Position numbers and translations under genes: made by a program
NCBI RefSeq assembly: GCF_014653115.1
Contig: NZ_BNAD01000012.1
Span: forward strand, 1 to 64,000
From: Nocardioides flavus (ex Wang et al. 2016)
GTDB taxonomy: Bacteria > Actinomycetota > Actinomycetes > Propionibacteriales > Nocardioidaceae
Direction: 5' to 3'
Length of the DNA: 64,000 nt
Shown: positions 1 to 64,000 of the stretch, one piece after another
Numbering within the stretch: the first letter of the stretch is position 1
Layout of the letters: each line of letters begins with the position of its first letter
Notes under the pieces: model-generated
The model's database searches: none
Told to the model about the DNA's origin: nothing
The model's input: only the letters and a program-made list of their open reading frames with translations

Positions 1-142
1 GGCACGCCGTTCTCCTGTCACCGGTTCCTGTTCTTCGACAGCTCAGAAACCTAGGCAGGGAGCGGCGTGCCGCCACGACAGGCGCGCTCACCTACCCACA
101 GATGTGTCAGGAGAGCCGGTTGACCGGGGATCACTGAGCTTG

Positions 143-814
143 TCAGGGGGTTCCGCGGACGGCGGCGAGTCGCTGGGCGACCATGTCGGCGCCTGGGCCG
201 TTGAGCTCGCCCGGCGCCGGGCGGCGACCGTAGAGCAGCAGGAGGAGCGCCTCGGCAGATCCTCGCACCTCGGGTCCCTCGCCGTACGACCAGTCGGTGT
301 CGGTCGCGACGAGCCGCACGCCGGCCACGCGCCGACGCGCGCTGCCACCGACCACGACGTTCATCGGCCAGCGCGTACGGAGGCTGAAGTGGGCGACGGG
401 CGCCAGGGCCGCAGCCGGGATCGGGCGGCTGAGCCCCAGCGGACGGCGTACGTCGAGGCCGTGGACGACGGCGTCGGCGAGCGCCGCGACCGGCGGCATC
501 CCGATCGGGCGGGCGCCGGTGTGCGCGTTGTCTCGGAGCTGATTGAGGATCGCGTCGCGTCCCCGGCGAGACCACTCGACGGCCGAGGCGGCGATCATCC
601 GGTTCATCGAGAACCCGTGGCGCAGCATCGCCGTCGCCCCGGCCACGGGGCCGAGCACGGGCGCCCAGGCGAGGTGCGCCGCGACGTCGACGACCCGCCA
701 CTGCGAGCACAGGGTCTGCGCGAGCCACTGCTCCGCGTCGAGCTGCTCGAGCGTGTCGACGAAGGCCGTGCGCTCCCTGCGCACGAGGTCGGGGAGTGTG
801 GGGGCGGTCGTCAC
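143..814 (-). CDS. Mycothiol-dependent maleylpyruvate isomerase-family protein
   Basis: A 223-residue protein of the TIGR03083 / MDMPI_N (DinB-like four-helix bundle) family. The N-terminal half has the expected helix with a possible metal-ligand histidine (H47, in DVAAHLAW). A second family signature, VHGLDVRRPLG, lies in the middle. Family members use mycothiol as thiol cofactor or bind divalent metal, but most have no known substrate, so I assign no reaction. It starts with GTG at 814, with a GGAG ribosome site 5 bases before it. Expression is probably controlled by the TetR protein encoded just upstream, because a perfect 14-bp palindrome covers its promoter (861-874). mshC in this window supports mycothiol use. 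Confidence 0.85.
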   Translation of the reverse strand: MTTAPTLPDLVRRERTAFVDTLEQLDAEQWLAQTLCSQWRVVDVAAHLAWAPVLGPVAGATAMLRHGFSMNRMIAASAVEWSRRGRDAILNQLRDNAHTGARPIGMPPVAALADAVVHGLDVRRPLGLSRPIPAAALAPVAHFSLRTRWPMNVVVGGSARRRVAGVRLVATDTDWSYGEGPEVRGSAEALLLLLYGRRPAPGELNGPGADMVAQRLAAVRGTP

Positions 815-858
815 GGGGTGCTCCGGCCAGGGGCGTCGGCCAAGCGGTCCATGCCTGC

Positions 859-887
859 AAACTACATATGTAGTCCACTGGGGTCAA
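859..887 (-). promoter_or_regulatory. Promoter with palindromic operator upstream of the MDMPI-like gene
   Basis: On the minus strand TTGACC (882-887) and TAGTTT (859-864) are separated by exactly 17 bp, a good sigma-A promoter. The perfect palindrome ACTACATATGTAGT (861-874) covers the -10 box and half of the spacer, the position expected for a repressor operator. The -35 overlaps the stop codon of the TetR gene. A similar site lies in front of the TetR gene itself (1453-1466). Confidence 0.75.
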
Positions 888-1444
888 GACCTCCAGCTGA
901 GGGCGCCGATCACCTCGCGGATGCGGGCCGTGGCGTCCAGGTCGGTCGTCGGGAGCGCGAGCTCGTGGAGCACGAGTCCTGTCACGTAGTTGGCCAGCAC
1001 GCCGAGGTCGCGCGCGGGGTCGTGCGAACCCGCTCGCGTGACGAGGTCGAGAGCCCAGGCGTCGACCTGGCCTGCACCGGGGGCCATCCCCTCCCGCAGG
1101 AGATCGGGGTTCTGGGCGGCCTCGACGAGGATGGCGTAACGGGCGAGGGTGACGGCTCGGTCCGGTCCCAGGGCGCGGTCGACGAACCGGCCCAGAGCGA
1201 GTGCGACGCCGTCGGGCGTGGCATCGACCTCGTCGTTGGGCTCGGTCGCCATCGCTCGCTCGCGCGCGATGAACCGTTCGGCGATCCCGAGCACGAGGGC
1301 CTCGCGGGTGCGGAAGTGGTTCGACGTCGAGCCCGGCGGGACGCCGGCGGCGGCGTCCACCGCCCGATGAGTCAGTGCGCGCATCCCGTGCGTACCGACG
1401 AGCTCGAGCGCGGCGTCGAGCAGGACGGTACGTCGGTCGGCCAC
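884..1444 (-). CDS. TetR/AcrR-family transcriptional repressor
   Basis: A 186-residue TetR-family regulator. The N-terminal helix-turn-helix is clear: RRTVLLDAALELVGTHGMRALTHRAVDAAAGVP, then GSTSNHF at about residues 36-45, where the family usually has GTLYYHF. The C-terminal ligand domain is typical in length. It starts with GTG at 1444, and the half-site pair ACTACA-N4-TAGT sits 9-22 bases before the start. It lies immediately upstream of the MDMPI-like gene on the same strand. The matching operators suggest it represses both itself and that gene. The ligand is unknown. Confidence 0.9.
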   Translation of the reverse strand: MADRRTVLLDAALELVGTHGMRALTHRAVDAAAGVPPGSTSNHFRTREALVLGIAERFIARERAMATEPNDEVDATPDGVALALGRFVDRALGPDRAVTLARYAILVEAAQNPDLLREGMAPGAGQVDAWALDLVTRAGSHDPARDLGVLANYVTGLVLHELALPTTDLDATARIREVIGALSWRS

Positions 1445-1452
1445 GCCCGCAC

Positions 1453-1466
1453 ACTACAGCCATAGT
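1453..1466 (-). promoter_or_regulatory. Second TetR-type operator, before the tetR start
   Basis: ACTACA-GCCA-TAGT (1453-1466) matches the perfect palindrome at 861-874 at all ten positions outside the four central bases. It sits just upstream of the TetR GTG start, consistent with autoregulation through one shared 14-bp recognition sequence. Confidence 0.65.
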
Positions 1467-1489
1467 GCCACTCAGGGCGGGGGCGACGC

Positions 1490-1942
1490 TCAGTCGATCG
1501 GACGGTTCTCGTAGGGCGTCGAGAGCACGATCGTCGTCCGGGTGGACACGCTGGCCGCCCCGCGGATGCGGGCCAGGAGCTCCTCGAGCGCGAGGGGCGT
1601 GGCGACGCGGATCTTGAGGATGTAGGACTCCTCGCCGGCGACCGACCAGCAGGACTCGATCTCCTTGATCCCCACCAGCCGGTCGGGGTAGTCGTCGGGC
1701 TGCGAGGGGTCGATCGGCGTGATCGAGATGAACGCCGTCAGCGGTCGCCCGAGCTGGTCGTGGTCGACGGTGGCGCCGTAGCCGGTGATGAGCCCGCGCT
1801 GCTCGAGCCGCTTGACCCGCTGGTGCACCGCCGAGGTGGACAGGTCGGTGGCGCGGCCGAGGTCGGTGAAGGACATCCGGCCGTCGGCCGCCAGCAGTGA
1901 CAGGATCTGCCGGTCCTTGGACTCGACCTCGGGAGAGCTCAC
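1490..1942 (-). CDS. Lrp/AsnC-family transcriptional regulator
   Basis: About 150 residues. An N-terminal AsnC-type winged helix-turn-helix (DRQILSLLAADGRMSFTDLG, ATDLSTSAVHQRVKRLEQRG) is followed by the linker GLITGYGATVD and a RAM/effector-binding domain ending in STRTTIVLSTP. Family members bind amino acids and form octamers. The effector is not identifiable. I choose the GTG at 1942 over the GTG at 1951 because a TAGGGT -10 box (1950-1955) lies exactly 7 bases before it. The TAG stop of the upstream exonuclease is part of that box. Confidence 0.9.
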   Translation of the reverse strand: MSSPEVESKDRQILSLLAADGRMSFTDLGRATDLSTSAVHQRVKRLEQRGLITGYGATVDHDQLGRPLTAFISITPIDPSQPDDYPDRLVGIKEIESCWSVAGEESYILKIRVATPLALEELLARIRGAASVSTRTTIVLSTPYENRPID

Positions 1943-1949
1943 GGGAGGC

Positions 1950-1955
1950 ACCCTA
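1950..1955 (-). promoter_or_regulatory. -10 box of the asnC-like gene, overlapping the exonuclease stop
   Basis: TAGGGT on the minus strand, 7 bases before the GTG at 1942. It predicts a leaderless transcript. Its first three bases are the TAG stop codon of the upstream exonuclease gene. Confidence 0.55.
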
Positions 1956-2894
1956 GTCCGAGCCGGACAGTGCTTGCACGAGTCTCACGGCGGACGACCC
2001 CAGGCCCCAACGTTCGTCCAGGGCGACGACCGCGTCGTGGTCCGCGGGCGTGCGCGGGCGGGTGAGGTCGGGCGCCCCGAGGTCGAGGTCGCGACGTACG
2101 GCGACCACGCGGGGCGCGACGGCGAGGTAGTCGGCGGCGGCCTTGATCTTGCCGCGCGGGCCGGGCCCCATGTCGGACTCGGGGTCGTGGGCCGCCTCGA
2201 TGATGTCCGCGATCGTGCCGAAGCGTCCGAGCAGGGTCGCGGCGGTCTTGTCCCCCACTCCTGCCACGCCGGCCAGTCCGTCGGAGGCGTCGCCGCGCAG
2301 CGTCGCCAGGTCGGCGTACTGGTGGGCGTGCACGCCGTACTTGCCCCGCACCCAGTCGTTGTCGACCCGCTCGTGCCGGCTCACGCCGCGGGCGACGTAG
2401 AGCACCCGCACGGCCGCCTCGTCGTCGACGAGCTGGAACAGGTCGCGGTCGCCGGTCACGATGTCGACCGGCATGCCGGCGCCGGTGGCGAGCGTGCCGA
2501 TGACGTCGTCGGCCTCCATCTCCGGGTGGCCGACGACGGGGATGCCGTAGGCCTCCAGCACCGACAGGATGATCGGGACCTGGGCCTCGAGCGGGTCGGG
2601 CACCTCCTCGACGTCGGGTCGTGGACCGGGCACCTCGCGCACCACCCGGTGGGCCTTGTAGGACGGGAGGAGGTCGACGCGCCACTGCGGGCGCCAGTCG
2701 TCGTCCCAGCAGCAGGCGAGGTGCGTGGGGTCGTACTCCCCCACCAGTCGGCTGATGAAGTCCATGAGTCCGCGCACGGCGTTGACGGGCGTGCCGTCCG
2801 GGGCCTTCACCGAGTCGGGGACGCCGAAGAACGCCCGGAAGTAGAGCGAGGCGGTGTCGAGCAGGAGCAGTCGGCTCTCGGCGGTGACGGTCAT
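1953..2894 (-). CDS. 5'-3' exonuclease (FEN/Pol I N-terminal type)
   Basis: A stand-alone 313-residue 5'-3' exonuclease like the N-terminal domain of DNA polymerase I. Metal-binding acidic motifs are present in order: LLDTASLYFRAFFG near the N-terminus, MEADDVIGTLA, VTGDRDLFQLV, and the helix-hairpin-helix block GDASDGLAGVAGVGDKTAATLL. It resembles the Rv2090-type nuclease downstream of helY in mycobacteria. It follows helY by 12 bases here and probably acts in removing RNA primers or flaps. It ends in TAG, inside the next gene's -10 box. Confidence 0.93.
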   Translation of the reverse strand: MTVTAESRLLLLDTASLYFRAFFGVPDSVKAPDGTPVNAVRGLMDFISRLVGEYDPTHLACCWDDDWRPQWRVDLLPSYKAHRVVREVPGPRPDVEEVPDPLEAQVPIILSVLEAYGIPVVGHPEMEADDVIGTLATGAGMPVDIVTGDRDLFQLVDDEAAVRVLYVARGVSRHERVDNDWVRGKYGVHAHQYADLATLRGDASDGLAGVAGVGDKTAATLLGRFGTIADIIEAAHDPESDMGPGPRGKIKAAADYLAVAPRVVAVRRDLDLGAPDLTRPRTPADHDAVVALDERWGLGSSAVRLVQALSGSD

Positions 2895-2906
2895 GGGCCC
2901 AGCCTC

Positions 2907-5723
2907 TCAGTCGGCGAGGACGCTGTAGGCGATGACGCCGCGCTTGAGCAGCCTGGCCGTGGCGCGGGCGGTCTCGCGCAGGTCCTTGTCGCCGGCGGCG
3001 TCGGCGACCTGGCCGCACAGGTCGAGGAGCTGCTTCATCCAGCGTACGAAGTCACCGGCCGACAGCCCGGTGACCATCAGGACGTCGTCGAGGTCGTCGC
3101 CCTCTGCCCAGCGCCACGCCGCCCAGGCGAACCCGAGGTCGGGCTCGCGGAGGAAGTCGAGCTTGTGGTCGCGCTCGAGGGCGTCGAGCTGGCCCCAGAG
3201 CCGGACGAGCTCGGCCAGCACCGGTCGCACCTGTCCGCCCGGCATCTTGGGCGACGACGCGTCGTCGGCGCGACGGGCCTCGAAGACCAGGGCGGAGAGC
3301 ACGGCCGCCAGCTCCGAGGGGTCGAGCCCGTCGAAGAGCCCGGCCCGGATCGCTTCTGCGGCGACGAGGTCCATGTCGGTGTAGATCCGCCGCAGGTGCG
3401 AGCCCTTCTCGGTGACCGTGTCATCCTCGAGGTAGTCGAGCGCGGTGAGCACGTCGCAGACCCGGTCGAAGGTGCGGGCCACGGTGTTGGTGCGGTTCTC
3501 GACGCGACGCTTGAGGGTCTCGGTGTCGCGCTGGAGCTTGAACCAGCGCTCGGCCCAGCGGGCATGGTCCTCGCGTTCGGGGCACTGGTGGCAGGGGTGG
3601 GCCTTGAGGTCGGCGCGCAGCCGGCCGATCTCGCGGTCCGTGGGGGTGTCGCTGAAGGAGTCGCGCTGCTTCGTGCGCCGGGGGGCAGGCGCCTCGAAGG
3701 AGTCGGCCCGCGACCGCAGGGCGTTGGCGAGCTCGCGGCGCTGGCCGGGGTTGCGACCGTTGAACGACTTGGGGATCCGCAGCCGCCCGATCGACTCGAC
3801 GGGGACCGGGAAGTCCATCATCGCCAGCCGTCGGGCCTGCCGGTCCGCGGTGACGACGTAGGGTCGCGGCTCCTCGCCAGACGTCCCCGGGTCGATCACC
3901 ACGGCGAGGCCGCTGAACTTGCCCGCCGGGACGTGGATGACGTCGCCGGGACGCAACCGGCCGAGCGACGCGGCCGCCTCGCCGCGCCGGTCCTGGCGGC
4001 GCTCCCGTGCCGCGCCCTTCTCGAGGTCGGAGATCCGGCGCCGCAGGGCGGCGTACTCCATGAAGTCGCCGACGTGGCAGGTGGCGGCCTCCCGGTAGCC
4101 GTCGAGGGCCTCCTCGGCCTTGTGCACCTGCCGGGCCAGGCCGACGACGGCCTTGTCGGCCTGGAACTGCGCGAAGGACTGCTCGAGCAGCTCGCGTGAG
4201 CGCGCGCGGCCGAACTGGTGCACGAGGTTGACGGCCATGTTGTAGGAGGGCCGGAAGGACGAGCGCAGCGGGTAGGTGCGCGTGGACGCGAGGCCGGCGA
4301 CCTCGCGCGGGTTCATCCCCGGCTGGTAGAGCACGACGCCGTGGCCCTCGATGTCGAGCCCACGCCGGCCGGCGCGACCGGTCAGCTGGGTGTACTCCCC
4401 CGGCGTCAGGTCGGCGTGGGTCTCGCCGTTCCACTTCGACAGCTTCTCGATGACGACCGTGCGGGCCGGCATGTTGATGCCCAGGGCGAGGGTCTCGGTG
4501 GCGAAGACGACCTTGACCAGGCCGTCCTGGAACAGCTCCTCGACGACCTGCTTGAACGCCGGCAGCAGGCCGGCATGGTGGGCGGCGATGCCACGGGTCA
4601 ACCCGTCGAGGAACTCGTGGTAGCCCAGGACGTGCAGGTCCTCCTCCGGCAGGGTGCGCGAGGCCTCCTCGACCCGGGCGAAGATCTCGTCGCGCTCGGC
4701 CGCCGTCGTGAGGCGGGTGTTGGCCTGGACGAGCTGGGTGACCGCGGCGTCGCAGCCTGCGCGGCTGAAGATGAAGACGATCGCCGGCAGCAGGCCCTCG
4801 CGGTCCAGCCGCTCGACGACCTCGACGCGGCTCGGGATCCACACGCGCCGGCCGTTGCCGACGGCGCGCGGGTTCTTCGACGACCCGGGCTTGCCCTTGC
4901 GGGGCGAGCGCCGGTCGCGCATCAGGCGCGAGCTGGCCCAGTCGTCTCGGGCGATGCGGGTCAGCTCGTCGTTGACCGGCGCCCCCTCCTTGACGAAGCC
5001 GGCGCTCGCGTCGACGTCGGAGGACGCGAACAGGTCGAGGAGCCGGCGACCCACCATCACGTGCTGGTAGAGCGGGACCGGACGCTTCTCCTCGAGGATC
5101 GTGGTGGTCTCGCCGCGGACGGTGGCCAGCCACTCGCCGAACTCCTCGGCGTTGGACACCGTCGCCGACAGCGACACCAGCGTCACCGACTCCGGCAGGT
5201 GGATGATCACCTCCTCCCAGACCGCGCCGCGCATGCGGTCGGCCAGGTAGTGCACCTCGTCCATGACCACGTAGCCGAGGCCGAGCAGCGTGCGGGAGCC
5301 GGCGTACAGCATGTTGCGCAGCACCTCGGTGGTCATCACGACGACCGGGGCCTCCCCGTTGACGACGTTGTCACCGGTCAGGAGGCCGACGTTGTCGGCG
5401 CCGTAGCGCTTGACCAGGTCGTGGTACTTCTGGTTGGACAGCGCCTTGATGGGGGTCGTGTAGAACGCCTTGCGGCCGGTCTGCAGGGCGAGGTGGATCG
5501 CGAACTCGCCGACCACGGTCTTGCCCGAGCCGGTCGGCGCGGCCACCAGCACGCCGCGGCCGTCCTCGATCTCGCGGCACGCACGGAGCTGGAAGTCGTC
5601 GAGCTCGAAGCCGTAGAGGCCGGCGAAGTCCTTGAGCATCGGGTAGGGCCGGTCGCGCCGGAACGCCGCGTAGCGCTCGGCGGGCGACTGCTCGTCGTCG
5701 GCGGGGTTGTCGAGGGTGCTCAT
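2907..5723 (-). CDS. helY: DEAD/DEAH-box helicase HelY (Ski2/Mtr4-like)
   Basis: A 938-residue superfamily 2 RNA helicase related to Ski2/Mtr4. Visible motifs are Walker A APTGSGKT (residues 62-69), DEVH (155-158) followed by YLADRMRGAVWEE, SATVSN (motif III) and LTGRAGRRGLD (motif VI). A C-terminal DSHCT-type domain carries the sequence DVLTALDYLEDD. A four-element cluster CHQCPEREDH lies in the C-terminal third. It belongs to the long pafA-to-exonuclease gene run. Its ATG overlaps the stop of the lipid kinase gene (ATGA), so the two are translationally coupled. The probable role is RNA unwinding in decay or processing. Confidence 0.95.
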   Translation of the reverse strand: MSTLDNPADDEQSPAERYAAFRRDRPYPMLKDFAGLYGFELDDFQLRACREIEDGRGVLVAAPTGSGKTVVGEFAIHLALQTGRKAFYTTPIKALSNQKYHDLVKRYGADNVGLLTGDNVVNGEAPVVVMTTEVLRNMLYAGSRTLLGLGYVVMDEVHYLADRMRGAVWEEVIIHLPESVTLVSLSATVSNAEEFGEWLATVRGETTTILEEKRPVPLYQHVMVGRRLLDLFASSDVDASAGFVKEGAPVNDELTRIARDDWASSRLMRDRRSPRKGKPGSSKNPRAVGNGRRVWIPSRVEVVERLDREGLLPAIVFIFSRAGCDAAVTQLVQANTRLTTAAERDEIFARVEEASRTLPEEDLHVLGYHEFLDGLTRGIAAHHAGLLPAFKQVVEELFQDGLVKVVFATETLALGINMPARTVVIEKLSKWNGETHADLTPGEYTQLTGRAGRRGLDIEGHGVVLYQPGMNPREVAGLASTRTYPLRSSFRPSYNMAVNLVHQFGRARSRELLEQSFAQFQADKAVVGLARQVHKAEEALDGYREAATCHVGDFMEYAALRRRISDLEKGAARERRQDRRGEAAASLGRLRPGDVIHVPAGKFSGLAVVIDPGTSGEEPRPYVVTADRQARRLAMMDFPVPVESIGRLRIPKSFNGRNPGQRRELANALRSRADSFEAPAPRRTKQRDSFSDTPTDREIGRLRADLKAHPCHQCPEREDHARWAERWFKLQRDTETLKRRVENRTNTVARTFDRVCDVLTALDYLEDDTVTEKGSHLRRIYTDMDLVAAEAIRAGLFDGLDPSELAAVLSALVFEARRADDASSPKMPGGQVRPVLAELVRLWGQLDALERDHKLDFLREPDLGFAWAAWRWAEGDDLDDVLMVTGLSAGDFVRWMKQLLDLCGQVADAAGDKDLRETARATARLLKRGVIAYSVLAD

Positions 5724-6625
5724 GCGATGACCTCCAGCGCGCCGGGGACGCACTCGACGGTGAGTGGCAGCGGGCCGAAGCGCTCGCCGTCGGCGTAGGC
5801 CACGATGCCGGGCGCCGCGATCGTCACCGTACGGACCCGGCGGTGGACGTACTCCTGCACGCCGGCGATCCGGCCGGTGAAGAGCCGGGGGTAGGACCGG
5901 ACCAGCTTGGGCTTGCTCATCCGCGTGATCACCACGACGTCGAGCATCCCGTCGTCGAGGAGTGCACCCTCGGTGATGCGCAGGCCGCCGCCGAAGGAGG
6001 GACCGTTGCCGACGGCGACCAGCATCGCGTCGTGCTCGATCGTCTCGCCGTCGAGCTGCAGGACGTAGGCGATCGGGCGGAAGGTGCGCAGCTCGGCGAG
6101 GGTGGCGAGGTTGTAGCGCATCTGCCCGCGCGGCCAGGTCATCGCGTTGGCCCGCTCGTTGACGATGGCGTCGAAGCCCGCGGCGAGGACCGTGACGAAC
6201 CACCGGTCGCCGCTGCGGGCGAGGTCGATGGTGCGGCGACGCGAGGCGATGATGCGGTCGGCCGCAGCGGCCGGGTCGGTGCGCGGCAGGCCCAGGTAAC
6301 GGGCGACGTCGTTGCCCGTGCCGCTGGGGATCAGCCCCAGGGGGACGCCGGTGCCGGCGACCGCCTGCACGCCCAGGTGCACCAGGCCGTCGCCCCCGCA
6401 CACGACCAGCGCCTCGACGCCGTCGGCGACGCACGCGCGCGCCAGGTCGGCGGCCTCGTCGGCGTCGCGACCCTCCAGGTTGCGCACCACGAACCCGCTC
6501 TCGCGCAGCCGGGCCAGGGCGACGTCCCGGTGCCGGGCTCCCTTGCCCCGGCCCGCCGTCGGGTTGGTCAGGAGTGCGATCTCTCGCCCCCGCACGGGGT
6601 GGGCGGACGCAGCCGGGTCGTGCAT
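5720..6625 (-). CDS. Diacylglycerol kinase-family lipid kinase
   Basis: A 301-residue protein of the DagK/YegS/LCB5 family. Family motifs are NPTAGRGKG near the N-terminus, VVCGGDGLVH (GGDG nucleotide loop) and IPSGTGNDVARYLGLP. The C-terminal beta-rich domain ends in DGERFGPLPLTVE. It probably phosphorylates diacylglycerol or a related lipid at the membrane, feeding phosphatidate back to phospholipid synthesis. A TAGGGT -10 box (6632-6637) lies 6 bases before the ATG, so the gene can be transcribed leaderless. Its stop overlaps the helY start by 4 bases. A second family member lies at 45410-46357. Confidence 0.92.
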   Translation of the reverse strand: MHDPAASAHPVRGREIALLTNPTAGRGKGARHRDVALARLRESGFVVRNLEGRDADEAADLARACVADGVEALVVCGGDGLVHLGVQAVAGTGVPLGLIPSGTGNDVARYLGLPRTDPAAAADRIIASRRRTIDLARSGDRWFVTVLAAGFDAIVNERANAMTWPRGQMRYNLATLAELRTFRPIAYVLQLDGETIEHDAMLVAVGNGPSFGGGLRITEGALLDDGMLDVVVITRMSKPKLVRSYPRLFTGRIAGVQEYVHRRVRTVTIAAPGIVAYADGERFGPLPLTVECVPGALEVIA

Positions 6626-6631
6626 GGCGCG

Positions 6632-6637
6632 ACCCTA
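6632..6637 (-). promoter_or_regulatory. -10 box of the lipid kinase gene
   Basis: TAGGGT on the minus strand, 6 bases before the ATG at 6625. The spacing fits a leaderless transcript. Confidence 0.5.
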
Positions 6638-6672
6638 TCCCCCGGCACCGACCCCGTACGGCGACCGGCCGC

Positions 6673-7086
6673 TCACCCGAGGCGCAGCAGCGCGGCGTAC
6701 CGCTCGGCACGGGCGCCCACCGCGCGGGCGAGGCGCCCCAGGGCGTCGAGGATGAGGTCGGGGTCGAACCGGGTCCCGGGGACGGCCAGGACCAGGCGCG
6801 AGTCGATCTCGCCGACCACGACCTGCCCGTGACGCCAGGCCTGGTGCACCCGCGACCGGGTCTCGTCGTCGACCACGGGTGCGGGATAGGCCTCGTCGAC
6901 GGCGAGGAGGTCGCACTCGAGGCTCCACCCGGACTCCTCGACCTGGTCCGGCGCAGGCTCGGCCGTCAGCCGGCCACGGACCAGGTGGCCCGTACGCAGC
7001 CCGGCGTCGGCGCGCCACACGACGTCGTGGGTGCCGAGCCAGTCAGGCAGGTCGAACGGATCGGTGTCGGTGATCGCGGCCTGCAT
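6673..7086 (-). CDS. Conserved hypothetical protein between tatC and the lipid kinase
   Basis: 137 residues, not recognised as any named family. It has no signal peptide or membrane segment and no obvious catalytic motif. The centre is acidic (WSLECDLLAVDEAYPAPVVDDETRSRVHQAW), and the C-terminal part forms a likely amphipathic helix (DLILDALGRLARAVGARAERYAALLRL). Codon use matches its neighbours. It lies in the same direction as tatC and the kinase, 52 bases after the tatC stop. A CAGGGT sequence stands 7 bases before the ATG and could be a weak leaderless promoter. Confidence 0.8.
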   Translation of the reverse strand: MQAAITDTDPFDLPDWLGTHDVVWRADAGLRTGHLVRGRLTAEPAPDQVEESGWSLECDLLAVDEAYPAPVVDDETRSRVHQAWRHGQVVVGEIDSRLVLAVPGTRFDPDLILDALGRLARAVGARAERYAALLRLG

Positions 7087-7138
7087 GGGACCACCCTGTC
7101 AGACCGGCCCCCACGGGCGGGGCGGCCCCGGGCGGTGC

Positions 7139-7975
7139 TCAGATGGACGAGAGCTCGTCGGGGCTCAGGCCGGCGTTGGGGTTGCGGCGGGCCCGTCGTC
7201 GGTCGTTGAACCGGGCGATCGCCTCTGAGGCGAAGAAGAGCAGCACCATCGGCACCGCCATAAGCGTCATGGTGAACGGGTCGGCCGAGGGAGTCGCCAC
7301 TGCGGCGAAGACGAACGTCCCGATGATGATCCAGGGGCGGTAGGCCTTGAGCGAGGCACCCTTGACCACGCCCGCGAAGTTGAGCAGCACGACGAACACC
7401 GGGATGTTGAACGCCAGCCCGAACACGAACAGCGTCCGGGTGAAGAACTGCAGGTAGTCGTTGAAGTCGATGAGGTTGGTGACCCCGTCGGGGTTGAAGC
7501 CGATCAGCACCTCGAGCGCGACCGGCAGGGTGAGGTAGCCCAGAGCGATGCCCGCGAGGAACAGCGGCCCCGCGACGGCGACGAAGATCCGGCTCATCTT
7601 CCGCTCCTGGGCGTAGAGCCCGGGCAGGACGAACGCCCAGATCTGGTAGAGCCAGTAGGGAGCGGTGACGATCGCCGAGGCGAAGCCGCAGAGCGTCAGC
7701 CACAGCAGCAGGCCGGCTCCGGCGCCGCTCGTCGTGGCCGTGGTGGTGCCCTCGGGGAGCTTGGCGCGGGCGTCGTCGTAGGGACCGTAGACGAGGTCGA
7801 GCAGCGCGTGGCGGAAGACCAGCGCGACCGCCAGGGCGACCACGAAGACCAGCAGGCACCGCAGCAGGCGCGCACGGAACTCGCGGAAGTGGTCGGAGAG
7901 CGCCATGCGGCCGTCGGGGCCCACGGCGTGATGGGGCCGGCCTTGGAACAGGCCGACGAGACCGGCGATCCTCAC
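7139..7975 (-). CDS. tatC: Sec-independent protein translocase TatC
   Basis: A 278-residue polytopic membrane protein of the twin-arginine translocase. It has the family N-terminus GRMALSDHFREFRARLL followed by six predicted membrane segments: LVFVVALAVALVF, the FASAIVTAPYWLYQIWAFVLPGL block, the PLFLAGIALGYL segment, then FVFGLAFNIPVFVVLL, WIIIGTFVFAAVATPSADP and MTLMAVPMVLLFF. With TatA it exports folded proteins carrying a twin-arginine signal. It is encoded 18 bases downstream of tatA. The first 20 residues precede the usual family start, so the true start could be slightly downstream of the GTG at 7975. Confidence 0.97.
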   Translation of the reverse strand: MRIAGLVGLFQGRPHHAVGPDGRMALSDHFREFRARLLRCLLVFVVALAVALVFRHALLDLVYGPYDDARAKLPEGTTTATTSGAGAGLLLWLTLCGFASAIVTAPYWLYQIWAFVLPGLYAQERKMSRIFVAVAGPLFLAGIALGYLTLPVALEVLIGFNPDGVTNLIDFNDYLQFFTRTLFVFGLAFNIPVFVVLLNFAGVVKGASLKAYRPWIIIGTFVFAAVATPSADPFTMTLMAVPMVLLFFASEAIARFNDRRRARRNPNAGLSPDELSSI

Positions 7976-7993
7976 GATCGTCGCGGCTCCGGG

Positions 7994-8281
7994 TCAGGCG
8001 GTCGTGTCGTCGCGACGCTCGCGGAGGACCTCGCCTGAAGCCTCGCTCCGGGCCTCGTCGGCAGCGCGCTCGCGGGCCTCGATCTCACGCTGCTCGGGCG
8101 TCTTGGTGTCGTCCTCGTCCTCGTCGCGCAGGCCCTTGGTCTCGGTCTTGAAGATACGCAGCGCCTGCCCCGAGCTGCGGGCGAGGTCGGGCAGCTTGGC
8201 AGCACCGAAGACGAGCACGACGATCGCCAGGATCACCAGCCACTCGAGACCCTGCGGCATGCCGATCAAGGGGTTGAACAT
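7994..8281 (-). CDS. tatA: Sec-independent protein translocase TatA
   Basis: A short protein of 95 residues with one N-terminal membrane helix (EWLVILAIVVLVFGAAKLPDLARSSG) followed by the amphipathic helix and a charged, disordered tail (RDEDEDDTKTPEQREIEARE). This is the pore-forming TatA subunit working with TatC. I prefer the ATG at 8281, preceded by GGAG at 8 bases, over a GTG at 8290 that has almost no room for a ribosome site. It lies between pafC and tatC, as in other actinobacteria. Confidence 0.95.
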   Translation of the reverse strand: MFNPLIGMPQGLEWLVILAIVVLVFGAAKLPDLARSSGQALRIFKTETKGLRDEDEDDTKTPEQREIEARERAADEARSEASGEVLRERRDDTTA

Positions 8282-8294
8282 GGGAGTCACTCCG

Positions 8295-9329
8295 TCATTC
8301 GTGGGGGTGGGTGGGAGGTGCTGCGGTGGTCGTTCCCGAGTCTACGCCGTCGTCGTGGACGTAGTGGCTGAGTGCCGCGCGCGCAACGGCGGTGAACGAG
8401 TCGGCGTACGCCGCGGGGGCGAGCAGCGTGGCGTGCGGGGCCAGGCGCAGCAGGAGGGAGGTCACCCACTCCTCGCTGGCCACCTCGAGGTCGACATCGA
8501 CGGTGTCGTCGGGGCCGGGGCGCTGACCGGTCACGGGGTAGTACTCCACCACCCAGCGCGCCGGCGGCGCGAGCCGGAGGGTCACCGGCGTGGTCTCGGC
8601 GTCGGCGAACCACCCGCCTGCGAGGTCGCGGGGACGCGCGCCGGGGTCGGCGACCGGGCTGTCGAGCTCGGTGGCCGCGACGATGCGGTCGACGCGGAAC
8701 GCCCGGTCCCCCACGGCCGTGTGGCACCAGGCGTCGAGGTAGAGCACGTCCTCGACGCGCGAGAGACCACGCGGGTCGACCACGCGCGTGGACTGCTGGT
8801 CGCGCGACGGCACGTGGTAGCTGATCTCGAGCTGGTGGCCGTGCGCGATCGCCGACTCCAGGACCGGCACCACGCCGCTGGTCTCCAGCGGCGTCGGCGA
8901 CACGTGCAGCCGCAGCAGCTCCTCGCCGTCGTGGCCGGCCGCCTCCTCGAGCTTCGCCAGCGTGCGCGCGATGACCTCGCGCGCCTCGGCCGGTGCCGTG
9001 TCGACCATGGTGCGCAGGGCGACGACGAGCGAGGTGGCCTCGGCCGGCGAGAAGCGCACGGGGCGGGCGAGGTAGTCGGCGTTGTCGACACGGATGACCC
9101 GGTCGCCCTCCAGCGCATCGAGGTCGACCTCGATGAGGTCGCCCGGCAGGCCCGGAGACAGCCCGGTCATGAAGAGCAGCCGCAGGTCACGCTCGATCTG
9201 CTCGGCGTCGGTGCCGAAGTGGGCGGCCGCGTCGTCGAGGCGGACCTCGCCGCGAGCGAGCAGGTAGGGCACGAGCGCGAGCAGCCGTGCCACCTGGTCG
9301 GGGGCAGTGTCCGAGCCCTGCGTCGTCAT
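8295..9329 (-). CDS. pafC: WYL-domain transcriptional activator PafC
   Basis: 344 residues. An N-terminal winged-helix region (QVARLLALVPYLLARGEVRLDDAAAHFGTDAEQIERDLRLL) is followed by a WYL domain (LEISYHVPSRDQQSTRVVDPRGLSRVEDVLYLDAWC) and a C-terminal WCX region. With PafB it forms the heterodimer that activates the LexA-independent DNA-damage response in mycobacteria. The ATG overlaps the pafB stop by 4 bases, giving coupled 1:1 translation. Confidence 0.95.
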   Translation of the reverse strand: MTTQGSDTAPDQVARLLALVPYLLARGEVRLDDAAAHFGTDAEQIERDLRLLFMTGLSPGLPGDLIEVDLDALEGDRVIRVDNADYLARPVRFSPAEATSLVVALRTMVDTAPAEAREVIARTLAKLEEAAGHDGEELLRLHVSPTPLETSGVVPVLESAIAHGHQLEISYHVPSRDQQSTRVVDPRGLSRVEDVLYLDAWCHTAVGDRAFRVDRIVAATELDSPVADPGARPRDLAGGWFADAETTPVTLRLAPPARWVVEYYPVTGQRPGPDDTVDVDLEVASEEWVTSLLLRLAPHATLLAPAAYADSFTAVARAALSHYVHDDGVDSGTTTAAPPTHPHE

Positions 9330-10327
9330 CGGTCCTCCCCCGTCGCGGCGGCTCCACCAGCGGCCGCGACCACCGCACGCAGCCGGGCGACCACGTCGTC
9401 GCGCAGTGCCTCCGGGGACTCCACGACCACGTCGGGCCCGTAGGTCATCACCTCGTCGGAGAGCTCGTGGACCGGTCCCTCGACCACGACGGCGTCCCAG
9501 CCGGGACGGTCCGCGAGCGGGGTCACGGACTCGGCGCGCCGCCGCAGGCCGATGCCGGTGCCCTGCCGGACCCGGACCTGCGCGCGCACGGAGGGGAACG
9601 AGGACGAGAGCCGGCGCGCGACCGCGCGCACGTCCGTGCCGGCGGGCACCTCGTACGCCCCAGAGCGACCCGTCGCCCGCACCGGTCCGACGATGCGGGA
9701 CAGGCGGAAGACCCGCTCGGCTCCACGGTCGACGTCGTGGCCCACGACGTACCAGCGCCCCGACGACCGGGCCAGGCCCCAGGGCTCCAGGCGACGGGTG
9801 GTGGGCGTCGTCTCGTCGGCGCGCTGGTAGGGGAAGCTGACCTGGCGCCGCTTGCCGACCGCGTCCCACAGCGGCTCGAAGGCCGGCTCGTCGGCGGTGA
9901 TGGCAGGCGCCACGACCTCCAGGCGGGAGGGGTCGACCTCGACGCCTTGGGCCTTCAGCTTGGCCAGCGCGCGCCCGGTCGCCTTGGCGAGCGTGGCGTG
10001 CTGCCAGACCTGGGCCGCCAGGCCGAGAACAGCGGCCTCGTCGGGCTCGAAGCGGATCTCCGGCAACGAGGTCTGCTCCGTGGGGATCCGGTAGCCGATC
10101 TCGTCGTCGAAGAACGCGTCGGCGCTGCCGACCTCGATGACGGCCCCGATCTGGCGCAGCGCGTCCTTGTCGCGCTCGAAGGCGCGCTCGAAGGCCTCGT
10201 CGCCGGCCGGCCCGCGCGCGTGCTCGGGGTAGCACGCCTCGCGGATCGCGTCCTTGCCGATGAACCGCTTCGCGCCGAGCAGCAGGATGTGCAGGTTCAT
10301 CAGCCGCTCTGCCCGTGGCTGCACCAT
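9326..10327 (-). CDS. pafB: WYL-domain transcriptional activator PafB
   Basis: 333 residues. The N-terminus MVQPRAERLMNLHILLLGAKRFIGKDAIRE is the usual PafB helix-turn-helix. A WYL domain (VSFPYQRADETTPTTRRLEPWGLARSSGRWYVVGHD) and a C-terminal WCX domain follow. It is the partner of PafC. I choose the ATG at 10327 because the residues upstream in the same frame are low-complexity Ser/Arg and unlike the family. The gene sits between the FKBP lipoprotein and pafC in the pafA transcription unit. Confidence 0.95.
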   Translation of the reverse strand: MVQPRAERLMNLHILLLGAKRFIGKDAIREACYPEHARGPAGDEAFERAFERDKDALRQIGAVIEVGSADAFFDDEIGYRIPTEQTSLPEIRFEPDEAAVLGLAAQVWQHATLAKATGRALAKLKAQGVEVDPSRLEVVAPAITADEPAFEPLWDAVGKRRQVSFPYQRADETTPTTRRLEPWGLARSSGRWYVVGHDVDRGAERVFRLSRIVGPVRATGRSGAYEVPAGTDVRAVARRLSSSFPSVRAQVRVRQGTGIGLRRRAESVTPLADRPGWDAVVVEGPVHELSDEVMTYGPDVVVESPEALRDDVVARLRAVVAAAGGAAATGEDR

Positions 10328-10364
10328 GCGCTCTCCCCCGCTCCTCGCCGCGCCCGCCGTCAGC

Positions 10365-11318
10365 TCACTTGGCGCCGAGGATGTCGACGACGAAGAAGAG
10401 CGTGTCGGTGCCCTTGATGCCGGCCTGCTCGTTGCCCTGCTTGCCATAGCCCTTGGCGGGCGGGATCTCCAGGATCACCCGGGAGCCGACCGTACGGCCG
10501 ACGAGGCGCTCGTCCCAGCCGGCGATGACCTGGCCGACGCCGATCGGGAACTCCGCCGGCTCTGCGCTGTAGGACTCGTCGAAGGGCTCGTCAGCGTTGT
10601 AGACCTGGCCGAGGTAGTCGACGGTGAGCGTCTGGCCGGACTTCACCTTGGGGCCGTCGCCCTTCACGAGCGTCGTGGCGATCAGCTCGCCGGTCGGCGT
10701 GTGGGCGGTGCTGAAGTCGAAGCCGGTGATGACACCGTCCTCCTCGACGATGGTGGGCGCCCAGCCGGCGGGCTCCTTGTCCTCGCCCTGCGGGCCGTCG
10801 AGCGGCGGCACCGTCTCGGCGGTGTCCATGATGTCGACGATCGCGAGGACGGCGTCGCGGTTGCCGATGCCGATGTCGGGCCGACCGCCCTCGCCGTAGG
10901 CGTCCTCGGCGGAGGTCAGCAGCACGACACGGTCGCCGACCTGGTTGCCGATGAGCATCTCACGCAGGAACGGCAGCGTGTCCTCGGCCAGCTCCACCGA
11001 CTGGGGACCCTGCTCGTAGGTGCTCTGGGCCTGCTCCTCGGTGAAGCCGTTGCCGATCCACCAGTCGACCGACACGGTGTCGCCGTCCGCGACCTCGTCG
11101 CCGTCGCCCTCCACGAGGACCTCGGTCTCGGCCTCGGAGCCGTCGAGCCGGCCGTCGAAGGTGACCTCGGGCTCCTCGCCCTGCTTGCCCTCGATCGTCA
11201 CCGAGCTGAGCGGCGCGCCGCCCTCCTCGGAGTCGCCGGAGGCGGACCCGCACGCGGCGAGCCCGAGCAGGCTGAGGGCGAGGACACTGCTGAGGGCAGC
11301 GGAACGTACACGAGACAC
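10365..11318 (-). CDS. Tandem FKBP-type peptidyl-prolyl isomerase lipoprotein
   Basis: 317 residues. A signal peptide ends in the lipobox LGLAAC (Cys23), so it should be a membrane-anchored lipoprotein. Two FKBP folds follow. The first (about residues 70-165) is divergent: it opens with GDTVSVDWWIGNG and lacks the usual YTG. The C-terminal one looks canonical (GQTLTVDYLGQVYNADEPFDESY, PIGVGQVIAGWDERLVG, LEIPPAKGYG). It probably isomerises prolyl bonds in exported proteins. A GTG at 11318 with AAGG 8 bases upstream gives the best start. An FKBP gene beside pafA is common in actinobacteria. Confidence 0.92.
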   Translation of the reverse strand: MSRVRSAALSSVLALSLLGLAACGSASGDSEEGGAPLSSVTIEGKQGEEPEVTFDGRLDGSEAETEVLVEGDGDEVADGDTVSVDWWIGNGFTEEQAQSTYEQGPQSVELAEDTLPFLREMLIGNQVGDRVVLLTSAEDAYGEGGRPDIGIGNRDAVLAIVDIMDTAETVPPLDGPQGEDKEPAGWAPTIVEEDGVITGFDFSTAHTPTGELIATTLVKGDGPKVKSGQTLTVDYLGQVYNADEPFDESYSAEPAEFPIGVGQVIAGWDERLVGRTVGSRVILEIPPAKGYGKQGNEQAGIKGTDTLFFVVDILGAK

Positions 11319-11418
11319 TGGGTTCACCTTGTTCGATCGGTCGGCTTGCGCGCACACCCTATCCAGCGGACCCCACCCGTACGGTCGCGACACCGGCCGG
11401 TGGGTCGGAGCGGGGCTC

Positions 11419-12780
11419 TCACATGCCGTCGATGAGGCGCTGCACCCGCTCGTCGTAGGCCTTGAACGGGTCCTTGCAGAGCACCGTGCGCTGCGCCTGG
11501 TCGTTGAGCTTGAGGTGCACCCAGTCGACGGTGAAGTCACGACGCCGCTCCTGCGCGCGGCGGATGAACTCGCCGCGCAGGCGCGCGCGGGTGTTCTGCG
11601 GCGGGACGCTCTTGGCCTCGAAGATCTTGAGGTCGCTGCTCACGCGGGCGACCGCCCCGCGCTTCTCGAGCAGGTAGTAGAGCCCGCGGCCGCGGTGGAT
11701 GTCGTGGTAGGCGAGGTCGAGCTGCGCGATGCGCGCGTCGCCCAGCGACAGGCCGTGCTTGGCGCGGTAGCGCTCGATGAGCTTGAGCTTGATGACCCAG
11801 TCGATCTCGCGGTCGACCAGGCCGAGGTCGTCGGACTCGACGGCCTTGAGCCCGCGCTCCCACAGGTCGAGGGCGCGCTCGATGGTCGGGGTGGAGATCT
11901 GACGGCGGTCGACGAAGTCGCGGGCCTTGCCGAGGTACTCGGCCTGGATCTCCAGCGCGCTCGCCTCGCGTCCGTTGGCCAGGCGCACCTTGCGTCGCCC
12001 GGTCGGGTCGTGGCTGATCTCGCGGATGGCGCGGATCGGGTTCTCCATCGTGAGGTCGCGCATCACCACGCCCTCCTCGATCATCCGCAGGACGAGGTCG
12101 CACGACGCCACCTTGAGCAGTGTCGTGGTCTCGCTCATGTTGGAGTCGCCGACGATGACGTGCAGGCGGCGGAACCGTTCGGCGTCGGCGTGCGGCTCGT
12201 CGCGGGTGTTGATGATCGGGCGGCTGCGCGTGGTGGCGCTGCTGACGCCCTCCCAGATGTGCTCGGCTCGCTGGCTCACGCTGTAGGACGCACCGCGCGG
12301 CGTCATCACGACCTTGCCGGCCCCGACGACGATCTGGCGGGTCACCAGGAACGGGATCAGGATGTCGGCCAGCCGGCTGAACTCCCCCGCCCGGCCGACG
12401 AGGTAGTTCTCGTGGCAGCCGTAGGAGTTGCCCGCGGAGTCGGTGTTGTTCTTGAACAGGTAGATGTCGCCGGCGATGCCCTCCTCGTGCAGGCGCGCCT
12501 CGGCGTCGAGGAGCAGCCCCTCGAGGATCCGCTCCCCCGCCTTGTCGTGCGTGACGAGGTCGACGATGTCGTCGCACTCGGGGGTGGCGTACTCCGGGTG
12601 GCTGCCGACGTCGAGGTAGAGCCGGGCGCCGTTGCGGAGGAAGACGTTGGACGAGCGACCCCAGCTGACGACCTTGCGGAACAGGTAGCGCGCGACCTCG
12701 TCGGGACTCAGCCGGCGCTGCCCCTTGAACGTGCACGTGACGCCGTACTCGTTCTCGATGCCAAAGATCCGCCGGTCCAT
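11419..12780 (-). CDS. pafA: Pup--protein ligase PafA
   Basis: A 453-residue carboxylate-amine ligase of the glutamine-synthetase-like fold. It couples ATP hydrolysis to isopeptide bonding between the C-terminal Glu of Pup and a target lysine. The family start [12 protein letters not shown] (metal-binding GIENEYG, residues 7-13), [18 protein letters not shown] and the [26 protein letters not shown] block are all present. The length equals the family norm. A TAGTGT -10 box (12787-12792) lies 6 bases before the ATG, so it is probably leaderless and heads the pafA-FKBP-pafBC-tat unit. Confidence 0.98.
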
Positions 12781-12786
12781 GTCCCC

Positions 12787-12792
12787 ACACTA
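12787..12792 (-). promoter_or_regulatory. -10 box of pafA
   Basis: TAGTGT on the minus strand, 6 bases before the pafA ATG at 12780. It predicts a leaderless pafA transcript. Confidence 0.55.
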
Positions 12793-12906
12793 GGACCGGG
12801 GACCACGTCCCGCGCGGCACTCCGCACCGAAACTTGGCGAACCTGCCCGCGTCGCCGCCCGACGCCGCGCTTGACGTGGCCGTCCCGGGCGGGCGAGCGT
12901 TCCCCC

Positions 12907-13317
12907 ATGGGACCCCGCCACCTCGTCGCGACCGTCCTGGTCGAGCCGGGCACCGTGGAGGACCTCGAGCTGAGGGTGATGACCGACGACCTGTGGCTGT
13001 GGCCGGTGAGGACGGCGCCCGTGGTGGTCGACGGCGCCAGGCTGGAGTTCCAGCTCCGCCGGCGCCTGGTCGAGCAGCGGCGCGGGGAGTGGGACGACGC
13101 CGCCGGCTGGACCCCGGCCTGGATCGGCTTCGGCGCCGCCTGGCACGAGTTCGGACCGGACGGCGACGTACGCCCGTCGGGGCCGCTCCCCTGGGCCGCG
13201 CACCAGCGGCTGTGGAGCGCGCTGGACGAGTTCGGTCCGTTCGTGCGCTACCGGCGGCGGCTCACCGGGATCCCGACGGTGCCCACGGCGGAGTGGCCGG
13301 GGCTCCACCTCCGCTGA
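12907..13317 (+). CDS. Hypothetical protein between pafA and prcA
   Basis: 136 residues, unrecognised. Third codon positions are strongly GC-biased through its whole length, as in real genes here. Composition is plausible, rich in Trp (for instance DDLWLWPVRTAPVVVDG and WTPAWIGFGAAWHEFGPDG). It has no signal peptide, membrane segment or known motif. It is the only plus-strand gene within the proteasome locus and splits pafA from prcA. TTGACG at 12871 is a possible -35, but no good -10 or ribosome site precedes the ATG at 12907. It ends before the palindromic element at 13348. Confidence 0.65.
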   Translation: MGPRHLVATVLVEPGTVEDLELRVMTDDLWLWPVRTAPVVVDGARLEFQLRRRLVEQRRGEWDDAAGWTPAWIGFGAAWHEFGPDGDVRPSGPLPWAAHQRLWSALDEFGPFVRYRRRLTGIPTVPTAEWPGLHLR

Positions 13318-13347
13318 GCGGTCCGGGGACGGTGTCCCGCCGCCCGG

Positions 13348-13422
13348 GGACTCCCCGCTCGAGCGGGGAGTCCGCCACTTCGAGGGGTGTACGACCCCCT
13401 CCAGGTGTCGGACTTCCCCACC
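13348..13422. repeat. Double-palindrome intergenic element, copy A
   Basis: A 75-bp element with a perfect 26-bp palindrome at 13348-13373 (each half GGACTCCCCGCTC). Read on the minus strand, a GGTGGGGAAGTCC motif begins the element (its first base is at 13422), then comes an imperfect hairpin (CACCTGGAGGGG against CCCCTCGAAGTG), then the palindrome. The opening GGGGA-GTCC can also pair with the first half of the palindrome, so two folds exclude each other. The same architecture recurs at 53716-53799 with different stem bases. It lies between convergent gene ends. Confidence 0.75.
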
Positions 13423-13428
13423 CAGCAG

Positions 13429-13452
13429 GCGCGTCCCGCAGGCGGGACGCGC
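13429..13452 (-). terminator. Hairpin terminator after prcA
   Basis: An 11-bp perfect stem (GCGCGTCCCGC with GCGGGACGCGC) and a 2-base loop, starting 4 bases past the prcA stop. No T-run follows, as is usual for high-GC actinobacteria. Confidence 0.7.
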
Positions 13453-13456
13453 ACGA

Positions 13457-14497
13457 TCAGATCTGGCCGGGCTCCGCGGGCGGCGGCGTGCCGGGGTCCG
13501 GCGGTCGGCCCGGCTGGGGTGCCGGGGGCTGCGGTGCCGGTGGGGACGGCTCGCCGGGGGCGGCCGGGTCGGTCGGCTCGGCCGGCGGGTCGGCGGGCGG
13601 GGCCACCGGGGGCGCGACGGGAGGCGCCACCGGAGGCGCGGTCGGCGGTGAGCCCGGCTCCCCGGTGACCGGGTCCTCGAGGGGCGGCGTCGCTCCCGAG
13701 ACCTGGTCGGTCGGGTCGCTCGGGTCGTCCTGGCCGGAGTGACGCGGCCCCGACCCGGCGAGGGCGTCCTCAGGGGACGCCTCGTCGGCGCGCTCGTCCC
13801 CGCGGGCCCCGAGGACCTCGGCGAGCCGCGCCGCGCGCAGCCGCAGGAACTTGCGCGGCTGCGTACGGGTGCGGTCCAGGACGGCGACCTCGAGGTCGCG
13901 GGCCGGGATCACCCGGTCCTCGGAGTCGCTGTGGCCGAGGGCGGCGACGGCGACCCGCAGGGCCTCGTCGAGCGAGGCCCCGGCGACGTAGTGCTCGGCC
14001 AGGTGCCCGGCCACGACGTCGGCTGCGCCACCCATCACGGCGTAGCCGTGCTCGTCGGCGACCTGGCCGTCGTAGGTGAGGCGGTAGAGCTGGTCGTCCT
14101 CGGGGGCGTCGCCGATCTCGGCGACGAAGATCTCGACCTCGTAGGGCTTCTCGCCGCCGGAGGAGAAGATCGTTCCGAGCGTCTGGGCGTAGGCGTTGGC
14201 GAGACCACGGCCGGTGACGTCGCGCCGGTCGTAGGCGTAGCCGCGCATGTCGGCGAGGCGTACGCCGGCGATGCGGAGGTTCTCGAACTCGTTGTAGCGT
14301 CCGACCGCCGCGAAGGCGATCCGGTCGTAGATCTCGCTGACCTTGTGCAGCGCCTGGGACGGGTTCTCCGAGACGAACAGGATGCCGTCGGCGTACTGGA
14401 CCGCGACCACCGAGCGCCCGCGGGCGATGCCCTTGCGCGCGAAGTCGGCCCGGTCCTTCATCAGCTGCTCGGGCGAGACATAGAACGGCATACTCAT
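13457..14497 (-). CDS. prcA: Proteasome subunit alpha with a long proline-rich tail
   Basis: 346 residues. Residues 1 to about 240 are a typical Prc[24 protein letters not shown] (the gate-forming N-terminus), [23 protein letters not shown] and [12 protein letters not shown]. It forms the outer heptameric rings that gate the 20S chamber and dock Arc. From residue 245 to the end comes a low-complexity tail of about 100 residues. It is first Asp/Ser/Pro rich, then Pro/Ala rich with three APPV units near residues 287-298. The usual PrcA length is about 240-260 residues, so the tail is unusual. The ATG at 14497 has GGAG 8 bases upstream. The prcB stop is 21 bases before it. Confidence 0.97.
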
Positions 14498-14518
14498 GTG
14501 AGTGACTCCTGCGTCGGA

Positions 14519-15349
14519 TCAGGTCAGGGCCGCGGCGGGGCCGTCGGGGCGCTCCATGCGGGAGGCCAGGATGCGGTCGGCGATGGCGGCCACCTCGTCG
14601 TCGGGCATCCGGCGCCCACCGTCGGCGGTGATCACGTGGACGACCGGGAAGATCCGGCGGGTGATGTCGGGGCCGCCGGTGGCGGAGTCGTCGTCGGCGG
14701 CGTCGTAGAGGGCCTGCACGATGGCGGTGACCGCCTCCTCGACGTCGAAGTCGTCGCGGTAGAGCTTCTTGAGCGAGCCGCGGGCGAACAGCGAGCCGGA
14801 GCCCACCGAGTGGAAGGCGGTCTCCTCGTAGCGGCCGCCGGTCACGTCGTAGCTGAAGATCCGCCCCTGGTCGGCGGTGAGGTCGTAGCCGGCGAAGAGC
14901 GGCACCACCGCGAGGCCCTGCATGGCCATGCCGAGGTTGGCGCGGATGAGGGCCGCGAGCCGGTTGGCCTTGCCGTCCATCGACAGCGTGGTGCCCTCGA
15001 TCTTCTCGTAGTGCTCGAGCTCGGTCTGGAAGAGCCGCACCATCTCGACCGCGAGACCGGCGGTGCCGGCGATGCCGACCACGGAGTACTCGTCGGCCGG
15101 GAAGACCTTCTGGATGTCGCGCTGGGCGATGATGTTGCCCATCGTGGCGCGCCGGTCGCCCGCCATCACGACGCCGCCGTCGAAGGTCGCCGCGACGATC
15201 GTGGTGCCGTGAGGGGCCAGGTCGCCGGCGGCACCGGCGGGCACGGCACGGCGCGAGGGAAGCAGGTCGGGCGCCTCGGCGCCGAGGAAGTCGGCGAAGC
15301 TGGAGGTGCCGGGCGTCATGTACGACGAGGGGAGGCGGGAGTCTCCCAT
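14519..15349 (-). CDS. prcB: Proteasome subunit beta
   Basis: 276 residues. The propeptide of 48 residues ends in DLAPHG, and autocleavage should expose Thr49 ([24 protein letters not shown]), the N-terminal nucleophile. Other core motifs are present ([47 protein letters not shown]). It forms the inner catalytic rings of the 20S proteasome. The ATG at 15349 starts 5 bases after the pup stop, so it is part of the pup-prcB-prcA unit. Confidence 0.97.
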
Positions 15350-15354
15350 GCGGC

Positions 15355-15552
15355 CTACTCCCCGCCCTTCTGGATGAACGACTTCACGAAGTCCTCGGCG
15401 TTGGTCTCGAGCACCTCGTCGATCTCGTCGAGGATCGCGTCGACGTCCTCGTCGATCATCTCCTTGCGCTCGGCGACGTCGGTCTCGACGACCTCCTCGG
15501 TCGCCGACTCCTCCTGCGAGGACTTGCGCGGCTGCTTCTGCTCCTGGGCCAT
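15355..15552 (-). CDS. pup: Prokaryotic ubiquitin-like protein Pup
   Basis: 65 residues, highly acidic and largely disordered ([16 protein letters not shown] at the start, [18 protein letters not shown] in the Arc-binding coiled region). The last three residues are GGE, so this Pup is made ready for PafA and does not need the deamidation that GGQ forms need. A TAGGGT -10 box (15559-15564) stands 6 bases before the ATG, suggesting a leaderless promoter for pup-prcB-prcA separate from dop. Confidence 0.98.
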
Positions 15553-15558
15553 GCCACG

Positions 15559-15564
15559 ACCCTA
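15559..15564 (-). promoter_or_regulatory. -10 box of pup
   Basis: TAGGGT on the minus strand, 6 bases before the pup ATG at 15552. It is a probable leaderless promoter for pup-prcB-prcA. Confidence 0.55.
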
Positions 15565-15621
15565 TCCACTCCCACCGACGCCACAAGGACGTTCACCGTC
15601 GGCGGACGGGTGTTTCCTCGG

Positions 15622-17142
15622 TCAGCGGGTGATCGCCGCGACCAGCGCCTGGGCGGTGTCGCAGCGGTCGATCAGCTCGCCGACGTGGGCGCGGGTGCCC
15701 CGGAGCGGGTCGATGGTCGGCACCCGCTGGAGCGACTCGCGGCCGGGGAGGTCGAAGATGACCGAGTCCCACGACGCCGCGGCGACCGAGTCGGCGTACT
15801 TGTCGAGGCACCGCCCGCGGAAGTAGGCGCGCGTGTCGACCGGCGGGTCGTGCATGGCCGCCTCGATGGTGGCGTCGTCGAGGAGCCGCTCGATCCGCCC
15901 GGCGGCGGCGAGGCGGTGGTAGAGGCCCTTGTCGGGGCGTACGTCGGCGTACTGCAGGTCGATGAGGTGCAGCTTGGCGTCGTCCCACCCGAGGCCGTCG
16001 CGGTCGCGGTACTGCTGGAGCAGCTTGAGCTTGGCGACCCAGTCGAGCTCGGTCGCGCACTCCATCGGGTCCCGCTCGAGCCGGGTCAGCACCGACTCCC
16101 ACCGCGCCAGCACGTCGACCGTCTGGTCGTCGGCGTCGCTGCCGTAGCGGTCCTCGACGTACTTGCGGGCGAGGTCGAGGTACTCCAGCTGCAGCTGCAC
16201 GGCGGTCAGGCGACGCCCGTCGCGGAGCGTGACGAGGTGCCGCAGCGTCGGGTCGTGCGAGACGTCGCGCAGCGACTTGACCGCCCCTTCGACGCTCAGG
16301 TCGCGGTCGATGAAGCCGTCCTCGATCATGGCGAGCACGAGCGCGGTGGTGCCCGACTTGAGGTAGATCGACACCTCGGCGAGGTTGGCGTCGCCCAGGA
16401 TCACGTGGAGGCGGCGGTAGACCGCGGGATCGGCGTGGGGCTCGTCGCGGGTGTTGATGATCGGACGCTTGAGCGTCGTCTCGAGCCCGACCTCGACCTC
16501 GAAGTAGTCGGAGCGCTGGCTGATCTGGAAGCCGCGGTCGGCCGTGGTGTCGCGGCCGTCCTGCCCGATGCCGACCCGGCCGGCGCCGGTGACGACCTGC
16601 CGCGAGACGAAGAACGGGGTCAGGTGGCGCACGATCTCCGCGAACTGGGTCGAGCGCCGCATGAGGTAGTTCTCGTGGGCGCCGTAGGAGGCACCCTTGT
16701 TGTCGGTGTTGTTCTTGTAGAGCAGGATCGGCGTGCTGCCGGGCACCTGGGCGGCCATCCGCGAGGCGTCGAGCATCACCTGCTCCCCCGCCTTCTCCCA
16801 GCGCACCACGTCGAGCGGCGTGGTGACCTCGGGCGAGGAGTACTCGGGGTGGGCGTGGTCGACGTAGAGCCGGGCGCCGTTGGTGAGGATGACGTTGGCC
16901 AGGCCGAGGTCCTCGTCCGTCAGCTGGCTCGGGTCCGCGATCTGGCGCGCCATGTCGAAGCCGCGGGCGTCGCGCAGCGGCGACTCCTCCTCGAAGTCCC
17001 AGCGGGCCCGCCGGGCGCGCGCGGTCGAGCTGGCGTACGCGTTGACGATCTGCGAGGACGCGACCATCGGGTTGGCCGACGGCTGTCCCTGCACGGAGAT
17101 CCCGTACTCGACCTCCGTGCCCATCACGCGGCGTACGCTCAT
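15622..17142 (-). CDS. dop: Depupylase / deamidase of Pup (Dop)
   Basis: 506 residues, homologous to PafA. It begins [24 protein letters not shown] with the GTEVEYG metal motif and contains [29 protein letters not shown]. The Dop loop region follows [23 protein letters not shown]. It removes Pup from substrates. Since Pup here already ends in Glu, deamidation is not needed. The ATG at 17142 has a TAGGCT box 6 bases upstream (17149-17154), which lies inside the first codons of the divergent methyltransferase gene. Confidence 0.97.
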
Positions 17143-17154
17143 GTGATGAGCCTA
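17134..17154. promoter_or_regulatory. Interlocked leaderless promoters of dop and the methyltransferase gene
   Basis: The plus-strand box TACGCT (17134-17139) is 6 bases before the methyltransferase ATG (17146). The minus-strand box TAGGCT (17149-17154) is 6 bases before the dop ATG (17142). Each -10 box is inside the first codons of the other gene, and the start codons are 3 bp apart. Polymerase binding at the two promoters should be mutually exclusive. Confidence 0.6.
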
Positions 17155-17769
17155 CGGGTGTGGGACGAGCGGGTGCTGCCCCGGCTGACCGACGTGAGCC
17201 TGCGCGGCCGCGAGATCGGCGAGCTGCGCGAGCCCACCTGCGCGGGCCTGGTGGGACGGGTGCTGGAGCTCGGGTTCGGCAGCGGGCTCAACGTCCGCTG
17301 GTACCCACCGGCCGTGACGTCGGTGACCGCGATCGAGCCGTCCGACGCGGGGTGGTCGATCTCGGCGAAGCGGCGTGCGCGCACACCCCTGCCGATCGAG
17401 CGGGCCGGTCTCGACGGCCAGCGCCTCGACCTGCCGGACGACTCGCACGACAGCGCGCTGGTGACGTTCAGCCTCTGCACGATCCCCGACCCGGTCCTTG
17501 CGCTGAGGGAGGCTCGACGGGTGGTGCGCGAGGGCGGCCGGCTGCACGTGCTCGAGCACGGAGTGGCGCCCGAGGAGTCCGTACGTCGCTGGCAGCGCCG
17601 ACTCGAACCGCTGCAGCGCGCCGTCGCCGGAGGCTGCCACCTCACGCGGGACATCCCGGCCCTCGTCGAGGGCGCGGGATGGCGCGTGCAGGAGCTCGAG
17701 CGGGCGTACCTCCCCGGACCGGCCGTCGCCCGGCCGTGGACGTACGGCTACCGGTTGGTGGCGGGCTGA
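17146..17769 (+). CDS. Class I SAM-dependent methyltransferase
   Basis: A 207-residue methyltransferase. Motif I is [15 protein letters not shown], motif II the acidic IEPSD after the second strand, and post-motifs are [37 protein letters not shown], as in UbiE/Methyltransf_11 proteins of the phospholipid or quinone type. The substrate is unknown. It is divergent from dop with 3 bases between start codons. A TACGCT box 6 bases before the ATG predicts leaderless transcription. The stop is followed by an 11-bp tandem repeat array. Confidence 0.88.
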
Positions 17770-17784
17770 GGCCTGCTCAGCGGT

Positions 17785-17839
17785 GGGTCAGCGCTGGGTC
17801 AGCGCCGGGTCAGCGCCGGGTCAGCGCCGGGTCAGCGTC
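17785..17839. repeat. 11-bp tandem repeat, five copies
   Basis: Five head-to-tail copies of GGGTCAGCGCC (copy 1 ends in T, copy 5 has TC for the last two bases), starting 15 bases after the methyltransferase stop. The last copy overlaps the stop codon of the minus-strand miniprotein gene (17832-17834). Because 11 is not a multiple of 3, each added unit shifts frame. Confidence 0.85.
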
Positions 17840-17909
17840 CGCGACGGAGGAAACCGGCGAGAAAGAGCACGATGACGACGATGACGACGATGATCAGAAT
17901 GGTTCGCAT
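17832..17909 (-). CDS. 25-residue membrane miniprotein
   Basis: The predicted product is MRTILIIVVIVVIVLFLAGF followed by LRRGR. It is one hydrophobic helix of about 17 residues with a basic C-terminal end, enough to cross or sit in the membrane with the Arg cluster in the cytoplasm. Support comes from its surroundings: a TAGGTT -10 box stands exactly 6 bases before the ATG, and the arc operon ends in a hairpin just upstream. It is too short for routine gene finding. The function is unknown; single-helix miniproteins of this type often bind larger membrane proteins. Confidence 0.65.
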   Translation of the reverse strand: MRTILIIVVIVVIVLFLAGFLRRGR

Positions 17910-17915
17910 CTGCTC

Positions 17916-17921
17916 AACCTA
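17916..17921 (-). promoter_or_regulatory. -10 box of the miniprotein gene
   Basis: TAGGTT on the minus strand, 6 bases before the ATG at 17909. It has the same geometry as the leaderless promoters of pup, dop and pafA. Confidence 0.5.
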
Positions 17922-17942
17922 GCGGCACGCAGGCCACCTGCA

Positions 17943-17958
17943 ACCCCTCCCGAGGGGT
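17943..17958 (-). terminator. Hairpin at the end of the arc operon
   Basis: The stem ACCCCT/AGGGGT with loop CCCG starts 8 bases after the stop of the arc-coupled membrane protein gene and precedes the miniprotein promoter. It is short but GC-rich, with no T-run. Confidence 0.45.
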
Positions 17959-17966
17959 GTCGCGGG

Positions 17967-18362
17967 TCAGTGCTCGCGGCGGTGCGGCCCGTTGACCGCC
18001 GAGGCGTGCGCGGCGTTGACGGCGGCGATGCCGAGCCAGGCGACGACGACCGCCGGCAGCCCGGACCCGTCGGTGGCGACAGTGGTGGCGATGGTGATCG
18101 GGATGCCCGCCCCGACCGAGACGATGCCGAGGACGAACTGCCGGATCTTCGCGCCCTCGCTGCCGGACGCCTGCCGCTGCGCGACGGCGACCTGCTCGGC
18201 GACCCGCTGCTCGACGGCGCGCTCGATGCGCTCGGCGAAGCCGTCGACGAGCTCGGCGTCGTAGCGGGCCCCCAGCTCACGCCTCGCGGCGAGGGCGGCC
18301 TCGATGTCGCTGTGGCCGAGGTCGTCCTCGCGACGACCGACGTCCGCCATCGGCCGGCTCAC
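17967..18362 (-). CDS. Membrane protein coupled to arc, unknown function
   Basis: 131 residues. The N-terminal half is charged and helical ([39 protein letters not shown]), possibly a coiled coil. The C-terminal half has two hydrophobic segments ([24 protein letters not shown] and [21 protein letters not shown]). I do not recognise a named family. The GTG start at 18362 overlaps the arc stop (GTGA), so it is made by translational coupling from the Arc message. This suggests a link between the proteasomal ATPase and the membrane, but that is inference only. Confidence 0.85.
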
Positions 18363-20104
18363 AGGTACTGGCCGGTGTTGGACACCGTGTCGATCGAGCG
18401 TCCGGGCTCGGTGCCCTGCTTGCCGGTGATGAGGGTGCGGATGAAGACGATGCGCTCACCCTTCTTGCCCGAGATCCGCGCCCAGTCGTCGGGGTTGGTC
18501 GTGTTGGGCAGGTCCTCGTTCTCCTTGAACTCGTCGACGCACGCCTGGAGCATGTGCTGGACGCGCAGTCCCCGCTGGGCGGGGTTGAGGTCGCTGTCGA
18601 GGAAGTCCTTGATCGCCATCTTCTTGGCGCGGTCGACGATGTTCTGGATCATCGCGCCGGAGTTGAAGTCCTTGAAGTAGAGGACCTCCTTGTCGCCGTT
18701 GGCGTAGGTGACCTCGAGGAAGCGGTTCTCCTCCGACTCGGTGTACATCCGCTCGACCGTCGCGCGGATCATCGCGTTGACCGTCGCGGTGCGGTCCTGG
18801 CCGAACTCGGCGAGGTCGTCGGCGTGCAGCGGGAGCGTCGGGGTGAGGTACTTGGAGAAGATGTCGCGGGCGGACTCGGCGTCCGGTCGCTCGATCTTGA
18901 TCTTCACGTCGAGCCGGCCCGGGCGCAGGATCGCCGGGTCGATCATGTCCTCGCGGTTGGAGGCGCCGATGACGAGCACGTTCTCCAGGGCCTCGACGCC
19001 GTCGATCTCGCTGAGCAGCTGCGGGACGATGGTGTTCTCGACGTCGGAGGAGACGCCCGAGCCACGGGTGCGGAACAACGAGTCCATCTCGTCGAAGAAG
19101 ACGATGACCGGCGTGCCGAGCGATGCCTTCTCGCGGGCCCGCTGGAAGACCAGACGGATGTGGCGCTCGGTCTCCCCGACGTACTTGTTGAGCAGCTCGG
19201 GACCCTTGATGTTGAGGAAGTAGGACTTCCCGGAGGCGCCGGTCTTCTCGGCGACCTTCTTGGCCAGGGAGTTGGCCACGGCCTTGGCGATGAGCGTCTT
19301 GCCGCAGCCGGGCGGACCGTAGAGCAGCACGCCCTTGGGCGGCTTCAGCTCGTGGTCCTTGAACAGCTCGGGGTGGAGGTAGGGCAGCTCGACGGCGTCG
19401 CGGATCGCGTCGATCTGCGTGGTGAGGCCGCCGATCTGGGTGTAGTCGATGTCGGGCACCTCCTCCAGGACGAGCTCCTCGACCTCGGACTTGGGCACGA
19501 CCTCGTAGACGTATCCCGCACGGGTGTCGAGCAGGAGCGAGTCGCCGGCGCGGATGGTGACGTCCTCTGCGCACAGCGGCTCCGCGAGGCGTACGACGCG
19601 CTCCTCGTCGGCGTTGGCGATGACCAGCGCCCGTTCGCCGTCGGCGAGGATCTCCTTGAGCATCACGACCTCGCCGACCTGCTCGAAGTCGAGCGCGGCG
19701 ACGACGTTGAGGGCCTCGTTGAGCATGACCTCCTGGCCACGTACGAGGGCGTCGAGCTCGACCGCCGGGCTCACGCTCACCCGTAGCTTGCGGCCCCCGG
19801 TGAAGACGTCGACGGAGTCGTCGTCGTTGCGGGCGAGGAAGGTGCCGAACCCTGCCGGCGGCTGGGCCAGCCGGTCGACCTCCTCCTTGAGCGTGGTGAT
19901 CTGGTCGCGGGCGTCGCGCAGGGTCTGCGCGAGGCGCTCGTTCTGCCCGGAGACGGCCGCCAGCGACCTCTGTGCGTCGGTCAGGCGGGTCTCGAGGGTG
20001 CGCGCATGACCCGGCGCGTCGTCGAGACGGCGGCGCAGGTCGGCGACCTCCGCCTCCAGGTAACGCACCTGAGTGGCAAGTTGCTCGCGTGTCGGCTCAG
20101 ACAT
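18359..20104 (-). CDS. arc: Proteasome-associated AAA+ ATPase (Arc/Mpa)
   Basis: 581 residues. A coiled coil occupies about residues 8-80 and binds Pup. Two OB domains follow (about 85-225), then an AAA+ module with Walker A GPPGCGKT (263-270) and Walker [13 protein letters not shown]. The C-terminus is TGQYL, the tyrosine-containing tail that opens the proteasome gate. It unfolds pupylated proteins and threads them into PrcAB. I choose the ATG at 20104 because of a strong AGGAGGTG site 4 bases upstream. It has its own promoter region (TAGTGT at 20125-20130) with inverted repeats. Confidence 0.97.
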
Positions 20105-20124
20105 CTCGCACCTCCTGCCCAGTG

Positions 20125-20191
20125 ACACTACCCATCGATCGGTGGGACGGAAGGGGTTGTCCCACCGTGTCGATCACCGTTTGGCAACGGT
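20125..20191 (-). promoter_or_regulatory. arc promoter region with two inverted repeats
   Basis: A minus-strand TAGTGT -10 box lies at 20125-20130, giving a leader of about 15-20 bases before the AGGAGGTG site. Upstream, GGTGGGAC/GTCCCACC (20141-20148 with 20159-20166) spans the -35 zone, and ACCGTT-N4-AACGGT (20176-20191) follows. Both look like protein-binding sites. No regulator can be named from the sequence. Confidence 0.5.
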
Positions 20192-20218
20192 CGGTCGGGG
20201 GACGCGCCCGTGACGGTG

Positions 20219-20761
20219 TCAGCCGGCGTCGTTGAGCCGGCGGATCGCCGCGAGCTCCGCGTCGCTGAACGCCCCGGAGGCCGTGAGCACCTCCTGCAGC
20301 ACCGCCGTCTTGCCGGCGACGTAGGTGTCGATGTCCATCCCCGGGTCCGCAGCGAGCGCGCGCTTGACCGCGGCGTACGCCTCGCGCAGGTCGGCGCGGG
20401 AGCGCAGGACGTCACGCACGGCGAGGTGGTTGCGCACGTTGGTGGTGCCTGCGGTGCACACGTAGACGTTGCGCCGAGGCCTGTCGGGCGCGTGGAGGGC
20501 CTCACGCCCCGCGACGCCGAGGTCGCCGCGGTGGACGTAGCCGACGGACTCCAGCACCCGTACGGCCGGCGACACGTCGTACGGCTCGACGATCACGTCG
20601 ACGTCGAGGACGGGCTTCGCGGCCAGCCCCGGCACGGACGTCGACCCGACGTGCTCGACCTGTGCGGACGGGACGCCCGCCAGCGCCTCGCGGAGGACGG
20701 CGGCCACCTCTTCGAACTGCACGGCCCAGCGCGGCGACCAGTCGACGACCTCGACGCTCAT
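20219..20761 (-). CDS. GrpB-family protein (nucleotidyltransferase fold)
   Basis: A 180-residue UPF0157/GrpB protein with the signature VEHVGSTSVPGLAAKPVLDVDVIV (GST plus a DVDV acid pair), LGVAGREALHAPDRPRRNVYVC and a C-terminal YVAGKTAVLQEVL. The fold belongs to the nucleotidyltransferase superfamily and the substrate is unknown. The ATG overlaps the trmI stop by 4 bases, so it is the second gene of a trmI operon. Confidence 0.9.
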   Translation of the reverse strand: MSVEVVDWSPRWAVQFEEVAAVLREALAGVPSAQVEHVGSTSVPGLAAKPVLDVDVIVEPYDVSPAVRVLESVGYVHRGDLGVAGREALHAPDRPRRNVYVCTAGTTNVRNHLAVRDVLRSRADLREAYAAVKRALAADPGMDIDTYVAGKTAVLQEVLTASGAFSDAELAAIRRLNDAG

Positions 20762-21717
20762 GCCTCGTCGGGCTGCTCGGGAGGTGGCACGTCCGCCGGA
20801 CGGGGTCCGGTGTAGTCCGGGCCGTAGGCACCGGGGGCGGGGCGACGCGTCTTGCGGGGCGGCTTCTCCCCCGGTGCCATCCGCCGAGCGGTGACCAGGA
20901 ACGCGGTGTGCCCGATCATCTTGTGGCCGGGGCGCACCGCGAGGCCCTCGACGTGCCAGTCGCGCACCAGCGACTCCCACGGCTGGGGCTCGGTGAAGCC
21001 GCCGTGCGCACGGAGGGTCTCCACGATGCGGGAGAGCTGGGTCGTGGTGGCGACGTAGGCGCACACGATGCCACCCGGCACGAGGGCGTCGGCGACGACG
21101 TCGACGCAGTTCCACGGGTCGAGCATGTCGAGGATGATCCGGTCGACCTGCGCTCCGAGCGCGGGCAGGCCGTCCTTGAGGTCGCCGAGACGGAGGTCCC
21201 ACGCAGGGTGGGTCCCGCCCTCGGGCGCGGAGAAGAACTGGGTGACGTTGCGGCGGGCGACCTCGGCGAACTCCTCGCGCAGCTCGAAGGAGGTCACCCG
21301 TCCCCACGGCCCGACGGCGCGCAGCAGCGAGCAGGTGAGGGCGCCGGAGCCGGCGCCCGCCTCGACGACCCGGGCGCCGGGGTAGATGTCGGCCAACGCG
21401 ACGATCTGGGCCGCGTCCTTGGGGTAGACGACGGCCGCGCCGCGGGGCATCGAGACGACGAACTCGTTGAGCAGGGGGCGGAACACCAGGTACTGGCCGC
21501 CTGCCGAGGACGTCACGGTGAAGCCCTCGTCGCGTCCGATGAGCTCGTCGTGGTCGAGGTGGCCCTTGTTGGAGAAGAACCGCTTGCCGGCGATCAGCTC
21601 GAAGTTGTGCTTGCGGCCCTTCTGGTCGGTCAGCCGCACCCACTCCCCCTCGCGCAGGGGACCGCGGTGGACGCCGGACCAGGCCTCGGCGGGGACGTCG
21701 GGAGAAGGCTCGGACAT
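20758..21717 (-). CDS. trmI: tRNA (adenine-N1)-methyltransferase TrmI
   Basis: 319 residues. TrmI makes m1A58 in the T-loop of tRNA. The N-terminal domain (GPLREGEWVRLTDQKGRKHNFEL, KGHLDHDELIGRDEG) is followed by a Rossmann domain with motif I VVEAGAGSGALTCSLLRAV and the catalytic-site segment ILDMLDPWNCV. The C-terminus is a proline-rich tail of about 40 residues. A TAGGGT box (21725-21730) stands 7 bases before the ATG, so it is likely leaderless. It corresponds to the Rv2118c-type enzyme near the proteasome genes in mycobacteria. Confidence 0.95.
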   Translation of the reverse strand: MSEPSPDVPAEAWSGVHRGPLREGEWVRLTDQKGRKHNFELIAGKRFFSNKGHLDHDELIGRDEGFTVTSSAGGQYLVFRPLLNEFVVSMPRGAAVVYPKDAAQIVALADIYPGARVVEAGAGSGALTCSLLRAVGPWGRVTSFELREEFAEVARRNVTQFFSAPEGGTHPAWDLRLGDLKDGLPALGAQVDRIILDMLDPWNCVDVVADALVPGGIVCAYVATTTQLSRIVETLRAHGGFTEPQPWESLVRDWHVEGLAVRPGHKMIGHTAFLVTARRMAPGEKPPRKTRRPAPGAYGPDYTGPRPADVPPPEQPDEA

Positions 21718-21724
21718 GGCGCGA

Positions 21725-21730
21725 ACCCTA
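21725..21730 (-). promoter_or_regulatory. -10 box of trmI
   Basis: TAGGGT on the minus strand, 7 bases before the trmI ATG. The geometry is leaderless. Confidence 0.5.
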
Positions 21731-21765
21731 GTGCGAGAGGTGGCGATCCGCTCAGCCGACGACGA

Positions 21766-22935
21766 TCAGCGCCGGGCGTTGTCCCGGAAGGCGCGGTCCA
21801 CGTCGGCGGTCGACAGCACGCCGTAGATCGTCCCGTCCGCCTCGACGAGGAGGTACTCCTCGGCCGGTCGCCGGCTGATGGCCAGGATCAGGTCCTCGCC
21901 GGCCACCGTCGCCGGCAGGGTGAGCCCCTGCTCGAGCCGGCGGGCGACCGCCGACACCGCCACCCAGGGGCGGCGCTCGGCGGGCATCGCGGTGACCGCC
22001 GCCTCGCTCACGATCCCGGCGGGCGAGCCGTCGGCGGCCACCGTCACGATGCTGCCGGCCTGCGCCTCCTGCGCGCGGCGCACGGCCTCGGCGAGGGGCA
22101 GGTCCTCCGGCACGGTGAGCGTACGCCGCGCCAGCGGTCGCGCGACCAGCGCGGGAAGCCGCTGGCGGATCCGGGCGTGGGCCATCGCCGCAGTCGCGCC
22201 CGTCCACAGGAAGAGGCCGAGGATGAACACCAGCACGAGGTCGAGCACGGTCGGTTGCTGCCCGGTCAGGGGCTCCATCACCAGGGGCCACGCGAGCAGG
22301 GCGAGGGCGGTGATCCGGCCGCCCCAGCCGGCGACGATGCTGCCGCGGTGCTGGTTGCCGGAGGCGCCCCAGACCGCGGCCTTGAGCACCCGCCCGCCGT
22401 CGAGCGGCAGACCGGGCACGAGGTTGAGGACGCCGATGATCAGGTTGGCGCCGGCCAGGCCCTGCAGCGCCAGCCGGACCAGGCCGTCGGGCACCACGAA
22501 CCACAGTGCCGCGGCACCCGCTCCGACCGCGATGGATGTCAGCGGGCCCACGACGGCGATCCAGAACTCGTGACGCGGCCGCCGGGACTGCCCGTCGATC
22601 TCGGTCATGCCACCGAGGAAGTGCAGCGTGATCGAGTTGACGCCGTAGCCGAGGCGCTGCGCGACCACTGCGTGCGAGGCCTCGTGGAGCAGGACGGAGA
22701 GGTAGAGCACGACGGCGAACACGAACCCGGCGACGTACTTCCAGAACCCCAGCCCCGGCTCCGCGTCCTCGATGCGCGGGGCGAAGGTCAGGGAGATCAG
22801 CAGCGCGACGATGAACCACGAGCTCGTGACCAGGACGTCGATGCCGGCGATCGATCCGATCCGCAAGGTGCCGGGTGCGCGCTGCGGGCGCCCCGGGGGA
22901 CCCTCGGAGGAGGCTGGACCGATGGGATCTGGCAC
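21766..22935 (-). CDS. Site-2 protease family M50 with CBS domains
   Basis: A 389-residue membrane metalloprotease. The zinc motif is LHEASH (HExxH) in an N-terminal membrane helix. The second active-site motif LVPGLPLDGGRVL supplies the third ligand Asp. About six hydrophobic segments are visible. The last 130 residues form a CBS pair (TVPEDLPLAEAVRRAQEAQAGSIVTVAADG and ISRRPAEEYLLVEADGTIYGVLSTADVDRAF), likely sensing adenine nucleotides. The substrate is unknown. The GTG at 22935 is preceded by TAGGGT (22942-22947) at 6 bases. Confidence 0.93.
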   Translation of the reverse strand: MPDPIGPASSEGPPGRPQRAPGTLRIGSIAGIDVLVTSSWFIVALLISLTFAPRIEDAEPGLGFWKYVAGFVFAVVLYLSVLLHEASHAVVAQRLGYGVNSITLHFLGGMTEIDGQSRRPRHEFWIAVVGPLTSIAVGAGAAALWFVVPDGLVRLALQGLAGANLIIGVLNLVPGLPLDGGRVLKAAVWGASGNQHRGSIVAGWGGRITALALLAWPLVMEPLTGQQPTVLDLVLVFILGLFLWTGATAAMAHARIRQRLPALVARPLARRTLTVPEDLPLAEAVRRAQEAQAGSIVTVAADGSPAGIVSEAAVTAMPAERRPWVAVSAVARRLEQGLTLPATVAGEDLILAISRRPAEEYLLVEADGTIYGVLSTADVDRAFRDNARR

Positions 22936-22941
22936 GTGTCA

Positions 22942-23016
22942 ACCCTAACGAACGGCGCCGACACCCCGCGTGGCCAGAGCGGTCCGCGGGGCGGTGTCGG
23001 TCGACTCGCCTAGGGT
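22942..23016. promoter_or_regulatory. Divergent promoters, M50 protease and RecB-family nuclease
   Basis: Minus-strand TAGGGT (22942-22947) is 6 bases before the protease GTG. Plus-strand TAGGGT (23011-23016) is 9 bases before the nuclease ATG. Both are of the leaderless type. Confidence 0.5.
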
Positions 23017-23025
23017 GACCGCGTC

Positions 23026-23922
23026 ATGTCGACCCCAGCATCCCAACAGTCGCCCGCCGAGCGGGTGTCCACGCCCGTGGACGGCGTCGACGTGCTCGGG
23101 GCGCTGTCGCCGAGCCGCGCCGGCGACTTCATGGCCTGTCCCCTGCTCTACCGCTACCGCACGATCGACCGGCTGCCCGAGGCTCCCTCCCCCGACGCCG
23201 CGCGCGGCACGCTCGTGCACAAGGTGCTCGAGGACCTGTTCGACCTGCCCGCCCCGGACCGTACGCCCGAGCGTGCCGCCGACATGCTCGCACCGGCGTG
23301 GGACGCGATCCTCGCGGTCGAGCCCGCGCTGGCGGAGATGTTCGGCAGCGACGGGCCCGGCCTCGCCGCCTGGATGGCGACGTGCCGCACGGTGCTCGAG
23401 CGCTACTTCGACCTCGAGGACCCCCGGCGGCTCGAGCCGGCCGAGCGCGAGCTCTACGTCGAGGCGCTGCTGGAGTCGCGGCTGCTGCTGCGCGGCTTCG
23501 TCGACCGGGTCGAGGTCGCGGACGACGGGCGCATCCGCATCAGCGACTACAAGAGCGGCCGCAGCCCTGCCGAGGGCTTCGAGGCCAAGGCCCTGTTCCA
23601 GATGAAGTTCTACGCCCTCGTTGTCTGGCGCCTGCGCGGGGTCGTGCCGTCCGTGCTCCAGCTGATCTACCTCGGCAACGGCGAGATCGTCCGCTACGAG
23701 CCCGACGAGCAGGACCTGCTCGCGACCGAGCGCAAGGTCGAGGCCCTCTGGCGCGCCATCACGCTCGCCCAGTCCACCGGCGACTGGCGACCCAGCCCGT
23801 CGCGGCTGTGCGACTGGTGCTCCTTCCACGAGCACTGCCCCACCAAGGGTGGGACCCTGCTGCCCCTGCCGGAGCCGGTGGCCGCCGTCGTGGACGCGTC
23901 GGTGGACGAGTCGGCGGACTGA
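23026..23922 (+). CDS. RecB-family exonuclease (PD-(D/E)XK, Fe-S)
   Basis: 298 residues. The nuclease core has the motifs GTLVHKVLEDLF, RISDYKSGRSP (the D..K active-site strand) and QMKFYALVVWRLRG. Four cysteines match the iron-sulfur clasp of AddB/RecB-type nucleases: one near residue 38 (FMACPLLYRYR) and C-x2-C-x5-C near the C-terminus (CDWCSFHEHC). No helicase is fused or adjacent. It probably acts in DNA repair. The mycobacterial counterpart also lies by trmI and the proteasome genes. Confidence 0.92.
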   Translation: MSTPASQQSPAERVSTPVDGVDVLGALSPSRAGDFMACPLLYRYRTIDRLPEAPSPDAARGTLVHKVLEDLFDLPAPDRTPERAADMLAPAWDAILAVEPALAEMFGSDGPGLAAWMATCRTVLERYFDLEDPRRLEPAERELYVEALLESRLLLRGFVDRVEVADDGRIRISDYKSGRSPAEGFEAKALFQMKFYALVVWRLRGVVPSVLQLIYLGNGEIVRYEPDEQDLLATERKVEALWRAITLAQSTGDWRPSPSRLCDWCSFHEHCPTKGGTLLPLPEPVAAVVDASVDESAD

Positions 23923-23931
23923 CGGCGCGGC

Positions 23932-25101
23932 TCAGGGCACGGGCGGTCCGTCCGGGGCCAGGAACGCGGACCCGTCGTCGGGCGGGGCCGACCACGGCTG
24001 CTCCACCGCCGCGGCGTCGACCTCGTGCGGCTGGATGTCCCCCCGAGCGATCTCCTCGGCCCAGTGGCAGGCCACCCGGTGCCCGGCGCCCGCGCCGGCG
24101 ACGTCGACGATCCTCAGCTGCGGTCGCTCGGTGTCGCACCGCGTCTCCTGGCGCCACGGACAGCGCGTGTGGAACCGGCAGCCGGCCGGCGGGTTGGCCG
24201 GTGAGGGGAGGTCGCCGGTGAGCAAGATCTGCTCGCGTGAGTCCTCGAGGCGGGGGTCCGGCACGGGCACGGCGGACATGAGCGCCCGGGTGTAGGGGTG
24301 CAGGGGCACGGCGTAGAGCTCGCCCGCCTCCGACTCCTCCACCAGGCCACCGAGGTACATCACGCCGATCCGGTCGCTGATGTGGCGCACCACCGCGAGG
24401 TCGTGCGCCACGACGAGGTAGGTGAGCCCGAGCTCGTCCTGCAGGTCCTGGAGGAGGTTGATCACCTGGGCCTGGATCGAGACGTCCAGGGCGCTCACGG
24501 GCTCGTCGGCGACGATCAGGTCGGGTCCGACCGAGAGCGCGCGGGCGATGCCGATGCGCTGTCGCTGACCGCCGGAGAACTCGTGGGGGTACTTCTTCAG
24601 CCCGGCGGGGGGAAGCCCGACGGCCGACATCAGCTCGCGCAGCCGGGCGTGGGTGGCGGCCTTGTCGGTGTCGAGCCCGTGGGCGCGCATCCCCTCGAGC
24701 AGCAGCGCCTCGACCGTCTGCCGGGGGTCGAGGCTCGACATGGGGTCCTGGAAGACCATCTGGAAGCGCTTGCGCGCCTGGCGCAGGTCCTCCCCCTTGA
24801 GGGAGGCGATGTCGACGCCGTCGAAGACCACCGAACCGGCCGTGGGCGGCTCGAGGTTGAGGATCGCCTTGCCGAGGGTGGACTTGCCGCAGCCGGACTC
24901 CCCGACCAAGCCGTAGGTCTCTCCGCGACGGATGGTCAGGTCGACGCCGTCCACGGCGCGTACGTGTCCCACGGTGCGGTCGAAGACGATCCCCTTCTTG
25001 ATCGGGAAGTGGACCTCGAGGTCGCGCACCTCCACCAGCACCTCCCCCGCTCCGGCGGTCGGTGCGCCGGGCGCCACGTCGAGCCCCGTCGAGCCGCTCA
25101 T
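23932..25101 (-). CDS. Oligopeptide ABC transporter ATP-binding protein (OppF/DppF type)
   Basis: 389 residues. Motifs are Walker [11 protein letters not shown]-loop [15 protein letters not shown], signature [15 protein letters not shown] and Walker [13 protein letters not shown]. The C-terminal oligopeptide extension [16 protein letters not shown] is followed by a Cys pattern ([15 protein letters not shown]) typical of this subfamily, often an Fe-S site. It powers peptide uptake with the next gene's product. The ATG overlaps that gene's stop by 4 bases. It is the last gene of the five-gene transporter operon. Confidence 0.95.
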
Positions 25102-26111
25102 CGGGTCACTCCCATCGGGTTGAAGCAACGCAGGCCGACGACGTCGTCGCCGTCCCACTCGGGCGTCTGCTGCACGCACACGTCGAGGGCGTTGGGACAG
25201 CGCGGCGCGAAGGCGCAGGCGGAGTCCCAGGGCAGGTTGTCGGCCACGGACCCCGGGATGGGCGAGAGCGGCTCCCCGCGGGGGGCGTCGAGGCGCGGGA
25301 TGGAGTTGAGCAGGCCGACGGTGTACGGGTGGCGCGGCCTCGCGAAGAGCGTGTGCCGGTCGCCGCGCTCGACGATCTTGCCCCCGTAGAGCACGTTGAC
25401 CTCGTCGCACAGGCCCGCCACCACGCCGAGGTCGTGGGTGATCATCACCATCGCCGTGCCGGTCTCCACCACGAGCTCCTTGAGCAGGGCCAGGATCTGG
25501 GCCTGGATCGTCACGTCGAGCGCGGTGGTCGGCTCGTCGGCGATCAGGAGTCGCGGCTTGCACGCCAGCGCCATCGCGATGAGCGCACGCTGGCGCATCC
25601 CCCCGCTGAGCTGGTGGGGGTAGTTGGCCAGCCGCGCCTTCGGGTCGGGGATGCCGACGCGGTCGAGCAGGTCGGCGGCCTTGGGCATCGCCTCCTTGCG
25701 GCTCAGGCCCTGGTGCCGCTCCATCACCTCGGTGACCTGGCGGCCGATCGGGACCACCGGGTTCAGCGAGGAGAGCGGGTCCTGGAAGATCATCGCGATG
25801 TCGGCGCCCCGGCGGTCGCGCATCTGCGCGGGCGACAGCGACAGCAGGTCCTCGCCGTCGAAGACGGCCGAGCCCTCGACGGTGTTGCCGCGGGTGGGCA
25901 ACAGGCCCATGATCGCGAGCGAGGTGACGGACTTGCCGCACCCGGACTCCCCGACGAGGCCCACGGTCTGGCCCGGACGTACGTCGAAGCTGACGCCGTC
26001 GACCGCGCGGAAGAGCTCCTCGCCGCGACGTCCGAAGGTCACGCGCAGGTCGCGCACCGCGAGCAGCGGCTCGCCGGCACGGGCGGCGGGACGGATCGCT
26101 GGGGTGCTCAT
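25098..26111 (-). CDS. Oligopeptide ABC transporter ATP-binding protein (OppD/DppD type)
   Basis: 337 residues with Walker [11 protein letters not shown]-loop [15 protein letters not shown], signature [15 protein letters not shown] and Walker [13 protein letters not shown]. The C-terminus is [15 protein letters not shown] and [14 protein letters not shown]. It forms a heterodimeric ATPase with the downstream gene product. The start at 26111 lies 5 bases after the permease stop. The upstream residues in the same frame read through the permease gene and are not part of it. Confidence 0.95.
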
Positions 26112-26116
26112 CGCAC

Positions 26117-27091
26117 TCACCTCCGGGTCTTGGGGTCGAGGGCCTCGCGCAGCGACTCGCCCATCAGCGTGAACCCCAGTGCCACCACGATGATGCAGGC
26201 GGCGGGGTAGAAGGCGAGGTGGGGCTCCTGCCCGAGGTAGGGCTGGGCGGCCCCGAGCATCTGGCCCCACTCGGGCCGCCGGTCGTCGGGGTTGCCCAGC
26301 CCGAGGAAGGACAGCGCCGCGGCGTCGATGATCGCGACTGCGAGCACGAGCGTGGCCTGGACGATGACCGGGCCGAGCGCGTTGGGGAGCATGTGGCGGA
26401 ACACGATCGCGTGCGGCTTGACGCCCAGCGACCGCGCCGCCAGGACGTGGTCGCTCGCGCGCTGGCCGAGCATCGACCCGCGCAGCAGCCGCGCGAAGAT
26501 CGGCACCTGCACGGTCGCGATCGCGATGATGAGCGTCCACTGGCTCGGGCTGCTCGCCAGCGCGGCGATGGTGAACGCGAGCAGGAGCGACGGGATGGAC
26601 AGCATCACGTCGACGATCCGCATCACCAGCGAGTCGGTCCAGCCGGCGAACGCCCCGGCGATGGTGCCGAGGGTGACGCCGCCGAGGAGGCCGAAGAGCG
26701 TGGCGAGCACCCCCACCATCAGGGTCTGCTGGCTGCCCACGAGCAGCCGGGACAGCAGGTCCCGACCCTTGTCGTCGCCGCCGAGCGGGTGGCCCGGCTC
26801 GGGCCCCGGCACGGGGTTGGACTGCGGCCGGATGTCGTCGAGGAGCGGTCGGGCCGCCGGGTCGTACGGGGCCAGCCACGGCGCGATGATCGCCAGCACC
26901 ACGAACGTGACCGTGATGGCGAGGCCCACGAGGAACACCGGGTTGCGTCGCAGCCGGCGCCAGGCGCTCAGGATCAGCGAGACGCCCCCCTCGTCGTCGA
27001 CGGAGGTGGCGGCCAACGCGTCCAGGCGCTGCTTGCGGCGATCGGCGTAGGACGTGCGCCCGGGCTGGGGCGGGGGGTTCTCAGAGGTCAT
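26117..27091 (-). CDS. Oligopeptide ABC transporter permease (OppC/DppC type)
   Basis: 324 residues. A long cytoplasmic N-terminus (about 45 residues) precedes the first membrane segment ([26 protein letters not shown]). The permease core has five further segments and the EAA-like loop [26 protein letters not shown]. The [22 protein letters not shown] block is typical of this family. It pairs with the DppB-type permease to form the channel. Confidence 0.95.
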
Positions 27092-27097
27092 GGCGGA

Positions 27098-28108
27098 TCA
27101 CCTCGTCCGGATCCGGGGGTCGATGAGGGCATAGGTGATGTCGACGAGGAGGTTGACGAGGACGTAGATCGCGGCGGCCGCCATGATCAGGACCTGCAGC
27201 ACGGGATAGTCCTTCTGGAGGAAGCCTTCGGCGAGTGCCTGGCCGACACCACGCCAGGAGAAGACGGTCTCGGTGAGGACCGCGCCCGACAGGAGTGCGC
27301 CCACCTGGAGGCCGATGGTGGTGACGACCGGGAGCATGGCGTTGCGCAGGACGTGCCGTGCCCGGATCACCCTGGCCGTGAGCCCCTTCGCCTCGGCGGT
27401 GCGCACGTAGTCCTCGTCGAGCACGTCGAGCACCGAGGCGCGGGTGATGCGGAAGACGACCGCGAACGGGATCGTGGCCAGGGCGAGTGACGGCAGCACG
27501 AGGTGCTTGAGCGCGTCCCAGGCGGCGTCCCACTCGCGCGTGAGGATGCCGTCCAGGACGAAGAGCCCGGTGACCCGAGTGGCGTCGAGGCCGATGCTCT
27601 GTCGCCCCGAGACGGGCAGCAGGTTCCACTCGACCGCGAAGAAGTACTTCAGCAGGAACGCGGTGAAGAACACCGGCACGGCCACGCCCACGAGGGAGCT
27701 GATCACGAGGCTGGTGTCCATCGGGGTGCCCTTGCGCCGCGCGGCGACGTAGCCGAGCGGGATGCCGAGGGCGATGGCGATGACGAGGGCGAAGAACGAC
27801 AGCTCGATCGTCGCCGGCAACCGGGCCAGGAAGATGTCGAGCGCGTCCTCGCCGGGAAGCACCTGCGTGGACACGCCGAAGTCGCCCTCGAACGCCCTCT
27901 GCATGAACCTCACGTACTGGATCGGCAGGGGCTGGTCGAGGCCGAGGGCTGCTTGCAGGGCCTCGCGGCGCTCCTCGGTCTGCCGCTCACCGAGCAACGC
28001 CGACACCGGACCGCCGGGGAGCGAGCGGAGCCAGACGAAGACGAGCAGTGACAGCACCAGCAGCACGCCCGCCATCTGCAGCAGGCGCCGTACGACGAAA
28101 CGAAGCAT
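27098..28108 (-). CDS. Oligopeptide ABC transporter permease (OppB/DppB type)
   Basis: 336 residues. The N-terminal segment RRLLQMAGVLLVLSLLVFVWLRSLPG and the GLDQPLPIQYVRFMQRAFEGDFGVS block are typical of DppB. The EAA-like loop is RTAEAKGLTARVIRARHVLRNAMLPVVT. About six membrane segments are visible. The ATG has GAGGAG 5 bases before it. A strong hairpin separates it from the upstream binding-protein gene. Confidence 0.95.
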   Translation of the reverse strand: MLRFVVRRLLQMAGVLLVLSLLVFVWLRSLPGGPVSALLGERQTEERREALQAALGLDQPLPIQYVRFMQRAFEGDFGVSTQVLPGEDALDIFLARLPATIELSFFALVIAIALGIPLGYVAARRKGTPMDTSLVISSLVGVAVPVFFTAFLLKYFFAVEWNLLPVSGRQSIGLDATRVTGLFVLDGILTREWDAAWDALKHLVLPSLALATIPFAVVFRITRASVLDVLDEDYVRTAEAKGLTARVIRARHVLRNAMLPVVTTIGLQVGALLSGAVLTETVFSWRGVGQALAEGFLQKDYPVLQVLIMAAAAIYVLVNLLVDITYALIDPRIRTR

Positions 28109-28131
28109 GGGTCTCCTCAGGCGCGAGCGGG

Positions 28132-28164
28132 CCAGGGGGCCGTCCCGGCGGAACGGCCCCCTGG
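28132..28164 (-). terminator. Intercistronic hairpin between the binding-protein and permease genes
   Basis: A perfect 12-bp stem (CCAGGGGGCCGT with ACGGCCCCCTGG) around a 9-base loop, in the 96 bases between the binding-protein stop and the permease start. It probably terminates part of transcription or protects the upstream 3' end, giving more binding protein than permease. Confidence 0.7.
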
Positions 28165-28204
28165 CTCACTCAGCGTGTCAGCGTGTCATGGGGCGGTGCG
28201 TGCC

Positions 28205-29878
28205 TCACTCACCGCTGACGGTGACGGTGTCGAACTCCTCGGCCGTCAGCGGGCTGGGGATCAGACCCTCGACACCGGGACCGACCACGAGGGCGGGCGG
28301 CGAGTGGCTGATCGGCAGGCCGGGGAGGTACTCCTCCATGATCTGCTGGTTGATCTCCTCGAAGGCGGCGCCGCGCTCGTCCTCGTCGACGATGGCGTCG
28401 GCGGCCTTGAGGTCGTCGGCCAGCTGCTTGCCCCACGGCATGACGTCGGTGCCGAAGTCGTTGTCCTTCAGGTTGCCGAAGAACGTGCCGATGAAGTTGT
28501 AGGCCGAGTCGTAGTCACCGGTCCAGCCCAGGATGTAGGCGTCGTACTTGCCCGGCTCGCCGGACACGTTGTCGAGGTAGCCGCCGTTCCACGCAGCGGT
28601 CGACACCTTGACGTTGATGCCGACGGCCTCGAGGTCGGTGCGCAGGGCCTCGTAGATCTTCTGCGGGTCCGGCATGTAGGGGCGGGTGACCTCGGTCGGG
28701 TAGGCGAAGTTCAGCGTCATGCCCTCGGCTCCGGCCTCCGCCAGCAGGCGCTTGGCCTCGTCGGGGTCGTAGGCGTAGGGCTCGAGGCTGGTGTTGTAGC
28801 CGCTGACCGTCGACGGCATGAACTGCGTGGCGACCTCGGCACCCTCCGGCAGCTGCGTCTGAACGAGCTGCTCCCGGTTGAGGGCGTGGTAGATCGCCTT
28901 GCGGACCCGGAGGTCCTCCAGCTGCGGGTTCGCCTCGGGATTGAGGCCGAGGTAGAGGATGTTGAACGCGTCGCGGACCTCGACGGTGTTGCCGTCCTCC
29001 TCGAGCGCGGCCCAGTCGACCGGGTTGGGCAGGTCGTAGCCGTTGATGCTGCCCGCCTCGAGCTCCTGGCGACGGGTGCTCTCGTCGGGGATCACGCGGA
29101 AGACGATCTCGCTCACCTTGGCCGTCTCGCCCCAGTAGTCGTCGTTGCGCTCCAGGGTGATCGAGCCGTTGGCCTCGTCGTACTCACCGAACGAGAACGG
29201 GCCGGTCCCCACGGGGGCGTTGGCGTAGTCGGGGAAGCTGAAGCCCTCGCCCTCGGCGGCGATGCCGTTGGCGTCGCCCTCCTCGAGCGCCTTCGGCGAC
29301 TGCATCGACAGCGACTCGAGGGTCAGCATCGTCGGGAAGCCCGAGGTGGGTCCGCTGATGGAGATGACCGCCTCGAACTCGTCCGTGGCCTCGCAACCCT
29401 GGTAGAGCGAGCTCTCGGCGTCGTTGGAGAACGCGCCCATCACGTAGCCCCAGTACTCGCCGGCGACCTGACCGGCGTCGTTCTGGTCGAACATCCGCTC
29501 GAAGTTGTAGCAGACGGCCTCCGCGTTGAACGGCTCACCGTCGTGGAACGTGACGTCGTCGCGGAGCGTGAAGGTCCACTCGGTGCCGTCCTCGTTGGGC
29601 GTCCACTCGGTCGCGAGCTCGGGGACGACCTCGGCGCTGCCGGGCTCGACGCCGAGCAGGCCCTCGAACATCTGGCGGGTGACGCGGAACGTCTCGCCGT
29701 CGGTGGCGTAGAAGGGGTCGAACATCTCGGGCGCGCCGGCTGCACCGAAGACGAAGGTGCCGTCGTCACCGCCGCCACCGCTGCCGCTGTCGTCGCGCTC
29801 GCTCTCGGCGCAGCTCGCCAGGGTGGCAGCTGCCAGGACAGCCGTGGTCCACGTGGCCACGGTGCGTCTCATGGACAT
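28205..29878 (-). CDS. Extracellular solute-binding lipoprotein, family 5 (peptide)
   Basis: 557 residues. The signal peptide ends in the lipobox TLASC (Cys23). After a Ser/Gly-rich linker comes the SBP_bac_5 fold: FVFGAAGAPEMFDPFYATDG, LATEWTPNEDGTEWTFTLRDDVTFHDGEPFNAEAVCYNFER and IYHALNREQLVQTQLPEGAEVATQFMP. It captures peptides or a similar solute for the permeases downstream. I choose the ATG at 29878 because of AAGGA 7 bases before it. A TAGGGT box at 29922-29927 gives a leader of roughly 40 bases. Confidence 0.95.
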   Translation of the reverse strand: MSMRRTVATWTTAVLAAATLASCAESERDDSGSGGGGDDGTFVFGAAGAPEMFDPFYATDGETFRVTRQMFEGLLGVEPGSAEVVPELATEWTPNEDGTEWTFTLRDDVTFHDGEPFNAEAVCYNFERMFDQNDAGQVAGEYWGYVMGAFSNDAESSLYQGCEATDEFEAVISISGPTSGFPTMLTLESLSMQSPKALEEGDANGIAAEGEGFSFPDYANAPVGTGPFSFGEYDEANGSITLERNDDYWGETAKVSEIVFRVIPDESTRRQELEAGSINGYDLPNPVDWAALEEDGNTVEVRDAFNILYLGLNPEANPQLEDLRVRKAIYHALNREQLVQTQLPEGAEVATQFMPSTVSGYNTSLEPYAYDPDEAKRLLAEAGAEGMTLNFAYPTEVTRPYMPDPQKIYEALRTDLEAVGINVKVSTAAWNGGYLDNVSGEPGKYDAYILGWTGDYDSAYNFIGTFFGNLKDNDFGTDVMPWGKQLADDLKAADAIVDEDERGAAFEEINQQIMEEYLPGLPISHSPPALVVGPGVEGLIPSPLTAEEFDTVTVSGE

Positions 29879-29921
29879 CCCGGGATTCCTTCCGTCCGGT
29901 AATCGATCAGGTGTGTCCAGC

Positions 29922-29927
29922 ACCCTA
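29922..29927 (-). promoter_or_regulatory. -10 box of the peptide-transporter operon
   Basis: TAGGGT on the minus strand, about 43 bases before the binding-protein ATG. This gene has a leader and a ribosome site, unlike the leaderless genes. Confidence 0.4.
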
Positions 29928-29968
29928 GACCGGCCGACGTGACCCGGGCCACACCAACACGGTCACGG

Positions 29969-30676
29969 TCAGATCACGTGTGGACGTCGCTCCCGAGCGG
30001 CGTGCTCGTCCAGCAACGCGGTCAGCCCCGGCACGCCGAGGCCCTCGAGCGACGGGGCGAAGACCCGCCGCTCCCCCTCCAGGATCGGCACGTGGTTGGG
30101 GACGCACACGACCGTGCAGCCCGCCGCGACGGCCGATCTCGCGCCGGTGTTGGAGTCCTCGATCGCCACGCAGTCGACCGGGTCGACACCGAGCTCGGCC
30201 GCAGCCTTGAGGTAGGGCTCGGGGTGCGGCTTGCCGAGCTCCACCCGGTCGCCGGTCACCACGCTGGCGAAGGTGTCGTCGGGCAGCTGCGCCAGGATCG
30301 GGTCGACGAATCGCTGCCAGGACATCGTCACCAGGGCGCACGGCACGGCGTGCTCGCGCAGGTCCGCCAGGAGCTCCCGGGCACCGGGGCGCCACGGGAC
30401 CTCGGCCTCCACCCGTGCCACCACGCCGTCGAGCAGCTCGTCGACGATCTGCTGCGGCGTCCGGTCGATGCCCATGTGCTCGCGGATGTACTCCCCCGAG
30501 TCGAGCAGGGCGTTGCCGACGAGGTTCATCGCGTGCTCCTGCGACCACGTGCCGCCGTACTTCTCGGCGAGCGCGAACTCGGTGTCGATCCAGTAGGGCT
30601 CGGTGTCGACGAGCGTGCCGTCCATGTCCCAGAGGACTGCGGTCGGAGGGGCGGGCTGCGTCACCGTAGGAGTCAC
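29969..30676 (-). CDS. HAD-superfamily phosphatase (beta-PGM-like)
   Basis: 235 residues. Motif I DMDGTLVDTEP (Asp17 nucleophile, Asp19), motif II VTMSW, motif III Lys in GKPHPEPYLKAAAELGV and motif IV AIEDSNTGARSAVAAG are all present, with a helical cap after motif I. It hydrolyses a phosphate ester of unknown identity. The start is GTG at 30676, and TAGGGT (30683-30688) stands 6 bases before it. It lies 39 bases downstream of metH on the same strand but can be transcribed independently. Confidence 0.92.
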   Translation of the reverse strand: MTPTVTQPAPPTAVLWDMDGTLVDTEPYWIDTEFALAEKYGGTWSQEHAMNLVGNALLDSGEYIREHMGIDRTPQQIVDELLDGVVARVEAEVPWRPGARELLADLREHAVPCALVTMSWQRFVDPILAQLPDDTFASVVTGDRVELGKPHPEPYLKAAAELGVDPVDCVAIEDSNTGARSAVAAGCTVVCVPNHVPILEGERRVFAPSLEGLGVPGLTALLDEHAARERRPHVI

Positions 30677-30682
30677 GCACGG

Positions 30683-30688
30683 ACCCTA
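30683..30688 (-). promoter_or_regulatory. -10 box of the HAD phosphatase gene
   Basis: TAGGGT on the minus strand, 6 bases before the GTG at 30676. The geometry is leaderless. Confidence 0.5.
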
Positions 30689-30715
30689 TCGGGCTCCGCC
30701 GGTCACCCTCCCGGG

Positions 30716-34456
<3,741 letters not shown>

Positions 34457-34489
34457 GGGTTGCGTGGCTCCTCTCGCCTGGCAGGACTG

Positions 34490-34598
34490 CCAGCCTAGGA
34501 ACGTCGTCCGGATCGCGGACCGGGTTCTCACATGGTGGCACCCGGGCCGACGCGTCACGAAATCACCGGGGTGGAGTGGGCCGGGCGTCCTAGGCTGG
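34490..34598. promoter_or_regulatory. Divergent metH / PAC2 promoters within an 11-bp inverted repeat
   Basis: CCAGCCTAGGA (34490-34500) and its reverse complement TCCTAGGCTGG (34588-34598) face each other about 87 bases apart. Each contains a TAGGCT -10 box for the gene reading outward: metH with a leader of about 30 bases, and the PAC2 gene leaderless with 6 bases to its GTG. Confidence 0.55.
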
Positions 34599-34602
34599 GC
34601 TG

Positions 34603-35448
34603 GTGATCGAGTTCGACGACGTGCAGGACCTGGTCCACCCCGTGGTGATCGCCGCCTTCGAGGGATGGAACGACGCGGCCGACGCCGCCTCCGGGCTGGT
34701 CGACCACCTGATCGAGCAGTGGAAGGCCGAGGTGATCGGCGCGATCGACCCCGAGGAGTTCTACGACTTCCAGGTCAACCGCCCGGTCATCGGCACCGAC
34801 CACCACGGCCACCGCCGGCTCACATGGCCCACCACGCGCATCGCCGTCGCCCGGCCGGCCGAGCTCGACCGCGACGTCATCCTCGTGCGCGGGATCGAGC
34901 CCAACATGAAGTGGCGCCAGTTCTGCGCCGAGCTCCTCGCCGCCTGCGACGACCTCGGTGCCGAGCTGGTCGTGACGCTCGGTGCGCTGCTCGCCGACAC
35001 GCCGCACACCCGGCCCATCCCCGTCACCGGGACGGCGAGCGAACCCGAGCTCGTCGACCGGCTCGACCTCGAGCAGTCGACCTACGAGGGGCCGACCGGC
35101 ATCGTCGGCGTCTTCAACGACGCGTGCATCCAGCTCGACATCCCGGCGGTCTCCTACTGGGCGGCCGTCCCCCACTACGTCGCACAGCCGCCCTGCCCGA
35201 AGGCCACGCTCGCGCTGCTCGGACACCTCGAGGAGCTGCTCCAGGCGCCGATGCCCCTCGGTGAGCTCGCCGAGGACGCCAAGGCATGGGAGCGCGGTGT
35301 GGACGAGCTCGCGGCGGAGGACGAGGACGTCGCCGACTACGTCCGGGCACTGGAGGAGACCCGGGACACCGCGGACCTCCCGGAGGCAAGCGGCGAGGCG
35401 ATCGCGCGGGAGTTCGAGCGCTACCTCAAGCGGCGCGACACGGACTGA
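34603..35448 (+). CDS. PAC2-family protein
   Basis: A 281-residue PAC2 (proteasome assembly chaperone 2-like) family protein: [24 protein letters not shown] at the start, then [46 protein letters not shown] and the later [28 protein letters not shown]. The last 60 residues are acidic and helical. The function in actinobacteria is unknown. It starts with GTG, 6 bases after a TAGGCT box. It diverges from metH. A tandem hairpin repeat follows its stop. Confidence 0.92.
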
Positions 35449-35467
35449 GCCGCCCGGCTCTGGCGCT

Positions 35468-35606
35468 GGGCGGTGAGTGGCGCAGGTTCCGAGGCGCCCG
35501 AACGTGCCTCACGCACCGCCACCGCGGGCGTACGCCGCCGGGCGGTGAGTGACGCAGGTTCCGGGACGCCGGAACATGTCTCACGCACCGCCAGCCCGGG
35601 CGTACG
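35468..35606. repeat. 72-bp tandem hairpin repeat, two copies
   Basis: Two direct copies (35468-35539 and 35540 to about 35606), nearly 90 percent identical by eye. Each has the outer arms GGCGGTG/CACCGCC and, in the second copy, an inner stem GTTCCGG/CCGGAAC, so each copy forms a long imperfect hairpin. They end against the mshC stop and fill the gap between the convergent PAC2 and mshC genes. They may serve as a two-way terminator. Confidence 0.75.
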
Positions 35607-36845
35607 TCAGAGCGACAGGCCGAGCGCCGCGTCGAGCAGACGGTGCACCGTCGCCGCCGCCTCGCGGTCCGAGGTGTCGGCGAGGCCGGTGGTCCCGAGC
35701 GTGGCGTCGACCCACTCCTGCACGGCCGCCACGGCGGTGGGCGCGTCGAGGTCGTCGGCGAGGGCTGCCAGCACCGTGTCGACCAGGGCGGCGGAGTCGG
35801 CTCCGGCGCCCAACGCGAGCGCGCGGCGCCAGCCGGCCAGGGTGTCGACGGCGTCCCAGAGCTGGTCGTCGGTCCACTCCCAGTCGCTGCGGTAGTGGTG
35901 GCGCAGCAGGACGAGGCGGATGGCCATGGGGTCGACCTCGCTCAGCCGCAGCGCGGACACGAAGACCAGGTTGCCCTTGGACTTCGACATCTTCTCGCCG
36001 TCGTAGGCGACCATCCCGGCGTGGGCGTAGGCCTGCGCGAAGCGCGTGCCGGGGTGGGCGACCTGCGCCTCACCCGCCGACATCTCGTGGTGCGGGAAGA
36101 CCAGGTCGCTGCCCCCGCCCTGCACGTCGAACGCGGTGCCGAGGTGGTCGAGGGCGATCGCGGAGCACTCGACGTGCCACCCGGGTCGCCCCGGGCCCCA
36201 CGGGCTGTCCCAGGCCGGTTCGCCGGGTCGCTCGGCGCGCCACAGGAGGCAGTCGAGCGGGTCCTTCTTGCCCTCGCGGTCGGGGTCACCGCCGCGCTCG
36301 GGGAAGATCTCGAGCATCGCGGCCCGGTCGAGGCCCGACACCGTGCCGAAGGCGGCGTCAGCGGTGACCGAGAAGTAGAGGTCGTCGTCCACGCGGTAGA
36401 CCGCGCCGGCGGCGTCCAGCCGCTGGATCAGCTCGATCACCTGCGGGATCGACTCCACGGCGCCGACGTAGTGCGCGGGCGGCAGGACCCGCAGCGCCTC
36501 CATGTCGTCGCGGAACAGCTGCGTCTCGCGCTCGGCCAGCTCGACCCAGTCGACCTTGACCTTCTCGGCGCGCTCGAGCAGCGGGTCGTCGACGTCGGTG
36601 ACGTTCTGGACGTACGTCACCTGATGGCCGGCGTTGCGCCAGGCGCGGTGCAGGAGGTCGAACCCGACGTACGTCGCGGCGTGCCCCATGTGGGTGGCGT
36701 CGTAGGGCGTGATGCCGCAGACGTAGAGCCGCGCGGGTCCCTCGGGCCGGGTCTCGACGAGGGCGTTGCTCGCGGTGTCGTGCACCCGCACGACGGGGCC
36801 CGTGACGGGCAGTGGGGGAACGTCGGGGGACGACCAGGCGCGCAT
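35607..36845 (-). CDS. mshC: Mycothiol synthesis ligase MshC (Cys:GlcN-Ins ligase)
   Basis: 412 residues. MshC uses ATP to join cysteine to glucosaminyl-inositol, the third enzymatic step of mycothiol synthesis. It is a cysteinyl-tRNA-synthetase homologue: [24 protein letters not shown] (zinc Cys and HMGH in place of HIGH), [30 protein letters not shown] and [13 protein letters not shown]. It lacks the tRNA anticodon-binding region. I choose the ATG at 36845: TAGGCT (36853-36858) is 7 bases before it, and the length then equals known MshC. Confidence 0.96.
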
Positions 36846-36852
36846 GGCGGGC

Positions 36853-36858
36853 AGCCTA
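36853..36858 (-). promoter_or_regulatory. -10 box of mshC
   Basis: TAGGCT on the minus strand, 7 bases before the ATG at 36845. It predicts a leaderless mshC transcript. Confidence 0.5.
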
Positions 36859-36903
36859 TCGGCCGGTCGGGAAGGCTTCATGGTCACGTCGCACGCCCTG
36901 ATC

Positions 36904-37692
36904 TCAGAACGGCGGCCACGGGATGACCGGGTACGCCGAGGTGGCGGGCGCGGGGAACGTGCCGGTCGCCAGGAGGCGGGCGAGGCGGCGCTGGGTGGTA
37001 GCGAGCTCCTCGTGCCTCAACAGGGTGGCCAGCCTCGTCCCGAGGTCGCCGTCGAGCGCCGAGGCGAGACGGTGCAGGCCGTCGACCTCCTCGGGCGAGA
37101 CGGGCTCGCCGACGAATCCCCACAGCACGGTGCGCAGCTTGTGCTCGACGTGGAAGGTCAGTCCGTGGTCCACCCCGTGCCGGTGCCCGTCGGGCATCGG
37201 GAGCACGTGGCCGCCCTTGCGGTCGGCGTTGTTGACCACGACGTCGAACAGCGCCATCCGACGCAGCGCCGCGCTGTCCTCGTGGACGAGCGAGACCGGC
37301 TGGTCGTGGGCGTCGAGCCCGTCGAAGACGTGGCGGTAGCCCTCGGGCACCGCGTCCTCCGCGACGATGTCGACCGGGGCGACGTCCTCGACCTCGTCGC
37401 GCCAGAGCTGGACCATCCCGGGGCCGTGGGGCCCGTCGCCGAGCACCGTCGGCGGCACGATGTCCCAGCCGAGCGCCTCCGAGACGGCGTACGCCCCGAC
37501 CTCGCGCGCGGCGAGGGTCCCGTCGGGGAAGTCCCACAGGGGCCGCTCCCCCGCGATCGGCTTGTAGACCACTCGTACGCCGTCGATCTCACCGACGAAC
37601 GTCGCGTTGGAGGCGGGCAGCACCCGCCCGTGCAGGGTGAGCTCACCGGTCGGGAACCCCGCGGGGCGCTGGGTGGCTGGGTCAGGGGTCAC
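36904..37692 (-). CDS. SCO1664 family (TIGR03843) PI3/4-kinase-like protein
   Basis: 262 residues. It belongs to a conserved actinobacterial family with a domain like phosphatidylinositol 3/4-kinases. Kinase-like features are [28 protein letters not shown] (Lys in YKP as nucleotide ligand), the catalytic-loop-like [16 protein letters not shown] and the metal-site-like GVDHGLTFH. The substrate is unknown and activity is unproven. It starts with GTG and overlaps the DUF3090 gene by 11 bases. With that gene and the phosphomutase-like gene it forms a three-gene module ending beside mshC. Confidence 0.9.
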
Positions 37693-38266
37693 GACGACGG
37701 AAGCCGTTGGCGCGGACGCACAGGTGGCCGTCGGGGTCGACCGGCTCGCCGCAGAACGGGCAGTCGGGCCGTCCCGCCCCGATCACGGACAGGGACCGCT
37801 CCACGAACGACCGCGCGGCTGCGGCGGTGAGCCGGACGAGGAAGATCTCGTCGGGCTCCGGCTCCAGCAGGTCCTCGAGGTCCTCCTGGAGCTGCTCGGG
37901 CGAGACCACGGCCGCCTCGGTGAACGGGAACACCTCGATCACCACGCGCTCGTCGGTGCCGTCCCACGACAGGGTCATGGTGCCGGCGCGGAACTCCTCC
38001 TCGATGGGCTGCTCGAGCGGCTGGCTGTCGACGAGGTCGCGCGGTGCGATGGCCGGGATCAGGACGTCGTCGCCCGCCGCGCGCATCAGCTCGTCGAGCA
38101 GCTCGTCGATCCGCTCGGCGAGCGCCTGCACCTGCTGCTTCTCGAGCGAGACGCTGACCAGCCGGGTCCCCTCGCGCGCCTGGAGGAAGAACGTACGGTG
38201 ACCGGGCTCGCCGACGGTGCCCGCGACGAAGCGCTCGGGCGGGTCGAAACGGTGCACGACTGGCAT
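37682..38266 (-). CDS. DUF3090 (TIGR03847) protein with zinc-ribbon tail
   Basis: 194 residues from the ATG at 38266. It begins MPVVHRFDPPERFVAGTVGEPGHRTFFLQAREGTRLVSVSLEKQQVQALAERIDELL, as in the family. It ends with a Cys-rich CPFCGEPVDPDGHLC motif, a probable zinc ribbon. The function is unknown. I choose this ATG over the GTG three codons upstream because TAGGGT (38274-38279) is 7 bases before it. The TAG stop of the phosphomutase-like gene is part of this box. Confidence 0.9.
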   Translation of the reverse strand: MPVVHRFDPPERFVAGTVGEPGHRTFFLQAREGTRLVSVSLEKQQVQALAERIDELLDELMRAAGDDVLIPAIAPRDLVDSQPLEQPIEEEFRAGTMTLSWDGTDERVVIEVFPFTEAAVVSPEQLQEDLEDLLEPEPDEIFLVRLTAAAARSFVERSLSVIGAGRPDCPFCGEPVDPDGHLCVRANGFRRRDP

Positions 38267-38273
38267 GTCACTC

Positions 38274-38279
38274 ACCCTA
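38274..38279 (-). promoter_or_regulatory. -10 box of the DUF3090 gene, overlapping the upstream stop
   Basis: TAGGGT on the minus strand, 7 bases before the ATG at 38266. Its TAG (38277-38279) is the stop codon of the phosphomutase-like gene. Confidence 0.5.
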
Positions 38280-38990
38280 GGGCGTGCCTGTCTGCGGGCC
38301 GGCGCCTCCTCCGACCTCGGCGTCCGTACGGCGTCCGCGCGCCTTCCTGCGCGGCGGGGTGAGCCACGCCAGGTCGCCGGCGTGGGTGTTGGTGCCGATC
38401 ACGAACGGCCGCGACTCGGTGTAGCGCACGATCGAGACCGAGGCGGGGTCGACGTGGATGCGCTGGAAGAGGTCGAGGTGGGTGCCGAGCGCGTCGGCCA
38501 GGATCGACTTGATGACGTCGCCGTGGCTCACCGCGAGCCACACCGCGTCCTCGCCGTGCTCGGCGGCGACGCGCGCGTCGTGCCGGCGGACGGCGGCCAC
38601 GGCGCGGTCCTGCATCGCCCGCATCGACTCCCCGCCCGGGAACGTGGCCGCCGACGGTTGGGCCTGGACGGTCTTCCAGAGCTTCTCGCGGGCGAGGTCC
38701 TTGAGCGCCCTGCCCTGCCACTCCCCGTAGTCGCACTCGGAGAGCTGCCGGTCGGTGCCGGCCCGCAGGCCGGGGGCCTGGCGCGAGGTGATCTCGCGTG
38801 CCGTCTCCCGGCACCGCTCCAACGGGCTGGTGACCGCCGCGGCGAGGCGTACGCCCGCGAGCCGCTCGCCGACGGCGGTCGCCTGCTGGACGCCGGTGTC
38901 GTCGAGGTGCACGCCGGGCAGCCGTCCGGCGAGGACGCCGGTGGCGTTCGCGGTGGAACGGCCGTGGCGGACGAGGATGACGGTGGGCAT
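38277..38990 (-). CDS. Histidine phosphatase / MSMEG_4193-family phosphomutase-like
   Basis: 237 residues, TIGR03848 family. The RHG catalytic motif VRHGRSTAN is near the N-terminus, with Arg in SPLERCRETA, Glu in GESMRAMQDR and a second His in WLAVSHGDVIKSIL. It removes phosphate from an unknown substrate. In actinobacteria it travels with the DUF3090 and PI-kinase-like genes, as here. A TAGGGT box (38997-39002) stands 6 bases before the ATG. Confidence 0.93.
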   Translation of the reverse strand: MPTVILVRHGRSTANATGVLAGRLPGVHLDDTGVQQATAVGERLAGVRLAAAVTSPLERCRETAREITSRQAPGLRAGTDRQLSECDYGEWQGRALKDLAREKLWKTVQAQPSAATFPGGESMRAMQDRAVAAVRRHDARVAAEHGEDAVWLAVSHGDVIKSILADALGTHLDLFQRIHVDPASVSIVRYTESRPFVIGTNTHAGDLAWLTPPRRKARGRRTDAEVGGGAGPQTGTP

Positions 38991-38996
38991 GTCCCG

Positions 38997-39036
38997 ACCC
39001 TAGTGGGGCGCGCGGAACCGGTGCCGGGGCTAGCCT
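38997..39036. promoter_or_regulatory. Divergent leaderless promoters, phosphomutase-like gene and corA
   Basis: Minus-strand TAGGGT (38997-39002) is 6 bases before the phosphomutase-like ATG. Plus-strand TAGCCT (39031-39036) is 7 bases before the corA GTG. The two promoter regions overlap between the -10 boxes. Confidence 0.5.
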
Positions 39037-39043
39037 CAGCACT

Positions 39044-40042
39044 GTGATCGTCGACAACGCGCTGTATCACCACGGCAGGCGCGTGCCTGTGGGCGAGGGC
39101 GCCGACCAGAGCCTGGGGTCGGCGCGGGTGCCGTGCGACCCAGGCGACTTCCAGTGGATCGGCATCCACGAGCCCAGCCCCGACGAGCTCCAGCTCATCG
39201 CCGACACCTTCGGCCTGCACCCGTTGGCGGTGGAGGACGCGGGCGACTCCCACCAGCGCCCGAAGCTCGAGCACTACGGCGACACGCTCTTCCTGGTGCT
39301 CAAGACGCTCTGGTACGTCGACGAGGAGGACGCGGTCGAGACCGGCGAGATCAACATGTTCGTCGGCGCCGACTTCGTCGTCACCGTCCGCCACGGCGAG
39401 GGCATCGACCTCGCCGACTCCCGACGCGACCTCGAGGAGCGGGCCCAGGTGCTCGAGCACGGCCCGATGGGGGTCATGTACGCCATCTGCGACCGCGTCG
39501 TCGACGAGTACGAGCGGGTCGGCGCCGCGCTGGAGGAGGACGTCGACGAGGTGGAGGAGTCGGTCTTCTCTCCCGCCCGCACCGACGACGCGAACCGCAT
39601 CTACGTCCTCAAGCGGGAGATCGCGGAGTTCCGCCGGGCCGTGATGCCGCTGCGCGAGCCGATGCGCAAGCTCGCGATGGAGGGGTTCGACACGACCGGC
39701 GTGGAGGGGCACGTCACCTCCGAGACCGCGACCTACTTCCGCGACGTCTCCGACCACCTGCAGCGGGTCTCCGAGCTGGTCGACAACCTCGACGTCCTGC
39801 TGTCGACTGCGTTCGACGCGCACCTCGCCCGGATCTCGGTGCAGCAGAACGAGGACATGCGCAAGATCTCCGCCGGCGCGGCGCTGGTGGTGGTGCCGAC
39901 CCTCATCGCCGGGATCTACGGCATGAACTTCGAGCACATGCCCGAGCTGGGCTGGGTCTACGGCTACCCCTTCGCGCTGGTGCTGATGGTCGGGGTGGCG
40001 ACCGGGCTGTTCGCCTGGTTCAAGAAGTCCGGGTGGCTGTGA
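39044..40042 (+). CDS. corA: Magnesium/cobalt transporter CorA
   Basis: 332 residues. A large cytoplasmic N-terminal funnel domain is followed by two C-terminal membrane helices. The selectivity motif GMN is in GIYGMNFEHMPELGWVYGYP, between ISAGAALVVVPTLIA and FALVLMVGVATGLFAWF. It forms a pentameric channel for Mg2+ (also Co2+ or Ni2+). It starts with GTG 7 bases after TAGCCT and so is probably leaderless. Its stop overlaps the start of the MFS gene (GTGA). Confidence 0.95.
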   Translation: MIVDNALYHHGRRVPVGEGADQSLGSARVPCDPGDFQWIGIHEPSPDELQLIADTFGLHPLAVEDAGDSHQRPKLEHYGDTLFLVLKTLWYVDEEDAVETGEINMFVGADFVVTVRHGEGIDLADSRRDLEERAQVLEHGPMGVMYAICDRVVDEYERVGAALEEDVDEVEESVFSPARTDDANRIYVLKREIAEFRRAVMPLREPMRKLAMEGFDTTGVEGHVTSETATYFRDVSDHLQRVSELVDNLDVLLSTAFDAHLARISVQQNEDMRKISAGAALVVVPTLIAGIYGMNFEHMPELGWVYGYPFALVLMVGVATGLFAWFKKSGWL

Positions 40043-41277
40043 CGCGACCGGTTCCGTCGGCCTGGCGGGTCGTGTGGTGGTTCGGGTTCGTCAGCCTCGC
40101 CGCCGACATGGTCTACGAGGGTGCCCGGTCGGTCTACGGGCCGCTGCTGGCCACGCTCGGCGCGTCCGCGGTGGTGGTGGGCCTCGTCACCGGCGCCGGC
40201 GAGGCCGTCGCGCTGGTGCTGCGGCTCGCGTTCGGCCCGATCGCCGACCGCACCGGGCGCTACTGGTCGCTGACGATCCTCGGCTACGGCCTCACCGCGG
40301 TGTGTGTCCCGCTCCTCGCCCTGGCGCCGCGCCTCGGGGCGGCCGGGATCGCGTTCGCCGCCACGCTGATCCTCCTGGAGCGGCTGGGCAAGGCGATCCG
40401 CTCGCCGTCGAAGTCCGCGCTGCTGGCACACGTCACGTCCGCCGTGGGGCGCGGGCGCGGCTTCGGGGTGCACAAGGCCCTCGACCAGGTCGGGGCGCTG
40501 GCGGGGCCGTTGCTGGTGGCCGGCGTGGTCGCGGCCGCCTCGGTCTGGACGGGCATGGCCGTCCTCGCCGTGCCCGGCGCGGTGGCGATGCTCCTGCTGG
40601 TGACCCTGCGTCGCCGCGTGCCCGACCCGGGCGTGTACGACGGGTCGACGCCGCCGTCCGGTCCCGCGCGCGCGACCGACGAGCGGCGCGGCTGGTGGGC
40701 GGACGTGGTCGGAGCCGGGCTCCCCCGCGACTTCTTCCGCTACGCCGTGGCCGCCTCGCTGACCACCGGTGGGCTGGTGACCTTCGGCATCATCGGCTAC
40801 CACCTGACCGTCGACGGGCTGCTGCCGGTGGCGGCCGTCCCGGTCGTGTACGCCGCCGCGATGGCCGTCGAGGCGGTGGCCGCCCTCGTGGTGGGCACGG
40901 TGTACGACCGCTCCGGGGCTCGCGTGCTGCTCGCCGTCCCCGTCCTGGTCGCACTCGTGCCCGCCCTGGCGCTCGGGTCGGCACTCGTCGCGGTCCTGGC
41001 CGGGGTCGCCGCGTGGGGCATCGCCCAGGGCGTCCAGGACTCCACGGTCAAGGCGGTGGTCGCCGACCTCGTCGACGCACCTCGTCGCGCCACGGCGTAC
41101 GGCGTCTTCGCCGGCGTCCAGGGCCTGTTCGCCATCGTCGGCGGCGTCACCGCCGGGTGGCTCTACGAGCGCTCGCTCCCAGCGCTGGTCCTCGTCGTCG
41201 CGCTCAGCCAGCTGCTGGCCGTGGTGCTGCTGGCCGACACGTTCAGGCGGTCAGCACCCCGGCTCCCAGCAGGATGA
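40039..41277 (+). CDS. MFS transporter
   Basis: A 412-residue protein with about 12 hydrophobic segments in the usual 6+6 arrangement. It contains the MFS A-like loop GPIADRTGRYWSL between the second and third segments. A hydrophilic loop (RRVPDPGVYDGSTPPSGPARATDERRGW) separates the halves. The substrate is unknown. It is coupled to corA by a 4-base overlap (GTGA), so it may be co-regulated. Its last 35 bases overlap the convergent uppP gene. Confidence 0.92.
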   Translation: MTRPVPSAWRVVWWFGFVSLAADMVYEGARSVYGPLLATLGASAVVVGLVTGAGEAVALVLRLAFGPIADRTGRYWSLTILGYGLTAVCVPLLALAPRLGAAGIAFAATLILLERLGKAIRSPSKSALLAHVTSAVGRGRGFGVHKALDQVGALAGPLLVAGVVAAASVWTGMAVLAVPGAVAMLLLVTLRRRVPDPGVYDGSTPPSGPARATDERRGWWADVVGAGLPRDFFRYAVAASLTTGGLVTFGIIGYHLTVDGLLPVAAVPVVYAAAMAVEAVAALVVGTVYDRSGARVLLAVPVLVALVPALALGSALVAVLAGVAAWGIAQGVQDSTVKAVVADLVDAPRRATAYGVFAGVQGLFAIVGGVTAGWLYERSLPALVLVVALSQLLAVVLLADTFRRSAPRLPAG

Positions 41278-42067
41278 GCGTGCCGGTGCCGAGCAGGATG
41301 CGATAGACCACGAAGGGCGTGTAGGACCGGGTGCTGACGTAGCGCAGCAGCCAGGCGATCGCGGCGTAGCCGACGACGAACGAGACCACTGTCGCGGTGA
41401 TCGTCGGACCCCAGCCGAAGTCGTTGTGACCGTGCGGGATCTCCCTGAGCTCGAAGAGCCCCGCGCCGACGACGGCCGGGATCGCGAGGAGGAAGGCGAA
41501 CCGGGTCGCGGCCTCGCGATCGAAGCCGAGGAAGCGACCCATCGAGATCGTGGCCCCCGATCGGGAGACGCCGGGGATCAGCGCGAGCGCCTGGGCCGCG
41601 CCCATCAGCACGGCGTCCCGCATCGTGATCTTGCCGAGCGGGCGGTCCGTACGGCCCACCCGGTCGGCGATGCCGAGCACGACGCCCATCACGATGAGCG
41701 TGGTGCCGATGATCCAGAGGTTGCGGAAGTCGCTCTCGATGATGTCCTTGAGGAGCACGCCGAGCACCACGATCGGCAGCGAGCCGACGATGATGAACCA
41801 GCCCATCCGGGCATCGAGCGTCCCGCGGTACTCCGGCTGGAACAACGAGCGCACCCACGCGCTCCCGATGCGCCAGATGTCCTTGCGGAAGTAGATCAGC
41901 ACGGCCAGCTCGGTGCCGATCTGGATGACGGCCGTGAACGCCGCTCCCGGGTCTCCCCAGCCGAAGAGCTCGGGGAAGATCCGCAGGTGCGCGCTGCTCG
42001 AGATCGGCAGGAACTCGGTCAGCCCCTGGATCACTCCGAGGACGACGGCTTTGAGGAGATCGATCAC
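41243..42067 (-). CDS. uppP: Undecaprenyl-diphosphatase UppP (BacA)
   Basis: 274 residues. An integral membrane phosphatase that recycles the lipid carrier for peptidoglycan and gives bacitracin resistance. Both signature regions are present: GLTEFLPISSSAHL near the N-terminus and ALIPGVSRSGATISMGRFLGFDREAATRFAFLL in the middle. About eight membrane segments follow the family pattern. The GTG at 42067 is preceded by TAGGCT (42076-42081) at 8 bases. Its 3' end overlaps the MFS gene. Confidence 0.96.
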   Translation of the reverse strand: MIDLLKAVVLGVIQGLTEFLPISSSAHLRIFPELFGWGDPGAAFTAVIQIGTELAVLIYFRKDIWRIGSAWVRSLFQPEYRGTLDARMGWFIIVGSLPIVVLGVLLKDIIESDFRNLWIIGTTLIVMGVVLGIADRVGRTDRPLGKITMRDAVLMGAAQALALIPGVSRSGATISMGRFLGFDREAATRFAFLLAIPAVVGAGLFELREIPHGHNDFGWGPTITATVVSFVVGYAAIAWLLRYVSTRSYTPFVVYRILLGTGTLILLGAGVLTA

Positions 42068-42075
42068 AGGGGGTG

Positions 42076-42124
42076 AGCCTACGGGCGCGTCCCGTGCCGC
42101 CTGCGCGGGACCCGTGGCTACCCT
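42076..42124. promoter_or_regulatory. Divergent leaderless promoters, uppP and aldo/keto reductase
   Basis: Minus-strand TAGGCT (42076-42081) is 8 bases before the uppP GTG. Plus-strand TACCCT (42119-42124) is 7 bases before the reductase ATG. The expected -35 zones overlap near 42098. Confidence 0.5.
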
Positions 42125-42131
42125 CACCTCC

Positions 42132-43079
42132 ATGCAGCAGCGTTCCCTCGGCGCGACCGGCCTCAAGGTGTCCCGACTCGGTCTCGGCACCATGACGTGG
42201 GGCCGTGACACCGACGAGCACGAGGCGCGTGACCAGCTGATCGCGTTCACCGAGGCGGGCGGCACGCTCCTCGACACCGCGGCCGGCTACGGCGACGGGG
42301 CCAGCGAGGAGCTGATCGGCACGCTCCTCGGCGACGTCGTCGCCCGTGACGACGTCGTGCTGGCGACCAAGGCCGGTATCTCCCGGCGTACGGGCGAGCG
42401 CGTCACCAACACGTCCCGCGGCAACCTGCTGACCACGCTCGACGCGTCGCTGACGCGTCTCGGCGTCGACCACGTCGACCTCTGGCAGGTGCACGTGTGG
42501 ACCGACGAGACGCCGGTCGAGGAGACCCTGAGCGCGCTCGACCTCGCCGTGACCTCCGGCCGCGCGTCGTACGTCGGCATCTCCAACTACACCGGCTGGC
42601 AGACCGCCCAGGCCGCCACCTGGCAGCGCGCGGTCCCCGGCCGGGTGCCGCTGGCCTCGACCCAGGTCGAGTACTCGCTGCTCAACCGGCAGGTCGAGCA
42701 CGAGGTCGTCCCGGCAGCCTGCGCACTGGGTCTCGGCGTGCTGCCGTGGTCCCCGCTCGGCCGTGGCGTGCTCACCGGCAAGTACCGCACCGGCACGCCG
42801 TCGGACTCCCGTGCCGCCACCGAGCACTTCGGCCGGTTCGTGGGCGCCTACCTCGACGAGCGCGGTCGTGGGATCGTCGAGGCGGTCGCCCGGGCCGCCG
42901 ACGGCCTCGGGTGGTCGCCGCTGGAGGTGTCACTCGCCTGGGTGCGCGACCGGCCGGGCGTGACCGCCCCCGTCGTCGGCGCCCGTACGGCCGCGCAGCT
43001 CGACGGCGCCCTGGGCGTCGAGGAGCTCACCCTGCCCCCGGAGATCGTCGCCGCCCTCGACGACGTGTCCGCCGACTGA
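42132..43079 (+). CDS. Aldo/keto reductase
   Basis: A 315-residue TIM-barrel NAD(P)H-dependent oxidoreductase. It has the family start SLGATGLKVSRLGLGTMTWG and the tetrad Asp/Tyr in LLDTAAGYGDGASEE, with a Lys in VLATKAG. The usual catalytic His is in DLWQVHVWTD. GISNYTGWQ, PLASTQVEYSLLNR and VVGARTAAQL are cofactor-site motifs. The substrate is unknown. It diverges from uppP with its own TACCCT promoter. Confidence 0.93.
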   Translation: MQQRSLGATGLKVSRLGLGTMTWGRDTDEHEARDQLIAFTEAGGTLLDTAAGYGDGASEELIGTLLGDVVARDDVVLATKAGISRRTGERVTNTSRGNLLTTLDASLTRLGVDHVDLWQVHVWTDETPVEETLSALDLAVTSGRASYVGISNYTGWQTAQAATWQRAVPGRVPLASTQVEYSLLNRQVEHEVVPAACALGLGVLPWSPLGRGVLTGKYRTGTPSDSRAATEHFGRFVGAYLDERGRGIVEAVARAADGLGWSPLEVSLAWVRDRPGVTAPVVGARTAAQLDGALGVEELTLPPEIVAALDDVSAD

Positions 43080-43122
43080 CCGGCCCCGTACGCGCCCGAC
43101 GTCCCGTCCGAGAGGAGTCCCC

Positions 43123-43350
43123 ATGGCAAGGATCCAGCGCCGTCCCCCGGCTCGCGGCGTGGAGTGGGAGTTCGAGACGCTCGTGCTCCCGAAGGAGTTC
43201 TCCCGCAACGTCGTCACCCGGATGCTGGTCGAGCGCGCCGAGCACGGCGGGTGGGAGCTCGACCGGCTGCGCATCGGCAACGACGGCAAGCGGCGCGTGG
43301 TGCTGCGGCGCAAGATCATCCGCCAGCGGCTCACGCTCTTCGCCGGCTGA
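43123..43350 (+). CDS. DUF5703 small protein
   Basis: 75 residues, basic (MARIQRRPPARGVEWEFETLVLPKEFSRNV start, GKRRVVLRRKIIRQRL near the end). It matches the actinobacterial DUF5703 family and has no known function. The ribosome site GAGAGGAG is 5 bases before the ATG, so this gene is translated with a leader and is probably co-transcribed with the reductase 43 bases upstream. Confidence 0.85.
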   Translation: MARIQRRPPARGVEWEFETLVLPKEFSRNVVTRMLVERAEHGGWELDRLRIGNDGKRRVVLRRKIIRQRLTLFAG

Positions 43351-43389
43351 TCTCCTCGCGGCCTGGCCCCGGCCCGGCCGGCTGTCGAC

Positions 43390-43421
43390 CCGGGAGCGTG
43401 CCGGGCGCGAACGACTCCCGG
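43390..43421. terminator. Hairpin between convergent DUF5703 and DUF427 genes
   Basis: CCGGGAG (43390-43396) pairs with CTCCCGG (43415-43421), with an 18-base GC-rich loop. It is a modest candidate for a two-way terminator in this 84-base gap. Confidence 0.4.
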
Positions 43422-43434
43422 AACGTGCGCCGAC

Positions 43435-43899
43435 CTACCAGCCCGAGGTGCCGGGTGAGCCCTTGAACGGCCCCGTGACCCGCGAGGTGATCCAGCCGCC
43501 GTAGAAGTCGCCCGGCTGCGGCTCGACGACCTCTCCGTCGACGGTGCAGCGGTCCACGCGCCCCGGATAGAGGGCAAAGTGGTCCGCGAGCTGCTCGAAG
43601 CCCTTCGACGGCGACGGGTACGTCCAGGCGACCGCCGGCAGCACCTCGTCGCCCACGACGAGGTCGAAGTAGGCCGCGCGGCCCTTCCACTCGCACCACG
43701 ACGCGCCCTTCCCGGGACGGAGCACGCCGTCGGCGAAGGCGGCGCGCGGGAGGTAGTAGGTCGGCGGGTGGCTGGTCTCCAGCACCCGGAGGCTCGACGT
43801 CGTGTCGGCGACGACGACGCCGCCGTGGGTCACCACGACGTGCTCGCTGCTCGGCTCGACCCGCGGCGGGCGGGGATAGTCCCACACGGACTCGGTCAT
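43435..43899 (-). CDS. DUF427-family protein
   Basis: 154 residues of the DUF427 (nucleotidyltransferase-like beta) family: VVVADTTSSLRVLETSHPPTYYLPRAAF, then CEWKGRAAYFDL and VAWTYPSPSKGFEQLADHFALYPGRVD. The last block is GGWITSRVTGPFKG. The biochemical role is unknown. I choose the ATG at 43899, with TACATT (43906-43911) 6 bases before it. The residues further upstream in frame are unlike the family. Confidence 0.9.
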   Translation of the reverse strand: MTESVWDYPRPPRVEPSSEHVVVTHGGVVVADTTSSLRVLETSHPPTYYLPRAAFADGVLRPGKGASWCEWKGRAAYFDLVVGDEVLPAVAWTYPSPSKGFEQLADHFALYPGRVDRCTVDGEVVEPQPGDFYGGWITSRVTGPFKGSPGTSGW

Positions 43900-43905
43900 G
43901 CAGTC

Positions 43906-43911
43906 AATGTA
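43906..43911 (-). promoter_or_regulatory. -10 box of the DUF427 gene
   Basis: TACATT on the minus strand, 6 bases before the ATG at 43899. It lies just below the YjbR stop (43923) and is probably leaderless. Confidence 0.45.
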
Positions 43912-43922
43912 CGGACGTGGTC

Positions 43923-44375
43923 CTACGGCTCGAGACCGCGCGAGGCGAGCCATGCGCGACCGCGGCGCTCCGACGCCTGCGAGAGCCAGGCCTCCTCGAC
44001 GATCTCGACGAGCTCGTCCCGGTCGATCTCGCCGACGCGGGACGCGCGCAGCAGCACCGACGGGTGCCCGTCGAAGTGGGCGGTGGTGAAGAACGGCAGG
44101 CGCTCGTCCTGCAGCAGCGCCTGCTTGTCGCCCTCCGAGGCCACCCAGATCACCACGACGTCGTCGTAGCGCTCACCCGTGTGCGGGTCGACCGCGTCGG
44201 GTCGCGGCGTACGGAAGAACACGAACGACTTGCCGCCGACCCGGTAGACGGGGTTCTTGTCCGGGCGCTCGACGGTCACGTGCGGCATCGCCCGCGCGGT
44301 GCGGTGGATGTCGTCGACGGACGCCGGCCGGCTAACGTCGGTTCGTCCCCGTGCCCGGGCGGGTACGCCCGCCAC
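43923..44375 (-). CDS. MmcQ/YjbR-family DNA-binding-like protein
   Basis: Up to 150 residues. The YjbR fold runs from SVDDIHRTARAMPHVTVERPDKNPVYRVGGKSFVFF through DPHTGERYDDVVVIWVASEGDKQALL and the C-terminal IDRDELVEIVEEAWL. The function is unknown. The only usable start upstream of the conserved region is the GTG at 44375, which makes it overlap the preceding gene by 100 bases. The next ATG (44288) would cut into the first conserved helix. The start is therefore uncertain. A truncated relative lies at 49941-50117. Confidence 0.82.
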   Translation of the reverse strand: MAGVPARARGRTDVSRPASVDDIHRTARAMPHVTVERPDKNPVYRVGGKSFVFFRTPRPDAVDPHTGERYDDVVVIWVASEGDKQALLQDERLPFFTTAHFDGHPSVLLRASRVGEIDRDELVEIVEEAWLSQASERRGRAWLASRGLEP

Positions 44376-44737
44376 TCAGCCCGGGCGTCCGGGTGAGTGC
44401 GGAGGTGGTCCATCACCCGCCGGTGCTCGGCCTCCTCGGCCATCCGGGTCGGGCTCTCGGGCGTCGCGCTGGGTTCCAGCTCGTAGTTGTAGTAGACGAG
44501 GTACGGCACCTCGGCCGCCTCGGCGGCGGACAACGCGTGCAGCAGGTGCCGCGCTCCCCCGGCGAACGATCCGTAGGGGATCGAGACCAGGTCCTCCCAG
44601 TCCCGCTCTGTCATCACGAGCTCGACCCGCTGGCGGTCGATGTGGAGGCGGATCCGGCCAGATGTCGAGGCATCGACCTCGCCGAGCGTGCCGAGCAGCG
44701 TGAGCAGTCGTTCCCACAGCCGCTCGTAGCGCTGCAT
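44276..44737 (-). CDS. Hypothetical protein downstream of rpe
   Basis: 153 residues, unrecognised. The body (QRYERLWERLLTLLGTLGEVDASTSGRIRLHIDRQRVELVMTERDWEDLV) looks like a folded domain with a beta-hairpin, and a conserved-looking YLVYYNYELEPSATPESP follows. The last 24 residues are Ser/Thr/Arg rich and come from the 100-base overlap with the YjbR gene. The ATG shares one base with the rpe stop (TGATG), so it is coupled to rpe. Confidence 0.75.
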   Translation of the reverse strand: MQRYERLWERLLTLLGTLGEVDASTSGRIRLHIDRQRVELVMTERDWEDLVSIPYGSFAGGARHLLHALSAAEAAEVPYLVYYNYELEPSATPESPTRMAEEAEHRRVMDHLRTHPDARAEWRAYPPGHGDEPTLAGRRPSTTSTAPRGRCRT

Positions 44738-45399
44738 CAGGCCTGCGCCGCCAGCGCACGCTCGCGCAGGGCCTGCACCATCGCGTCGGGGTCGTCCGCG
44801 GAGTAGACCGCGGACCCCGCCACGAAGACGTCGGCGCCGGCCTCGGCGCAGCGCTCGATGGTCTCCAGCGAGACGCCCCCGTCGACCTGGAGCCAGGTCT
44901 CGACCCCGTGCTTGCGCATCAGCTCGCGCGCGGTGCGGATCTTCGGCAGGCACAGGTCGAGGAACTTCTGGCCGCCGAATCCCGGCTCGACCGTCATGAT
45001 CAGCACCATGTCGAGCTCGGGCAGCAGCGCCTCGTAGGGCTCGATCGGCGTGGCCGGCTTGAGCGCCATCGCCGCGCGCGCGCCCTGCGCACGGATCTCC
45101 CGCGCGAGGCGTACGGGGGCCTTCGCCGCCTCGACGTGGAAGGTCACCGACCCGCAGCCGGCCTCGGCGTAGGCAGGCGCCCACCGGTCGGCGTCCTCGA
45201 TCATCAGGTGGGCGTCCAGCGGCTGGCTCGCGTGCTTGGCGAGTGCCTCGACCACCGGCAGACCCAGGGTGAGGTTGGGGACGAAGTGGTTGTCCATCAC
45301 GTCGACGTGCACCCAGTCGGCGCTCGGGATGCGCGCGACCTCGTCGGCGAGGCGCGACAGGTCGGCGTTGAGGATGCTCGGAGTGATCTGGATGCCCAC
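44737..45399 (-). CDS. rpe: Ribulose-phosphate 3-epimerase
   Basis: 220 residues. A TIM-barrel epimerase that interconverts ribulose-5-P and xylulose-5-P in the pentose phosphate pathway. Motifs are [34 protein letters not shown] (metal His/Asp), [25 protein letters not shown] and [13 protein letters not shown] choose the GTG at 45399 because TAGGCT (45407-45412) is 7 bases before it and no family residues lie upstream. The TAG of that box is the stop codon of the upstream lipid kinase. Confidence 0.96.
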
Positions 45400-45406
45400 G
45401 GCCCCG

Positions 45407-45412
45407 AGCCTA
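45407..45412 (-). promoter_or_regulatory. -10 box of rpe, overlapping the upstream stop
   Basis: TAGGCT on the minus strand, 7 bases before the rpe GTG. Its TAG (45410-45412) is the stop codon of the lipid kinase gene. Confidence 0.5.
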
Positions 45413-46357
45413 GTGGCGGTCCGCGCCGTCGAGGCGGGCGGCACGGCTCGCGGTGGGCACGACGACGTGCACTGCGTTGCGGTCGACCGTGAAGGTGGCG
45501 GTCGTCGAGGCGGCGATCTCACCGTCCAGGTTGACCGGCAGCGGCTCGTCGGTGACCAGGCGGAGGCGGCGGGTGGTGACGTGGTGCACGCGCTCGTGCT
45601 CGACGAGGTGGCCGGTCCGCAACAGCCGGGCGACCGAGACGTGGTCGCGCAGCCTGCCCTGCTCGACGGCGTACACGTCGAGCAGGTGGTCGTCGATCGA
45701 CGCGTCCGGCGCGACGGTGAGTCCTCCTCCGTAGTGCCGCCCGTTGCCGACCGCGACCTGCATCAGGTCATCCAGCTCCAGCACGGTGCCGTCGTCGAGC
45801 TCGAGGCGTGCGGCGAAGGGCCGGTGGGAGCGGTACGCCGCGAGGGTCGCCGCCGGGTACGCGAGCCGTCCGAGGCGACGCTTGAGACCTGGGGTGAGTC
45901 GTCGTGTCACGGCGACCGAGAGGCCGATGGACGCGACGTTGAGGTAGGCCCGTCCGTCGACGCGGCCGAGGTCGACGTCGACCACCCGACCGTGGAGGAG
46001 CGTGTCGACGGCGGCGGCGAGGCCCGCGGGGATCTCCAACGTACGCGCGAAGTCGTTCGCCGTGCCGAGCGGCAGCACTCCGAGACGGGTACGGGTGTGG
46101 GCCACCGCGGCGGCCGCGCAGCCGACCGTCCCGTCACCGCCGCCGACGACGAGGAGATCGGGAGCGTCGTCCATGACCGCGACGAGCACCTCGTGGAGCT
46201 CCGCGCCCCCCTGGACCGGGTGCACCGCAACCTCGGACCCCACCCCGCGCAGCGCGCTCGCGACCAGCGGAAGGGCGCGGGCGCCGGTGCGCGCGGCGGT
46301 GTTGACGACGACGGCCACCCGGTCGGTGCGCGGGGTGACGGGAGTGTCCTGCTGCAT
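45410..46357 (-). CDS. Diacylglycerol kinase-family lipid kinase, second copy
   Basis: 315 residues. Family motifs are [32 protein letters not shown] (GGDG loop), [17 protein letters not shown] and the C-terminal [18 protein letters not shown]. It shares its fold with the protein at 5720-6625 but differs in most positions, so it is not a recent duplicate. A TACGGT box 7 bases before the ATG predicts a leaderless transcript. Its TAG stop forms part of the rpe promoter. Confidence 0.9.
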
Positions 46358-46423
46358 GCCCTCGACCGTAGGCGGGCTGTGTGAGAGGAGTCTGAGGCCG
46401 ACCTGTGCGCCCGCTGTGGCGTC

Positions 46424-47395
46424 CTACTGTGCGTCGGGATCCGGCGGCGCGTCGGCGCCGTCGGCCTCGTCGCGCTCGGCCCACGCGAGCAGCGGAGCGA
46501 TGTCGAAGGGGTGGTCGTCGATGTCGGCGTGCAGGTCGCCGATCTCCGCGAACCGCTCAGGCACCGTGAAGATGGTGAAGTCGTCGGGCACGCAGGCGTC
46601 GATCTCGTGCCACCGCACCGGCGTCGACACGCGGGCCTCGGGCACGCCGCGCACCGAGTAGGCGGCGGCGATGGTGTGGTCGCGGGCGTTCTGGTTGTAG
46701 TCGACGAACAGCTGGGAGGGGTCTCGGTCCTTGCGCCACCACGCGGTGGTGACGTCCCCGCCGGCCCGGCGCTCGACCTCGCGCGCGAAGGCCAGTGCCG
46801 CGCGGCGCACGTCCGTGAAGCCGTGGTCGGGCGGAATCCGTACGTAGACGTGCAGGCCGGATCCGCCGCTGGTCTTCGGGAAGCCGACAGCCCCGAGCTC
46901 GTCGAGCACCTGGTGGGCGACGTGCGCGACCCGCCGGACCGTCGCCCAGTCGCACTCCGGCCCCGGGTCGAGGTCGATGCGCCACTCGTCGGGCTTCTCG
47001 GTGTCGGCGCGGCGGCTGTTCCACGGGTGGAACTCCACCGTCGACATCTGGACCGCCCAGATCACGCTGGCCAGCTCGGTGACGCAGAGCTCGTCGGCCG
47101 TGCGCTTCCACCGCGGGAAGAACAGCTGCACGGTCTCGACCCAGTCGGGTGCGCCTGCCGGGAGCCGCTTCTGGTGCACCTTCTGCCCCGCCAGGCCCTT
47201 GGGGAAGCGGTGCAGCATGCAGGGCCGCTCGTAGAGCGCGTTGACGATGCCGGGCCCGACGGCGAGGTAGTACTCGACGAGGTCGAGCTTGGTCGCCCCC
47301 GGCGCCGAGCCGGTCGGCGGGAAGTAGACCCGGTCGGGGTTGGTGACCTTGACGACGCGGTCGTCGACCTCGATCTCGATGAACGGCGACGCCAC
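46424..47395 (-). CDS. LigD-type polymerase/primase domain protein
   Basis: A 323-residue stand-alone PrimPol domain of the non-homologous end-joining polymerase family. Typical parts are KVTNPDRVYFPPTG, YERPCMLHRFPKGLAGQKVHQKRLPAGAPDW, RIDLDPGPECDWATV (catalytic acids in DLD) and GFPKTSGGSGLHVYVRI (KTSGGxGLH). It could add nucleotides at DNA breaks. No ligase domain, phosphoesterase domain or Ku gene is in this window. It starts with GTG 6 bases after TAGGGT (47402-47407). Confidence 0.93.
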   Translation of the reverse strand: MASPFIEIEVDDRVVKVTNPDRVYFPPTGSAPGATKLDLVEYYLAVGPGIVNALYERPCMLHRFPKGLAGQKVHQKRLPAGAPDWVETVQLFFPRWKRTADELCVTELASVIWAVQMSTVEFHPWNSRRADTEKPDEWRIDLDPGPECDWATVRRVAHVAHQVLDELGAVGFPKTSGGSGLHVYVRIPPDHGFTDVRRAALAFAREVERRAGGDVTTAWWRKDRDPSQLFVDYNQNARDHTIAAAYSVRGVPEARVSTPVRWHEIDACVPDDFTIFTVPERFAEIGDLHADIDDHPFDIAPLLAWAERDEADGADAPPDPDAQ

Positions 47396-47401
47396 GTCCC
47401 G

Positions 47402-47407
47402 ACCCTA
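47402..47407 (-). promoter_or_regulatory. -10 box of the LigD-polymerase gene
   Basis: TAGGGT on the minus strand, 6 bases before the GTG at 47395. The geometry is leaderless. Confidence 0.5.
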
Positions 47408-47417
47408 GCGGTGCGGC

Positions 47418-48446
47418 CTACTGCTGCGCGGGAGCCTCGGACGGCGTGGGGTCCTCGGACGGTTCCGGAGCGTCGGCCTGCGGCTCGACCGTCACGGTGA
47501 CCGGGTCCGACCAGCCCTCGTCGGCGTACTGGCTCTCCGGACGGTGCCACCGCAGCTCGGTGGTCGCGTCCAGCCGTACCGTCGTCCTCGAGACGCCCTC
47601 GCGGTCGGCGAGGACGGGAGCAGTGGCGGACGTCCACTCGCCACCGGGCGAGCGGGTCTGCAGCACCAGCGGGTCACCAGTGAAGCGGCCGGCCGCGTCG
47701 GTGACCGTGCCGCTGACCGTGACCTCCTCGCCCGCCTCGGAGCTGGTGGCGTCCACGGCGACCGAGGTGGTCAGCGCCACTGCCTCGAAGTCGAAGGTCG
47801 TGCCGGAAGCGCGGACGGCGTCGAGGTTGAAGGGCCGGCCGTCGCAGCCGAACCCCGTGACGGCGAAGCCGGGGCCGTCACCGTGCTCGGCGGCGAAGCC
47901 GCCCGGTGTCGCGTCGGTCGCCCGGTCGAGGGCTGCCCCGGTGGTCAGGTCGACGAGGGTCCACTCGTGGGTCAGCGCAGCCGGTGCGACGTGGGCCCAG
48001 GCCCCGGGTGCCACGCTGACGGCCGCCCGCCCGCTCCAGGCGGCGCCTCGGGGAGTCGTGGGGGTGACCGCGACGAGCCACGACACACCTTGGCTGCCGC
48101 CGGTCGCCGCCACCGACAGCGAGGTGTCGAGAGCGGTCAGGGAGCTGAATCCCGCGTAGGGACCCGCGGCACTGCCGGCCGCGGCCGGGACGAGGCCGAG
48201 GGAGCGGCGCCCGAGCGGCGCGGCGTACGGACCGAGGTTGAGGCGCGAGCGTGGCGCCGTGGCGGCCTCGGCGCCGAAGAGGTCGTCACACCGCACGAAG
48301 GTGAGGTAGGCCCCGGCGTCACCCGTGCTGGGGCCGGACAACGTGCGCGTCTCGCCGGCCTGGGCCGGCGCGGCGCCCAGCACCGTGCCGAGCGTCGTCG
48401 TCATGGCCGCGACGGCCACGGCCGCCATGAGGCTGCGTACGTGCAT
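47418..48446 (-). CDS. Secreted protein of unknown function with Ig-like region
   Basis: 342 residues. A Sec signal peptide (RSLMAAVAVAAMTTTLGTVLGAAPAQA) ends near residue 30. The middle has no family I recognise. From about residue 240 there is an Ig-like or bacterial surface-repeat stretch (VAVDATSSEAGEEVTVSGTVTDAAGRF, then LVLQTRSPGGEWTSATAPVLADREG). A short acidic Pro/Glu tail ends the protein. Two cysteines lie far apart (CDDLFG and GFGCDGRPF). It is likely exported and unanchored. A 185-base intergenic region lies upstream. Confidence 0.85.
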   Translation of the reverse strand: MHVRSLMAAVAVAAMTTTLGTVLGAAPAQAGETRTLSGPSTGDAGAYLTFVRCDDLFGAEAATAPRSRLNLGPYAAPLGRRSLGLVPAAAGSAAGPYAGFSSLTALDTSLSVAATGGSQGVSWLVAVTPTTPRGAAWSGRAAVSVAPGAWAHVAPAALTHEWTLVDLTTGAALDRATDATPGGFAAEHGDGPGFAVTGFGCDGRPFNLDAVRASGTTFDFEAVALTTSVAVDATSSEAGEEVTVSGTVTDAAGRFTGDPLVLQTRSPGGEWTSATAPVLADREGVSRTTVRLDATTELRWHRPESQYADEGWSDPVTVTVEPQADAPEPSEDPTPSEAPAQQ

Positions 48447-48590
48447 GCGTGTCGTTCCTGCTCCCCGTCGCGCCGACCACCCCTCCGGTGTCCCGCGCTG
48501 CCTCCATCATGCTGGCACCGGCAAGGGATGTGAACAGGCAGCAGCCTCTTGACACCTGACGGACGCCCGGTTTTCACCTGTCTGGGTGAC

Positions 48591-48631
48591 GGACCGACCG
48601 TGGGTGCACCCTTCGGTGTCCGGTCCGGTCC
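48591..48631 (-). terminator. Hairpin terminator after rsmB
   Basis: GGACCGACCG (48591-48600) pairs with CGGTCCGGTCC (48621-48631) with one bulged base. The loop contains the palindrome GGGTGCACCC. It begins immediately after the rsmB stop. The remaining 140 bases up to the secreted-protein start show no clear gene or riboswitch fold. Confidence 0.6.
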
Positions 48632-49948
48632 TCAGGCTCGGCGCGTCAGGGTGGCGGCGAACATGGCGTCGGTGCCGTCGCGGTGCGGCCAGAGCTGGAA
48701 CCGGTCGATCTCGTCGGTGTCGCCGCGACGGCTGAGGACGGCGTCGACGACGGCGGTGGTCTCGGCCACCACCGGCGAGCAGGTCGCGTAGACGACGATC
48801 CCGCCAGGCCGTACGGAGTCGAGGGCCGTGTCGAGCAGCACCTGCTGCAACCCCACGAGGACGTCGACGTCCTCGGGCGTGCGCCGCCAGCGCGACTCCG
48901 GACGGCGCCGCAGCGCCCCCAGCCCCGAGCACGGGGCGTCGAGGAGGACGCGGTCGAAGGTCCCGGGGGTCCAGGCGGGGCGTGCGCCGTCGCCTGCCAC
49001 CACCTTCACCGACTCGCCCGGGAGCGCGCGGACGGCGGAGGCGACGAGGGCTGCGCGGTGTGGCTGTCGCTCGTGGGCGACGAGCACGGCGCCGCGCTGC
49101 GCTGCGAGCGCGCCGACCAGCGCTGCCTTGCCCCCCGGCCCGGCGCACAGGTCGAGCCACCGCTCGTCGCGGCCCTCGAGCGGGGCGTCGCCCATGGCGA
49201 GCGCGACCAGCTGGGAGCCCTCGTCCTGCACGCCGGCACGGCCCTCGGCGACCGCCGGGACCGCGGCCGGGTCGCCGCCGGGAAGGACCACGCCGTACGG
49301 CGAGCGTGCGGTCCGGACTCCCCCGGCGGTCTCGAGCTCCTCGACCGTGGCCAGCCCCGGTCGCGCGACGAGCGTGACGGCGGGGGCCGCGTTGTCGGCG
49401 GCGAGCAGGGCGTCGAGCTCGTCGTCGTTTCCCAGCGCCTCCGCGAGGAGGTCCACCACCCAGCGCGGGTGCGACCGGGCCACGGCGAGGTGCCCGTGCG
49501 GGTCGGCCGTGGCGTCGGGCGACACCTGGTCGACCCACTCCGCGAGGCTGCGCCTGCTGATCGAGCGGAGCACGGCGTTGACGAGCCCGGACGGCCCCCG
49601 GCCCACCGTCGCCCGCACGAGGTCGACGCTCGTGGAGATGGCGGCGTGGTCGGGCACCCGCATGGACAGCAGCTGGTGGGTGCCCAGGCGCAGGACGTCG
49701 CGCACCTCGGGCTGGAGCCGGGGCTTGGTCAGGCAGGCGTCGATGACCGGGTCGTAGAGCCCGTGCATCCGGATCGCGCCGGAGGCCAGCTCGGTGGCCA
49801 GCGCGGCGTCACGACCCGTCAGCCCGTGCTTGCGCAGCACCTGGGGCAGGACGAGGTTGGCGTAGGCCTCGTCGACCCGGACGGCGGTCAGCACGTCGAG
49901 GGCGGCGCGGCGCGCGCGGTCCACCGGGCGCGGTCGACGCTCAGCCAC
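48632..49948 (-). CDS. rsmB: 16S rRNA (cytosine-5)-methyltransferase RsmB family
   Basis: 438 residues. An N-terminal NusB-like RNA-binding domain (RARRAALDVLTAVRVDEAYANLVLPQVL) is fused to a Nop2/Sun methyltransferase domain. Motif I is LDLCAGPGGKAAL and the first catalytic Cys is in LDAPCSGLGALRRRPESRW. The second Cys is in YATCSPVVAET. It methylates a cytosine in 16S rRNA. The GTG at 49948 overlaps the stop of the short YjbR fragment by 8 bases, and it is the last gene of the def-fmt-rsmB unit. Confidence 0.95.
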   Translation of the reverse strand: MAERRPRPVDRARRAALDVLTAVRVDEAYANLVLPQVLRKHGLTGRDAALATELASGAIRMHGLYDPVIDACLTKPRLQPEVRDVLRLGTHQLLSMRVPDHAAISTSVDLVRATVGRGPSGLVNAVLRSISRRSLAEWVDQVSPDATADPHGHLAVARSHPRWVVDLLAEALGNDDELDALLAADNAAPAVTLVARPGLATVEELETAGGVRTARSPYGVVLPGGDPAAVPAVAEGRAGVQDEGSQLVALAMGDAPLEGRDERWLDLCAGPGGKAALVGALAAQRGAVLVAHERQPHRAALVASAVRALPGESVKVVAGDGARPAWTPGTFDRVLLDAPCSGLGALRRRPESRWRRTPEDVDVLVGLQQVLLDTALDSVRPGGIVVYATCSPVVAETTAVVDAVLSRRGDTDEIDRFQLWPHRDGTDAMFAATLTRRA

Positions 49949-50117
49949 CGAGGTCCACCGCCGTCCTGTGGGGCGCGCGGTGGAGCACGAAGCCCTTGCC
50001 CGTGCCTCCGCGACGCACCTTCCACGTCGGTCGGTCGCCCCACGACGTGCCGAGCTCGGTCTCGGGCAGGCTCGCGCAGATGTCGTCGACGTCCTCGGGT
50101 CGGGCCGCGGTGCTCAT
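49941..50117 (-). pseudogene. Truncated MmcQ/YjbR-family gene between fmt and rsmB
   Basis: 58 codons encode only the N-terminal half of a YjbR domain (VDDICASLPETELGTSWGDR, then TWKVRRGGTGKGFVLHRAPHRTAVDLGG and a stop). Family proteins continue with DPxTGExYDDVVV and reach about 115-150 residues. The missing half is replaced by the start of rsmB. Its ATG overlaps the fmt stop (ATGA), and its stop overlaps the rsmB start, so it is still placed to be translated. It is either a decaying remnant kept for coupling or a real half-domain protein. Confidence 0.7.
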
Positions 50118-51049
50118 GAGGGGTCGTCGCCCAGGCGGACGCCGGACTCGAGACGTACGCCGCGGGCCCAGTCGGCCGCTCCCATCTGCTTCTTGCCGAA
50201 GGCCTTGACCGTACTGAGCTGGACGGGGACCGTCCCGGTGCCGACGAGGACGGCGTTCTTGGTGACCTCGAGGACGCCGGGCGCCAGCGGCTCGCGGTCG
50301 ACCGGGCGGACGGGCCCGATCTTGATCCGCTGGCCCTCGTAGGTGCTCCACGCCCCGGGTGCCGGGTCGCAGGCGCGCACCTGGCGGTCGATGGCGGCGG
50401 CCGGGCGGCTCCAGTCGACGCGGGCGTCGTCGACGAGGATCTTCGGCGCGAAGGACACGCCGTCCTCGGGTTGCTCGCGTGCCTCGAGGGTGCCGTCCTC
50501 GATCCCGTCGAGCGTCTGCACGAGCAGGCCCGCTCCCCCCTCGGCGAGGCGCGTGAGCAGGTCGCCTGCCGTGTCGTCGGGCCGGATGCGCTCGGTCATC
50601 ACGCCGAAGACCGGCCCAGCGTCCAGGGCCTTCACGATCCGGAACGTGGTCGCCCCGGTGACCTCGTCACCGGCCCACAGCGAGTGCTGGACCGGGGCGG
50701 CGCCGCGCCAGGCGGGCAGCACCGAGAAGTGCAGGTTGATCCAGCCGTGCGGCACGAGGTCGAGCGCCGACTGCGGCAGCAGCGCGCCGTAGGCCACCAC
50801 GGGGCAGGCGTCGGGGCGCAGGGCAACGAGCGCCTCCTGGAAGTCGGGGTCGCGCGGGTGCTCCGGCTTGAGGACGGGCACGCCCAGCTCCTCGGCGCGC
50901 TGGGCGACCGGGCTGGCGACCAGCTTGCGGCCGCGGCCGCTAGGAGCGTCGGGGCGGGTGACGACGCCCACCAGCTCGTGGCGGCTCTCCGCGATCGCCT
51001 CGAGCGCGGGCAGGGCGACCTCGGGGGTGCCGGCGAAGACGACGCGCAT
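50114..51049 (-). CDS. fmt: Methionyl-tRNA formyltransferase
   Basis: 311 residues. It formylates initiator Met-tRNA using 10-formyltetrahydrofolate. It starts [19 protein letters not shown]. The catalytic region is [33 protein letters not shown] (Asn and His active site, Asp further on). The C-terminal OB-like domain ends near [13 protein letters not shown]. It lies 13 bases downstream of def, whose product removes the same formyl group. Confidence 0.97.
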
Positions 51050-51062
51050 CAGCTGTGCCCCC

Positions 51063-51608
51063 TCATCGGCCGAGTCCGTAGGTGGCGTGCGGGCTGATCC
51101 GTACGGTCGGGCGCTCCAGGCCGAACCACTCGGACTCGCGGATCTCCTTCATCGCCGCCTTGCGGGCGGCGGTGTCGAGCCGGTCGATGAACAGCACGCC
51201 GTCGAGGTGGTCGGTCTCGTGCTGCATCGCACGCGCCAGCAGCTCGGACGCCTCGATCCGCTGCGGCTCGCCGTGCATGTCGAAGCCGGTCGCGACGACG
51301 GACAGCGCACGCAGGCAGTCGTAGGTCAGCTCGGGCAGCGAGAGACAGCCCTCGGCGCCGTCCTGGGTCTCGTCGGAGAGCTCGAGCGTGGGGTTGACGA
51401 GGTGACCCACCTCGCCGTGGACGTTCCAGGTGAACACCCGAAGGCCGACCCCGATCTGGGGCGCGGCGAGACCGGCGCCGGGCGCGGCCAGCATCGTGTC
51501 GGTGAGGTCCGTGACGAGCTGGCGGATCTCCTTGTCGAAGTCGTCGACCTCCAGCGCACGCTGGCGCAGGACCGGGTCGCCGAAGAGACGGATGGGCTGG
51601 ACGGCCAC
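51063..51608 (-). CDS. def: Peptide deformylase
   Basis: A 181-residue metalloenzyme that removes the formyl group from new proteins. Motif 1 is [10 protein letters not shown], motif 2 EGCLSLP (metal Cys) and motif 3 QHETDHLDG (HExxH-like metal histidines and catalytic Glu). The C-terminal 40 residues are longer than in E. coli Def. It starts with GTG, and AAGGAG is 4 bases before it. It leads the def-fmt-rsmB unit. Confidence 0.97.
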
Positions 51609-51678
51609 GGAGCTCCTTGGATCGGGTGTGCGGGAAGGGCCAAGTCTAGGGACGCCGTCGGACGGGCGTCGGCCCCGC

Positions 51679-53685
51679 CTAGATGCTCAACGGATCGACC
51701 TGGATGCGCACGGGGTCGAGTTTGCGCGCCGAGCGCAGCCGCTGGAGGTCGCCGAGGGCCCGGGAGAGCGCCTCGCCCGCCGACCTCGGCACCCGCAGCA
51801 GGACCCGGTGCTCGTCCTCGACCGGCACGGGGCCGAGCACCTCCGCGCCGTCGGGCAGGTCGAGGAGGTGGAGCACGTCGTCGAGCGCCCCGAGGTCGCC
51901 GGTCACCGTCGCCATCCGGGCCGCGGGCGGCAGGTGGGCCTGGGCGCGCTCCTCGGCCTCGCGCCGGGCGAACCCGGCCGGGTCCCAGCGCACGAGCGCC
52001 TGGAGCGCCGGGTGGGCCGGGTCTCCGACCGCCACGACGTGCCCGCCCGGGCGTACGAGCGCTGCCGCGTTGAGCCAGCGGCGCAGGGCCTCCTCGGCCA
52101 CCCGCAGGTCGTCTCGTGCCAGGGTCAGCCACGTGTCGAGCAGCACGACGGCGGTGTAGCCCTCGTCCGCGACCGGCTCGGCCCCGACGGTTGCCACCAC
52201 GATGTCGGGCGAGCCGCCGACGCGGTCGACGACCCGGTCCCCGCTCGAGCTGCGCACGGTCGTACCGGCGAACATCCGGCCCAGCTCCTCGGCGGTGCGG
52301 GCCTCCCCCCGCACAGGGGCACGCAAACCGCGCCCGCCGCACGCCGGGCAGGCCCAGGTCGTCTCGGCGTGGCCGCACCAACGGCAGTGGGGCGGCTCGG
52401 CGGGACCTGCCAGCGCGAGCGGTCCGGTGCAGGCCGCGCAGCGCGCCGGGGTCCGGCAGGTGTCACAGGCCAGGGACGCGGCGTAGCCGGCACGTGGAGT
52501 CTGGACGAGAACGGGCCCCGAGGCGAGACCGCGGCGCAGGGCGTCGTACGCCCCACGAGGGATGCGGGTGCCCACGGCGCGGTCCTCGGCCGGGACGGCC
52601 TCCACACGAACGCGATGGCGCAGCACCGCGCGCGGGACGGCGAGCTCGTGGGCCCATCCGCTCGCCACCAGCTGCTGGGCCTCCGGGGTGCGGGCGACGC
52701 CGCCGAGCAGGGCCGCGGTGCCCTGCTGCGCAGCGCGCGCGAGCAGCACGTCGCGCGTGTGCGGGTAGGGGGCGCGGGGCTCGGCGTGCAGGTCGTCGCC
52801 GTCGTCCCACAGCACCACCAGGCCGAGGTCGTGGACGGGCGCGAACGCCGCGGACCGGGTGCCCACGACCACGCGCCGCGCCCCGCGGGAGACGGCGAGG
52901 AAGTCGCGGTAGCGCACCGCGGGACCGCCGTCGGCGGTGAGGCACACGTGGTGCCCCTCCCCCAGGACGGCGGTCAGGGCGGAGTCGAGGCGCGCGACGT
53001 CGCGGCGGTCCGGCACGCAGACCAGCGCTCCACGACCGCCGGCACGGGCGGCGGCGACCGCCTCGGCGATCATGGTGGGCCACTCGTCACCCGGTGCGGC
53101 AGACCACACGGCCCGCGGCACTCCGCCGGTCGCGAGGTGGCGGAGGAACGCCTCGGCGTGCTCGACCTCCGACCACGCCGTGGGCGGGACCGGCACCAGC
53201 TCCGGCGCGGGCGGGGACGCGGTCTTCTCCGCGGTGGCGTGTCGCGGTGGCACCGCCAGACGCAGGACGTCGGACCGTGCGCCGGCGTAGTGGTGGGCGA
53301 GGGTCTCGCTGAGCCGGGCTATCTCGGGCGCGAGCACGGGCTCGGGGCTGACCACCCTGCGCAGCGGTTGCAGGGTGCCGGTGTGGTCGGTGGTGCTCGC
53401 GCGCTCGACCACGTAGCCGTCCACGTCCTGGCCGGCGAAGCGCACCTTGACCCGGGCCCCGGGGACCGCGGTGTCGGCCATCGTGGTCGGCACGGCGTAG
53501 TCGAAGGGGCGGTCGAGGTGGGCGAGCGCGATGTCGACGAGCACCCGGGCCACGGGGTCGGTCGTCGCCGGCTGCCAGGCAGCGGCCTTGCGGCGCCGAG
53601 TCGCGGCTGCCTTGGCCCTGGCGTCGTCGACGGCGGCACGGAGCCCCGGGAGCATGTCGGCTTCCGGGGCGTCGTGAGAGCTCAT
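51679..53685 (-). CDS. priA: PriA-like primosomal protein N' without ATPase motifs
   Basis: 668 residues. The N-terminal 3'-DNA-binding domain (VARVLVDIALAHLDRPFDYAVPTTM, GARVKVRFAGQDVDGYVV) and a zinc-binding block (CDTCRTPARCAACTGPL, CRWCGH, CPACGG) are present. The Walker A and DEAH helicase motifs of classical PriA are missing: the region reads GALVCVPDRRDVARLDSAL. This loss is known for actinobacterial PriA-like proteins, so it probably has a structural role in restart. The ATG at 53685 is preceded by CACAAT at 7 bases. It lies downstream of metK. Confidence 0.92.
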   Translation of the reverse strand: MSSHDAPEADMLPGLRAAVDDARAKAAATRRRKAAAWQPATTDPVARVLVDIALAHLDRPFDYAVPTTMADTAVPGARVKVRFAGQDVDGYVVERASTTDHTGTLQPLRRVVSPEPVLAPEIARLSETLAHHYAGARSDVLRLAVPPRHATAEKTASPPAPELVPVPPTAWSEVEHAEAFLRHLATGGVPRAVWSAAPGDEWPTMIAEAVAAARAGGRGALVCVPDRRDVARLDSALTAVLGEGHHVCLTADGGPAVRYRDFLAVSRGARRVVVGTRSAAFAPVHDLGLVVLWDDGDDLHAEPRAPYPHTRDVLLARAAQQGTAALLGGVARTPEAQQLVASGWAHELAVPRAVLRHRVRVEAVPAEDRAVGTRIPRGAYDALRRGLASGPVLVQTPRAGYAASLACDTCRTPARCAACTGPLALAGPAEPPHCRWCGHAETTWACPACGGRGLRAPVRGEARTAEELGRMFAGTTVRSSSGDRVVDRVGGSPDIVVATVGAEPVADEGYTAVVLLDTWLTLARDDLRVAEEALRRWLNAAALVRPGGHVVAVGDPAHPALQALVRWDPAGFARREAEERAQAHLPPAARMATVTGDLGALDDVLHLLDLPDGAEVLGPVPVEDEHRVLLRVPRSAGEALSRALGDLQRLRSARKLDPVRIQVDPLSI

Positions 53686-53715
53686 GGCGGCGATTGTGTC
53701 AGCGGCCACCGACGT

Positions 53716-53799
53716 CCCCACCTGGTGGGGAGTCCTGGCTCCTGGAGGGGGTTGCAACGGCCTCCAGGAGCCAGGATCCCCGCTCGAGCGGGGATCCTG
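53716..53799. repeat. Double-palindrome intergenic element, copy B
   Basis: An element with a perfect 28-bp palindrome at 53772-53799 (half CAGGATCCCCGCTC). Upstream of it is a 20-bp stem with one bulged base: GGGGAGTCCTGGCTCCTGGAG against its complement ending GGATCCCC. The 3' arm of that stem is the first half of the palindrome, so two hairpins compete. It opens with CCCCACC-T-GGTGGGG. It shares order and core (CCCCGCTCGAGCGGGG) with copy A at 13348-13422, inverted. It sits between metK and priA. Confidence 0.75.
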
Positions 53800-53815
53800 C
53801 GTGAGCGCGCAGGAG

Positions 53816-55018
<1,203 letters not shown>

Positions 55019-55054
55019 GTGTGCCCTCGATTCTTGTGTGGAACGGTGTCGGCA

Positions 55055-55060
55055 AACCTA
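55055..55060 (-). promoter_or_regulatory. -10 box of metK
   Basis: TAGGTT on the minus strand, about 36 bases before the metK GTG. It separates metK from coaBC, which ends at 55090. Confidence 0.4.
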
Positions 55061-55089
55061 CTCGGTGCCCAGCATCCGGGACGGGCGTC

Positions 55090-56346
55090 TCAGTCCACGA
55101 ATCGCCGGGCGACCTCGTCCCAGATCACCTGGGCGAGCGCGGCCTTCGTGCCCCGCGGGACCTCGACGGCGGAGCCGTCGGCCCCGAGGATGACGGCCTC
55201 GTTGTCGGCGCTGCCGAAGACCGCTCCCCCGCTGACGTCGTTGACGACCAGCAGGTCGCAGCCCTTGCGGGCCAGCTTGGCGCGTGCGAGGTCGAGGACC
55301 GAGCCTGACACGTCGCCGGTCTCGGCCGCGAAGCCCACGACGACCGCACCGTCACGGGCCCGGTCACGGGAGATCTCGGCGAGGATGTCGGGGTTCTGCA
55401 CGAGCCCGATCGACGGCGCCGAGCCGTCCTCGGCCTTCTTGATCTTCGCGTCGCTGACCGAGTCGGGGCGGAAGTCGGCAGGTGCCGCGGCCATCACGAC
55501 GGCGTCCGCAGTGGCGGTCGCTGCCAGCACGGCCTCGCGCAGCTCCTCGGTGGTCTCGACGTGCACGACGCTGACGCCGGCCGGGGCGTCGAGCGAGACG
55601 TTGGCGCTGACGAGCGTGACGTGGGCGCCACGGGCCGCAGCCGTACGGGCAAGCGCGTAGCCCTGGAGGCCCGAGGAGCGGTTGCCGAGGAAGCGCACCG
55701 GGTCGAGGTACTCGCGGGTGCCGCCGGCGGACACCACGACCTTGCGGCCGGCGAGGTCCTGCGGGGCGTCGGCGCCTCGGTCGAGGACGGCACGGACGAG
55801 CTCGAACACCTCGGCCGGCTCTGGCAGCCGTCCCTTGCCGCTGTCGGCGCCGGTGAGCCGGCCGACCGCCGGCTCGACGACCACGACTCCGCGACGGCGC
55901 AGCGTCTCGACGTTGGCCTGGGTGGCCGGGTGCTCCCACATCTCGGTGTGCATCGCGGGCGCCAGGACGACCGGGCAGCGCGCGGTGAGCAACGTGTTGG
56001 TGAGGAGGTCGTCGGCGAGGCCGTGGGCTGCCTTCGCGAGCAGGTCGGCGGTCGCCGGGGCGACCACGACGACGTCGGCCGTCTGGCCGATCCGCACATG
56101 GGGAACCTCGTGGACGCCGGTCCACACCTCGGCCGACACGGGCTTGCCGGACAGGGCCGCCCACGTCGGCGCCCCCACGAACTCCAGCGCCGCAGCCGTG
56201 GGCACGACGGTGACGTCGTGCCCCGACTCGGTGAACCGGCGCAGCAGCTCGCAGGCCTTGTAGGCGGCGATCCCGCCCGAGACGCCCAGGACGACCCTTG
56301 GAGACGGTTGCTGTGCAACCTCCTCAGGACGAGCCCTCGCGGTCAT
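55090..56346 (-). CDS. coaBC: Bifunctional phosphopantothenoylcysteine decarboxylase/synthetase
   Basis: A 418-residue fusion for two steps of coenzyme A synthesis. The N-terminal CoaC flavoprotein part has VVLGVSGGIAAYKACELL and APAMHTEMWEHPATQANV (the PxMNxxMW motif with His in place of Asn, as in some actinobacteria). The C-terminal CoaB part has VVVSAGGTREYLDPVRFLGNRSSGLQGYA and KIKKAEDGSAPSIGLVQNPDILAEI. It lies 13 bases downstream of rpoZ. Confidence 0.96.
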   Translation of the reverse strand: MTARARPEEVAQQPSPRVVLGVSGGIAAYKACELLRRFTESGHDVTVVPTAAALEFVGAPTWAALSGKPVSAEVWTGVHEVPHVRIGQTADVVVVAPATADLLAKAAHGLADDLLTNTLLTARCPVVLAPAMHTEMWEHPATQANVETLRRRGVVVVEPAVGRLTGADSGKGRLPEPAEVFELVRAVLDRGADAPQDLAGRKVVVSAGGTREYLDPVRFLGNRSSGLQGYALARTAAARGAHVTLVSANVSLDAPAGVSVVHVETTEELREAVLAATATADAVVMAAAPADFRPDSVSDAKIKKAEDGSAPSIGLVQNPDILAEISRDRARDGAVVVGFAAETGDVSGSVLDLARAKLARKGCDLLVVNDVSGGAVFGSADNEAVILGADGSAVEVPRGTKAALAQVIWDEVARRFVD

Positions 56347-56359
56347 CGAGAGGCTCGCG

Positions 56360-56674
56360 TCACTCCGTGGCGTCGCCGGCAGCCGCGGCCTCGGCGGCGG
56401 CGGCCTCGGCGGCAGGATCGATGTCCTCGCAGGTCAGGAGGTCGTCGTTGATCTCGCGCAGCGCGATCGAGAGCGGCTTCTCCTGCACGTGCGTGTCGAC
56501 GAGCGGACCGACGTACTCGAGGAGACCCTCGCCGAGCTGGGAGTAGTAGGCGTTGATCTGGCGGGCGCGCTGGGCGCTGTAGAGCACCAGCTTGTACTTG
56601 CTGTCGGTCTTTTCGAGCAGGTCGTCGATCGAGGGGTTGGTGACGCCCTCGGCGGCGATGGTGGGAGAAGCCAC
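56360..56674 (-). CDS. rpoZ: RNA polymerase omega subunit
   Basis: 104 residues. It has the omega core [30 protein letters not shown] and [14 protein letters not shown] low-complexity Ala/Glu tail ([19 protein letters not shown]) ends the protein. It assists assembly of the beta-prime subunit. It lies 19 bases downstream of gmk, an arrangement common in bacteria. Confidence 0.97.
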
Positions 56675-56693
56675 GGTGTGGATGCCTCGCTAG

Positions 56694-57311
56694 TCAGTTG
56701 GGCGGGTCGAGTTCGGGGGACGAAGGTCCAACCATCAAGGCTACCAACTCGTCGGCGGCAGCGTGAACTTCGTGGTTGACGATGGTGACGTCGAACTCGC
56801 TCTCGGCGGCGAGCTCGGCACGCGCGGTCTCGAGACGACGCTCGCGCTCGGCCGCGGTCTCGGTGCCGCGGCCGACGAGGCGGCGTACGAGCTCCTCCCA
56901 CGACGGCGGCTTGAGGAAGACGAACAGCGCCTCGGGCATCGTCTCGCGCACCTGCCGGGCGCCCTGGAGGTCGATCTCGAGCATCGCCGGGCGTCCGGAG
57001 GCCAGCGCCAGGTCGACGGGACCACGAGGCGTGCCGTAGCGGGCGGCCTTGTGGACCACGGCCCACTCGAGCAGGTCACCCTTGTCGACCATGGCGTCGA
57101 ACTCCTCGTCGGAGACGAACCAGTAGTGGACGCCGTTCTCCTCGCCCGGGCGCGGCGGACGGGTGGTGGCCGACACCGAGATCCACACCTCGGGGTGCGT
57201 CTCGCGCACGGCGGCGGCGACGGTGCCCTTGCCGACGGCCGTGGGGCCCGCGAGGACGATCAGCCGCGAGCGGGTGGGGGTGGTGCCGGTCTGCGCAGAG
57301 GAGTCGGTCAC
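56694..57311 (-). CDS. gmk: Guanylate kinase
   Basis: 205 residues. It phosphorylates GMP to GDP. The P-loop is [16 protein letters not shown]. The GMP-binding region is [42 protein letters not shown], and the lid [22 protein letters not shown]. Its start overlaps the mihF stop by 4 bases (ATGA), so the two are translated in tandem. Confidence 0.97.
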
Positions 57312-57631
57312 GAGGCGTCGGGGCCGAACTCACGCTCGAGCGCGGCGACCTGCTTGACGCCGAGCCCGCGGACGCGACGGCTCTCGGCGATGCCGAGACG
57401 CTCCATGACCTGACGGGCGCGGACGCGACCGAGCCCGGGCACGGACTGGAGGAGCTCGACGACGCGCATCTTGCCGATCACCTCGTTGGTCTGGCCCTCG
57501 CGCAGCACGTCGACGATGGAGCCGCCGGAGTTCTTGAGGCGGTTCTTCACCTCGGCCCGCTCACGTCGGGAGGCCGCGGCCTTGTCGAGGGCTGCCTGGC
57601 GCTGCTCGGGCGTCAGAGGGGGCAAGGCCAC
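57308..57631 (-). CDS. mihF: Actinobacterial integration host factor (mIHF)
   Basis: 107 residues. A basic nucleoid protein with an N-terminal helix ([31 protein letters not shown]) and a helix-two-turn-helix ([41 protein letters not shown]). It is the host factor first described for phage L5 integration and is essential in mycobacteria. I choose the GTG at 57631, with AAGGA 8 bases before it. A TAGATT box at 57691-57696 gives a leader of about 50 bases. Confidence 0.96.
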
Positions 57632-57690
57632 GAAAGCTGTCCTTCGGGATCGGAACGGGCCGGTCACGGGAGGGCCGGCAGGTGCGGGTC

Positions 57691-57696
57691 AATCTA
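57691..57696 (-). promoter_or_regulatory. -10 box of mihF-gmk
   Basis: TAGATT on the minus strand about 60 bases before the mihF GTG. It is a candidate start of the mihF-gmk-rpoZ-coaBC unit. Confidence 0.4.
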
Positions 57697-57773
57697 GTCA
57701 GTGCGCGACGACGCAGGCAATCGAACCGTCACCCTCGCCCGGATCACGTGATGTTCGCCATCCCGGCAGGCCT

Positions 57774-58220
57774 TCAGCGCGACAGCGGCGTGCCGCAGAC
57801 GTCGAGTGCGTGCTGCTCGACGGCGGCCATCGCATCGATGGCCTGCTCGGACCCGACGTCGCGCGCGGCAGCCTCGATCTCGGCGCGCGCGGCGTCGTCG
57901 AGCCGTCCCGGCGGCGTGTCGGCGCTGTAGTCGGACGGGTCGACGTCGTGCTCGGCCAGCACCCGCTCGAGGGCTCGGAGCGGGTCGACGACGGCGGCCC
58001 AGTCGTCGGAGATGTCGCGCGGCGCCTGCTCGGCGAGGTCGACGTAGGCGTCGAGCGCGTCGAAGACAGCCCCCGGGTCGTCGGAGGCAGCGACCTCGGT
58101 GAGCGCGGCCTGGTGGTGCTCGACGGTCTCGCAGTAGCGCTCCTGCGGGTCGCGCGAGCAGCCGCCCAGGGCGAGGCCGGCCAGGGCGGCCAGCGTCGCC
58201 GCCGGGACGAGGTGCCTCAC
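57774..58220 (-). CDS. Small lipoprotein of unknown function
   Basis: 148 residues. The signal peptide VRHLVPAATLAALAGLALGGC ends in a lipobox Cys at residue 21. The mature part is acidic and helical ([51 protein letters not shown]). It has two further Cys (CETVEHH near the start, DVCGTPLSR at the end) that could form a disulfide. I do not recognise a family. The GTG at 58220 overlaps the pyrF stop by 4 bases, so it is coupled to the pyrimidine operon. Confidence 0.85.
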   Translation of the reverse strand: MRHLVPAATLAALAGLALGGCSRDPQERYCETVEHHQAALTEVAASDDPGAVFDALDAYVDLAEQAPRDISDDWAAVVDPLRALERVLAEHDVDPSDYSADTPPGRLDDAARAEIEAAARDVGSEQAIDAMAAVEQHALDVCGTPLSR

Positions 58221-59041
58221 GCGCCGAGGCCCCGTACGGCGTCGTTGCCGCGCAGGGCGGCGTCGCGCAGGGCCGTCGCGTCGGGTCCGGCGCGGAGCAC
58301 CTCGCGCGAGGAGCTGGGCAGCGCCCAGCGCGCCGCACGTCCGAGGATGCGCTCGAGGTCGGCGACGGTCCCGCCCTGGGCGCCGAAGCCGGGCACGAGG
58401 AGCGGGCCGTTGACGTCGAGGTCCTCGGCGGTCTCGCCGATCGTGGCGCCGACGACGGCGCCGAAGGAGCCCACCGGCACGACGCCGGCGTTGAGCGTGC
58501 GCAGGTGCGCCAGCACCGTCCCCGCCACGGTGCCGTCGGCGGTGCGCGCGTGCTGCACCTCGGGTCCCTCCTTGTTCGAGGTGAGGGCGAGGACGAAGAG
58601 CCCGCCGCCGTGCTCCAGGCAGGCCTCCACCATCGGGTCGAGCGAGCCGAAGCCGAGGAAGGGGCTGACCGTGAGCGCGTCGGACCCCAGCGGGGAGGTC
58701 GGGTCGAGGTAGGCGTCGGCGTAGGCCTGGGTCGTCGACCCGATGTCGCCGCGCTTGGCGTCCATCACCACGAGCGCGCCGGCGGCCCGGGACTCGGCGA
58801 CCACCCGCTCGAGGACGGCGATGCCCTTGCTGCCGAAGCGCTCGTAGAACGCGCTCTGGGGCTTGACCACGCCGACCACCGGGGCGACCGCCTCGACGAC
58901 GGTGAGCGCGAACCGCTCGAGCGACGCGACGTCGTCGGACAGTCCCCAATCGTGCAGCAGGGCCGCGTGCGGGTCGATGCCGACGCAGAACCGACCGCGG
59001 TCCTCGATGGCGGCGGCCAGGCGGGTTCCGAACGGGGTCAC
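58217..59041 (-). CDS. pyrF: Orotidine 5'-phosphate decarboxylase
   Basis: A 274-residue type 2 (mycobacterial/archaeal-like) enzyme that makes UMP. It has the start RLAAAIEDRGRFCVGIDPHAALLHDWGL. The active-site block is VVMDAKRGDIGSTTQAYADAYL (catalytic Lys and Asp in DAKRGD). The later LVPGFGAQGGTVADLERILGRAARWALPSSSREVLRAG binds phosphate. It starts with an ATG that overlaps the previous gene's stop by 4 bases. Confidence 0.97.
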   Translation of the reverse strand: MTPFGTRLAAAIEDRGRFCVGIDPHAALLHDWGLSDDVASLERFALTVVEAVAPVVGVVKPQSAFYERFGSKGIAVLERVVAESRAAGALVVMDAKRGDIGSTTQAYADAYLDPTSPLGSDALTVSPFLGFGSLDPMVEACLEHGGGLFVLALTSNKEGPEVQHARTADGTVAGTVLAHLRTLNAGVVPVGSFGAVVGATIGETAEDLDVNGPLLVPGFGAQGGTVADLERILGRAARWALPSSSREVLRAGPDATALRDAALRGNDAVRGLGA

Positions 59042-59895
59042 GGGGTCTCCTCGGGTGGGGGCGGGGCGGCGGGCAGGAGGTCGGCGCGCAGCCGCGCGAC
59101 AGTGGTGGGGTCGTGCAGGAGCGCGGTGCCCACCTGTACGCCGACGGCGCCGGCGTCCAGGAAGGAGCGGGCCGACGCCAGGTCGTGCACCCCGCCGCAG
59201 CCGATGACCGGGAGGGCGGGCAGGGCGTGGTGCACCTCGGCGACGCAGCGCAGCGCGACCGGCGAGACCGCCGGCCCGCTCAGCCCGCCGGCCCGGCCGT
59301 CGCGGAACGCGGCGGGCACCGCGTTGCCGACCACCACCGCCGTCGCGCCGGCCTCGTGGCAGGCGCGTGCGCCCTCGAGGACCCGGGACACGTCGGGTCG
59401 CAGCTTGGCCAGCACCGGCCGGTCGGAGGGGAACTCGCGTCGCACCGCCGCGATGACGCTCGCCGCGTGGTAGGGCTCACGGACCTCGAACAGCCCGGCC
59501 CCGGCCTCGTCCGGCGCCCCGACGTTGACCTCGAGGCCGGCGACGCCCGGCGCACGGCTGAGCCGGCGCGCGAGGTCGGCGTACTCCCCCATCGTCGCCC
59601 CTGCGACGGAGACGAAGACGCGGGCGCCGGCACGCACGAGCCACGGGAGCTCGGTGGCGAGGAAGTGCTCCAGGCCCGGGTTGGGCAGCCCGACGGCGTT
59701 GACGAGCCCGCCGGACACCTCCTCGACGCGAGGCCCGGTGCCGCCGCTGCGCGGGTCGAGGGTGATCGAGCGGGTGACGAGGTCCAGGCCCTCGAGGCCG
59801 GTCGGTCCGGCGAAGGGCAGGAGCTCGCGGCCCGTGCCGCCGCAGCCCGCGGCGACCATCACTGGCCCGGGCAGCATCCGCAGCGAGGTGCTCAC
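59038..59895 (-). CDS. Dihydroorotate dehydrogenase-like protein (PyrDB type), catalytic residue apparently absent
   Basis: 285 residues of the FMN-binding class 1B fold. FMN-site signatures remain: GGLVNAVGLPNPGLEHFLATELPWL, GGLSGPAVSPVALRCVAEV and VIGCGGVHDLASARSFLDAGAVGVQVGTALL. The loop that is N-[IL]-S-C-P-N in active class 1 enzymes reads NVGAPD (about residues 124-129), so Ala stands where the catalytic Cys is expected. The TK of the flavin site reads TR (near residue 42). It starts with GTG overlapping the pyrK stop by 4 bases. Either it has another role or another base acts. Confidence 0.85.
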   Translation of the reverse strand: MSTSLRMLPGPVMVAAGCGGTGRELLPFAGPTGLEGLDLVTRSITLDPRSGGTGPRVEEVSGGLVNAVGLPNPGLEHFLATELPWLVRAGARVFVSVAGATMGEYADLARRLSRAPGVAGLEVNVGAPDEAGAGLFEVREPYHAASVIAAVRREFPSDRPVLAKLRPDVSRVLEGARACHEAGATAVVVGNAVPAAFRDGRAGGLSGPAVSPVALRCVAEVHHALPALPVIGCGGVHDLASARSFLDAGAVGVQVGTALLHDPTTVARLRADLLPAAPPPPEETP

Positions 59896-60710
59896 AGGGT
59901 GTCCCACCGCACGCGGTCACCGCGCACGACCGGCCCTTCGGTGCAGGCCCGGACCACGCGATCGACTCCGTCCTCGCCGACGACGGGCAGCGCGCAGCCG
60001 TGGCACAACCCGGTTCCGCAGGGCGTCGGCACCTCGACCGCCACCTGGCTCCAGGCGCCCGCCCGCTCGGCCGCGGCGGCTGCGCTCCGGAGCACCTCGA
60101 CGGGTCCGGCCGCGTAGACGACGTCGGCGTCGCTGCGCCGGACCAGGTCGTCGACGTGGTCGGGCACTCCCCCGCGCTGACCGACCGAGCCGTCGGCGGT
60201 GAGCACGGTGACCGACCGCGCCGAGCGCCGCGCCTCGAGCGCCGACAGCAGGTGGTGCTCGTCGGGGGCGGAGACGACGAGCGAGACCGCGCAGCCGCGC
60301 TCGCGCAGCCGTTCGGCGAGCGGGAACAGCGGCGCGGCGGCGTACGCCTCGCCTACCAGCAGGCAGGACACGGCGTCCTTCGGCAGCGCGAACGGCCGTC
60401 CGAGGGGACCGGTGATCGCGACCTTCGCCCCGACGGGCTGGGCGGCGAGCCAGGCCGTGCCGCTCCCCCGGACCTCGAGGACGACGTCGAGGGTGGGTCC
60501 GAATGCGCTGGAGGCGCGGACGCGGTGCACCCACAGGGCGCGGCGCGCCACGTGGCCGGCGACGCTCAGCGCGACGAAGCTGCCGGCGCGGAAGCGCTCC
60601 GGGACACCCGGGGCGGTCAGCGTGAGGTGGCGGTAGGCACCCACGCGCTTGGTCGCCACGACCTCCCCCTCGACATGGACCGGCCCGTGCGGTGTCCGCT
60701 CCTCAGCCAT
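59892..60710 (-). CDS. pyrK: PyrK-like electron-transfer subunit (FAD, 2Fe-2S)
   Basis: 272 residues. A ferredoxin-reductase-like FAD domain ([35 protein letters not shown]) and NAD-binding region ([35 protein letters not shown]) are followed by a C-terminal 2Fe-2S motif: C-x4-C-x2-C (CGTGLCHGC) and a later Cys in [10 protein letters not shown]. In other bacteria it passes electrons from PyrDB to NAD+. Its start overlaps the pyrD stop by 8 bases. Confidence 0.9.
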
Positions 60711-61746
60711 CCGTGGTGAGCCCCCGCACGATGCCCGTGACCATTCGCTGCGGCCACAGCGGACCCTCGTACACGAAGGCGGTGTAGCCCTGCAGCAGGT
60801 CGGCACCGGCCGCCAGCCGGCGGCGGGCGTCGTCGACGGTCGTGATGCCACCGACGCCGACGAGCACCAGGCCCGGTCCGACCCGCGTGCGCAGTGCGCG
60901 TACGACGTCCTCCGAGCGCTTTGTCAGGGGCCGTCCGCTCAGCCCGCCGGCCCCGATGGCGGCGACCTTCTCGGCGGGGGTCGCGAGGCCCTCGCGGCTG
61001 GTCGTGGTGTTGGTGGCGATGATGCCGTCGAGGCCGCTCGACAGGGCGAGGTCGGCCACCGCGAGGACGTCGTCGTCGCTGAGGTCGGGCGCGATCTTGA
61101 CCAGCAGCGGGACCCGGTGGTCGGGGCGGACCTCGTCGGCCCGGCGGCGGACCGCGGCGAGGATCGGCTCGAGCTTCTCCACGGCCTGCAGGTTGCGCAG
61201 GCCCGGGGTGTTGGGCGAGGAGACGTTGACGACGAGGTAGTCGGCGTGGGGTGCGAGCAGCCCGGCCGACTTCTCGTAGTCGCGCACGGCCTCGTCCTCG
61301 GGCACCACCTTGGACTTGCCGATGTTGACGCCGAGGATCGTGCTGCGGCCGGTGGCGCGCCACGCCGCGAGCCTGCGCGCCACGACCTCGGCACCGTCGT
61401 TGTTGAAGCCCATCCGGTTGACGATCGCGCGGTCGTCGGTGAGCCGGAACAGCCGCGGCCGCGGGTTGCCGGGCTGGGCCTCACCCGTGACCGTGCCGAT
61501 CTCGACGTGCCCGAAGCCGAGCGCCGCGAGCGCGTCGATCCCGACGGCGTTCTTGTCGAAGCCGGCCGCCAGCCCGAGCGGGTGCGGGAAGGTCAGCCCG
61601 AGGGCGCGCACGGGCGCCGACGGAACCCGTACGACCCGGCCCGTCACAGGGCCCGCCGCCCGGATCGCCCGGAACGCCGCGTGGTGGATGCGCTCGGGGT
61701 CGACCCGGGTCAGGACCTGGTCGAAGACGACGTCGTAGGGCCGCAC
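60703..61746 (-). CDS. pyrD: Dihydroorotate dehydrogenase, class 2 (quinone)
   Basis: 347 residues. It oxidises dihydroorotate using membrane quinone. An N-terminal amphipathic helix ([27 protein letters not shown]) serves as the quinone tunnel. Class 2 features are intact: [39 protein letters not shown] and [14 protein letters not shown] (catalytic Ser near residue 177), with [11 protein letters not shown] and [18 protein letters not shown]. It starts with GTG one base after the carB stop, so it is tightly coupled to carB. Confidence 0.96.
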
Positions 61747-61747
61747 G

Positions 61748-64000
<2,253 letters not shown>

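Follow-up and report, generated by a model that had tools for sequence, protein, structure and literature searches.

In actinobacteria, leaderless promoters carry a TANNNT box just before the start codon (passages of PMC3898074 on M. tuberculosis and of PMC3848588 on P. acnes), and those of M. tuberculosis need no -35 motif (PMC3898074, in part). Both ATG and GTG work as leaderless start codons in mycobacteria, which also have RTGA-coupled leaderless small ORFs (passages of PMC4633059). A divergent gene pair of M. tuberculosis, prpD/Rv1129c, has mapped leaderless starts on both sides, and both genes are up in starvation (excerpts of PMC3898074). Bidirectional promoters have been defined by divergent starts 7–25 bp apart with reciprocally overlapping elements (excerpts of PMC10268837); start spacings of 18, 10 and 23 are preferred, and the -10 elements are symmetric (Warman, Grainger; passages of PMC12825309 and PMC10268837). 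In five such promoters of E. coli the basal activity is too low for substantial competition, which arises once one side is strongly activated (passages of PMC12825309).

Here we describe positions 17134–17154 of a 64,000-nucleotide stretch of Nocardioides flavus DNA (contig NZ_BNAD01000012.1; the whole stretch is called the window below). These 21 bp span the facing starts of dop and of a methyltransferase gene (MT), and we consider it likely, judging from the sequence and its relatives, that they form a double, interlocked leaderless promoter of the two genes. As in the leaderless TANNNT promoters described in those passages of PMC3898074 and PMC3848588, each box lies directly before a start and the mRNA is predicted to begin at the ATG or GTG; unlike in those promoters, each box is embedded in codons of the gene that faces it, and the starts are predicted. 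The locus shares with the bidirectional promoters of Warman and Grainger, as far as the cited passages describe them, a short sequence and two opposed, mutually excluding polymerases, the latter expected here from geometry. It differs from them in that the predicted starts are 4 apart rather than 7–25 bp and the boxes flank both starts without overlapping (definition from excerpts of PMC10268837), and in that both messages are predicted to be leaderless. With prpD/Rv1129c it shares divergent genes, leaderless on both sides, by prediction here and by mapping in M. tuberculosis, where the two genes go up together (PMC3898074, in part). We found no report of the crossed-box geometry in open-licence PMC papers, a scope outside which most subscription papers fall, and none in the passages of PMC12340547; a search of that literature for start-site mapping in Nocardioides gave no paper on the genus by title. 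The locus thus looks like a case of actinobacterial leaderless promoters in a new geometry and not like a new kind of system. If the starts are as predicted, two genes share one 21-bp promoter with 3 non-coding bases, tighter than the 7–25 bp of the definition.

Results

The features of the locus are as follows.

15622..17142, minus strand: dop, depupylase/deamidase of Pup, 506 aa; ATG at 17142-17140
17146..17769, plus strand: MT, class I SAM-dependent methyltransferase, 207 aa; ATG at 17146-17148
17143..17145, no strand: spacer GTG between dop and MT, the sole non-coding bases there; varies among relatives
17149..17154, minus strand (17154-17149): putative -10 box TAGGCT of dop, within MT codons 2-3 (AGC CTA)
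17134..17139, plus strand: putative -10 box TACGCT of MT, within dop codons 2-3 (minus-strand AGC GTA)
17134..17136, minus strand: dop codon 3, GTA, whose third base is the first T of the MT box
17152..17154, plus strand: MT codon 3, CTA, whose third base is the first T of the dop box
17142, minus strand: predicted leaderless transcription start of dop, from box spacing
17146, plus strand: predicted leaderless transcription start of MT, from box spacing

The dop protein belongs to TIGR03688, scoring 746.5 bits where 492.3 is the cut-off, and also matches Pup_ligase PF03136. The MT protein matches PF08241 at 54.1 bits, and no NCBIfam family reaches its cut-off for it. An earlier note on this DNA had placed the two ATG codons at 17142 and 17146, 3 bp apart, with a TANNNT box 6 nt before each, the dop box within the first codons of MT and the MT box within those of dop; all of this is exact to the letter. 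It had also assigned promoter information to codons 2-4 of each gene. The overlap with coding sequence is real, and the boxes span codons 2-3 only. Both window genes thus have a TANNNT 6–7 nt upstream together with an ATG or GTG start, the two marks of a leaderless promoter used here. A scan of 17000–17300 with the -35/-10 consensus found no pair, as expected for a promoter of the TANNNT type.

TANNNT occurs in the window (72% GC) at 0.00046 per position per strand, so infrequently that chance alone should not place two of them at the exact spacing. Before 49 gene candidates of the window, scored for in-frame starts inside the first 80 codons, the box stands at a spacing of 6 nt in nine cases and of 7 nt in six, and at each of the other spacings from 0 to 24 in at most two; the candidates are our own choice of ORFs, without MT, whose open frame overlaps dop. 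The pile-up at 6 and 7 nt is the signature expected of leaderless starts. In 15 of the 49 candidates an in-frame start is preceded by the box at 6 or 7 nt, so about one third of the window genes may be leaderless, going by this spacing.

Promoter boxes among relatives

The first 117 residues of Dop were used as query and matched in 178 of 186 Nocardioides genomes; the best 150 of these 178 regions were analysed, the 28 weakest matches being outside the set. Among the 150, a TANNNT stands before dop in 140, at 6 nt (105) or 7 nt (35), while the remaining spacings between 0 and 24 hold none. The box stands there whether or not MT adjoins. The ten regions without it comprise five with a 74-bp insertion, one with a different insertion (L238) and four in which the box is missing from that place (L202, L234, L235 and L243). 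A further 17 loci were selected from MT matches, an uneven draw, of which 15 were usable (L300 and L306 have no dop N-terminus); the dop box is present in 14 of the 15. In another set, of 80 Dop loci, 79 were scanned: the box is found in 48, including Kribbella (n = 3), Actinomadura (n = 3) and Sporichthya (n = 1), and is missing from 31, 25 of them in Streptomyces. Because the box is kept across the genus and in other genera, the predicted leaderless promoter of dop is an old one.

The interlocked arrangement, with starts 3 or 4 bp apart, is found in 33 of 165 regions (27 among the best 150 of 178 and 6 among the 15 extra ones), with a gap of 3 bp in 30 and of 4 bp in 3. All 33 regions are distinct, and their gap sequence exists in 14 versions. 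The dop start is ATG in all 27 interlocked regions of the 150, and the MT start in the 33 is ATG (30) or GTG (3). According to the trees, from which L192, L297, L151 and L206 were removed by hand in the case of MT, the interlocked genomes mainly form a single clade, with L155, L160, L213 and L295 nearby. Divergent MT-dop alignment gaps of 5 to 20 bp are absent from the 165 regions, perhaps since other spacings would break one of the boxes. By alignment, the gaps in the 165 regions measure either 3–4 bp or at least 21 bp; for unfused MT, which lies further from dop, such figures are alignment ends, and the probable starts are further out.

In 34 of 48 unfused MT genes (best 150 of 178 regions), MT has a TANNNT of its own at 6 or 7 nt, and the remaining spacings from 0 to 24 hold one match among the 48. 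The 150 regions contain 49 unfused MT; the one left unscored is L206, in whose genome (G093) a stop codon lies within the MT match. Three others, L202, L204 and L218, match MT at only 42–44% and may not be orthologues. Eight of the 14 unfused MT genes without a box show a Shine-Dalgarno-like stretch by a motif of our own, and among nine further unfused MT the box stands at 6 or 7 nt in six. Judged by this spacing, MT would be leaderless in most of the genus.

The nearest unfused relatives are L133, L170, L206 and L296. Only L170 has an MT box; the other three have a Shine-Dalgarno-like stretch before MT and no TANNNT box, and in the immediate ancestor MT may have had a leader. Codon 3 of dop is GTA in L133, L206 and L296 and GTT in L170, so that GTA may be older than the interlock and partly inherited.

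Five relatives (L106, L112, L113, L115 and L122) have a 74-bp stretch between dop and MT. It resembles a dispersed repeat, because similar sequence lies at 3 to 19 places in each of these five genomes, the dop place counted; there is 1 such place in the genome of the window and 0 in G114. In all five, an ATG lies 6 nt beyond the displaced dop box and begins a 25-codon frame, whose TGA overlaps the dop ATG. Two regions chosen by eye, L238 and L303, have different insertions with an equivalent outcome, and in all seven insertion genomes examined an ATGA joins the end of a predicted leaderless mini-ORF to the dop start. Their TGA overlaps the dop start, by sequence, as in the RTGA-coupled small ORFs of mycobacteria (passages of PMC4633059); unlike there, they arose through insertions that part a predicted leaderless promoter from its gene, and this in relatives of the window and not in the window. 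The mini-ORFs are supportive of a leaderless dop box and no proof of it, because a fitting frame is not improbable over two or three events. They suggest a way in which a leaderless gene could withstand the arrival of a repeat at its start. The same five relatives have GGAGGT at the distance of a ribosome site before MT, which suggests that their MT message is led.

Silent letters under the boxes

In all 33 interlocked regions, codons 2-3 read AGC CTA in MT and AGC GTA in dop. The third letter of each codon 3 supplies the first T of the neighbour's box, and both letters sit at fourfold sites. The dop V3 site has 0 changes over 38 interlocked or insertion genomes, at a mean of 6.7 changes per site for 174 fourfold dop sites; seven of the 174 are unchanged, the nearby V6 included, and V3 alone of these ends in A or T. 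Invariance by itself places V3 in the top 4%. In MT, L3 (CTA) is the sole invariant one of 46 fourfold sites across 26 interlocked genomes (the truncated L151 left out and the six extra interlocked genomes not included), and CTA makes up just 3 of 2,163 Leu codons elsewhere in these dop and MT genes. A test with independent pairs, run without the very long branch of L192, yielded 1 to 3 informative pairs, each of which agrees with the prediction (p at least 0.25), too few for significance.

It could be that only the dop promoter is real and that the MT box reflects a GTA present by chance and passed down within the clade, MT being silent or served by another promoter inside dop. We think this unlikely. 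Before CGN the window often uses GTA (24 of 119 Val codons in Val-Arg pairs), a frequency that also weakens the argument from GTA being a rare codon; rarity counts for little with GTA and strongly with CTA. The chance reading further draws on L133, L206 and L296, which have GTA although their MT looks led, and on the interlocked L151, which retains just a 54-codon remnant of MT. Against it, V3 stays unchanged in the 38 genomes while the adjoining R4 and R5 change 8 and 6 times, and the two other Val-before-CG sites of dop never end in A. A box at the leaderless distance also stands before those 34 of 48 unfused MT genes, and the interlocked gaps measure just 3 or 4 bp, holding both boxes at 6 or 7 nt.

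Codons ending in A tend in general to be found near starts. The third letters might accordingly be kept by codon choice or by weak mRNA structure near the start and not by promoters, and R4 does end in A in 26 of the 38 interlocked or insertion genomes. We regard this as highly improbable: dop codon 3 is most often GTG in the 127 other regions (GTG 64, GTC 24, GTA 21, GTT 18), the dop box is retained even where it is non-coding, and the spacing of the boxes is limited to 6 or 7.

The conserved boxes, spacing and third letters across relatives support the reading of the earlier note, that two leaderless promoters interlock here. That note had proposed to check whether the boxes are conserved above the surrounding third positions. 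Boxes and spacing are indeed kept while the gap and most neighbouring third positions vary; the case is strong for the dop box and fair for the MT box, and V6 of dop is invariant too. If the interlocked promoters are real, the locus is a clear example of synonymous letters under selection for a neighbour's promoter, and a single silent change in dop should turn MT off, as a single one in MT should turn dop off.

Codon 146 of MT (17581-17583) is a further fourfold site with GTA, present in 23 of 26 interlocked MT genes in the context GTACGT; the next codon is CGT, and GTA is a frequent choice before CGN. The numbering of site 146, as of other positions, is that of L101.

Proposed mechanism and polymerase exclusion

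In the interlocked arrangement, RNA polymerase would read TAGGCT on the minus strand and make dop mRNA from its ATG, or read TACGCT on the plus strand and make MT mRNA from its ATG, 4 positions off. The crossed boxes would flank both starts, each occupying +4 to +9 in the transcript of the neighbour. The dop promoter probably came first, with MT about 40 bp away, leaderless in most of the genus and perhaps led in the immediate ancestor. Loss of the intervening sequence would then have turned the dop promoter into codons 2-4 of MT (MSLR), and the GTA of dop would have become the MT box on fusion. If the starts are as predicted, the locus shows a promoter turning into coding sequence.

If each ATG is taken as +1, the two predicted melted regions (-11 to +2) have 17141–17147 in common. 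By this geometry, two polymerases cannot occupy the site together if both promoters work. Judging by the size of the polymerase, exclusion is also to be expected in unfused relatives, whose starts some 40 bp separate, and it would therefore not be special to the interlock.

The earlier note went further and expected the expression of depupylase and methyltransferase to be anti-correlated. An addition of this kind to the interlocked promoters is a regulatory switch, in which the orientation of the polymerase picks one gene or the other, and the overlap of the predicted melted regions and the retention of both boxes in 33 of 33 interlocked regions agree with it. We nevertheless rate the switch as decidedly improbable. 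The expectation of anti-correlation finds no support in the five bidirectional promoters of E. coli, which compete little at basal activity (PMC12825309, in part), and the joint rise of the divergent leaderless prpD and Rv1129c in M. tuberculosis speaks against it (PMC3898074, in part). In addition, the 74-bp stretch parts the genes in five relatives, so the interlock is dispensable, and most of MT is gone in L151. Anti-correlation is not the default, because whether exclusion matters depends on polymerase occupancy; dop and MT are likely transcribed mostly independently at low rates, and only strong activation of one would repress the other. That the orientation of RNA polymerase at the crossed boxes sets the balance of depupylase and methyltransferase, as a new two-way geometry with starts 4 bp apart, is in our estimate quite doubtful.

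Even with most of its MT lost, L151, where a 54-codon remnant is left, still has both boxes.

Further matches of the pattern

A search of 195 genus genomes for the gap-3 pattern gave 29 matches, 27 at dop/MT and 2 elsewhere (G114 and G162), and 1 in the reversed control; the right-hand frame of the G114 match has 35 codons. The gap-4 pattern gave 4 matches, 3 at dop/MT and L317, and 2 in the reversed control. The three matches elsewhere equal the three in the reversed controls, and within the genus the exact crossed pattern thus recurs only at dop/MT. Across the phylum (396 genomes), the gap-3 search matched in 14 genomes and its reversed control in 13, no excess, and at all 14 places outside the genome of the window one frame of the pair falls short of 75 codons. 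With matches at control level and frames so short, a wider class of crossed promoters is unsupported.

L317, a single gap-4 match, is no excess over the two in the reversed control. It lies around position 1501 of G043 and shows the gap-4 interlocked arrangement; the true start of its right-hand gene is unsure, and its two frames are, as we take them to be by eye, a MerR-like regulator and an acyl-CoA-dehydrogenase-like protein.
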